From: Balneolaceae bacterium | Lineage (GTDB): Bacteria > Bacteroidota > Rhodothermia > Balneolales > Balneolaceae | NCBI GenBank assembly: GCA_020832225.1 | Contig: JAFIFA010000059.1 | Coordinates: forward strand, 1 to 37,653 | DNA: 37,653 nt | Reading direction: 5' to 3' | Part shown: in pieces, positions 1 through 37,653 of the stretch | How positions within the stretch are numbered: the first letter of the stretch is position 1 | Layout of the letters: the number at the start of each line of letters is the position of its first letter | Made by a program: the position numbers and the translations under genes | Notes under the pieces: generated by a model | Databases searched by the model: none | What the model saw: only the letters and a program-made list of their open reading frames with translations | What the model was told of the DNA's origin: nothing

Positions 1-145
1 TGCCACCACGGCCGTATCCCTGCTGTCTTCGGATTAAGTGCTGTTGGATATCCTCTTCGGTAAGCCTGAGCCCTGCCGGGGTGCCCTCTACAATTCCTGT
101 TAATTCGGGTCCATGAGATTCGCCGGCGGTAAAGTATCGAAACAT
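1..145 (-). CDS. aroC: Chorismate synthase, N-terminal fragment (cut by window edge)
   Basis: Chorismate synthase converts EPSP to chorismate, the last common step of aromatic amino acid synthesis, using reduced FMN. The leftward reading frame starts with the ATG at 145-143 and runs off the window after 48 codons. The residues begin [15 protein letters not shown] and include the family hallmark GESHG, then a [10 protein letters not shown] stretch and [10 protein letters not shown] near the edge, which is the expected N-terminal order of AroC. No good Shine-Dalgarno sequence is seen, as is usual in Bacteroidota relatives. The gene is divergent from the mla operon. A second shikimate-pathway gene, aroQ, lies about 11.5 kb to the right. 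The identification is firm; completeness cannot be judged. Confidence 0.93.
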
Positions 146-194
146 AAAGTGTTAGTTTTCAGAGATGAAATTTCGTTGTGAATAAGATAAAGGA

Positions 195-202
195 TAAATT
201 TG
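195..202 (+). promoter_or_regulatory. Candidate -7 box of the mla promoter
   Basis: TAAATTTG matches the Bacteroidota -7 consensus TAnnTTTG exactly. A TTTC at 171-174 lies 20 bases upstream and could be a weak -33 element. If used, the leader before mlaE would be about 150 bases. This is a motif match only. Confidence 0.35.
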
Positions 203-222
203 CTATCTGCTTTTTTTATTGG

Positions 223-235
223 GGATTCAGAATCC
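223..235. promoter_or_regulatory. Palindrome in the aroC-mlaE divergent region
   Basis: GGATTC, a central A, then GAATCC form a perfect 13-base palindrome. It sits between the divergent aroC and mla genes, just downstream of the candidate mla -7 box, so it is placed like an operator. No regulator can be named. Confidence 0.3.
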
Positions 236-361
236 TCTCTTATTTTCAGCATCAGCGGCAAATTTGAAGAGGGAACGGAAAGCCCTGCGGCTTCGATTCT
301 GTGATCGGGTCGACGGGCCGGATGTTAAAAGCTGCTGCATTGACGCTATGATTATCATCAA

Positions 362-1099
362 ATGAACGCATTAAAAGAACTAGGAAATTACAGCTCGCTG
401 CTTTACCAGGCTCTTCGTTCATCAACGGAGTTCAGTACATACAGAAAGAATCTGTTTCAGGAGCTGGTTAAGGTAGGGTACGACTCTGTGCCAATTATCG
501 TTCTGGTAGGGATTTTTACCGGATCGGTAATGACGCTCCAGTCGGCCTATCAGCTGGAGTCTGCATTTATTCCGCTCTCAACAATCGGAGCGATTGTATC
601 TGAATCGATCCTGATTGAGCTGGCTGCGGTGATTTCCAGTCTAGTGCTTGCAGGTAAGGTTGGGGCCAGGGTTGCAACCGAACTGGGAACCATGCGTGTG
701 AGTGAACAGATAGATGCACTGGAGTCGATGGGTTTCAACTCCGTCTCGTTTCTGGTGGTTCCAAGAGTATTGGCGGGAATTCTGATGTTCCCGGTTCTCT
801 ATATTGTTGCAGCGATATTCGGTATTGGGGGTGGTATTGCGGCCGGCTATTTTTCCGGAACCGTCCCGCCATCCGATTTCCTTCAGGGAGCCAGGATGTA
901 CTTTTATCCCTGGAATGTAGTTTTTGGGTTTGTGAAGATGTTCGTATTCGGATTTATTATAACATCCGTCTCCTGTTACAAAGGCTACTACGCCCGAGGG
1001 GGAGCGGAGGGAGTGGGTAAAAGTACAACCAATGCCACAGTATTGAGCTGTATCTTTGTACTGCTCGCCGACTTTGTATTAGCAGCACTACTACTATGA
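362..1099 (+). CDS. mlaE: MlaE-family phospholipid ABC transporter permease
   Basis: This is the inner-membrane permease of a Mla-type ABC system that moves phospholipids between inner and outer membranes. The 245-residue length is normal for the MlaE family. Several hydrophobic segments are visible, for example around residues 38-60, 78-98, 130-165 and 222-244, together with the conserved family stretch around ELGTMRVSEQIDALESMG (about residues 107-124). The gene overlaps mlaF by four bases (ATGA), so the two are translationally coupled. The start at 362 overlaps the stop of a five-codon upstream frame (348-365), which may influence initiation. Assignment rests on family similarity and on the mlaE-mlaF-mlaD order, which is the standard one. 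Confidence 0.93.
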   Translation: MNALKELGNYSSLLYQALRSSTEFSTYRKNLFQELVKVGYDSVPIIVLVGIFTGSVMTLQSAYQLESAFIPLSTIGAIVSESILIELAAVISSLVLAGKVGARVATELGTMRVSEQIDALESMGFNSVSFLVVPRVLAGILMFPVLYIVAAIFGIGGGIAAGYFSGTVPPSDFLQGARMYFYPWNVVFGFVKMFVFGFIITSVSCYKGYYARGGAEGVGKSTTNATVLSCIFVLLADFVLAALLL

Positions 1100-1836
1100 T
1101 CGAGATTCAGACACTTACCAAAAGCTTCGGAGACCTGCTGGTCTGGGAGGATGTCACCTTTCGCATTGATGATGGAGAGACGGTGGCGATTATTGGTCGC
1201 TCCGGCTGCGGGAAGTCCGTGCTTCTGAAGCATATCAATGCCCTTTTAAAGCCCGATTCCGGGCGGGTCATCATTGATGGAAAGGATATTCACGCACTCG
1301 ACTATGTTGATCAGCGGAGGCTGAGACAGAAGTTTGGAATTCTCTTTCAGGGATCTGCGCTTTTCGATTCTATCAACACATTTGAAAATGTAGCATTTCC
1401 GCTCCGCTATTTTACGGATAAAAGCGAGGAGGAGATCACAGAAACGGTGATGCGATCTCTTAGCTACGTTAATCTGGAAGAGGCTGCCGGGAAAGAGACC
1501 TCTGAATTATCGGGCGGTATGAGGAAGCGGGTTGGGCTTGCAAGGGCGATCGTTCTTCAGCCCTCCTACATCATGTATGATGAACCAACATCGGGACTCG
1601 ATCCGCAAACCGCCGATGAGATCAACGAACTGATTATCGGGATGTCTGAAACCCTCGATATCACCTCTATTGTAATCACACACGATATGCACAGCGTGCT
1701 TGAGGTTGCCGATAAGGTTGCCTTTCTGGATCAGCAGAAGCTGAGCTGGTTTGGCACCGTTGAGGATATGAGAAAGTCTGATCACCGGGAACTACAGGCG
1801 TTTATCACAGCCAGCGAATATCAAATTAAACTATAG
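1096..1836 (+). CDS. mlaF: MlaF-family phospholipid ABC transporter ATPase
   Basis: This is the cytoplasmic ATPase that powers the MlaE permease. All ABC motifs are present: Walker A GRSGCGKS at residues 34-41, the signature LSGG at 138-141, Walker B ending in Asp162-Glu163 with the following PTSGLDP D-loop, and the switch His196 in ITHD. The Q-loop is in the LFQGSALFDS segment, whose GSALFDS wording is typical of MlaF and its plant and actinobacterial relatives rather than of solute importers. The length of 246 residues is usual. The start ATG overlaps the mlaE stop. Only nine bases separate its stop from mlaD, so the three genes form one operon. Confidence 0.94.
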   Translation: MIEIQTLTKSFGDLLVWEDVTFRIDDGETVAIIGRSGCGKSVLLKHINALLKPDSGRVIIDGKDIHALDYVDQRRLRQKFGILFQGSALFDSINTFENVAFPLRYFTDKSEEEITETVMRSLSYVNLEEAAGKETSELSGGMRKRVGLARAIVLQPSYIMYDEPTSGLDPQTADEINELIIGMSETLDITSIVITHDMHSVLEVADKVAFLDQQKLSWFGTVEDMRKSDHRELQAFITASEYQIKL

Positions 1837-1845
1837 GCCGATACC

Positions 1846-2775
1846 ATGAAAATGAGCAATGAAGTTAAAGTTGGAATCACCGTTCTGCTGGCATTTATAG
1901 TGGCAGTGGTAGGATTTCGTTTTATGCGCGACGTGCCAATTCTCCGGCAAACAATGGAGATCTCAACACATTTTGAGCGGGGAGATGGTATCAGTCAGGG
2001 GAGTATCGTGAACGTTCGCGGGGTCAAGGTTGGCTCTGTAAGCACTGTGCGCCTCACCGATGATGGCCGTGTTCGTGTGACGATGCGCCTCGACGGCCGA
2101 ACATCTGTTCCTGAGAACAGCGTGGCTCAGCTAACCTCACTTGGCATTGTGGAGGGGAAATCGATTGTACTGCAGCTTGGCGATTCGGATGAGATGGTTG
2201 AGCACGGCGGGGAAATTGAAGGCGTCTATGTAGAGTCTATGACGGAGCTGCTGGGCAACCGGGGTGAGGAGATTGCCGATGATGTTTCAGCCTCACTATC
2301 GGAACTGAATCTCTTTCTGAAGCAGCTGAATCAGACGTTTGATGACGACGTATCAGCTCAGATGGGCCAGGCCTTTGGTAACGCTGAGCAGGTAACGCGT
2401 CAACTTTCCGAAATCCTCGATCAGAAAAAAGGTGAGATCGAACAGGCGATTTCAGCCGGAAGCAGCATGCTCAGTCAGCTCGATACACTCGCTACAGACA
2501 ATCGTCCAAAGGTGGATAACATCATGGACTCCCTGGAGAGCAATATTGAGGAGCTGGCACGAGTTAGAGAGGAGATGGAGCGGGCCACGGCCAGCCTCAA
2601 CAGCATCCTTGAAAAAATTGATGGGGGTGAGGGCACGCTCGGTAAACTGGTTAATGATTCGGAGATGTATGACAATCTCAATGAGTTGACGATCGAGATG
2701 AACAACCTGGTTCGTGGAATTAATGAGAACCCGGGCCGTTATCTTCGACACATGAGCATTATTGAAATTTTCTGA
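1846..2775 (+). CDS. mlaD: MlaD-like MCE-domain lipid-binding protein
   Basis: MCE proteins form membrane-anchored rings that carry phospholipids through the periplasm and work with MlaE and MlaF. An N-terminal transmembrane anchor spans about residues 9-27. The MCE domain follows at about residues 38-117, with the characteristic VNVRGVKVGSV and LTSLGIVEGKSI stretches. The remaining 190 residues are rich in Glu, Leu, Ser and Gln with heptad character, suggesting a coiled-coil stalk longer than in the 183-residue E. coli MlaD. This resembles MCE proteins of Bacteroidota, plastids and mycobacteria. ATG at 1846 is used, with an alternative ATG at 1852. No mlaB or mlaC follows, so the periplasmic carrier must be encoded elsewhere or be unnecessary with a long MCE protein. 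Confidence 0.9.
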   Translation: MKMSNEVKVGITVLLAFIVAVVGFRFMRDVPILRQTMEISTHFERGDGISQGSIVNVRGVKVGSVSTVRLTDDGRVRVTMRLDGRTSVPENSVAQLTSLGIVEGKSIVLQLGDSDEMVEHGGEIEGVYVESMTELLGNRGEEIADDVSASLSELNLFLKQLNQTFDDDVSAQMGQAFGNAEQVTRQLSEILDQKKGEIEQAISAGSSMLSQLDTLATDNRPKVDNIMDSLESNIEELARVREEMERATASLNSILEKIDGGEGTLGKLVNDSEMYDNLNELTIEMNNLVRGINENPGRYLRHMSIIEIF

Positions 2776-2906
2776 AAAATCAATTGGAGAGACGTGCGTT
2801 ATCTACCGGGCAGTGAATTGCTAGTCGCATAATGTTGTCGTATCTTTTCAGGCTCAGAAAAAATATTCAGAATTAATTTTAAACAGTAGTTGCAGAGGTT
2901 TTTCTC

Positions 2907-4679
2907 ATGGGTGTAATGGAAAAAATGAGAAACAGTACGGCATCCATTCTATGGATCCTGATTTTCTCGTTCGGAGTTTTATGGGTATTGGCTGATGTTG
3001 ACTTTTTTGCCGGAATCACGCAGGGACCAACCAATCTTGGCGTTGTAAATGGCAATGAGATCACAATGGATGAATACAACCAGCGTGTGAGCTTCTATAC
3101 CGAACAGTTCAATCAGCAGACCGGGTCCAACATGACCCCTGAACTTCGTGCCACGTACGAAAATCAGGCCTGGGAAGATCTGGTTGCCGCACGTCTGATC
3201 GAAGACAAGATGAACCAGATGGGTATCTCGGTAACAGACCGTGAACTGATCGAGATGGTTACCGGCGACAATCCGGACCCATTCATTCGTCAGCAGTTTG
3301 CCCGTGAGGATGGAACCATCGACCGTGTTGCACTACAGGCAGCTATCGACGCACCTGAAAACAGCGAAGTCTGGATTATGATTGAGCAGCAACTGCGCGA
3401 GAATCGTCGTCAGCAGAAGATGAATAACTTCATCTCTTCAGGCCTTCGCGTGAGCAGCCTCGATATCAAAAATGAATTTATCAGAAACAACTCTTTCGCA
3501 GATATCCGCTATGTCCGATTTCCATATAGCGAAGTATCTGACGATGAGATCAGCATTTCGGAAGAAGAGCTCCGTCGCTACTATGAAGCGAATCCGGATC
3601 AGTTCCGCAGAAGTGAATCGTATCGCTTCCGATACGTAAGCTGGGATAAAACCCCAACATCCCGTGACACAACACAGACCATTCAGGATGTTGAAGATCT
3701 CCGCGGCGCTTTTGCTGATGCCGTGAACGACTCCCTGTTCCTCGACCGCTATCAGTCTGAAGTGCGCTACCGTGGCGGCTTCCACAGAATCAGTGATCTG
3801 GAAGAGGCATATCAGCGAGTAGCCGACATGGAAGAGGGTGAGGTTTCAGAAGTATTTAAGGTAGATGGTGATCCTCACGTGATCAAGCTCATTGAGCGTC
3901 GCAATGATGAGGTTCGCTTTGGTGTTCTCTCCTACAGAGTTGTTGCAGACCCTGTTGGTACAATTGACCGTCTCGCAGAGCAGGCAGAAGAGTTTCAGTT
4001 TTACGCTTCTTCCGAAGGTTTTGAAAGTGAGGCAGATCGAAGAGATCTTGAGGTGAGAGAGGCAACAGCTACCAAAGGAAACCCCCAGATCTCCGGACTT
4101 GGGCAGTCTCAGAAAACATTACGCGTTCTGGAAGATCTCAGAAGAAACAGAGTTTCTGATCCGGTTGAACTGGATGAGAAGTTTATCGTTGTTCAGATGA
4201 TCGAACGCACCCCGGAAGGAACCCGTCCATTCAGCGAGGTTCGCAGCCAAGTGGAGAGCGCTGTTCGAAATCAGAAGCGTATTGAGATGACCATGCAGCG
4301 TGCACAAGAGGTTCTCTCCGGCAATGGTGATATTGACGCCCTAGCAGAAAGAGCCGGAAAAGAGGTGCGCCTCGCAGAAGGAATTCGAAAAGGCGGATCC
4401 AGCATTCCGGGAGCAGGACGAGAGCTGAGAGTGATCGGTTCTATCTTCAACAAAACTCCGGGCGAGCATTCCGGAGCGATTCGAGGCGAAAACGCCGTTT
4501 TTGTGATGATCGTTGATGATCTTGATATCGCAGACGCTTCCGAAATGACTACCGCTCAGCGAAGCGAAATTCGAAACAGGCTTGAGCAGCAGAAATTCTC
4601 TGCATTCAATCAGGTCTTTGTTGATCGTCTCAAAGAGGGTGCCAGCATCCGCGATAACCGGGATCGTATGCTCCGGTAA
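2907..4679 (+). CDS. PpiD/SurA-like periplasmic chaperone or peptidyl-prolyl isomerase
   Basis: This is a membrane-anchored periplasmic protein that probably helps outer-membrane and exported proteins fold. It has a short cytoplasmic start, one transmembrane helix at about residues 12-30, then a SurA_N-like chaperone region (about 40-200) with the pattern VVNGNEITMDEYNQRV typical of PpiD. A parvulin-like segment is recognisable only weakly at about 225-330, in the stretch RGGFHRISDLEEAYQRV through GEVSEVF and HVIKLIER. The usual parvulin SHILI signature is not visible, so chaperone activity is more certain than isomerase activity. The C-terminus is charged and helical. At 590 residues it is close to E. 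coli PpiD (623). It stands 131 bases after mlaD and ends just before a strong terminator. Confidence 0.82.
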   Translation: MGVMEKMRNSTASILWILIFSFGVLWVLADVDFFAGITQGPTNLGVVNGNEITMDEYNQRVSFYTEQFNQQTGSNMTPELRATYENQAWEDLVAARLIEDKMNQMGISVTDRELIEMVTGDNPDPFIRQQFAREDGTIDRVALQAAIDAPENSEVWIMIEQQLRENRRQQKMNNFISSGLRVSSLDIKNEFIRNNSFADIRYVRFPYSEVSDDEISISEEELRRYYEANPDQFRRSESYRFRYVSWDKTPTSRDTTQTIQDVEDLRGAFADAVNDSLFLDRYQSEVRYRGGFHRISDLEEAYQRVADMEEGEVSEVFKVDGDPHVIKLIERRNDEVRFGVLSYRVVADPVGTIDRLAEQAEEFQFYASSEGFESEADRRDLEVREATATKGNPQISGLGQSQKTLRVLEDLRRNRVSDPVELDEKFIVVQMIERTPEGTRPFSEVRSQVESAVRNQKRIEMTMQRAQEVLSGNGDIDALAERAGKEVRLAEGIRKGGSSIPGAGRELRVIGSIFNKTPGEHSGAIRGENAVFVMIVDDLDIADASEMTTAQRSEIRNRLEQQKFSAFNQVFVDRLKEGASIRDNRDRMLR

Positions 4680-4706
4680 CAGGTTATGGCCTGAAACAAC
4701 ATTTTC

Positions 4707-4745
4707 AAAGGGCAGGAGATATTCTCTTGCCCTTTTTTTGTTTTA
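4707..4745 (+). terminator. Rho-independent terminator after the ppiD-like gene
   Basis: AAAGGGCAGGAG (4707-4718) pairs with CTCTTGCCCTTT (4724-4735) across a five-base loop, with one mismatch-like G-T position. It is followed by a T-rich run to 4745. It separates the folding-factor gene from the riboflavin genes. Confidence 0.85.
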
Positions 4746-4795
4746 AATTGTCTGACTCCTGAAATCTCCCATCAGATCTTTGTACCCTTTACAGT

Positions 4796-5917
4796 ATGAA
4801 ACACACCAAACAGGATAAAATATGGATGCAGCGGGCGCTCAGCCTGGCGGCAAAGGGTCTTGGTTACGTCTCGCCAAATCCAATGGTAGGGTGTGTTATC
4901 ATCTCTGGAGATGGGGATTTGATTGGCGAAGGGTTTCATGAACGACACGGCCAGGCACACGCAGAGGTAAATGCTGTAAGGGCTGTAGAGGATCACTCCA
5001 GGCTAAAGGGGGCAACCGTTTATGTTACCCTGGAGCCCTGTTCTCATCATGGCAAAACACCACCCTGCGCCGATATGCTGGCACGCCTGCCGCTTAACCG
5101 GGTTGTGGTGGCGATGAAAGACCCTTTTCCTGAGGTAGATGGAAAGGGAATTGAGCAGCTTCGAAGTGCGGGTATAAGTGTGGATGTGGGATTGCTCAAA
5201 AAAGAGGCGGAGAAACTAAACGAGAAGTGGCTTCACGCCCTTGAGCTGGGCCGGCCTTTTATTACGCTAAAAATTGCCCAGACGGCAGATGGCTATGTGG
5301 CTGCACCCAATGGCGACTCAAAGTGGATATCCTGCAAAGAGTCGAGAACACTGGTGCACCGGTGGCGAAGCCAAGATGATGCTGTGATGGTTGGCAGAAA
5401 TACGGCACTTCACGACAATCCATCCCTTACGGTTCGGCTGGTCGAAGGAAGGCAACCGGTTCGCGTGGTTCTGGATGGCCCCTTTGAACTGCCGCGCAAT
5501 CTTAATCTATTTACTGATCAGTTTGAAGAGAAGACGATCGTGATTACCCACAACCGGGAAAAATCGGAGGCTGAGGCAGATCCGATGCTGAAGATGTTCC
5601 AGAGTAACTACTTTCGGGGCGAAATTATCCATGTTGATCAGACCGAGGGCCACGTTCGCCTGAGGGAGGCAGCCAGAAAGTTATGCGACAAAGGAATTCA
5701 CTCCCTGCTGGTAGAGGGAGGCCAGCACCTATCATCCGCGCTCTTGAGAGCCGGAATTGTAGACCGCCTTCAGCTGTTTATCGCTCCGAAGCTGTTGGGT
5801 GGAGGTACCAGATCGATCATGAACCTCAATGTGAACCGAATGGAGGATATCGTCCCATTCAGCTCTTTTGAGTGGCAGCAGGTGGGGCCTGACATGCTTC
5901 TCACAGCAGATCTTTGA
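4796..5917 (+). CDS. ribD: Bifunctional riboflavin deaminase/reductase RibD
   Basis: RibD performs the second and third steps of riboflavin synthesis: deamination of the pyrimidine made by GTP cyclohydrolase II, then NADPH-dependent reduction of its ribose. The N-terminal deaminase (about residues 1-145) has His55 and Glu57 in HAEVNA and Cys82 and Cys91 in PCSHHGKTPPC, the expected zinc and proton-shuttle residues. The C-terminal reductase begins near RPFITLKIAQTADG (about 154) and includes SKWIS and the LLVEGGQHLSS stretch. The length of 373 residues is normal. No FMN riboswitch fits in the 50 bases between the upstream terminator and the start. It is followed 38 bases later by ribE. Confidence 0.96.
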   Translation: MKHTKQDKIWMQRALSLAAKGLGYVSPNPMVGCVIISGDGDLIGEGFHERHGQAHAEVNAVRAVEDHSRLKGATVYVTLEPCSHHGKTPPCADMLARLPLNRVVVAMKDPFPEVDGKGIEQLRSAGISVDVGLLKKEAEKLNEKWLHALELGRPFITLKIAQTADGYVAAPNGDSKWISCKESRTLVHRWRSQDDAVMVGRNTALHDNPSLTVRLVEGRQPVRVVLDGPFELPRNLNLFTDQFEEKTIVITHNREKSEAEADPMLKMFQSNYFRGEIIHVDQTEGHVRLREAARKLCDKGIHSLLVEGGQHLSSALLRAGIVDRLQLFIAPKLLGGGTRSIMNLNVNRMEDIVPFSSFEWQQVGPDMLLTADL

Positions 5918-5955
5918 TCTAAAAACTACATAACAAGAAACCAACCTGATTAGAT

Positions 5956-6552
5956 ATGTTTACCGGAATTGTAGCAGAAGTGGGCACCGTTGCCGAGATG
6001 AAACCGATTGAGGGGGGCAGAGAGATCACCATCAATTGCTCATTTGCAGGAGATACCCATATTGATGAGAGCATTGCAGTAAATGGGGTTTGTCTCACCG
6101 TAGTGGATTTTAATGACGAACAATTTCGAATTCAGGCCGTGGATGAAACGCTTCGAAAAACATCGATTGGAGATCTGAAAGAAGGGTCGGTAGTTAACCT
6201 TGAGCGGTCTCTTACACTGGAAAAGGGAATTGAGGGGCACATTGTGCAGGGCCATGTAGATACTACCGGAACCATCTCGGAGATCAGTCAAGACGGTGCA
6301 GATCTGTTGGTAACGGTGGAGTATCCGGAGGAGCACAAGGATTTGATTGTTGGGCGTGGAAGTATAGCTATTGATGGAATCAGCCTGACGGTAGCGAGAG
6401 AGGAGGAAAACCGATTTACAGTAGCGATTATCCCCTACACGTGGGATCACACCAATCTCCGGGATAAGAAAGCGGGAGATTCCGTAAACCTTGAGTTCGA
6501 TATCTTCGGCAAATACATTGTCCGATACCTCAAAAACCGCGAAGGGAAGTAG
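5956..6552 (+). CDS. ribE: Riboflavin synthase alpha chain
   Basis: Riboflavin synthase dismutates two molecules of 6,7-dimethyl-8-ribityllumazine into riboflavin and the pyrimidine precursor. The protein begins with the diagnostic MFTGIVAEVG. It shows the family's two lumazine-binding repeats: the first contains AVNGVCLTV (about 41-49), and the second begins at GHIVQGHVDTTG (about 95) and contains AIDGISLTV. The length of 198 residues is usual. It forms a two-gene operon with ribD; ribBA and ribH are not in the window. Its stop lies only four bases from the stop of the leftward lptD-like gene, with no obvious terminator between, so the two transcripts probably overlap at their 3' ends. Confidence 0.95.
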   Translation: MFTGIVAEVGTVAEMKPIEGGREITINCSFAGDTHIDESIAVNGVCLTVVDFNDEQFRIQAVDETLRKTSIGDLKEGSVVNLERSLTLEKGIEGHIVQGHVDTTGTISEISQDGADLLVTVEYPEEHKDLIVGRGSIAIDGISLTVAREEENRFTVAIIPYTWDHTNLRDKKAGDSVNLEFDIFGKYIVRYLKNREGK

Positions 6553-6556
6553 CCGA

Positions 6557-9325
6557 TCAGAATCTTGGCTGCCGTCCGGTAGGCGATGAGCTTCTCTCAA
6601 GGTTGTTGAGTCCGGGCAGTTTCTGGAAGAGGCTCTGCAGCTGTGAGCTGGAGAGTGAAAGCCGGAAGAAGTAGTACTGAAAATCGCCGAATGGGTTGAA
6701 CTGGAATGAGAGATTCCAGCAGATCATATCTCGCTGCAGACTGAACTGAGCGGGTGTCAGGTCTCCTTCGATAAAATCATACCCCAGCCGGGTGCTCACT
6801 CTCCATTTAGGCGTCAGATTGAAACGGATGTTGTTTGCATTGAGGACGGCACTTCTGTTAGCCTCCTGGCCAAAACGGTATGTCCACCGATAGCTGAAAT
6901 CGAGCCCAAGACTCCAGGGTGAATCACTGCGCTGAACCGGTTGTGTATTGAAACGGGTATCTATCGGACTGAAAAATCCCTGGTCGAGCGGATCGTAGGG
7001 CCTGTATGCAGGTGTAGTTACTCTGGGACCACTCCTCCCGCCGCTGATCGTGGTTGAGACACTCAGGTTGTAGTTGATCGGCTGCAGGATCTTGTTGCTG
7101 TCGTTCCAGATAAAGGTGTCGATCTCCTGACCATTCTCATTCCGGGCGTAGAATGAGTAGTTAGCGCTCGCCTGGAAGCGTACACCGTCTACAACTCGTG
7201 ATGAGAGCTGTACGCTGAGTCGGCCAAAGTTGAGGCTGTCTGCGGCAAAATTGTAGCTTGAGCTGAAGGAGAGGTTGTCGATCAGCCTCAGGTTTTCCGA
7301 CTGTACCTCTCCGGTAGAGTCTCGTCTAACCCGCTTGGTCTCAAAAATGTTGTTAACGCTAAACGACATGGTACGTTGCTCGCCCGCAGAGGGGCCGCCA
7401 ACAATCCCCCGTTCGAAGATGGAATACCTCTGGGTATCGCCCTGCTCATTGGTTTGAACCTCCCTGTAGTAGCCCCAGAAATCATCGGAGAAGTCGGGAC
7501 TGTAGCTGAAGCTGATATTGGGCCTCACGGTGTGGCGGAACCCTTCAAAGTTACCAATTTGCGCCTGAGATATTCCGTAGAAGGTGGTCGAGAAGTTGAG
7601 GCTTGTTGAGAAATCACGTGCGGTAGCAAAACCCGGCTGATTGATAGTCTCCACCGAATTGGTCTCTTCATCGAACTCTCTTCGGATTGTGGAGGGATAC
7701 CAATACTCTGTGTAGTTGATGTTGGCACTTACATTCAGAAACTGGCTTGGTACAAGCTGACCTGCCGTTACGGTGGCTCGCTGCTCAAGTCCATATTGCA
7801 TGTGTCGGTCGTCATTGGTAGCCTCGCGATATAGTGATGGACTAAAGAGTGCCTGGAGCCAGTTTACATCTGCTGAGTCGGCATCAACCGGCTGAAATTC
7901 GAAACGGGAGCGGAAATTGTTACGGTAGTTGACGGAGATTCGTTCGTACCACCGTTCATCACTCAGTCCGGGACGGTCCCGCTGAAAGGGTGAAAATTGC
8001 CTGAGGGAGAAGCTGGCCTCAGGTCCCTGAAGGGTTGTACGGTTGGTGGTAAACTGCTGATTCAGGTTCGATGTAACACTGAAGTTGTAGACGCCTTCCG
8101 GATGGTTATAGCGATAAGAGAGACGTGAAGTGGTGCTGGTTTGTGCCCGCTGATCGGGGTCAAAAGAGTTTCGCTGAAAGTAGTTGGCGGTCTGCAAGTT
8201 GATGTTTGCGGTAAGATTCGCAAATGGTGAGAGCTGCTGATCGTGCGTAACGGAGACACGCCGGCTGGTTACCTCCTGAAAGCCGGGATCTGTCGGCTCC
8301 AGGCCGCGTTCATAGCTATACCCAAGCGTAACCGACCCGTTAAAGCTTCCCGTTTTTCGATATTGAAATCTGGATTCATTGAAAACCGTACCGGAGGTAA
8401 AAATGTCGAACGAAGTTTGCGCCGTAAAGTAGTCGTTGAAGTATTGAAACCATCCGAAGTTTTGAAGTCCGATTCCTCTCGTGTCAGTGTTTTGGTATGC
8501 ATAGGTCGGTTCAAGAAGGCCGGAGCGACGGCTTTCGAAGCCGGCAGGAACATAGCCAAATGGAAAGATGAGGGGGTATGGAATGTCGAGAATGTAGAGC
8601 CGGGCGTTGTTGAAGAAGATCTCCTCCTCATCCACCACCTTCATCCTTTCGGCGCGGATGTAGTAGTACATATGGTCGGGCGGACATGTAGAGTAGATGC
8701 CATCTTCGATGAAGACCTCATTTCTGGATACGTTTTTAACCTGGGTGCCGATTAAATGTCCCTCATCAATTTCAATTTCTGCAACTTCAAATTTTCCTCG
8801 CTCCGTTTTGTAGTTAAAGAGAATCCTGGTGCTTCGAAGGTCACGTTGATTCTGCCTGAGAACCGGATAGGAGAGGGTGTCTGCCGGATTGGGACTCTTC
8901 GCCTCTACCTGACTCATGTTGAGGTCGAGCTCAATCATACCGGCGCTAAGTTCACCGCTGGTGTGTTTAACATTTCCGGAGCCGTACAGGAACGCTTTTC
9001 GCTGATCCCTGAAGTTGAATGTGAGTGAATCCCGGGCCTGGAAATTGACGGCGTCGGGTGCCGACTGGCGATCGGCCGATCGTGTTTGCGGCCGCTGAGA
9101 GGTTTCGCCAGCACCGCTGATCTCAGGTGGTGTTTGAGGTGGCGGTGGCAGCGTGTCGGGGTCAACGGCTTGGGGGAGTTCAGGTATGGTGTCGTTAACT
9201 GCAGTCTGAAGGGTGTCAGACTGCGCCTGATTTTGGGCAGAACTTGTCCGCACCTCGCTAAATAGGATGAGAATCATGAGGGTTGTTACAACCCGCAATC
9301 CGGATTTTGTGAGGTACTTCTGCAT
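6557..9325 (-). CDS. lptD: LptD/OstA-like outer-membrane LPS assembly protein
   Basis: This is a large outer-membrane protein of the LptD type, which inserts lipopolysaccharide into the outer leaflet. A signal peptide is clear (MQKYLTKSGLRVVTTLMILI... ending near SSAQ, about residue 31). A proline-rich linker follows (about 50-85), then an OstA/LptA-like periplasmic domain (about 95-240) with AFLYGSGNVKHTSGEL. The long remainder has the alternating aromatic pattern of a beta barrel, including GLLEPTYAYQNTDTRGIG and ends with a terminal Phe, a usual outer-membrane signal. At 922 residues it is larger than E. coli LptD (784) but typical for Bacteroidota. It starts 12 bases after the ROK kinase stop, so the two are probably cotranscribed. 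Confidence 0.85.
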   Translation of the reverse strand: MQKYLTKSGLRVVTTLMILILFSEVRTSSAQNQAQSDTLQTAVNDTIPELPQAVDPDTLPPPPQTPPEISGAGETSQRPQTRSADRQSAPDAVNFQARDSLTFNFRDQRKAFLYGSGNVKHTSGELSAGMIELDLNMSQVEAKSPNPADTLSYPVLRQNQRDLRSTRILFNYKTERGKFEVAEIEIDEGHLIGTQVKNVSRNEVFIEDGIYSTCPPDHMYYYIRAERMKVVDEEEIFFNNARLYILDIPYPLIFPFGYVPAGFESRRSGLLEPTYAYQNTDTRGIGLQNFGWFQYFNDYFTAQTSFDIFTSGTVFNESRFQYRKTGSFNGSVTLGYSYERGLEPTDPGFQEVTSRRVSVTHDQQLSPFANLTANINLQTANYFQRNSFDPDQRAQTSTTSRLSYRYNHPEGVYNFSVTSNLNQQFTTNRTTLQGPEASFSLRQFSPFQRDRPGLSDERWYERISVNYRNNFRSRFEFQPVDADSADVNWLQALFSPSLYREATNDDRHMQYGLEQRATVTAGQLVPSQFLNVSANINYTEYWYPSTIRREFDEETNSVETINQPGFATARDFSTSLNFSTTFYGISQAQIGNFEGFRHTVRPNISFSYSPDFSDDFWGYYREVQTNEQGDTQRYSIFERGIVGGPSAGEQRTMSFSVNNIFETKRVRRDSTGEVQSENLRLIDNLSFSSSYNFAADSLNFGRLSVQLSSRVVDGVRFQASANYSFYARNENGQEIDTFIWNDSNKILQPINYNLSVSTTISGGRSGPRVTTPAYRPYDPLDQGFFSPIDTRFNTQPVQRSDSPWSLGLDFSYRWTYRFGQEANRSAVLNANNIRFNLTPKWRVSTRLGYDFIEGDLTPAQFSLQRDMICWNLSFQFNPFGDFQYYFFRLSLSSSQLQSLFQKLPGLNNLERSSSPTGRQPRF

Positions 9326-9337
9326 TCAGGGTTCAGT

Positions 9338-10288
9338 TCAGGACAGCTCTTCAAACGCCAGACTGGCTGCTCCCAGAAGTGCTGCATCATTCCCGAGTGT
9401 TTCAGATTTAATTTCAAAACCATCACGAAAAGGCGGCATCAGATATTTGTATGCGGTTTCATATGCGGGATCGAGCAAGAATTTACCCGCTTTTGCCACG
9501 CCACCGCTTACAATTATCTTTTTTATGTCCAATATGTGGATGTAGTTGACCAGTGCATATCCGAGTTTCTCGCCGGATTGTCTCAATATGTCGATCGCCA
9601 GTTCATTTCCGTCCTTGGCCGCTTTATAGAGATCAACCGGTTCAAGCTTATCAAAGTCGTTCCGAAATTTTTCGTAAAGCGGATTGTCGGTGTTTTGGCG
9701 GATTGTATCGGCAGCAAACCGACTCAGAAAACGCTGGCCAAGGTATGCTTCAACACCACCCCGTGTATTGCTGTTGGATAACGGGCCGTGGTAGTTAATA
9801 ATTACATGCCCAAGTTCCCCGGCCATTCCGGTGGTTCCGCGGTAGATTTTATTATTGAAGATAATGCCGCCTCCAACACCGGTTCCAAGCGTTACCAAAA
9901 TAAAGCTATCCTCATCTTTTCCTACACCAAAACGGGCTGAACCGAGTGCTGCAAGGTTGGCATCATTTTCGATCACACAGTTGAGGCCGGTGCGGCTCTT
10001 TACCTTATGGGCAACATTTTCGACTTTCCATCCCGGTAGGTTTGGCGGGTTTTTAACGGTTTGTCGGTCCAGCCCAACCATACCGGGCAGGCCCATACCA
10101 ATTCCAACAGGCTTTGCGTCACTATCTTCAAGTAGCTCACTAACTGCAATGGCGATGCGGTCAAAGACGTGCTCTTTACCGACATCTGCGTGGGTGGGAA
10201 TGGAGAGGGTGTTGATAAACCCTTTTTTTCTGTCAACAAGGGCAGCTTTGATGTTGGTACCGCCAAGGTCGATGCCGATAGAGATCAT
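9338..10288 (-). CDS. ROK-family sugar kinase lacking the zinc-binding cysteines
   Basis: This is a ROK (repressor, ORF, kinase) protein, probably a glucokinase or N-acyl-hexosamine kinase acting in the cytoplasm. The N-terminal phosphate-binding motif IDLGGTNIKAALVD is present (about residues 6-19), as is catalytic Asp109 in ENDAN and the GTGVGGGI loop (about 135-142). It lacks a DNA-binding N-terminus, so it is a kinase rather than a repressor. The usual CxCGxxGCxE zinc motif is replaced: Ser171, Ser173 and Gly178 stand where the cysteines should be, while His161 and Glu180 remain. The 316-residue length is normal. It lies 71 bases after the FtsB-like gene and 12 before lptD. The substrate cannot be named from sequence. 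Confidence 0.88.
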   Translation of the reverse strand: MISIGIDLGGTNIKAALVDRKKGFINTLSIPTHADVGKEHVFDRIAIAVSELLEDSDAKPVGIGMGLPGMVGLDRQTVKNPPNLPGWKVENVAHKVKSRTGLNCVIENDANLAALGSARFGVGKDEDSFILVTLGTGVGGGIIFNNKIYRGTTGMAGELGHVIINYHGPLSNSNTRGGVEAYLGQRFLSRFAADTIRQNTDNPLYEKFRNDFDKLEPVDLYKAAKDGNELAIDILRQSGEKLGYALVNYIHILDIKKIIVSGGVAKAGKFLLDPAYETAYKYLMPPFRDGFEIKSETLGNDAALLGAASLAFEELS

Positions 10289-10359
10289 GTGATCCGGATT
10301 TGGTTAAAAATAGCACACGAAAATAGTGAAAATCAGCCAAATCCTGAACGGAAAGCGGG

Positions 10360-10668
10360 CTATTCTTCCGATTTAATCCTGTAGACGGTTTCCCCCGGCT
10401 TTCTCATGCCGTACTCCTCTCTTGCAATTTTTTCCAAAAGGTCGGGATTGCTCTCAAGATGTTCGATTTTTTCCCGAAGATCTTCAGTCTGTTTGTGCAG
10501 TTCCTCGGTTTTATCGGTGAGTTCACCCTTTCTCAGCTCAAGCTGTACCCGGGTTGTGAGGCTATAGGTGTCGATAAAAAGAAACCAGACTGCAAAAAAT
10601 CCAACCAGAGTGGCGATCAATACAGATCGTCTCCATCGAAGCGGGTTTAGATGTTCTTTTATTATCAT
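10360..10668 (-). CDS. FtsB/DivIC-like septum formation initiator protein
   Basis: This small bitopic membrane protein of the FtsB/DivIC family links the divisome core (FtsL, FtsQ) and helps activate septal peptidoglycan synthesis. The 102-residue protein has a short basic cytoplasmic tail, one transmembrane helix at about residues 15-32, then a heptad-rich periplasmic coiled coil (about 38-72) and the conserved end pattern IAREEYGMRKPGETVYRI. These are exactly the expected parts and the length is usual. It is downstream of tRNA-Lys on the same strand but separated from it by a terminator-like hairpin, so it probably has its own promoter. The ROK kinase gene follows after 71 bases. Confidence 0.87.
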   Translation of the reverse strand: MIIKEHLNPLRWRRSVLIATLVGFFAVWFLFIDTYSLTTRVQLELRKGELTDKTEELHKQTEDLREKIEHLESNPDLLEKIAREEYGMRKPGETVYRIKSEE

Positions 10669-10816
10669 TCTGCAGAGATCAATTTTTTGGAAATTAATTG
10701 AATTATCGGCTATTCACAAACCTTTTAAAGGGAAGACGTTGCAGATTAGAGGTATGGGCAAAAAAATAACCCCTGCCGGGTATCAGCCGACAAAGGTTAA
10801 TCAAGAGAGAGTCAAT

Positions 10817-10848
10817 AAAAAAAGGGGAACTCATTAGGGTAAATGAGT
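10817..10848 (-). terminator. Terminator of tRNA-Lys
   Basis: Read leftward, ACTCATT (10848-10842) pairs with AATGAGT (10835-10829) across six bases. A short C-run and then seven T residues (10823-10817) follow. It begins three bases after the tRNA 3' end. The stem is AT-rich, so termination may be partial. Confidence 0.6.
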
Positions 10849-10850
10849 CG

Positions 10851-10923
10851 TGAATCGGGTGGGGCTCGCACCCACGACCCGCGGCTTAAAAGGCCGCTGC
10901 TCTACCAGCTGAGCTACCGATTC
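10851..10923 (-). tRNA. tRNA-Lys (anticodon UUU)
   Basis: A complete 73-base cloverleaf reads leftward. It has a 7-bp acceptor GAATCGG/CCGATTC with discriminator A, a 4-bp D stem GCTC/GAGC, a 5-bp anticodon stem GCGGC/GCCGC with loop CTTTTAA giving anticodon UUU, a five-base variable loop, and a 5-bp T stem GTGGG/CCCAC. The T loop reads TGCGAGC, so position 55 is G where a T (pseudouridine) is normal. CCA is not encoded and must be added afterwards. A Bacteroidota-type promoter lies 20-50 bases upstream and a terminator-like hairpin immediately follows, so the gene is probably its own transcription unit. Confidence 0.96.
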
Positions 10924-10942
10924 AATAATTATTTCAAGACTC

Positions 10943-10975
10943 CAAAGATAAGGGTTGTTCGATCTGAAAATCAAA
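10943..10975 (-). promoter_or_regulatory. Bacteroidota-type promoter of tRNA-Lys
   Basis: Reading leftward, TTTG (10975-10972) is followed after 21 bases by TATCTTTG (10950-10943), a perfect match to the -7 consensus TAnnTTTG. The spacing is slightly longer than the usual 19-20. The tRNA begins 19 bases downstream of the -7 box. This supports a Bacteroidota-like primary sigma factor. Confidence 0.55.
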
Positions 10976-11129
10976 CAATCTTCGGAAGTTTTTTCGAATT
11001 ATTCGGTAACGTCAGTCATTTCAATTCGTTTTAACGGTGGTCTGTCTTTCTAAGCTTAAGTTCTTACATTCAGATCAACATGCAGCAAAGTAATACCGTT
11101 CAACTAAAAACTGCAAACGGGTTTAGATT

Positions 11130-11528
11130 ATGTCGACAATTTTTACAAAAATTATCCGCGGGGAGATACCCTGTCATAAAATTGCAGAGAGTGAAACGCA
11201 CATCGCATTCCTCGATATCAACCCAATCGCTGAAGGTCATATCCTGGTAGTTCCAAAGCAGGAGACCGACTATATTTTTGATCTTCCGGACAACCTTCTC
11301 GGTGATACAATGGTCTTTGCCAAGAAGGTTGCTGCTGCCATCGATAAGTCGCTGAAGCCGATCCGGACCGGAATTATTGTGGAGGGGCTTGAAGTTCCTC
11401 ATGCGCACATCCATTTGGTGCCTATATATCGTGAAGGTCAGGATGTATCTCTTCGCAACAAGGCTAATGTTTCTGATGAGAGAATGAAGGAGATCGCCAA
11501 GATCGTCTCGAAAGAGGTGAAGCAATGA
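11130..11528 (+). CDS. HIT-family nucleotide hydrolase/transferase
   Basis: HIT proteins of the HINT type hydrolyse AMP-linked amides or nucleotide phosphoramidates in the cytoplasm. The protein starts with the typical MSTIFTKIIRGEIP, includes FLDINPIAEGHILVVPK (about residues 27-43), and ends its catalytic part with HAHIHLVP (about 90-97), a clear HxHxH triad carrying the nucleophilic histidine. The length of 132 residues is normal. Its stop overlaps the aroQ start by four bases (ATGA), so the two are translationally coupled. No link in function to aromatic synthesis is known; a housekeeping role is likely. Confidence 0.93.
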   Translation: MSTIFTKIIRGEIPCHKIAESETHIAFLDINPIAEGHILVVPKQETDYIFDLPDNLLGDTMVFAKKVAAAIDKSLKPIRTGIIVEGLEVPHAHIHLVPIYREGQDVSLRNKANVSDERMKEIAKIVSKEVKQ

Positions 11529-11962
11529 GAATTCTTGTGCTGAATGGCCCTAACCTCAATCTTCTGGGGCAGAGAGATCAGAAAACCTATGGTGCTGAGA
11601 CGCTTCAGGATGTTGAGAAGAGAGTAAGCGAGGAGTTTCCGGATGTAAATTTTCGCTTTATACAGAGCAATCATGAGGGGGGGCTGATCGACGCCCTGCA
11701 TGAGGCGCGGGATGGGGCTGCTGATGCGGTTGTAGCCAACTGGGGCGGATATACCCACTCTTCGGTAGCGATTCGCGATGCACTGGAACTTCTGACAATT
11801 CCAAAAGTGGAAGTTCACATCTCCAATATTCACGCCCGCGAGGAGTTCAGAGAGCGTTCGGTAACAGGCAGGGTGATGGATGGTATCATCACCGGGTTTG
11901 GCACGGCCAGCTATCTCCTCGGTGTTAGAGCCGCAATGATGCTTCATGCCGGCAGAGAGTAA
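11525..11962 (+). CDS. aroQ: Type II 3-dehydroquinate dehydratase
   Basis: AroQ removes water from 3-dehydroquinate to give 3-dehydroshikimate, the third step of the shikimate pathway. The 145-residue protein opens with MRILVLNGPNLNLLGQRD. The expected catalytic residues are present: Tyr22 on the mobile lid, Asn72, His78 and His98 (in EVHISN), with Arg105 and Arg109 in IHAREEFRE. The normally conserved NPGA or NAGG motif reads NWGG here, with Trp73 where Pro or Ala is usual. The gene overlaps the HIT gene by four bases and is followed 44 bases later by the flippase gene, so the three may share a transcript. Confidence 0.94.
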   Translation: MRILVLNGPNLNLLGQRDQKTYGAETLQDVEKRVSEEFPDVNFRFIQSNHEGGLIDALHEARDGAADAVVANWGGYTHSSVAIRDALELLTIPKVEVHISNIHAREEFRERSVTGRVMDGIITGFGTASYLLGVRAAMMLHAGRE

Positions 11963-12006
11963 CTTCCGCGCTTCCACAGACGCAATCAACCCATGACGAA
12001 TAGCCG

Positions 12007-13479
12007 TTGAAACAGCTTCGAGAACTCTTTTCGGATACTCTGATCTACGGAGTGAGCAGTGTGGTGGTCCGCTTTTTTAACTACCTGCTCGTTCCCTTCC
12101 ACACCGATGTGTTTGAAGCGGCCAAATATGGAATTGTCGGGCTGGTTTATGCCGCTATCTCCTTTCTGAATGTATTGCTCACCTTCGGGATGGAGTCGGC
12201 CTATCTGAGGTATGCTGAAAACCGTGAGGATGCCCCGCATGTCTTTAAAACGATTCAGCTTGGGCTTCTTGCTTTTGCCACCACCGTATGTCTTCTGCTC
12301 TGGCTTGTGATGCCGGCACTGCTTCCGCTTTTCAACCTGGATCCCGATACATCCGGTATTTTTATGCTGATGCTCGGAATTCTCTGGTTCGATACCCTCT
12401 CCATCGTTCCGCTGGCTGAATTGAGGCTTACTCGTCGGGCATGGCTGTTTGCCGTCATCAAGTTTCTGAATGTGGCGGTGAACCTCTTTCTTAACTTCTA
12501 TCTCATTCTGGCGCTAGGTTTCGGAATTGAGGCGGTCTTTATTGCAAACCTAGCTGCATCACTCCTGATGACGATTTTGACCTGGGCCTTCACTGCCGAC
12601 CTTCTGAAGGGTACATTCAAAAAGAAGTGGCTGCAGACGGTATTCATGTTTGGGTGGCCATTTGTGCCATCCGGAATCGGGTTTGTGATCAATGAGTCGC
12701 TGGACCGTTTTCTACTCAACGCGATGGCACCGGAGAATGCGGAGCGCCTCTATGGTGAGGGGGTTACCCCCGAGGATGTGGTTGGGATCTACAACGCCTG
12801 CTACAAACTTGCGGTTTTTATGCTGCTCCTGGTTCAGATGTACAGAATGGCGTGGCAGCCCTTCTTTATGCGTCACGCCTCAGATAAAAACTCACCGGCA
12901 CTGTTCGGGCAGGCATTTATTTGGTATAACGGATTTTCTGCACTCGTTTTTATGGGCGTCGCTCTTTTCAGGGAGGAGATCGTAGGTATTCAAATACCTC
13001 TGCTGGATGCTTCTCTGATCAATGAGGGCTACTGGGCAGGGCTTGAGATCGTCCCGTTTCTGCTGATTGCCTACTGGTTCCACGGATGGTACATCAACTT
13101 CTCATCCGGTGTCTTCATCAAAGAGAAAACAACCGTTCTCTACAAGATTACGCTGATGGGGGCCGTCATTACAATCATTGCCAACCTGCTTCTGATTCCC
13201 CACTTCGGAATGACAGGATCGGCTGCGGCCACCTCGCTTAGCTATGGCGCGATGGCTACCACGCTGGGAATTTTCAGCAAGCGGGTGATGGCCGTTCCCT
13301 ATCGCCTGCCCGAGAGTTTCCTCTTTATGGGGGTTATCGCACTGCTGGTCTTCGGGGAGTCTCAGATTACTGCTGTACTTGGAATGGATCCGTTTACATC
13401 CCGTATTCTGATCTTTGTTGTTGGTATGGCGATTACTGCGGTCTATCTGAAGATTCTTGTGAAGGATTTGGACCGATAG
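12007..13479 (+). CDS. Wzx-type polysaccharide flippase (MOP superfamily)
   Basis: This is a membrane transporter of the MOP superfamily, which flips lipid-linked oligosaccharides across the inner membrane for surface polysaccharide assembly. The 490-residue protein has about 12-14 hydrophobic helices. Its opening is typical of Bacteroidota Wzx proteins: an amphipathic start, then DTLIYGVSSVVVRFFNYLL (about residues 9-27). The best start is TTG at 12007, because the conserved N-terminus begins there and no in-frame ATG lies close by. A five-codon frame (11993-12010) ends on this start. No glycosyltransferase genes are nearby, so the transported glycan is unknown. A role in lipid II or teichoic-acid-like export cannot be excluded. 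Confidence 0.83.
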   Translation: MKQLRELFSDTLIYGVSSVVVRFFNYLLVPFHTDVFEAAKYGIVGLVYAAISFLNVLLTFGMESAYLRYAENREDAPHVFKTIQLGLLAFATTVCLLLWLVMPALLPLFNLDPDTSGIFMLMLGILWFDTLSIVPLAELRLTRRAWLFAVIKFLNVAVNLFLNFYLILALGFGIEAVFIANLAASLLMTILTWAFTADLLKGTFKKKWLQTVFMFGWPFVPSGIGFVINESLDRFLLNAMAPENAERLYGEGVTPEDVVGIYNACYKLAVFMLLLVQMYRMAWQPFFMRHASDKNSPALFGQAFIWYNGFSALVFMGVALFREEIVGIQIPLLDASLINEGYWAGLEIVPFLLIAYWFHGWYINFSSGVFIKEKTTVLYKITLMGAVITIIANLLLIPHFGMTGSAAATSLSYGAMATTLGIFSKRVMAVPYRLPESFLFMGVIALLVFGESQITAVLGMDPFTSRILIFVVGMAITAVYLKILVKDLDR

Positions 13480-13545
13480 TCATCCTTTCCCATAAGTGCT
13501 AAATTAAAGTTACTAATGATGGATTAAGGATTTCTGAAGATCTCA

Positions 13546-13587
13546 CCTCCTTCCCTAAGGTGGGCTCATCTTTTGTATGCAAAGCGA
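13546..13587 (+). repeat. Degenerate intergenic repeat, copy 1
   Basis: CCTCCTTC, three to four bases, AAGGTGGGCTCAT, then a T-rich run and an ending close to AAGCGAA. It is shared with 13669-13711 at about 30 of 43 positions by eye. CCTT and AAGG can form a short hairpin in both copies. Confidence 0.55.
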
Positions 13588-13668
13588 AATAAGGGGTGTT
13601 TCAAATAGGTTATGGGCATTTTTCACTCTTTTTCGCATGGAATAATTTCGGTCTAACCACCCCTAGCC

Positions 13669-13711
13669 CCTCCTTCATAAGGTGGGCTCATTTTTTGAAC
13701 GCGTAAGCGAA
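13669..13711 (+). repeat. Degenerate intergenic repeat, copy 2
   Basis: This is the second copy of the element at 13546-13587, with the same CCTCCTTC, TAAGGTGGGCTCAT and TAAGCGAA blocks. It is preceded by ACCACCCCTAGCC, which can extend the pairing with GGTGGG. Confidence 0.55.
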
Positions 13712-13978
13712 TCCTTGCAATTACGACTATTTTCGCAAAAGTTAGCGCTTATGTCCCCTCACCCAAAAAAACTCTTTAGCAATTTGTGAACTCTGCTGTA
13801 ATGAGTTTCGGTTTTGGGGTTCATACATATAGAGCTGAGATGCAGCCACCACAGCCTGGCAAAAAGATTTCGACACGCTGCAGATTATCCCCGGGGTTGG
13901 TGAATGTTGCCTGTGGGAATTGTATTTTGTGAATCGAAATCGCGAGAAAACAGCGAATCGCTCAAACTTCAGGAAATC

Positions 13979-15685
13979 ATGATCAAGTTATTATACATCA
14001 AGGATTTTGCTCTTATAGATGAGCTGCAGGTCGAGTTTGAAGACGGCCTCAACATACTCACCGGCCAGACCGGAGCGGGTAAGTCGATTATTATCGGAGC
14101 CCTCAACATGATTTTGGGTGAAAGGGCGGATACAGATGTGATTCGTCAGGGTGCCGCAAAGGCGATCGCAGAGGCATCGGTGTTTGCCGGAGAGAACCAA
14201 CGTCTTGCAGTCCTCCTCGAAGAGAATGCTGTCGACTACAGCGAAGAGCTGATTCTGCGCAGAGAGATTCGTCAAAATGGCAGCCGCGCCTTCATTAACG
14301 ATACACCGGTCAATATTTCGGTGTTGCGGGAGGTGGGAGATCAGCTTGTGGACCTGCATGGCCAGCACGATCATCAGCTTCTGCTCAAGGATGAGAACCA
14401 CCGTGGCGTAATTGATCAGTTCGACTCGGTTCAGCCTCTTTTAGAAGAGTATCGAAAGGAGTATCGCGCGATGTCTGCTCTTCAGAAAGAGCTGCGCGAC
14501 CTGAAGCGGAAGGAGCGTGAGCTTCGGGAAAAAAGTGAGCTCTACCGCTTCCAGGTGAAGGAGCTGGAGGAGGCAGAACTTCGCCCGGAGGAAGAGGAGG
14601 AGATGGAGTCTGAGATGAACCTTCTCGACAATGCCGAAGATCTGGACCGAAAAGCGTCGGCCATTTCTGAGATCGGTAGCGGCGAAGATGTAAGTTTGAT
14701 GGAGCTCCTCAATCAGGTAAAGCTCAATCTGGAAGATATGGCACGGATTGAGCCGGAGTTTGATACCTACCTTGAGGAGGTTAACACCGCCCGCATTAGT
14801 ATTCAGGAGGCGATCCATTTTGCCGAGCGGTATCGAAGCCGGATCGAGTTTAACCCGGAAAGGTTGGAGAAGCTAAGAAAGCGTCAGTCTGAGCTGAACA
14901 GGCTCCGCAAAAAATATACCCGAACCATACCTGAGCTGATTCGCTACTACAATGAGATTAAGGCGGAACTGAACGTAGCCGAAAATTTCGATCTGGAAAT
15001 TGAGCGCATTGAGACAAAGATCTCTAAACAGGCTGAAATTCTGAAAAAAGCGGCCATTGCGCTTCATAAACAGCGCGATGCCGTTGGGAAGCAACTCTCA
15101 AAGGAGATTGCCGAGGCACTTGGAAATCTGGGTATCGGCCACGGACGGTTTGTGGCTCAAATAGAGTGGATGCACAACGATAGCGGTTGGATTGAGATCG
15201 ATGGCCGGTCGGTGGAGTGCAGCGAAGATGGCTGCGATGAGATCCGGTTCTTCATATCCACAAACAAAGGAGAAGAGCCGAAGCCACTCGCAAAGATCGC
15301 ATCAGGCGGGGAGATCAGCCGGGTAATGCTCTCGCTGAAATCGATTCTGGCGAAGGAGCATCATCTGCCGGTGATGATATTTGATGAGATCGATACCGGA
15401 ATCAGCGGAAATATCTCGGAGAAGGTGGGACGCGAGATGAGAAAGCTTTCAAGCTACTGCCAGATTGTGGCGATTACCCATCAGCCGCAGATCGCCAGTC
15501 AGGCGCACAAGCACTACAAAGTGGAGAAGGTGGAGGAGGGAGAGAGAACGATCACCCGAATCGTGCCGCTTTCGCAGGAGGAGCATATCCGCGAGGTGGC
15601 CGGATTGATGAGTGGAGAAGAGATTACAGACTCGGCACTTACCAGCGCCAAAGAGCTGATCAGCCGCAGCGGTATGAGTAACTGA
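13979..15685 (+). CDS. recN: DNA repair ATPase RecN
   Basis: RecN is an SMC-like ATPase that acts at DNA double-strand breaks and supports RecA-dependent recombination. The start at 13979 is preferred because MIKLLYIKDFALIDELQVEF is the conserved RecN N-terminus and AGGA lies eight bases upstream; an upstream ATG at 13904 adds 25 residues unlike the family. From the preferred start the protein has 568 residues, close to E. coli RecN (553). Walker A GQTGAGKS is at about residues 29-36. A coiled-coil arm rich in Glu, Lys and Leu occupies about 135-370, and the C-terminal signature and Walker B are seen at IASGGEISRVMLSLK and MIFDEIDTGISG (about 440-475). Confidence 0.95.
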   Translation: MIKLLYIKDFALIDELQVEFEDGLNILTGQTGAGKSIIIGALNMILGERADTDVIRQGAAKAIAEASVFAGENQRLAVLLEENAVDYSEELILRREIRQNGSRAFINDTPVNISVLREVGDQLVDLHGQHDHQLLLKDENHRGVIDQFDSVQPLLEEYRKEYRAMSALQKELRDLKRKERELREKSELYRFQVKELEEAELRPEEEEEMESEMNLLDNAEDLDRKASAISEIGSGEDVSLMELLNQVKLNLEDMARIEPEFDTYLEEVNTARISIQEAIHFAERYRSRIEFNPERLEKLRKRQSELNRLRKKYTRTIPELIRYYNEIKAELNVAENFDLEIERIETKISKQAEILKKAAIALHKQRDAVGKQLSKEIAEALGNLGIGHGRFVAQIEWMHNDSGWIEIDGRSVECSEDGCDEIRFFISTNKGEEPKPLAKIASGGEISRVMLSLKSILAKEHHLPVMIFDEIDTGISGNISEKVGREMRKLSSYCQIVAITHQPQIASQAHKHYKVEKVEEGERTITRIVPLSQEEHIREVAGLMSGEEITDSALTSAKELISRSGMSN

Positions 15686-15726
15686 TTCTGAGTTTACATC
15701 AAAAACCCTTAGCTATCCGGACACAA

Positions 15727-16305
15727 ATGGCCCGATACCTTACACTGCTCATCCCGATTCTTTTTTTCTCGTATACTGCTTCTCTGAATGCTCAAGCTAC
15801 TGTATTGATCGTCTACCACAGCGAATCGGGCAACACAAAAGCGATGGCGGAGGCCGTTGCGGAGGGAGCTTCCGGTGTTGAAGGGGCAGAGGTAGAGCTT
15901 CTCACTGTAGATGAGGTTAAAACGGATCATCTGCTGGAGGCAGACGCCATCCTGGTCGGATCACCTGTCTACAACGCCAACGTGACGCCCGAAATCTCTG
16001 CCTTCATTGCCTCCTGGCCTTTTGAAGGTCAGCCGCTCAAGGATAAGATTGGAGCGGCATTTGTGACGGCCGGCGGTATCTCAGCCGGAGAGGAGCTGGT
16101 GCAGATGAATATCCTGCAAAGCATGCTCGTTTTTGGAATGATCGTGGCCGGAGGGCCCGACTGGACTCAGCCGTTCGGTGCTTCAGCTGTAACGGGAGAA
16201 GAGCCGTTTGCATCCGGCGCGATCGACGATCAGTTCCTGGAAAAGGGTGTTCAGCTTGGAAAGCGAATTGCCACACTGGCGGTCCGCCTCTCCGATTCTG
16301 AGTAG
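15727..16305 (+). CDS. Exported flavodoxin/WrbA-like FMN protein
   Basis: This is a flavodoxin-fold protein that should bind FMN and carry out electron transfer or quinone reduction. The FMN-phosphate loop SESGNTKAMA is at about residues 32-41, followed by a VGSPVYNANV loop (about 77-86) and a TAGGISAG stretch (about 115-122) as in WrbA-like and NAD(P)H:quinone oxidoreductase relatives. Unusually, it begins with a clear Sec signal peptide: a basic start, hydrophobic core at about 4-17, and an AQA cleavage site near residue 23. This places the flavoprotein in the periplasm. The length without the signal is about 169 residues. Its stop abuts the stop of the leftward DUF2459 gene with no base between. 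Confidence 0.82.
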   Translation: MARYLTLLIPILFFSYTASLNAQATVLIVYHSESGNTKAMAEAVAEGASGVEGAEVELLTVDEVKTDHLLEADAILVGSPVYNANVTPEISAFIASWPFEGQPLKDKIGAAFVTAGGISAGEELVQMNILQSMLVFGMIVAGGPDWTQPFGASAVTGEEPFASGAIDDQFLEKGVQLGKRIATLAVRLSDSE

Positions 16306-16941
16306 TTAACGGATCCGTTCGCCCTCTCTGGCTGCCTGAGAGACGACATTGCCTGAGGTAAAGGTGTAGAGCACGGTGATTGGAAAGCCGGTTTGCCGAA
16401 GCGCCCTTGCCGTCCATACATTCGATGTTTTTGGCAGATAGTAGCGCCCGTTCGCCTCGTAGAAGTGGCTGTTGGTATAGAGGCCATGGCCTGCTGATTG
16501 AACTTCCCCGTCGCGAAGCCGAAAGCGGTCATTCACAAATTTGCCCATCTCCCTGGCTCCATCCTCCGATACCTTTATCCTGACGATTTGACTCCCTGTG
16601 AAGTAGCGATCGACCGGTATGTCAATACCGACAACATGGATCACGCTTCGTGTAGGAAGAAAGGCGGCCCTCATCATCAAACCAAATCCCGCTTCACTGT
16701 CTGTGTAGTAGCGGCCATCGCCCCAGCCAAACTTGAGGTATTCAGCTTCCGGCATATCGGGGTGATCGGGCAGATACTCTTTGATGGCATCCGACTCAAT
16801 CGCAATGCCTGCATGCCACCCGTGGCTGACGATGTAGACAGTTATTGGCCGTTCCGCCTCATCCTCGGGATAGAGTTCGGTGATGGGCCCCATGCAGCTG
16901 CAGAGAAGAAACGGAACGATAAGAAAAATAGATCGGCGCAT
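16306..16941 (-). CDS. DUF2459 family lipoprotein
   Basis: The protein resembles DUF2459 (a family first noted near urease genes); its biochemical role is unknown to me. It has a lipoprotein signal peptide with a lipobox LCSC, giving the lipidated Cys at about residue 16. The mature part shows the family pattern VYIVSHGWHAGIAI (about 35-48), FGWGDGRYYTD (about 71-81) and a later SNVWTARALRQTGFP (about 171-185). A conserved His in HGWHAG and Cys-free mature part are visible. Its stop codon directly abuts the flavodoxin stop. The GhrA-like gene lies upstream on the same strand, 28 bases away, so the two may be cotranscribed. Confidence 0.75.
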   Translation of the reverse strand: MRRSIFLIVPFLLCSCMGPITELYPEDEAERPITVYIVSHGWHAGIAIESDAIKEYLPDHPDMPEAEYLKFGWGDGRYYTDSEAGFGLMMRAAFLPTRSVIHVVGIDIPVDRYFTGSQIVRIKVSEDGAREMGKFVNDRFRLRDGEVQSAGHGLYTNSHFYEANGRYYLPKTSNVWTARALRQTGFPITVLYTFTSGNVVSQAAREGERIR

Positions 16942-16969
16942 CTATAATGATCAGATTGGTTCTTTTGGG

Positions 16970-17896
16970 TCAGTACCCCCTGTTCCGATCCACCTCGTAG
17001 AGCAGATCGATGCCGGAGAGAACGCGTTTGTAGTTTTCAACGATCAGCTCGGCCGCCTCACGCGGATCGGTGATTGATGCTGTATGAGGGGTGATGGTAA
17101 TTTTCTTTCTGCCCCAGAAAGGGTGGCTGTCCGGCAGAGGTTCCTGCTCGAAAACATCCAAAACGGCATGGGTGATCAGATCAGTATCAAGTGCATATAT
17201 CAGATCCTCTTCGGTTAGGTGTTTCCCCCTGGCCACATTCACCAAATAGGCGGGTCTTCTCAGTTTCTTGAACAGTTCAAGATCCAAAATGCCTTCGGTC
17301 TCTTCCGTAAGCGGTAGGAGGCAGACCAGAATGTTGCTGCTCTGGAGAAATTGATCAATTTCATCGCCGCTAAATGTCCGGATTCCGTTCAACTCCTTCT
17401 TTGAGCGGGACCATCCATTCACCATAAACCCGTTCATTGCCAGTCTGCTTGCAGATTCCCGGCCAAGTTCGCCGAGCCCCATCACGCCGATTGTAACCTC
17501 ATCCTTTCTGAGAGGTGGGTGTTTTTTCCACTGGCCCGCCCGCTGCTGATCGATGTAGGTGCCGGTATCACGAAACATGTTGAGCACCGCAGTGAGTACG
17601 TAATCAGCCATCTGTTCGGCGAGAGAGGGAATAACCACGCGGGAAAAACGGATCTTTTCCGGAATCGTTTGATCAGCAAATAGATGATCAACACCGGCAC
17701 CCAGTGATGAGATCGCTTTGAGATTGGGGTAGGATTCAAATATCCCATCCGGATGTCGCCACGAAACAGCAAACTGAATACGCTCCCTGTTCCTCACACC
17801 GGGCCAAATATCAACATCAATATTGGGGTCTGTAGCACGGATCGCCTCCCCCAGGGAGGACATATCACGATTCTTAGCGACAAGTAACAGAGACAT
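16970..17896 (-). CDS. ghrA: GhrA-like D-2-hydroxyacid dehydrogenase
   Basis: This family reduces glyoxylate or hydroxypyruvate to the D-hydroxyacid with NAD(P)H in the cytoplasm. The 308-residue length matches E. coli GhrA (312). The Rossmann motif GVMGLGELGRE is at about residues 138-148. The catalytic set is visible: Arg in NVARGKHL (about 220-227), Glu in DVFEQEPLPDSHPFW (about 245-259), and His in TITPHTAS (about 266-273). The SLGAGVDHL loop near residue 65 is also typical. A TAnnTTTG box lies about 30 bases upstream. The exact substrate cannot be settled from sequence, since many D-2-hydroxyacid dehydrogenases look alike. Confidence 0.86.
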   Translation of the reverse strand: MSLLLVAKNRDMSSLGEAIRATDPNIDVDIWPGVRNRERIQFAVSWRHPDGIFESYPNLKAISSLGAGVDHLFADQTIPEKIRFSRVVIPSLAEQMADYVLTAVLNMFRDTGTYIDQQRAGQWKKHPPLRKDEVTIGVMGLGELGRESASRLAMNGFMVNGWSRSKKELNGIRTFSGDEIDQFLQSSNILVCLLPLTEETEGILDLELFKKLRRPAYLVNVARGKHLTEEDLIYALDTDLITHAVLDVFEQEPLPDSHPFWGRKKITITPHTASITDPREAAELIVENYKRVLSGIDLLYEVDRNRGY

Positions 17897-17926
17897 AGTC
17901 AGATTTTGTTTGGTAGACGTTTAAAC

Positions 17927-17934
17927 CAAAAATA
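17927..17934 (-). promoter_or_regulatory. Candidate -7 box of the ghrA-like gene
   Basis: Read leftward the bases are TATTTTTG, matching TAnnTTTG. The gene starts 30 bases downstream. No clear -33 TTTG is seen at the right distance. Confidence 0.35.
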
Positions 17935-18115
17935 CACGAATTTCAGTTGAATGAAATTACGTTCTTTTTCCTCTTTGTGATTATTGAGGTAATAAAGCTT
18001 CAGAGCTACTACTCTCAAATGTGTGAAGGGAGTCGGCAAGAGAAACGGGCTCCAAACAGAAGAGCTCCGTTAACCTGTTGCGCGAACGATTCTCAGGGAT
18101 ATGTACAAATTGTGT

Positions 18116-18134
18116 GTAAATGTTTTGAATTTAC
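18116..18134. promoter_or_regulatory. Inverted repeat upstream of umuD (possible SOS operator)
   Basis: GTAAAT (18116-18121), seven bases, ATTTAC (18129-18134). It lies 30-49 bases before the umuD start, where a LexA-type operator would be expected. The sequence is not a match to the E. coli or Bacillus SOS boxes, so the link to LexA is inference. Confidence 0.4.
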
Positions 18135-18164
18135 GGGTCGCACATATATTTTACATGCAAATAA

Positions 18165-18596
18165 ATGGAGACAGATATGATCACAGAAACAGTCCAATCG
18201 GCAGCGCGACAAGAACCACCTCTGAACCGGAAGAGAGAGCTGGAGACGGGATTTCCCTCACCGGCAACGGATCATTTGGAGGAGCGGCTCAATTTGAATG
18301 ACTACGTGGTTCGCCACCCGGTATCCACCTTCTTTTCAAAGGTGAATGGTGAGGATGAAGCGGGGCTTGGGCTCTCACCTGGCGATATTCTGGTTATCGA
18401 CCGCAGTCTCGCCCCACGCCACGACTCTCTGGTTATTGCAGATCTGGGTGGTGAGTATCGTGTATGCAGGCTTCTGAAAAGCGGACAAGAGTGGTTGTTT
18501 GAGCTGGGAAATGGCCGGCAAATACCGGTTCAGTTCGATGATGAATTCAGGTCTCCAATCTGGGGTCGGGTTACACACGTCATTAAATCCGTATAG
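18165..18596 (+). CDS. umuD: UmuD-like protein without the catalytic Ser-Lys dyad
   Basis: UmuD is the regulatory subunit of translesion polymerase V; normal UmuD cleaves off its own N-terminal arm when RecA filaments form. This 143-residue protein keeps the family pattern GFPSPATDHLEERLNLNDYVV (residues 29-49, with Thr28-Gly29 at the cleavage position), HPVSTFF (51-57), and PGDILVIDRSLAPRH (72-86). However, the GDSM motif reads GEDE at 62-65, so the nucleophilic Ser is Asp64. The VKRL motif reads VCRL, so the general-base Lys is Cys101. The 37-residue spacing equals that of E. coli Ser60-Lys97, so the alignment needs no gap. It is intact and just upstream of umuC. An alternative start is ATG at 18177. 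Confidence 0.85.
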   Translation: METDMITETVQSAARQEPPLNRKRELETGFPSPATDHLEERLNLNDYVVRHPVSTFFSKVNGEDEAGLGLSPGDILVIDRSLAPRHDSLVIADLGGEYRVCRLLKSGQEWLFELGNGRQIPVQFDDEFRSPIWGRVTHVIKSV

Positions 18597-18604
18597 AGAT
18601 CTCC

Positions 18605-18644
18605 TTTCCCAATAAATATGGGAAAATAGAAGTCCCCTTTCCCA
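18605..18644 (+). promoter_or_regulatory. Mutually exclusive hairpins before umuC
   Basis: TTTCCCA occurs at 18605-18611 and again at 18638-18644, with TGGGAAA at 18619-18625 between them. TGGGAAA can pair with either copy (7 bp; loops of 7 and 12 bases). The second pairing ends three bases before the umuC ATG (18648). The first copy begins nine bases after the umuD stop. The layout resembles a translational switch. Confidence 0.4.
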
Positions 18645-18647
18645 GCT

Positions 18648-19922
18648 ATGCTATCAGCCTTTGCCCTCATCGACTGCAACAATTTCTACGCCTCCTGCGA
18701 GCGGGTATTTGATCCCGGCCTCAGGGATCGGCCCGTCGTTATCCTCTCCAACAATGACGGCTGTGTAATCGCCCGCTCTTCCGAAGCGAAAGAGGTCGGG
18801 ATTCCTATGGGCATCCCTGAGTTTAAAGTGAGGCCGTTGATCTCCCGCCACAATATTGCAGTACGCTCTTCGAACTACGCGCTTTATGGAGATATGAGTT
18901 CACGGGTGATGGAGACCATCCGTTCGGTTACGCCGGACCTGGAGGTCTATAGCATTGATGAAGCGTTTGCGGGTCTGCATGGGCGATCGAAGAGAGAGAT
19001 TATGGAGATGGGGAGGGAGATCAGGCAAAGGGTTCGCCGCTGGACAGGCCTTCCTGTGTCGGTAGGGATTGCGCCAACCAAGACGCTGGCAAAGATTGCC
19101 AATGAGATGGCAAAGAGCTATAAGCAGCTGAATGGTGTGCTCTACGTTAGGAAGCCGGATCAGATCGGCCGTATGCTTCGAAAAACAGAGGTGGGTGATA
19201 TCTGGGGAATCGGGAAGAACTACACCGCAATGCTCGAGCGTCAGGGAATTACCAATGCACTGCAGCTGAGTCGGATGCCCGACAGCTGGGTTCGTTCCAA
19301 GTTGAAGGTGACCGGATTGCGAACGGTAAAAGAGTTGAGAGGCGAATCCTGCCTTACCATTGAGGAGTCCAGCGATCAACGAAAAGGAATTTTGAGCTCA
19401 AGATCGTTTGGCCGACCGGTTAAGAAGGTGGATGAAATTTCTGAGGCTGTTGCCACCTTCACGGCCCGGGCTGCCGAGAAGCTCCGCGCACAGGATTCCG
19501 TTGCATCTCAACTCACGGTTGTACTTGTAACCGACAAATATCGGAATCCGGGTCAGCCCTACAAGTTTGGTCACACGATTTCGCTTCCATCACCAACCGC
19601 ATCAACCAGTATGCTCTGCAGCCGCGCAACAGATCTGGCCAACACGCTTTTTGATGAGGGCAAAACCTACAAGAAAGCTTGGGTGATGCTGACGGGGCTG
19701 ATTCCCGAATCGTCGGTGCAGGCCGATCTTTTTATGGAGGAGCGCTACTCTGAAAGGGATCATAACCTGATGAAGAGCCTCGATCAGATCAATGCCAAAT
19801 TCGGGAACAGGACCTGCATGCCTGCCTCAACCGGCATCAGTCAGAACTGGCAGATGAAGCAGCAATATCTCAGCCAAAAGTATACGACCAGTTGGGATCA
19901 GCTTCTGGAAGTTAGGCTCTGA
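18648..19922 (+). CDS. umuC: Y-family DNA polymerase UmuC
   Basis: UmuC is the catalytic subunit of polymerase V, which copies past damaged bases. The palm motifs are intact: ALIDCNNFYASCE at about residues 6-18 with the first catalytic Asp, and YSIDEAF at about 101-107 with the second acidic pair. The finger motif NNDGCVIARSSEAK (about 35-48) is present. A helix-hairpin-helix thumb region (about 175-215) contains VGDIWGIGKNY, and the little-finger domain and UmuC C-terminal segment follow. The length of 424 residues equals that of E. coli UmuC (422). It is 51 bases after umuD in one operon, with a possible hairpin switch in the gap. Confidence 0.96.
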   Translation: MLSAFALIDCNNFYASCERVFDPGLRDRPVVILSNNDGCVIARSSEAKEVGIPMGIPEFKVRPLISRHNIAVRSSNYALYGDMSSRVMETIRSVTPDLEVYSIDEAFAGLHGRSKREIMEMGREIRQRVRRWTGLPVSVGIAPTKTLAKIANEMAKSYKQLNGVLYVRKPDQIGRMLRKTEVGDIWGIGKNYTAMLERQGITNALQLSRMPDSWVRSKLKVTGLRTVKELRGESCLTIEESSDQRKGILSSRSFGRPVKKVDEISEAVATFTARAAEKLRAQDSVASQLTVVLVTDKYRNPGQPYKFGHTISLPSPTASTSMLCSRATDLANTLFDEGKTYKKAWVMLTGLIPESSVQADLFMEERYSERDHNLMKSLDQINAKFGNRTCMPASTGISQNWQMKQQYLSQKYTTSWDQLLEVRL

Positions 19923-20022
19923 GATACCTTCGATTCTCTTTGATCTTTTTTTACATTCGTGATAGTTACATTTCGGAGTCTCTGTGACGATTGGGTTAGA
20001 TACAGTTTAAGAGCGATGATTA

Positions 20023-20090
20023 GAGGGGTGTCTGGTTTTTAGAACATCGCAAAGCAAGGACACCCCCCTCTTCCCCCCTTTTTAGGGGGG
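20023..20090. repeat. GC-rich inverted-repeat element
   Basis: GGGGTGTC (20025-20032) can pair with GACACCCC (20059-20066). Next to it CCCCCCT (20073-20079), TTTT, AGGGGGG (20084-20090) forms a perfect 7-bp hairpin with a four-base loop. No T-run follows, so a simple terminator is not indicated. It lies in the gap between umuC and the S9 peptidase and looks like a dispersed intergenic element. Confidence 0.55.
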
Positions 20091-20164
20091 ATTATCCTGC
20101 CTTGATCTTTATTCCAACTCAAACCTATCAACCATAGAGCCTTTTCGGTAAACCAAAATCACAA

Positions 20165-22942
20165 ATGTCCGGTATGAAAGATCTGTTACCATCCCCATTC
20201 AGAATAACACTGCTGCTGTTGGCCACCATCTGGTTTCTGCAGCCGGTTCAGGCACAGGAGAAGTTTACGTTTGAAGACGTAATGAAATTTGAAGATATCA
20301 AAACGCCCGTTATCTCCGGCAACGGAGAGTGGGTAGCCTTCGGCGTATGGCCGGAGCTTGGCGACGGTGAAGTGAGAGTTAAAAGGGTAGGTTCATCCGA
20401 CGCCCTCACCATAGAGCGAGGTGAACGTCCACAGCTGACCCATAACGGCCGTTGGGCAGGTGCGCTGGTGCAGCCACCCTATATTGAAGCGCAGAACGCA
20501 GGGCGAAACGCCCCGAGGCAGAGTCTAAAGCTGATGCGTACCGATGGAGGTGAGTCGCTTGAGCTCGAACGAGTACGCTCTTTCTCATTTACCAATAATA
20601 GTGAATGGGCGCTGGTTCACCACTACGAGGAGGAGGGCGTGAGTGATGCAGATGGACACCATTCGCGTGTTGGTCAGCCGGCCACACTGGTGCGGCTCGG
20701 AAACCTGGAGCAGAAACAGCTCAACTTTGTTCGAGAAGCCTCTGCCGATAGCACATCATCCTGGCTGGTCTATACCGTTGCCGATACCTCGGGCGCTGAA
20801 AATGGAATCTACAGGATAGACCTAAGTGCATCATCTCCGGTAGCGGAGCGTGCACACGGTAGCGAGCATGGTTTCTACTCAAACCTGAGCTGGGACCACA
20901 GCAACGGGCGCATCGCATTTACCGCATCAGAAATGGATAGGGATCACGACTACCTGCCCGGAGATGCAACAATCTATACATGGAGCATGTCTGCAGACGG
21001 CCCGGAAGCGGCAGTGCGCCCAGAAGATGCTGAAGAGGGTTACCGGCTTCGATCGAACAACGCACTGACCTGGACCAACGACGGTGCAAGGCTCTTCTAT
21101 GGAGTGATGGATGCCGAGATGGTAGCACTGGATGAATATAAGGAGGAGAGTGACTCGCTCACTGCGGATAATCTCTACGACGTTGACCGGATTTTGAGTG
21201 AAATTGAAGGGAAGGTGTGGCATTGGGACGATCCCCAGATCAAGACACATGAAAAACTGACCTGGGGCAGCCGAAAGAACAGGCTCTACCGTGCTGTTCT
21301 GCACCTGGAGAGTGGAGAGAATGTGCAGCTTGGGAGGCATGAAATCCCGTCGGTTCCACCCGTTCATAATCAGCGGTACGCAATTGGCTCTTCTGATATT
21401 CCCTACAAAAAACTGAGAACCTGGGACGGAATCTACAGAGATCACTATCTGATCGACCTTGAGACCGGAGAGGCAACCAAGTTTCTCGAGAAGCAGCGTT
21501 TCGGTGCAACCCTTTCGCCCAACGGGAAATTCGTGGCGTGGTTTGATGGAAAAGACTGGCAGCTAAAAGATACGGAGTCGGGGATGGTGCGAAATCTTAC
21601 CGAAGATATTGAGACTCCCTTTCAGCAGGAAGATAACGATCGTCCACAGCCTGATGGATCTTACGGTATCGCGGGGTGGCTTGATGATGATGCCGCTGTG
21701 CTGATCAACGACAAATTTGACGTTTGGCAGTTTAACACACGTACCAGCCAGGCGATCTCACTTACCGACGGGAAGGGACGCACAGAGCAGCGGGTATTCC
21801 GAATACGTGACCTGAATCCGGACAAAGAGACATTCAGCACGCGAGAGCGACTGCTCTTCACAATGTTCCACGACCTGGATAAGAACTACGGTTTCTATGA
21901 AGGGCGAATTGGCAGGGAAGGTGTAGGCCGTGTGATGGAAGATGAGAAGCGGTTTAATATCACCGCGTTTGCGGAGCATGATGACGCCATTCTCTTTACG
22001 CAGGAGACCTATACGGAGTATCCAAATCTCTGGGTTGCTTCCGACCGCCGATTCAGAAATCCGGTTCAGGTGTCGCGGCTGCATGAAGATCTGACCGATC
22101 GTTTTGCATGGGGACATGCAGAGTTGATTGACTGGGTGAATATGGATGGTAAAACCGTGCAGGGAATCCTCTACTATCCCGGTGATTACGATCCTGACGA
22201 GACCTATCCCGTATTCATCTACTACTATGAGAGGTTTTCACAGAGGCTTTATGAGTTCAATACACCGGTTACCAACCATCGTCCTAATATCGCCCAATAT
22301 ACGAGCGACGGATATGCGGTGTTTCTGCCCGATGTCTGGTTTGATGTGCCAATTCCCGGATATTCAGCCACCAAGAATCTGGTTCCGGGTGTACATAAGC
22401 TGATTGAGATGGGGATTGCAGATCCCGATGCGATTGGCCTGCACGGGCATTCATGGAGCGGTTACCTTACCGCCCATGTGGTAACCCAGACCGATATTTT
22501 TGCGGCTGCGGTTGCTGGGGCTCCGGTTGGTAATATGACCAGCGCCTACAGCGGAATTCGCTGGGGTACCGGTCTTGCGCGTCAGTTTCAGTATGAGCAG
22601 ACCCAAAGCCGGCTTGGCGTGAGTATGTGGGAGAACTTGGCTCCATATATTGAGAACTCGCCGGTATTCTTTGCAGATCGCATCAACACCCCGCTGATGA
22701 TTCAGCATGGCGATGCGGATGAAGCGGTGCCGTGGTATCAGTCAATTGAGCTCTATCTGGCGCTGCGAAGAAATGGGAAGGATTCCGTATTTCTGCACTA
22801 CTACGACGAGCCGCATCATCTCAGGCAGTTTGCGAACCGTCTCGACTACGCGATCAAGATGAAAGAGTATATGGATCACTATTTGAAAGGGGATCCGGCG
22901 CCAGCGTGGATTACGGATGGCGTGCCCTATCGCGGAGACTAA
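20165..22942 (+). CDS. Exported S9-family serine peptidase
   Basis: This prolyl-oligopeptidase-type (S9) peptidase has a signal peptide (hydrophobic core about residues 13-25, cleavage after VQAQ near 31) and so acts in the periplasm or beyond. A beta-propeller-like region occupies about 40-640 and an alpha/beta-hydrolase domain about 650-915. The catalytic triad can be placed: Ser763 in GHSWSGY, Asp852 in HGDADEAVP, and His884 in DEPHHLR. The nucleophile motif is usually GxSxGG; here it is GHSWSG, with Ser in place of the first Gly. At 925 residues it belongs with the large S9 peptidases of Bacteroidota. A start at ATG 20174 is equally possible. Substrates are unknown, probably peptides. Confidence 0.88.
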   Translation: MSGMKDLLPSPFRITLLLLATIWFLQPVQAQEKFTFEDVMKFEDIKTPVISGNGEWVAFGVWPELGDGEVRVKRVGSSDALTIERGERPQLTHNGRWAGALVQPPYIEAQNAGRNAPRQSLKLMRTDGGESLELERVRSFSFTNNSEWALVHHYEEEGVSDADGHHSRVGQPATLVRLGNLEQKQLNFVREASADSTSSWLVYTVADTSGAENGIYRIDLSASSPVAERAHGSEHGFYSNLSWDHSNGRIAFTASEMDRDHDYLPGDATIYTWSMSADGPEAAVRPEDAEEGYRLRSNNALTWTNDGARLFYGVMDAEMVALDEYKEESDSLTADNLYDVDRILSEIEGKVWHWDDPQIKTHEKLTWGSRKNRLYRAVLHLESGENVQLGRHEIPSVPPVHNQRYAIGSSDIPYKKLRTWDGIYRDHYLIDLETGEATKFLEKQRFGATLSPNGKFVAWFDGKDWQLKDTESGMVRNLTEDIETPFQQEDNDRPQPDGSYGIAGWLDDDAAVLINDKFDVWQFNTRTSQAISLTDGKGRTEQRVFRIRDLNPDKETFSTRERLLFTMFHDLDKNYGFYEGRIGREGVGRVMEDEKRFNITAFAEHDDAILFTQETYTEYPNLWVASDRRFRNPVQVSRLHEDLTDRFAWGHAELIDWVNMDGKTVQGILYYPGDYDPDETYPVFIYYYERFSQRLYEFNTPVTNHRPNIAQYTSDGYAVFLPDVWFDVPIPGYSATKNLVPGVHKLIEMGIADPDAIGLHGHSWSGYLTAHVVTQTDIFAAAVAGAPVGNMTSAYSGIRWGTGLARQFQYEQTQSRLGVSMWENLAPYIENSPVFFADRINTPLMIQHGDADEAVPWYQSIELYLALRRNGKDSVFLHYYDEPHHLRQFANRLDYAIKMKEYMDHYLKGDPAPAWITDGVPYRGD

Positions 22943-22967
22943 CTCTTTGTGATCTGATTCATGATAT

Positions 22968-23014
22968 GAAACGGGGTGTTTTTCGAATGGGAGACATCCC
23001 GTTTCTGTTTTGTG
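22968..23014 (+). terminator. Terminator after the S9 peptidase gene
   Basis: GAAACGGGGTGT (22968-22979) pairs with ACATCCCGTTTC (22994-23005) over 12 bp with one G-T pair and a 14-base loop. A T-rich run follows (TGTTTTG). It starts 26 bases after the stop codon. Confidence 0.7.
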
Positions 23015-23188
23015 TATTGATGTAAGCGTATTGTGAACTTCGGAACTTAGCGCCATAGTGGTTCAAAAAGGTACAGTCAGAGGTCTACCACTTTGACATC
23101 ATGACACTAAGAATTACAATGGTTGATATTCAGTACTGCCAAACACAAATTAATATTGAGTCAATCTTAAATTTAATCAGACAGAATC

Positions 23189-23635
23189 ATGACGTGGAAT
23201 GTATATCTCTCCGGTGAAATTCATTCAGACTGGAGAAAGGAGATCATCAAAGGTGTAGAAATTGAGAACCTTCCGGTTGAGCTCTCAGCGCCCGTTACCG
23301 ATCACCCCGCTTCTGACAATGTAGGGGTTGATATTTTGGGCAAAGAGGAGAGCGATTTCTGGAAGGATCATAAAGGGGGCAAGATCAACGCGATCCGAAC
23401 CCGGACGCTGATAGAGAAGTCGGATATTGTGGTTGTGAAATTTGGAGATAAATACCGTCAGTGGAACGCGGCGTTTGATGCAGGCTACGCTACAGCACTG
23501 GGTAAAAAACTGATTGTAATGCATCCTGAGGAGCACACCCATGCCCTCAAAGAGGTGGATGCCGCCGCGCTTGCCGTAGCGAAAACCACCGAGCAGGTGA
23601 TCGAAATTCTGAAATATGTGACGGAGAAGAAGTAG
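23189..23635 (+). CDS. ytoQ: YtoQ family protein
   Basis: The protein is recognisable as YtoQ, a conserved family with a fold related to nucleoside 2-deoxyribosyltransferases; its reaction is not known to me. The 148-residue length equals that of Bacillus YtoQ. It opens with MTWNVYLSGEIHSDWR, and has the family stretches SAPVTDHPASDNVG (about residues 33-46), IVVVKFGDKYRQWNAAFDAGYA (about 79-100) and KLIVMHPEEHTHALKEVD (about 106-123). It is a probable cytoplasmic protein. Its stop lies four bases from the stop of the leftward DinB-like gene. No partner gene suggests a pathway. Confidence 0.9.
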   Translation: MTWNVYLSGEIHSDWRKEIIKGVEIENLPVELSAPVTDHPASDNVGVDILGKEESDFWKDHKGGKINAIRTRTLIEKSDIVVVKFGDKYRQWNAAFDAGYATALGKKLIVMHPEEHTHALKEVDAAALAVAKTTEQVIEILKYVTEKK

Positions 23636-23639
23636 GAAA

Positions 23640-24218
23640 TCACTCTTTCTCTTGAGCATTCGAAAACATCTCGAGTGTTTGGCTGATCTGCCAAAAATGC
23701 CGGCGCTGGTGGGCATCGATCAGTGCCAGCATCTCCGTAACGGTGAGTGACAACAAGCTGAACAGTGGGTGCTTCCCTTTCAGACGGTCTGCGTTGATTC
23801 CTTCATCCCGCATCATTTCAACAAGAGTGATTAGCTCCTGTTGATTCCGTATTAAAGCTGTTCGGGTTTCATTGATATTTCCGGACATGTTTTCCGGATA
23901 GAGCGGCTTCAATGTTCCAATTTTCATCTTGTAGGGCGGCTCCATCCATTTGATGAAGAGGCTCTTGGATAGTCCGACCCTGAATTCAGCCGGGGTATCT
24001 TCAGGGCTTTTCGGATGCGACTTCAATAATTGGCCAATCTGATCCTGATAGAGCTTGTTGAACTGAATGATATGTCGACAGATCTCCTCCGTACTCCACT
24101 TATCGGCCCCTGGTCTTAGCGTAAAGGTGCTGTCTGAAAGTTCAGCAATCTCTTTGGCTCTCTCTTTTCCGTTTTCAAATCTGTCCAGAAAATCACTGTA
24201 TCTGTAGGTTCGACTCAT
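23640..24218 (-). CDS. DinB-fold (four-helix bundle) metal-binding protein
   Basis: This is a member of the DinB/DinB_2 superfamily, four-helix bundles that bind a divalent metal through three histidines. The superfamily includes thiol-S-transferases and damage-induced proteins and is not the polymerase DinB. Visible metal-ligand candidates are His in WSTEEICRHI (about residues 40-49) and the pair in DAHQRRHFWQI (about 168-178), at the expected N- and C-terminal places. The length of 192 residues is normal. It has no signal peptide, so it is probably cytoplasmic. Function is not predictable beyond the fold. It is 36 bases downstream of the leftward GH3 gene, whose orientation it shares. Confidence 0.8.
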   Translation of the reverse strand: MSRTYRYSDFLDRFENGKERAKEIAELSDSTFTLRPGADKWSTEEICRHIIQFNKLYQDQIGQLLKSHPKSPEDTPAEFRVGLSKSLFIKWMEPPYKMKIGTLKPLYPENMSGNINETRTALIRNQQELITLVEMMRDEGINADRLKGKHPLFSLLSLTVTEMLALIDAHQRRHFWQISQTLEMFSNAQEKE

Positions 24219-24254
24219 AGATGTCGCTGTTAGGTTGTGACTTTGGAAATTTGC

Positions 24255-25376
24255 TTAGTTGGTTAATCTCTCTTTTGCGGCCATAATTCGCTGATAGGAC
24301 TCATCGATCATCTCCTCGGTGATAGCTCCTTCATCAATAAGATTCTTGACAATTTCGATACCTTTAGGGAGAATTTCAGGGTCATAAACAGAATTGTTGG
24401 CGAAAATCAGTACATCCACACCGGCGATGATGGCACTTTCGATAGCTGACTCTACACCGTAGTAGTTACGGATGGCGTCCATCTGCATATCGTCAGAGAA
24501 GAGCAGCCCGGTGAATCCGATCTCATCCCTGAGAAGAACCGTCTGTACATCACGAGAGAGTGTGGCTGGTACATCGGGATCAAGATTCTCATTGAAAACG
24601 TGTGCGGTCATTACAGCAAAGGGGAGGGTACCCTCTGATAGCATACGGTAGGGTTCAAGTTCGATCTCCTCCCAGGTATCGGTTACATCGGCCATTCCGA
24701 CGTGGGAGTCGTTCCAGGCGCTTCCATGGCCGGGAAAGTGCTTCAGTACACCAAGAACCCCGGCACGTTCAAACTCCTCGAGGTATATTTCGGTATGGCG
24801 AACCACAACTTCCGGATCGGCTGAAAAGCTGCGGTCCAATTGACCAATAACCGGATTTTCAGGATTTGTGTTGAGATCCACAACCGGTGCGAAATTCACG
24901 TTAAAACCGAGATCACGAAGCTGATCGGACATGAGAGCAGCATAATGGCGGGTGCTGTCTGCTGTGTCAATATTGCCGATATGACTGGCAGAGACGTGGT
25001 TTACAAACCCGCGATCGGTTTTGAGGCGAGCTACACGTCCTCCCTCCTGATCCACGGCCATCAATAGAGGTGTTTCAGCCAGATCCTGAAGAGACCCAAT
25101 CAGATTGCGTACCTGTTCGGACGATTCAATGTTACGGTTGGGTGTGCCGGTGGGGACATCGTAGTCAAAAAGAATTACCCCTCCCAGGTTGAGCTCTTCA
25201 ATATCTCTCCGGATGTGAGATGTATCTGCAGCTTCAAATCCCTTGAATCCAACCATGAACATTTGCCCGATTTTTTGTTCGAGAGTAGGCTCAGTATGGG
25301 TGTTTTCTGCAGCGTATGTGCATGAAATTAGTGAAAAAGCGAGAAGTGGAAAAAGAGTCAGTAGTAATCGGTACAT
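24255..25376 (-). CDS. Lipoprotein glycoside hydrolase family 3 (NagZ-like)
   Basis: This GH3 enzyme probably cleaves beta-linked N-acetylglucosamine, for example in peptidoglycan turnover. A lipobox LISC places the lipidated Cys at residue 19, so it is anchored in the envelope rather than cytoplasmic like E. coli NagZ. The family signature KHFPGHG is at 202-208. DSH (213-215) supplies the acid/base His of NagZ-type enzymes, and Asp295 in LLFSDDMQM is the likely nucleophile. The protein has only the N-terminal barrel domain (373 residues), as in NagZ, without the second GH3 domain. Activity is inferred from these residues; the exact glycan is not known. Confidence 0.86.
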   Translation of the reverse strand: MYRLLLTLFPLLAFSLISCTYAAENTHTEPTLEQKIGQMFMVGFKGFEAADTSHIRRDIEELNLGGVILFDYDVPTGTPNRNIESSEQVRNLIGSLQDLAETPLLMAVDQEGGRVARLKTDRGFVNHVSASHIGNIDTADSTRHYAALMSDQLRDLGFNVNFAPVVDLNTNPENPVIGQLDRSFSADPEVVVRHTEIYLEEFERAGVLGVLKHFPGHGSAWNDSHVGMADVTDTWEEIELEPYRMLSEGTLPFAVMTAHVFNENLDPDVPATLSRDVQTVLLRDEIGFTGLLFSDDMQMDAIRNYYGVESAIESAIIAGVDVLIFANNSVYDPEILPKGIEIVKNLIDEGAITEEMIDESYQRIMAAKERLTN

Positions 25377-25473
25377 AAGTAGGTTTTTTAGGGTATGTCG
25401 AAATGGTAGCAGGTTGCGTTAAAGAGGTAGAAGGTTTCAGTCACCCAATCCGCTGTGAATCCTTGTTTTCATT

Positions 25474-25494
25474 AGTTTTTTTTAATAAAAAACT
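25474..25494. repeat. AT-rich inverted repeat between the GH3 and TPR genes
   Basis: AGTTTTTT, TTAAT, AAAAAACT form a perfect 8-bp-arm inverted repeat. It is immediately followed by TTTGTAACAAAA, a possible ECF-type -35 element on the + strand, in the leader of the gene at 25663. It may be an operator or simply AT-rich spacer. Confidence 0.35.
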
Positions 25495-25662
25495 TTGTAA
25501 CAAAATGGGGCTGAAGCGATCTTGTGTATAGATAATGTACAATTAGTGTTTATAAAAGGCCTAAGGGGGTTAAACACAAAATTGAACATCAGCACAAAAA
25601 AGCAGGCTGATGACGTTTATTTCGGCAATCTACATACAAATATCAAACACTAAAAGCAGTTT

Positions 25663-26412
25663 ATGACTGAGAGTAAACATAACCTGGAACTCGAAGAGAA
25701 GATCGATCTCTATCTGGATGGGAAGCTGTCTGCGGCAGAAGTTGATGAACTCTGGGCTGAACTCATACAGGATGAGTACTACTACGATTATCTCAAAACG
25801 GCAGCCAGTCTGAAAGGCCTTGCAAATGAGAATAAGGCGGAGAAAAAGAATGAGTCTCAAAAAACAGCCAAAATATTTACACTTAACCCGGCAGGATGGA
25901 TGGCAGCCGCAGCAGTTCTTGTGATTGCTATTGGCCTTGCAGTATTTAACCTTCAGGAGAGTACATATTTTGAAGTTAAACCGGTTTCACAGATTGAGCT
26001 GGATTACTACCGTTCTGCGGAAGGAACCAGCGATGAATCGGTATCATCCGGAGTATTAATCGAAGCGATCCGGCTGGCAAATAATGGTGATGTGAGTGGT
26101 GCACTTACCATTCTGGAACTGCGGGCTGAAGAGACGGATGAGATCTATGTGAGACAGGAGCTACTGGTAACGGCCGGTTCTATACTCTACAATACCGGTC
26201 AGTATCGCGAAGCAGCAGAACGTTTTGAAAAGGCACTTGACGTAGACTCCGGAGATCCACTCCTGATGGAGAGAAACTACTGGTATCTGGGCAACACCTA
26301 CTTTCAGCTCAACAAAATTGTTGAAGCAAAAGAGGCCCTGGAACGCGCCCATGAGCTGAACGGCGCCTACAGCCGAGTGGCCAAAAGCTATCTGAAGGCA
26401 CTCTCTGAATAA
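25663..26412 (+). CDS. Single-pass membrane protein: anti-sigma-like N-terminus with periplasmic TPRs
   Basis: This 249-residue protein has three parts. A cytoplasmic region (1-77) begins with an acidic stretch, LEEKIDLYLDGKLSAAEVDELW (about 10-31), that resembles the helical start of zinc-free anti-sigma factors such as the FecR and zf-HC2-like families. One transmembrane helix follows (about 78-98). The periplasmic remainder holds TPR-like helix pairs, clearest at TGQYREAAERFEKALDVDSGDP (about 183-204) and YLGNTYFQLNKIVEAKEALERAHEL (about 209-233). No zinc-binding His/Cys cluster is present. It lies next to the TPR-CHAT gene and 5 kb from an ECF-like sigma gene, which suggests but does not prove an anti-sigma role. 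Confidence 0.7.
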   Translation: MTESKHNLELEEKIDLYLDGKLSAAEVDELWAELIQDEYYYDYLKTAASLKGLANENKAEKKNESQKTAKIFTLNPAGWMAAAAVLVIAIGLAVFNLQESTYFEVKPVSQIELDYYRSAEGTSDESVSSGVLIEAIRLANNGDVSGALTILELRAEETDEIYVRQELLVTAGSILYNTGQYREAAERFEKALDVDSGDPLLMERNYWYLGNTYFQLNKIVEAKEALERAHELNGAYSRVAKSYLKALSE

Positions 26413-26434
26413 AGGGCTATCCTTTAATAAATTG

Positions 26435-26472
26435 AATCCCCATCACAGGTCATGTGTGGTGGGGATTTTTTT
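26435..26472 (+). terminator. Terminator after the TPR membrane protein gene
   Basis: AATCCCCATCACA (26435-26447) pairs with TGTGGTGGGGATT (26455-26467) over 13 bp including one G-T pair, with a seven-base loop. A T-run follows to 26472. It begins 23 bases after the stop codon. Confidence 0.88.
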
Positions 26473-26521
26473 GTTTTGGGGAGTCGGAAGGGGAAAGCCA
26501 GAAGCTCAAAGTGGATAGGGT

Positions 26522-26575
26522 TGAATCGCTGAATTGTTGAACGGTTGAATCGTTAAAGCGTGAAAAGTGAAAAGT
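26522..26575 (+). repeat. Decaying octamer tandem repeat
   Basis: In 8-base phase the sequence reads TGAATCGC, TGAATTGT, TGAACGGT, TGAATCGT, TAAAGCGT, so the consensus is TGAATCGT. Two copies of the heptamer GAAAAGT follow (26562-26575). It is non-coding and lies between convergent genes. Confidence 0.65.
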
Positions 26576-26666
26576 TGGGAACCGGATGGGGTGAGCAGAG
26601 AGGGGCAGGGCTTATCCCCAAAAATCGGGAGAGTGAGTTCGCTCAAAGGGGCAAGAAATAGTAAAT

Positions 26667-26711
26667 TCTCACTGCGCTCTCTGCGCCTTCTCCGCGTGTG
26701 CTGCGGTTAAA
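26667..26711 (+). repeat. CTCTGCG-type intergenic element
   Basis: The stretch holds CACTGCGCTCTCTGCG, CCTTCTCCGCG and TGTGCTGCGGTTAAA. It resembles low-complexity intergenic sequence built of CTCTGCG-like units that I have seen in many unrelated bacterial genomes. This resemblance is from memory and has not been searched. Confidence 0.4.
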
Positions 26712-26834
26712 TCGTCCCTCAACATTATCCGTCCCAAACATCAGTTTTTACCGAAATAGTAAGTTGTTTGTTGAAAATGAATAGGGTTAAACTGTTGAGC
26801 TGCTTTGCCCACCGAGTTAATATCTCACACCCAC

Positions 26835-29800
26835 TTAAGCCGCTTTTTGACTTGTAGTGACTCTTGAGAAGGTGATGCCCAGAACCAATAGCGCAGCAAG
26901 GAGTATGCCTCCGTTTCTCTGGCTGCGGTCGGGAAGGATCGGGCTGTTGTCACCATTCATGATGTAGGCTCCCCAGTAGTGAGGGTTGGCGTTTCGGCCC
27001 TGTATAAACTCAATCTTGGCCTTCTGAATCGCTTTCGATTTGCTGAGTCCGTCGTTGAGATGCTCATAAAATAGCGTTGCAAAATCAGCCGCAAAGTGAT
27101 CGTTAACCGACCATGCATTCAGAATCAGGCTTTGTGCTCCGGCATATCGAAGCGCACGGCTGATGCCCATAATGCCGCTTCCCTGCAGATAGCGGTCGCC
27201 ACCAGACTCACAGGAGTTGAGCATAATCAGATCATTCCGGAGATTAAGATCAAATAGTTCGTATGCGAACAACTGACCCATAACCTCCCTTTCTGCAGAG
27301 CTCTCCGAGTCTGCATAGAAATGGAGCCGGGAAAAAAGAGGATCGCTGTCTGAAACCTCACTATGGGTTGCCAGATGAAGTATGCGGCTCTTGCCGGCCA
27401 GCTCACGAAACGCATCGGACGTTGCCGACTCATCAATCATGGAGGAGTGATTACCCAGTCGGTTCAGACGTTCAGAAATAGATACAATCTCACCCGGTGC
27501 CTGAGGCAGTGAGATCAGGTTTCTGTTTGTCGCTTCATTATTGAAGTTGGAGACGCCAAACCCGGAAAAATCGTGATCAAACTGTCGGGCTGTAGATCTG
27601 CCATGGTTTGTAAGATCCCTTAGGCTGTTGGCCGAGCGAATATCGACCTTTTCAACCAGGTACTCTGCGGAACCGTAGCTGATGGCAGATTCAGGCGGAT
27701 TTACAGGTATTACAGAAAGCGGCAATTGATGAAAAAATCCGTCCGGAATAAAGATGATTGAAGCAGCTTCACTACCTAGCTCATCAAAGCCAAAATGTTG
27801 TCCGGCTTTATAGAGAAGGTTCAGGTCGGTTTTACCGGTAATTAGAGAGTGAACGGCTTCATCATAGAGTTCGGAATTGGCACTGTTGATCGGTTTACGC
27901 GTAATCTCTACTGAGTTGCGATTCACTTTTGTAATATAGTAGGTGGAATCGATCTCGGTAAGGTGCACAATCATCTGGTCTGACCGGAGCTTTCGCTGAA
28001 TAGCGCGAATGTTGAGTTCGTTATACGCCCCTGATGTTGAACGCCCAACAATGGATGCACGTTGAGCAGAGAGGCGCTCAACCTGATTTTGCAGGGCGCG
28101 ACGCTCCTGGCCGGTTGTTGTAAACATCTTGTTCCGAATCTGCTCCATCTCGTTGGTGATATTTCTCTTCTCCGTGAGCTGCTCATCAGTGAGTACGTTC
28201 GCCTGAATGAGCGGATTGTCGGTGAGAGATGCATCATTAATCGTTTTAAAGCGGTCCAGAAGCTGAAGGGCTCTATTGTTATCTCCTTCATCGATCAGGA
28301 AATTGGTGTAAGACTCTATCAGGCGAATATACTGAGGCTCAACAGACCAATAGCCGGTTTCGAGCTGGGAGGTGTTCTGTGCCCGTTCAAAAACGAGATC
28401 TGAAACATCGCTATAAACTGCGTGGGCTTCACGGTGGAGATCCTGGTTTACAAGTATTTCAGCCTCAATGGTTCTGGCTTTGACAAGGACGGTAAAATTG
28501 AGAACGGAAATATCGTGGGTTCGAAACTCACTAATCTTAGATGCGGCCTCTTCAAAACGATCCGTTTTGGTGTAGATATTGGCGAGCTCCACGAGAGCTT
28601 CAAGGTAGGTGGCGGTGCTGGAAGAGCTGCTCGAAAGAGAAACAATCTCCTGCTGTAGCTGTTCACTCTGATCCCATCTGCCCTCCTGATTGTGGAGTCG
28701 GGATCGTTCACTCAACACCCTAATTCTCATTCTGCTGTCATCAAGTTCATCCATCAACGATTCTGCAATATCGAGCTGCTGATGAGCTGAACTTCGATTG
28801 CCAAGAAACTGAGCTTCAAAAACTGCCTTGGATATGTGTATAGAGACCAAGTCAGTCAGATTGTTGGTCTGTAAAGCCAACTCAGCTGCCTCAGAGACAT
28901 ACTGTTCCGCAAGATCCCAGTTACGGTTGGTCCTGTAGAAAAGGTGCAGGTTTCTATAGATCCGAATTTGTTGATCATAGTTATCATTCTCTTTGGCAAT
29001 GTTGAGGGCATTCATTTGGGTATCAACATAAAGAGAAGACTCACCTGTTTCGAAGTAAATGAGACTGAGGTTGTTGTACAGACTTGCTTTTACCGAAATT
29101 GGTAAGTCACCCATTTCGAGGACCTCTTCAAAAACATTTCGTGCTTCTTGATAATTATTGAGCTGATACAAATATCCACCCTGCGAAATTTTTATCGAGA
29201 TAACACCAAAAGCATCATCGATGTAACTACTAAGAGGTAAGGTGTGATTTCGCTGAATGTAGAGCGCTCTATCTAATCTGTTCGTTTGATAGTTGGCAAA
29301 GTCTGCAACCCAGTATAGATCTCTTAATAGTCTGGACATTGGCAAATACTCCAGATCCATCAGGTCTTCAAAAAGATTTGAAACGACTTGGAATTGATTA
29401 TTAATATCGGCTGCCGTTGTCAATGTTGAAACAATAAAGTCCCTGTCACGCTTAACCGGTATGGATTTGTACCTCTCTCCCCAAACGTTCAGAATCTCCG
29501 TAAAAAAGTCATCGCTTGAGAGGTTATTATTTCTTGTATAAAAAGCGGTAAGGAAGTACTGGAACTGCCACTCTCTGAGGTCTAGTTCGGTAGCGGGGAG
29601 CGACTCTCCTCTCTTGGCCAGGAGATTTAGTTCGTATGAAGTTTCTGTAGAGTCAAATTCAGCATAAAAAGTATCAAACATAGTCTGTCTGCGGTCCGGA
29701 TCAGCCTCAAGCAGAAGAGAATAGAAGAGTATCTCTTCATATCCGAATAGAAGGGAGAAGTTATATGCGGAGTCTTTTTCTTCGCCCTCAGTGAGAACAC

Positions 29801-30008
29801 GGACGATGTCTGGGTTGTCAATCCTGGATTCAATTCGTTTCTGTTCCTCTTCAGATACGCTATGAAATTTTGAGTTGAGAGCCCAAATTGTCTCAGGGTA
29901 AATGTTTCCAGAGCGTATCTCTTCCAGCAATTTTGAATCGCTTTCGGCATTTGCTAACTGAAAAAAAGCAAAGCAGATAAAAAGGGCTGTTAAAAAAACT
30001 CTGAACAT
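26835..30008 (-). CDS. Exported TPR-CHAT protease-like protein with C-terminal membrane anchor
   Basis: CHAT domains are caspase-like cysteine proteases, often joined to TPR sensors. A signal peptide (about residues 1-21, ANA cleavage) is followed by long helical repeats (about 100-640), with recognisable TPRs such as YLYQLNNYQEARNVFEEVLEMG, then a CHAT domain at about 690-1025. The catalytic pair is intact: His882 in HLATHSE and Cys933 in LNSCESGG, with the expected GIMGISRALRYAGAQSLI and LNAWSVND stretches after it. A final transmembrane helix (about 1033-1050) ends the protein. Repeats and protease should face the periplasm. It is 45 bases after the second small lipoprotein gene and transcribed with both. 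The 1057-residue size is common for this architecture. Confidence 0.86.
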   Translation of the reverse strand: MFRVFLTALFICFAFFQLANAESDSKLLEEIRSGNIYPETIWALNSKFHSVSEEEQKRIESRIDNPDIVRVLTEGEEKDSAYNFSLLFGYEEILFYSLLLEADPDRRQTMFDTFYAEFDSTETSYELNLLAKRGESLPATELDLREWQFQYFLTAFYTRNNNLSSDDFFTEILNVWGERYKSIPVKRDRDFIVSTLTTAADINNQFQVVSNLFEDLMDLEYLPMSRLLRDLYWVADFANYQTNRLDRALYIQRNHTLPLSSYIDDAFGVISIKISQGGYLYQLNNYQEARNVFEEVLEMGDLPISVKASLYNNLSLIYFETGESSLYVDTQMNALNIAKENDNYDQQIRIYRNLHLFYRTNRNWDLAEQYVSEAAELALQTNNLTDLVSIHISKAVFEAQFLGNRSSAHQQLDIAESLMDELDDSRMRIRVLSERSRLHNQEGRWDQSEQLQQEIVSLSSSSSSTATYLEALVELANIYTKTDRFEEAASKISEFRTHDISVLNFTVLVKARTIEAEILVNQDLHREAHAVYSDVSDLVFERAQNTSQLETGYWSVEPQYIRLIESYTNFLIDEGDNNRALQLLDRFKTINDASLTDNPLIQANVLTDEQLTEKRNITNEMEQIRNKMFTTTGQERRALQNQVERLSAQRASIVGRSTSGAYNELNIRAIQRKLRSDQMIVHLTEIDSTYYITKVNRNSVEITRKPINSANSELYDEAVHSLITGKTDLNLLYKAGQHFGFDELGSEAASIIFIPDGFFHQLPLSVIPVNPPESAISYGSAEYLVEKVDIRSANSLRDLTNHGRSTARQFDHDFSGFGVSNFNNEATNRNLISLPQAPGEIVSISERLNRLGNHSSMIDESATSDAFRELAGKSRILHLATHSEVSDSDPLFSRLHFYADSESSAEREVMGQLFAYELFDLNLRNDLIMLNSCESGGDRYLQGSGIMGISRALRYAGAQSLILNAWSVNDHFAADFATLFYEHLNDGLSKSKAIQKAKIEFIQGRNANPHYWGAYIMNGDNSPILPDRSQRNGGILLAALLVLGITFSRVTTSQKAA

Positions 30009-30053
30009 AGTTGATGCTTCTAATTCGAACAGGAACCAAACAAGATAAGAAAC

Positions 30054-30257
30054 TTACTGCTGAGCGCTAGGACGGTAGATGATTGGATCCATAGAGTCGC
30101 CATTACGCTGGTCCCAGGTTCCGTCGAATGATTCGGAGGACTGAATCTGAGTATCGAGTTTTTCTTCAGGCTGATCGAGGTTCACATCGGTTACAGAGGC
30201 GCAGCCGGCGAAGAGGATCAGTGTGGAAACGGTAAGGATGGTTTTGAGAGCTTTCAT
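30054..30257 (-). CDS. Small lipoprotein A (paralogue of the adjacent lipoprotein B)
   Basis: This 67-residue protein is a lipoprotein with lipobox FAGC and lipidated Cys19, giving a mature chain of 49 residues. The mature part begins CASVTDVNLDQPEE and is acidic; Asp-Gln is frequent. Its last 33 residues, from DTQIQSSESF to RPSAQQ, are identical to those of the neighbouring lipoprotein B. It shows no Ser/Asp after Cys that would force inner-membrane retention, so outer-membrane sorting is possible. It lies between lipoprotein B and the CHAT gene on one operon (spacings 53 and 45 bases). No family is recognised. The position suggests a ligand, substrate or regulator of the CHAT protein, but this is inference. 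Confidence 0.82.
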   Translation of the reverse strand: MKALKTILTVSTLILFAGCASVTDVNLDQPEEKLDTQIQSSESFDGTWDQRNGDSMDPIIYRPSAQQ

Positions 30258-30310
30258 AGTGTCAGTGGTTTTGCAAATGGTGGTTGAATGTGATGAACTA
30301 CTTGGTGGAA

Positions 30311-30526
30311 TTACTGCTGAGCGCTTGGACGGTAGATGATTGGATCCATGGAGTCGCCATTACGCTGGTCCCAGGTTCCGTCGAATGATTCGGAAGACTG
30401 AATCTGGGTGTCAAATTCTTCTGGCTGGTCGTGATTAATATCTGTAACAGATGCACAACCGGTTGAGAGAACAAGGGTGAATGCTGCTGCTGAAAGTAGA
30501 GAAAGTGTCGTTTTTGAGCTTTTCAT
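30311..30526 (-). CDS. Small lipoprotein B (paralogue of lipoprotein A)
   Basis: This 71-residue protein has a lipobox STGC with lipidated Cys24 and a mature chain of 48 residues starting CASVTDINHDQPEE. Its last 33 residues are identical to those of lipoprotein A, while the signal peptides differ. Over the 102 bases that code for these residues and the stop the two genes differ at five third-codon positions, all synonymous. It is the first gene of the leftward operon and has a bipartite promoter-like motif 46-81 bases upstream. No family is recognised. Duplication followed by selection on the protein fits best. Confidence 0.82.
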   Translation of the reverse strand: MKSSKTTLSLLSAAAFTLVLSTGCASVTDINHDQPEEFDTQIQSSESFDGTWDQRNGDSMDPIIYRPSAQQ

Positions 30527-30571
30527 AGTGTATCTGTGATTTTGATCCGTGTTTAAAATGTGTACTTGGGG

Positions 30572-30607
30572 TAACTAAAAGAGAGTCTTGTTAAAGATTT
30601 GTTACAA
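30572..30607 (-). promoter_or_regulatory. Bipartite promoter-like motif, copy 1 (lipoprotein-CHAT operon)
   Basis: Read leftward: TTGTAACA (30607-30600), 15 variable bases, TCTCTTTTAGTTA (30584-30572). The AAC-containing upstream part and the 15-17-base spacing resemble an ECF sigma-factor promoter. The first codon of lipoprotein B lies 46 bases downstream. Confidence 0.55.
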
Positions 30608-30719
30608 AAAAGTGGAAAAATCTCTGACGAGTCCATTTTTCTGTAAAAAATCCTGTAAAAATAACTGTTGCATATTTATTAGATTCTTCTAATCATTATC
30701 TGCTTAACAGAATGACCCA

Positions 30720-30910
30720 TAAATCCGATAAGAAATTGGAAAAAATATCCTCTTATCTAACTGCAAAAGCGCCCGATTGTGTCTGTAACAATCTGGCTGA
30801 ACACCGGCCTACAGCCGTTAAAACCGGTGGTTTGCAAATGGAAAACACGCTGTTTTAGCACGTCTGGCAATATATGCGCAGAAACCTGCTTTTCTTACTG
30901 CGCAACCCTG
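30720..30910 (-). ncRNA. Candidate small structured RNA downstream of motif copy 2
   Basis: Leftward from promoter-like copy 2 there are four successive hairpins: TGCGCAG/CTGCGCA (30904-30875), a nested AAAAC/GTTTT (30856-30842), CACCGG/CCGGTG (30829-30802) and GATAAGA/TCTTATC (30757-30727). The last encloses a T-rich run. There is no coding frame. The extent shown is a guess. Confidence 0.25.
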
Positions 30911-30912
30911 CT

Positions 30913-30948
30913 TAACTAAAAGAGAAAGCTGCACAACAAATGTTACAA
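30913..30948 (-). promoter_or_regulatory. Bipartite promoter-like motif, copy 2
   Basis: Read leftward: TTGTAACA (30948-30941), 15 variable bases, TCTCTTTTAGTTA (30925-30913). All 21 motif positions and the spacing equal those of copy 1, while the spacers differ. It points away from the sigma gene into the hairpin-rich region. Confidence 0.5.
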
Positions 30949-31149
30949 GAAAAATCTTAAGTGAAATAAACTTAAACTTCTACGGTTGGGTCGAATTTTT
31001 AATGTTTCCATGTACACCCAAAAATGATTTTCGGCGAATTTATTTGTATAGTAGAGAGCTCTTTTTTACGAAAGACATATTTCGGCCGATAATTGTGGGA
31101 CGGGCCGTATGCTCAGAAGACTCATTTGCACTAACATAAATCATCTGTT

Positions 31150-31704
31150 TTGCGAGTAGACTACTCGGAATTAGTTGTGGCTATACAGGGTGGGGACGAT
31201 CCAACGGCAAATCGCTTGCTTAAGGAGGTGATGCCCCGACTCGTGGAATATCTGCGCGTTGTGATGAAGGCAGATCGTAACGTGGCCAAAGAGTGTGCCC
31301 AGCAGGCGATGGCGGATGTACTGGAGCGTATTCAAAAAAAGAAGATCAAAGAGGATAAGTACATCTTCAGCTATCTGATGACCGCCAGCCGAAATGAATT
31401 TCTGAAGTACAGCAAGTTTCAGCACCGTTTTGATACCGATCCCGACGAAGATTATGAACAGGCAGAGCCGGCTCAACAGGTTCAGGCTCTTATCGAAGAG
31501 GAACGGATGAAGATCCTAAAAAGCTGCCTGAATGAACTGGATGAGGAGAACCGTGAGTTTATCGACTATATTCTGAACAACCCGGACAAATCGACTAAAG
31601 AGTACGCCGCACACTTCAAATTTTCCTCAGCTAATGTGCGTACCAAAAAGTCGCGCCTTGTAAACGCTCTACACTACTGCTTCAAGCGGAAATCATCAGA
31701 ATAG
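31150..31704 (+). CDS. ECF-like RNA polymerase sigma factor
   Basis: This 184-residue protein has the size and layout of an ECF sigma factor, which directs RNA polymerase to a small regulon. A region-2-like part (about residues 10-95) contains NVAKECAQQAMADVLERI and FSYLMTASRNEFLKY, matching the DNA-melting and -10 recognition helices. Region 4 (about 125-180) contains LDEENREFIDYI and a helix-turn-helix, STKEYAAHFKFSSANVRTKKSRL, for the -35. The start is TTG at 31150, because a stop lies just upstream and no ATG is suitable. It is divergent from the lipoprotein-CHAT operon and convergent with the DNA-repair operon. No anti-sigma gene is adjacent; the nearest candidate is at 25663. Confidence 0.82.
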   Translation: MRVDYSELVVAIQGGDDPTANRLLKEVMPRLVEYLRVVMKADRNVAKECAQQAMADVLERIQKKKIKEDKYIFSYLMTASRNEFLKYSKFQHRFDTDPDEDYEQAEPAQQVQALIEEERMKILKSCLNELDEENREFIDYILNNPDKSTKEYAAHFKFSSANVRTKKSRLVNALHYCFKRKSSE

Positions 31705-31713
31705 ATTATCGGG

Positions 31714-32307
31714 TCAGAACGGTATGGTTAGCGAGAGCCCGTTTCCGCTGAACTGCAGATTATCCAGTGAGTCGATTAGACTGCTGCTCTGAGAGCGGCT
31801 CAGTATATAGAGGATCACATCAAACGTGAAGAGAAACCCTCCCTGAAGAATCATCGATTGACCATACCCTCTCAGCCTTGAACTGTCTGTTCGAATTCCC
31901 CTCTCCCACAGATAGGCCCCAATCGCCATATAGCCAATATCCAAACCGGCATTGAAGAGCAGTATCTTCTCAAAATTGTGATATTCATGAATGGTTTCAG
32001 AGAGTGACAGTCCCGTACTTTGATTTCGTAATCCGTAGTACCCAAACCCGGCAATGGCAAGATTGACCGTATTCCAGGCGGCATTCATCTGATGGAAATA
32101 CTTCACGTTACCTGAAGTTTGAGTCATGGCAATTCCGCCTATTGCAATGTTGCCGATAGCCCAACTCCCCAGAGTCAACATTCCGTTCTTGTTCATCGAA
32201 ATTCGCTCTTCATTGATCTGAACCAGATCGGGTTCAACCGATTGAGCGTGAAGCACGGTGTGAACGCCGAAAAGGAGCATCAGGAGGGGTGGTAAAATTT
32301 TCTTCAT
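31714..32307 (-). CDS. Small multi-pass membrane protein with signal sequence (DUF6992-like?)
   Basis: I do not recognise this protein with certainty. It may belong to a Bacteroidota family such as DUF6992, judging by NGMLTLGSWAIGNIAIGG (about residues 41-58). It has a signal-like start (about 1-22, HAQ) and four hydrophobic helices at about 42-60, 76-97, 114-132 and 147-167, so it is an integral membrane protein of 197 residues. It lies three bases after the pdeM stop and probably shares its transcript with the helicase and phosphoesterase genes, an odd partner for DNA repair. It converges with the sigma gene, nine bases apart. Confidence 0.7.
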   Translation of the reverse strand: MKKILPPLLMLLFGVHTVLHAQSVEPDLVQINEERISMNKNGMLTLGSWAIGNIAIGGIAMTQTSGNVKYFHQMNAAWNTVNLAIAGFGYYGLRNQSTGLSLSETIHEYHNFEKILLFNAGLDIGYMAIGAYLWERGIRTDSSRLRGYGQSMILQGGFLFTFDVILYILSRSQSSSLIDSLDNLQFSGNGLSLTIPF

Positions 32308-32310
32308 GGG

Positions 32311-32988
32311 TCAGACTTTGATTGGGAGTACACTATCTTCAACCACAGCATAGACCCTGTCCGTTTCACCGGGATCAATATTGTGCGTTCCGGTAAAGCC
32401 TCCAAAAGCAGGGAGCAGGATCTCCTTTTCACCAATCAGAAAGCAGGGCAGGCGCAGAGACTGTCTTCCTCTTCCCTTTATTCGTATTGATGGATGGATA
32501 TGGCCGGAGATGAGCATTTCATCGTCACCGAGATCGGATATATCGTTTCGGTCATGAACCAATCTGAAGGGACCTGTAACAAACTCATCAACTACATCAA
32601 TATCTGCTTTCTCATAAAAGGAGGGGTGCAGCAGATCGTGATTCCCCTTCACCAAAAGAAGCGGGATGTCAAATTTTGCTCTCCACTCTTCAAACTCAAA
32701 CCACTCTCGATTGGCTTCGCTGTGGAAGAGGTCACCGAGTACGATTAGACGTTTCGGGTTCTTGTCCCGTATCAATGAGCCAAGACGATCCAGATTGTTG
32801 CTGTTGATGGCACCAGGGGCCGGAATACCGTGCTTTCGGAAATGTCCTGACTTGCCAAGATGGATGTCGGAAAGGATCAGCTCTCTGCCTTTCGGTAGAA
32901 ATATCGCCTTCTCGGCCAGGAGCAGCAGTTGCTCACCTGCCACTTCAACTGGTGTCTCTGATCTGGATTCAGTTCTGTTATCATTCAT
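32311..32988 (-). CDS. pdeM: Ligase-associated metallophosphoesterase PdeM
   Basis: PdeM belongs to a calcineurin-like phosphoesterase family found beside ATP-dependent DNA ligases, a DEXH helicase and a metallo-beta-lactamase-fold exonuclease in bacterial DNA repair clusters. The metal-binding motifs are complete: SDIHLGKSGHFRKHG (about residues 41-55), LGDLFHS (about 85-91), GNHD (about 115-118) and GHIHP (about 161-165). The length of 225 residues is normal. It starts 12 bases after the helicase stop and shares its operon. The ligase and exonuclease genes of the usual group are not in the window. Confidence 0.92.
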   Translation of the reverse strand: MNDNRTESRSETPVEVAGEQLLLLAEKAIFLPKGRELILSDIHLGKSGHFRKHGIPAPGAINSNNLDRLGSLIRDKNPKRLIVLGDLFHSEANREWFEFEEWRAKFDIPLLLVKGNHDLLHPSFYEKADIDVVDEFVTGPFRLVHDRNDISDLGDDEMLISGHIHPSIRIKGRGRQSLRLPCFLIGEKEILLPAFGGFTGTHNIDPGETDRVYAVVEDSVLPIKV

Positions 32989-33000
32989 GGAAGAGTGATA

Positions 33001-35493
33001 TTAATCCTTTTTGAGCTCTTTCTGCATTCGAAGTATTCGATCGGCCAGCTTTTCGGAGGAGAGCCGTTCACGCAAACGATCTGCATAGATTGGAAAGGCA
33101 AACGGGGAGAAGCGATCCACCTCTTTTAGAACGATTTTCTGACCGGCTATTCTCTGCAGCACCCGTCTAAGCCTCGCTTCATCAAGCTGATCATTCAATA
33201 CCTCATCATACGCCTGCTGCAGCAGGAGATGGTCCGGCTCATGCTCGGAGAAGACATCAAAAAAGAGACCGGACGACATCTGCAGATGGCGACCCTGTTT
33301 TCTGTTGCCGGGAAAGCCTGGGAATACAAGACCTGCAATCCGGCTGATGCCACGAAATCGGCGCTTGGCCAGCTCCGTATCGTTTAGGCTTGCCATGATG
33401 TCGCGAATCAGGTTCTCGTCTGAAAAGAGATCCTTTTCGAGGGCCTCTTCAATGGGGATATCCTTATCTGATAGCAGCTCGAAGCCGTAGTCATTCATCG
33501 CAATGGAGAATGTGATTGGCATCAGCTTTGAGATGCGATGCGCTACCAGTGCCGACATCCCCTCATGCACATAACGTCCCTCAAAAGGGAAGAAAAAGCA
33601 GTGGCAACCCTCTTTAGACCACGACTTCTCGATCAACAGTTCGTTGTCATCAGGCAGGGCAGAGCGCTCTCGTTGAACATCAAATAGCGGCTTGATCGTC
33701 TCCATCTCAATGCTGGTTGAAGAGCCGTCGATCGTCTCATGTAGTTTTTTTCGCAGCAGATCAGACATGTTGGATGAGAGAGACATCCGTCCGCCCATAT
33801 AGCTGGGCACCTTGCTGCTGGTTCCTTTCGTCTTGCGAACAAATGCCGTCATATCCTTAATCTTGACCAGCTCCAGATTGCGCCCTGCAAACCAGAAGGT
33901 GTCGCGGGGGTTGAGCTGTGATAGGAACCACTCCTCGATTCGGCCCAGGGTGCCGCCTTTCAGGTATTTCACGCGCAGCATGCTGTCTCCGGCAATGGTG
34001 CCAATCGTCATCCGGTGCCTGCGAGCAATCTTTCGATCGTAAACCCGAAGCCTTCCTTCCTCGTCCGGTTCGGCCTTATTAAACTCATCGTACCGACTCA
34101 GTGAGCTTCCGCCCGACTGTATGAACTGCACGATCCACTCCCACTCATCACGCCGCAGCGTCTGATAGGCGAAGGTGGATGTCACCTCCCGAAAGGTCTC
34201 TTCCGGCTCAAACCCATCAGATACAGCGAGGGTAACGAGATACTGAATGAGAACGTCAAAAGGTTTGAGTACGGGAATGCGGTCTTCAACCAGCTCTCTC
34301 TCCGTGGCCTCCTTAAGCGCTGCCGCTTCAATCAGTTCAAGTGCGTGGGTGGGAACGAACCAGATGGAGCTGAGGGTGTCGGGCTGGTGACCACTTCGCC
34401 CGGCACGCTGCAGAAAACGGGATACACCTTTCGGGCTGCCGATCTGTATCACGCGGTCGACAGGAGCGAAGTCAACCCCTAAGTCAAGACTCGATGTGCA
34501 TACCACGGTTTTTATGGTGCCGTCGTGGAGCGACTCCTCCACCCACTCCCTGATTTTGTGATCGAGCGATCCGTGATGAAGCGCGATCGAACCAGCAAGA
34601 TCTGGTTTCTGCTCCAGCAGCTGCTGAAACCAGATCTCGGACTGGGCACGGGTGTTTGTGAATATCAGGGTTGAGCCCTCATGTTCGAGTATGGGAAGAA
34701 CTTTGTGAATGAGATTGATGCCGAGATGCCCTGCCCACGGAAATGTCTCAACGCTTTCGGGCAGAACGGTCTCTACGTTGATCCGTTTTTTTATTCCCGA
34801 TTTGATGATCCTGCTCTTCTCCGGGCGATCAGGCCCGAGCAGCATCCCAAGTGCCTCATCCAGATTGCCGATGGTGGCAGATATCCCCCATACCTGCAGA
34901 TCCGGGTTGAGTCCCCTCAGGCGGGAGAGGGCTAGTTCGGCCTGAGTGCCGCGTTTGGAGCCGATCAGCTCATGCCACTCATCTACCACGACACTTTGCA
35001 GTGTTTTAAACCGGCGATCGTATCCCTTTTGGGCGAGCAGCACATGCAGGCTTTCGGGTGTGATGATGAGAACCTCCGGCAGCTGTTTCTTCTGCTTCTG
35101 TTTTACGGATGAGGAGACGTCACCGGTTCGCCTCTGCACACTCCAAGGAAGGCCGAGCTCATCAACGGCCGTCTGCATCGCTTTTTCAAGATCTCTTGCC
35201 AGAGCACGAAGCGGAGTGACCCAAAGCAGCTGGATGCCGTTTTGCTCAAGTTCACCGTAGGTTTTTGGATGTTCATCGATCCACCTCATCAGTACGGGAA
35301 GGAAAAGCGCGAACGTTTTACCGCTGCCGGTAGGTGCATTTAGCAGTCCGAACTCTCCATTTAGCGAGGCGCTCCAGACGTTTCTCTGCCACTCAAAAGG
35401 TTTCCATCCCTTTTGGTTAAACCACTTCTCGATCAGAGACTCAGAAAGTGAAGACATGTTCAGGTTTAATGTGCGATTCAGACACTCTACCAA
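33001..35493 (-). CDS. Ligase-associated DEXH-box DNA helicase (Lhr type)
   Basis: This is a superfamily 2 helicase of the Lhr type that accompanies bacterial DNA ligase/PdeM clusters and acts in DNA repair. Walker A APTGSGKT, the DEWH box (in VVDEWHELIGSKRG), SAT (ISATIGN) and motif VI QRAGRSGH are all present in the first 400 residues, followed by a long C-terminal region with the Lhr core extension. The first ATG is at 35493, but the ATG at 35457 (MSSLSESLIEKWFNQKGW) fits the family start better and would give 818 residues. It is the first gene of a leftward three-gene operon with pdeM and a small membrane protein, and is divergent from acs. Confidence 0.92.
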   Translation of the reverse strand: MVECLNRTLNLNMSSLSESLIEKWFNQKGWKPFEWQRNVWSASLNGEFGLLNAPTGSGKTFALFLPVLMRWIDEHPKTYGELEQNGIQLLWVTPLRALARDLEKAMQTAVDELGLPWSVQRRTGDVSSSVKQKQKKQLPEVLIITPESLHVLLAQKGYDRRFKTLQSVVVDEWHELIGSKRGTQAELALSRLRGLNPDLQVWGISATIGNLDEALGMLLGPDRPEKSRIIKSGIKKRINVETVLPESVETFPWAGHLGINLIHKVLPILEHEGSTLIFTNTRAQSEIWFQQLLEQKPDLAGSIALHHGSLDHKIREWVEESLHDGTIKTVVCTSSLDLGVDFAPVDRVIQIGSPKGVSRFLQRAGRSGHQPDTLSSIWFVPTHALELIEAAALKEATERELVEDRIPVLKPFDVLIQYLVTLAVSDGFEPEETFREVTSTFAYQTLRRDEWEWIVQFIQSGGSSLSRYDEFNKAEPDEEGRLRVYDRKIARRHRMTIGTIAGDSMLRVKYLKGGTLGRIEEWFLSQLNPRDTFWFAGRNLELVKIKDMTAFVRKTKGTSSKVPSYMGGRMSLSSNMSDLLRKKLHETIDGSSTSIEMETIKPLFDVQRERSALPDDNELLIEKSWSKEGCHCFFFPFEGRYVHEGMSALVAHRISKLMPITFSIAMNDYGFELLSDKDIPIEEALEKDLFSDENLIRDIMASLNDTELAKRRFRGISRIAGLVFPGFPGNRKQGRHLQMSSGLFFDVFSEHEPDHLLLQQAYDEVLNDQLDEARLRRVLQRIAGQKIVLKEVDRFSPFAFPIYADRLRERLSSEKLADRILRMQKELKKD

Positions 35494-35550
35494 TCAAAAA
35501 GCCCTCAAGTGACGTTCCTCCAAAAGATTCAGATCTGTAAAAGGGTTTTA

Positions 35551-35562
35551 TATCTTAAGATA
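35551..35562. promoter_or_regulatory. Palindrome in the lhr-acs divergent region
   Basis: TATCTTAAGATA is a perfect 12-base palindrome between the two divergent genes, at the right place for an operator. No regulator can be named. Confidence 0.35.
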
Positions 35563-35583
35563 ATCGGCAAGTTTTTTCCATAA

Positions 35584-35629
35584 TGGCTTGAAAAAGGCAG
35601 GAAAAAGCCACAACATAAAAGCGCTTTTA
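35584..35629. promoter_or_regulatory. Hairpin and 14-base palindrome upstream of acs
   Basis: TGGCTT (35584-35589) can pair with AAGCCA (35605-35610). Close behind is TAAAAGCGCTTTTA (35616-35629), a perfect 14-base palindrome that ends 29 bases before the acs start. It may be an operator or a leader hairpin that affects translation. Confidence 0.4.
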
Positions 35630-35658
35630 GATTCAACGTTAACCTAACCGGATACGCT

Positions 35659-37557
35659 ATGTGGCTCAATATCAAATCATTCGAAGAATATCAGAACATT
35701 TACAGGCAGAGTGAGAAGGATCGCCTGAAATTCTGGGAGCATGAGGCAGGCACCTTTTACTGGCGAAAGAGCTGGGATAAGGTTCACTCCGGCGGGTTTG
35801 AAAAAGGGGATATCAAGTGGTTTGAAGGCGGTAAGCTCAATATTACTGAGAATGCGCTCGATCGCCATCTTAACACAATCGGGCACAAAACGGCGTTTAT
35901 TTTTGAGCCAAATCACCCCGACAGTTTTCGCCGTACCATCACCTACCGTCAGCTTCATGAGGATGTCTGTCGGTTTGCCAATGTGCTTGAGAGCAAAGGA
36001 ATTGAAAAAGGTGACCGCGTCTGTATCTACATGGCGATGACTCCGGAGCTGATTATCGCAGCCCTTGCCTGTGCACGAATCGGGGCGGTTCATTCCATTG
36101 TGTTTGCAGGATTCTCCGCACAGTCACTGGCCGAACGGATTCAGGATTGCGATGCCAAGATGCTGATCACCAACGATGGCCTGCGCCGTGGCGACAAGCA
36201 CGTTCCGCTGAAGGATATCTCTGATGAGGCGCTTGAAAGCTGCCCGACGGTTAAGAATGTGATTGTATGCCAGCGTACCAACCGCGATATCGACTGGAAA
36301 GATGGACGCGATGAGTGGTGGCACAATCTGATTCGAAATGCGTCGAAACGTCACACCGCGGTGGAGATGGATGCCGAGGATCCGCTCTTCATTCTCTACA
36401 CATCCGGTTCCACCGGTAAGCCAAAAGGCGTTCTGCACACCTGTGGCGGATATATGGTCTACACCAGCTACACCTTCCGGAACGTCTTCCAGGTGGAGGA
36501 GGAGGATGTCTATTGGTGTACGGCCGATGCGGGCTGGATTACAGGCCACTCCTACATCATCTATGGCCCTCTATTTAACGGGGCTACAGGAATCATTTTT
36601 GAAGGAACCCCAACCTACCCCGATGCCGGTCGGCTCTGGGAGGTGGTTGAAAAGTATAAGGTAACTCACTTCTACACCGCCCCAACGGCAATACGCGCGC
36701 TCATGAGCTACGATCTGGACTATGTTCGGAAGTATGATCTCAGTTCATTGAAGGTTCTCGGAAGCGTGGGTGAGCCGATCAACGAAGAGGCGTGGCACTG
36801 GTATAACGACCATGTGGGTGGCGGTAAATGTCCGATTGTGGATACCTGGTGGCAGACAGAGACGGGCGGTATTATGATTTCACCCCTAGCGGGAATTACA
36901 CCAACCAAACCTGGTTTCGCAACGTTACCCCTGCCCGGAATTTCTCCTGCGTTGATGGACGAAAATGGAAAGGAGATCGAAGGAAATGGAGTGAACGGAA
37001 ATCTCTGCATCAAACATCCGTGGCCTGGAATAGCCCGAACGGTGTGGGGAGACCATGAGCGCTACCTGAAGACCTACATGAGTGCTTATAAAGGGCACTA
37101 CTTTACGGGCGACGGCTGCCGGCGAGATGCAGAGGGTTACTACCGCATCACCGGACGCGTGGATGATGTGTTGAATGTATCGGGCCACAGACTTGGCACT
37201 GCAGAGATAGAGAATGCGATTAATGAGCACCCCAATATTGTGGAGACTGCAATTGTGGGTTACCCTCACGACATTAAGGGGCAGGGCGTCTTTGCCTTTA
37301 TGATCTGCGAAAAGGATCCGAAAGATCCGGATGCGTTTAAAAAAGAGATTCATGATCTGGTTACCAAGATCATTGGCCCCATCGCCAAGCCGGATAAGAT
37401 TCAAATTGTGGCAGGCCTGCCCAAAACCCGCTCCGGAAAGATCATGCGGAGAATTCTGAGGAAGATCGCTGCTGATGATATGGATAATCTGGGCGACACA
37501 TCAACGCTGCTCGATCCCTCGGTTGTGGATGATATCGTGGCAGGGAAAGCGATTTGA
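35659..37557 (+). CDS. acs: Acetyl-CoA synthetase (AMP-forming)
   Basis: Acs activates acetate to acetyl-CoA through an acetyl-adenylate, in the cytoplasm. The AMP-binding motif YTSGSTGKPKGVLH is at about residues 249-262, the DTWWQTETGG stretch at about 395-404, and the C-terminal hinge region GRVDDVLNVSGHRLG at about 502-516. The final PKTRSGKIMRRILRK carries the lysine that is acetylated to switch off the enzyme. The length of 632 residues is near that of E. coli Acs (652). It is monocistronic here, divergent from the helicase operon, with several palindromes in its leader. No pat or cobB gene is nearby. Confidence 0.95.
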   Translation: MWLNIKSFEEYQNIYRQSEKDRLKFWEHEAGTFYWRKSWDKVHSGGFEKGDIKWFEGGKLNITENALDRHLNTIGHKTAFIFEPNHPDSFRRTITYRQLHEDVCRFANVLESKGIEKGDRVCIYMAMTPELIIAALACARIGAVHSIVFAGFSAQSLAERIQDCDAKMLITNDGLRRGDKHVPLKDISDEALESCPTVKNVIVCQRTNRDIDWKDGRDEWWHNLIRNASKRHTAVEMDAEDPLFILYTSGSTGKPKGVLHTCGGYMVYTSYTFRNVFQVEEEDVYWCTADAGWITGHSYIIYGPLFNGATGIIFEGTPTYPDAGRLWEVVEKYKVTHFYTAPTAIRALMSYDLDYVRKYDLSSLKVLGSVGEPINEEAWHWYNDHVGGGKCPIVDTWWQTETGGIMISPLAGITPTKPGFATLPLPGISPALMDENGKEIEGNGVNGNLCIKHPWPGIARTVWGDHERYLKTYMSAYKGHYFTGDGCRRDAEGYYRITGRVDDVLNVSGHRLGTAEIENAINEHPNIVETAIVGYPHDIKGQGVFAFMICEKDPKDPDAFKKEIHDLVTKIIGPIAKPDKIQIVAGLPKTRSGKIMRRILRKIAADDMDNLGDTSTLLDPSVVDDIVAGKAI

Positions 37558-37579
37558 GATATGAGTCGTGAGTAAAAGT

Positions 37580-37653
37580 CTCCCCTCGCGCTTGCGTCCC
37601 GATGCCTCGGGGAGGGGAGTGGATGCCGTAGCGAAAGCGGAGGCAGACGAGGG
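37580..37653. repeat. Inverted-repeat element running to the window edge
   Basis: CTCCCCT (37580-37586) can pair with AGGGGAG (37613-37619), enclosing a perfect inner hairpin CCCGA (37598-37602), TGCC, TCGGG (37607-37611). TGCC and GGCA then bracket the next GC-rich stretch. It starts 22 bases after acs; the full length is cut by the edge. Confidence 0.5.

Follow-up and report, generated by a model that had tools for sequence, protein, structure and literature searches.

The UmuD homologue encoded in the window (the whole stretch of 37,653 nucleotides analyzed here, contig JAFIFA010000059.1 of GenBank assembly GCA_020832225.1 from a Balneolaceae bacterium) has lost both residues of the Ser-Lys catalytic dyad, and in every other intact UmuD of its family that was compared the dyad is missing as well. 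In the textbook view, UmuD self-cleavage delays mutagenic polymerase V (Pol V), so that it becomes active only late in the SOS response. From the sequence comparisons we consider it likely that, in Balneolaceae, UmuD acts with UmuC directly in its uncleavable, full-length form and that control of Pol V has moved to LexA-regulated transcription.

Gene, start site and fold

The positions of the gene that are discussed in the text are:

18165, + strand: alternative umuD start ATG (ORF 18165-18596; 143 aa, 143 codons)
18167-18170, + strand: Shine-Dalgarno-like GGAG ahead of ATG 18177, from the sequence
18177-18596, + strand: umuD homologue without catalytic dyad, 139 aa (ORF, UmuD match, fold match, GGAG and the starts of relatives)
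18246-18251, + strand: Thr24-Gly25 at the former scissile bond (E. coli has Cys-Gly, other Bacteroidota have Ala-Gly)
18354-18356, + strand: codon GAT of Asp60 at the nucleophile (Ser60) position, by alignment
18465-18467, + strand: codon TGC of Cys97 at the general-base (Lys97) position, by alignment

The open reading frame 18165-18596 is intact. Its true start is probably the ATG at 18177, as judged by the GGAG at 18167-18170 and by an equivalent methionine in relatives. With this start the residues of interest become Thr24/Gly25, Asp60 and Cys97, and the numbering equals that of E. coli UmuD. An earlier, sequence-only reading of this DNA had called the replaced residues Asp64 and Cys101, which holds for ATG 18165 but not for the probable start. 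Its central observation, Asp and Cys in place of Ser and Lys at a spacing of 37 residues, agrees with our alignment to E. coli: GDSM has become GEDE and VKKL has become VCRL, with the same distance in between as for Ser60 and Lys97.

The window protein matches E. coli UmuD over residues 26-142 (E 1e-20) and scores above the cut-off of the Pfam model Peptidase_S24. It stays below the cut-offs of the NCBIfam UmuD model NF007621 (98.5 bits, cut-off 110) and of the HumD model (72.8 bits, cut-off 120). An AlphaFold model (pLDDT 81) was superimposed on UmuD' (PDB-entry 1ay9) with a Z-score of 13.1 over 105 residues. The two chains run in register (model residues 32-139, chain residues 32-138), which leaves no room for a hidden shift of the active site. 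The best matches found by Foldseek and VIA-align were UmuD and UmuD'. In both the window protein and a cleavable control the N-terminal arm was modeled with low confidence. With its S24 fold, its replaced catalytic residues and the purifying selection described below, the window UmuD is an S24-fold pseudoprotease.

A Ser and a Lys relocated within the fold, a possibility already raised in the sequence-only reading, were rejected by this in-register alignment together with residue conservation. The four lysines of the window protein (19, 55, 101 and 137) are not conserved in Balneolaceae relatives, and the conserved serines Ser28 and Ser77 are common to most cleavable relatives. An internal start yielding UmuD' directly was likewise discarded, as there is no in-frame methionine between the start and Gly25. 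A Pfam scan detected no N-terminal DNA-binding domain of the UmuDAb type, and only 24 residues precede the former cleavage site. HumD-type proteins lack the arm. The window UmuD instead has a translated arm of 24 residues (22-29 in relatives) and is therefore not of this type, although it shares with HumD and other naturally short UmuD' proteins that cleavage is not needed.

Loss of the dyad, the cleavage site and arm docking

Balneolaceae are salt-loving bacteria. UmuD sequences were collected from 129 genomes belonging to the order, from 395 belonging to the phylum and from named genome contigs, and 39 distinct intact Balneolaceae UmuDs were compared with 74 UmuDs from other Bacteroidota. 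The Ser-Lys dyad is absent from 39/39 of the former, while the latter carry S/K in 73 cases and S/R in one. The Balneolaceae pairs at positions 60/97 are A/R (21), D/C (5), G/R (4), S/C (3), E/C (3) and, once each, N/C, G/C and E/R. Ser60 is thus retained in three proteins, and position 97 is always Arg or Cys. All 13 members of the window's sub-clade have Cys97 and the sister sub-clade carries Arg97. This agreement among relatives also disposes of a sequencing error as the explanation.

Cys97 is the only cysteine of the window UmuD and, being invariant in the sub-clade, might be thought to form a new catalytic center with Asp60 in a role-swapped protease. We regard this as scarcely credible. 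In the Cys97 proteins, position 60 is occupied variously by Asp, Glu, Asn, Gly and Ser. The residue at 97 is Arg in the sister sub-clade, the cleavage site has changed, and nothing found here places His134 or any other residue as a base.

The residue before the scissile Gly (P1) is Thr in 37/39 Balneolaceae UmuDs and Ala in 74/74 of the others. The sequence-only reading had described the cleavage region as retained; the GFPSPA segment is indeed present, whereas P1 is neither Ala nor Cys. The same Ala to Thr exchange before the scissile Gly is known from the lambda repressor mutant A111T (ind-), in which RecA-driven self-cleavage is abolished and induction is about 1000-fold lower (PMC4752277). 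Unlike the natural UmuDs, this is a laboratory mutant with an intact Ser-Lys dyad. The hydrophobic-Pro-hydrophobic arm motif, equivalent to TFPLF in E. coli, is found in 0/39 Balneolaceae UmuDs as opposed to 56/74 others. Column statistics show that positions 61, 95 and 109-111 are also lost or changed. Met61 and Thr95 are neighbors of the dyad, and most of the Arg97 sub-clade still has Met61; 109-111 hold the Pro and Asn of the PEN loop, which are lost. Judged by these alignments, Balneolaceae UmuD has neither nucleophile nor base, its catalytic loop and cleavage site are gone, and so is arm docking; we infer that the protein is uncleaved in the cell. The earlier conclusion that it cannot cleave itself is well supported by what has been lost across the family, namely dyad, P1 residue and arm motif. 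Most arm codons evolve under constraint (dN/dS about 0.04-0.2, a few cases apart), which implies that the arm serves some function.

Three fates had been offered for the protein: control by LexA in trans, control by another UmuD, or persistence in the uncleaved form. A second UmuD is excluded in the genome as assembled (96% complete), where LexA is the only other S24 protein. This LexA keeps Ala-Gly, Ser and Lys and is catalytically intact by sequence, the arm of 22-29 residues is still there in the family, and cleavage of one subunit by another is known for E. coli UmuD. UmuD' might therefore still arise through LexA, acting under the control of RecA, or through some unrelated protease. We consider such cleavage in trans improbable: the substrate side is lost as well, with the lambda A111T-like Thr at P1 and without the arm docking motif, there is no second UmuD, and LexA is not known to cut UmuD. 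Persistence in the uncleaved form is the favored one of the three.

Single UmuD-like proteins from other Bacteroidota families (L159, L169, L172 and L173) have R/R, A/R or E/R in place of S/K. They are possibly further losses or paralogues.

UmuC, selection and linked fate

The polymerase gene follows directly:

18648-19922, + strand: umuC, encoding a Y-family polymerase with catalytic Asp, YSIDE and a QADLF clamp motif

It starts 51 bp past umuD and is normal, as had been stated. In Balneolaceae UmuC the catalytic Asp and YSIDE are kept, and usually the QxxLF clamp motif too. In two Balneolaceae loci, L020 (1977-2381) and L022 (2029-2385), a small gene which by eye resembles that for the four-helix-bundle protein of S23 rRNA intervening sequences lies between umuD and umuC.

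Pairwise dN/dS values of the UmuD core are mostly 0.03-0.2 (NG86, pairs with usable dS). Among 92 Balneolaceae genomes both genes are intact in 38, only UmuD in 2, only UmuC in 1 and neither in 51. That umuD is a decaying relic could be argued from broken copies in three genomes of one genus (G081, G398 and G227) and from the free variation of position 60 in the window's sub-clade. The selection data contradict this very improbable reading: 40 copies are intact with dN/dS well under 1, promoter and LexA box are conserved, and loss of umuD coincides with loss of umuC. The earlier judgment that decay is unlikely is well supported by the purifying selection and the co-occurrence with UmuC.

The two genes share their fate even where they are unlinked. 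In genus g7, umuD (L014, L017, L021 and L069) lies, as assigned by eye, upstream of genes for a TetR-like regulator and a UbiB/AarF-like kinase, and umuC is found elsewhere, near a contig end. Both genes are intact in four g7 genomes and both are absent or broken in eight. That unlinked genes are kept or lost together is an argument for the uncleavable UmuD still working with UmuC.

In G305 and G410, both from the window's genus (loci L004, L049 and L137), umuC is cleanly deleted and umuD is kept with its LexA box. Here UmuD is changed over residues 23-37; the GFPSPAxDHLE segment, otherwise nearly invariant in Balneolaceae UmuD, reads DYPAPVRNALG, while the remaining protein is conserved. The comparison suggests that this segment contacts UmuC rather than serving cleavage.

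These orphan genes bear on a reading in which UmuD is locked in a full-length, non-mutagenic role as a polymerase manager that restrains UmuC and DinB for checkpoint or fidelity purposes. They evolve with a dN/dS of about 0.05 in genomes that contain a DinB-like polymerase. E. coli full-length UmuD has such roles, uncleaved S60A UmuD gives little UV mutagenesis (PMC5342242), and UmuD modulates DinB according to work cited in PMC9578287. We nevertheless consider a manager role unlikely. UmuC appears from its sequence to be conserved as an active polymerase, UmuD normally disappears together with UmuC, and the residues that hold the E. coli arm closed are lost in Balneolaceae. G305 and G410 are, moreover, atypical, since their GFPSPAxDHLE segment is broken.

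Predicted LexA control

Two predicted LexA boxes precede the operon of umuD and umuC:

18100-18119, - strand: second LexA-box-like site TTACACACAATTTGTACATA (17/20; 0.00 expected by chance)
18138-18157, + strand: LexA box TCGCACATATATTTTACATG (16/20 to the Balneolaeota consensus, PMC7739468)

The Balneolaeota LexA box TTACACATATTTTWTACATA was found and gel-shift tested in earlier work, with polymerase V in the regulon, and all comparisons here refer to the consensus given in that paper (PMC7739468). The site at 18100-18119 is the only one in the window with at most three mismatches to it. A LexA box is predicted at 35/39 Balneolaceae umuD genes, mostly 14-34 bp before the start; among the 39 scanned, none was detected at the four g7 genes. 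The lexA gene of the window genome has a box of its own (18/20). The retained box, the altered cleavage site and the extent of the loss over the whole family are points absent from the sequence-only reading.

Origin of the loss and a second family

A tree was built from the partner protein UmuC, which does not contain the trait. In it Balneolaceae (f1) form one clade (support 100/99), placed next to f2 (98/92), a cleavable S/K family from their own order. With UmuC and the UmuD core combined, trait columns removed, the grouping with f2 has a support of 99/98.

A second Bacteroidota family, f23 (L108, L112, L146-L150, L152-L154 and L156), shows the same combination. P1 is Thr in 9/10 genomes, together with A/R (eight) or S/R (one), and in eight of these nine umuC lies beside umuD. 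The tenth genome (L094) has S/K with Ala at P1. In L108 and L112, the two loci that were fully read, GFPSPA is replaced by GFGAAA. Family f23 branches far from Balneolaceae and adjoins the S/K family f37. The two losses were thus probably independent, as judged by these trees. A single origin is disfavored by the trees but not rejected in the AU test (p = 0.11 for UmuC and 0.097 for UmuC with UmuD). Viral UmuDs were dismissed as a source of the trait, as 67/70 keep Ser and Lys.

A lone S/R UmuD occurs in family f14 (L081/L145). In Balneolaceae, in f23 and in this case Lys97 was lost while some members still had Ser60, which suggests that the catalytic base goes first. It is an evenly balanced proposition that in at least two Bacteroidota lineages UmuD lost protease, cleavage site and arm docking in step and turned into an obligatory full-length subunit whose arm has taken on a new role, which would leave the activity of the mutagenic polymerase to transcription alone.

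Proposed mode of action

The sequences document that the dyad, the P1 residue, the arm proline and the PEN loop are missing; they also document an intact UmuC, the LexA box, selection and linked fate. From this we propose the following for Balneolaceae. The Balneolaceae-type pseudoprotease would be unable to remove its N-terminal arm. Once LexA is inactivated, UmuD would be made together with UmuC. The full-length dimer would then assemble with UmuC, most likely already in a UmuD'-like state, because the contacts that would keep the arm on the protein body are gone. The proteolytic switch of Pol V would have been dropped, so that control would lie in LexA-regulated transcription and presumably in RecA and protein turnover.

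The closest experimental counterpart is the E. coli UmuD mutant T14A/L17A/F18A (UmuD 3A), in which arm docking is broken and which is uncleavable, yet mimics UmuD' (PMC5342242). Like this mutant, the natural protein would have a full-length, uncleavable arm that no longer docks. Unlike it, the mutant is a laboratory construct that retains Ser60 and Lys97, and the UmuD'-like function of the natural protein is deduced by analogy. Full-length UmuD could be inhibitory here too, because S60A UmuD of E. coli gives little UV mutagenesis; that protein has a near-normal arm (PMC5342242). By analogy with UmuD 3A, the UmuD'-like state is preferred over an inhibitory one, and it is this state, with an active Pol V, that we infer for Balneolaceae.

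The window protein resembles E. coli UmuD in fold (Z 13.1 to 1ay9), length (139 aa), 24-residue arm, GFPSPA segment, position of the gene ahead of umuC and predicted LexA control. It differs by Asp60/Cys97 instead of Ser60/Lys97, by Thr-Gly instead of Cys-Gly, and by the absence of a TFPLF-type docking motif and of a PEN/PMN loop. SipA of Streptococcus pyogenes (Asp48/Gly85) and CI of phage 186 also have the superfamily fold without a working dyad, and SipA carries Asp at the nucleophile position as the window UmuD does (PMC12984324). Unlike UmuD, neither is a polymerase subunit: SipA is a pilus-assembly protein and CI a phage repressor. S24-fold pseudoproteases are thus already known, and the uncleavable UmuD family would be the new part. 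In the literature searched we found no report of such a natural family or of a UmuD without the dyad, and the available parts of the SOS literature on these groups (including PMC7739468) contain no mention of one.

One entire bacterial family, and to all appearances another, has kept umuDC without self-cleavage. Together with the cleavable sister family this offers a natural comparison for testing the purpose of cleavage, and ready-made uncleavable UmuDs are at hand for structural work on Pol V. The annotation "autoproteolytic subunit" is probably wrong for these umuD genes, and Balneolaceae Pol V is probably controlled only by the amount made.

Neighboring repair genes

About 2.5 kb of DNA carrying functionally different genes separates umuDC from recN (13904-15685, + strand), which lies upstream. 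No match with at most three mismatches to the LexA consensus was observed near recN. At the other end of the window (32311-35493, - strand) we found a ligase-associated DNA damage response pair, consisting of the endonuclease PdeM (TIGR04123) and a DEXH helicase (TIGR04121).
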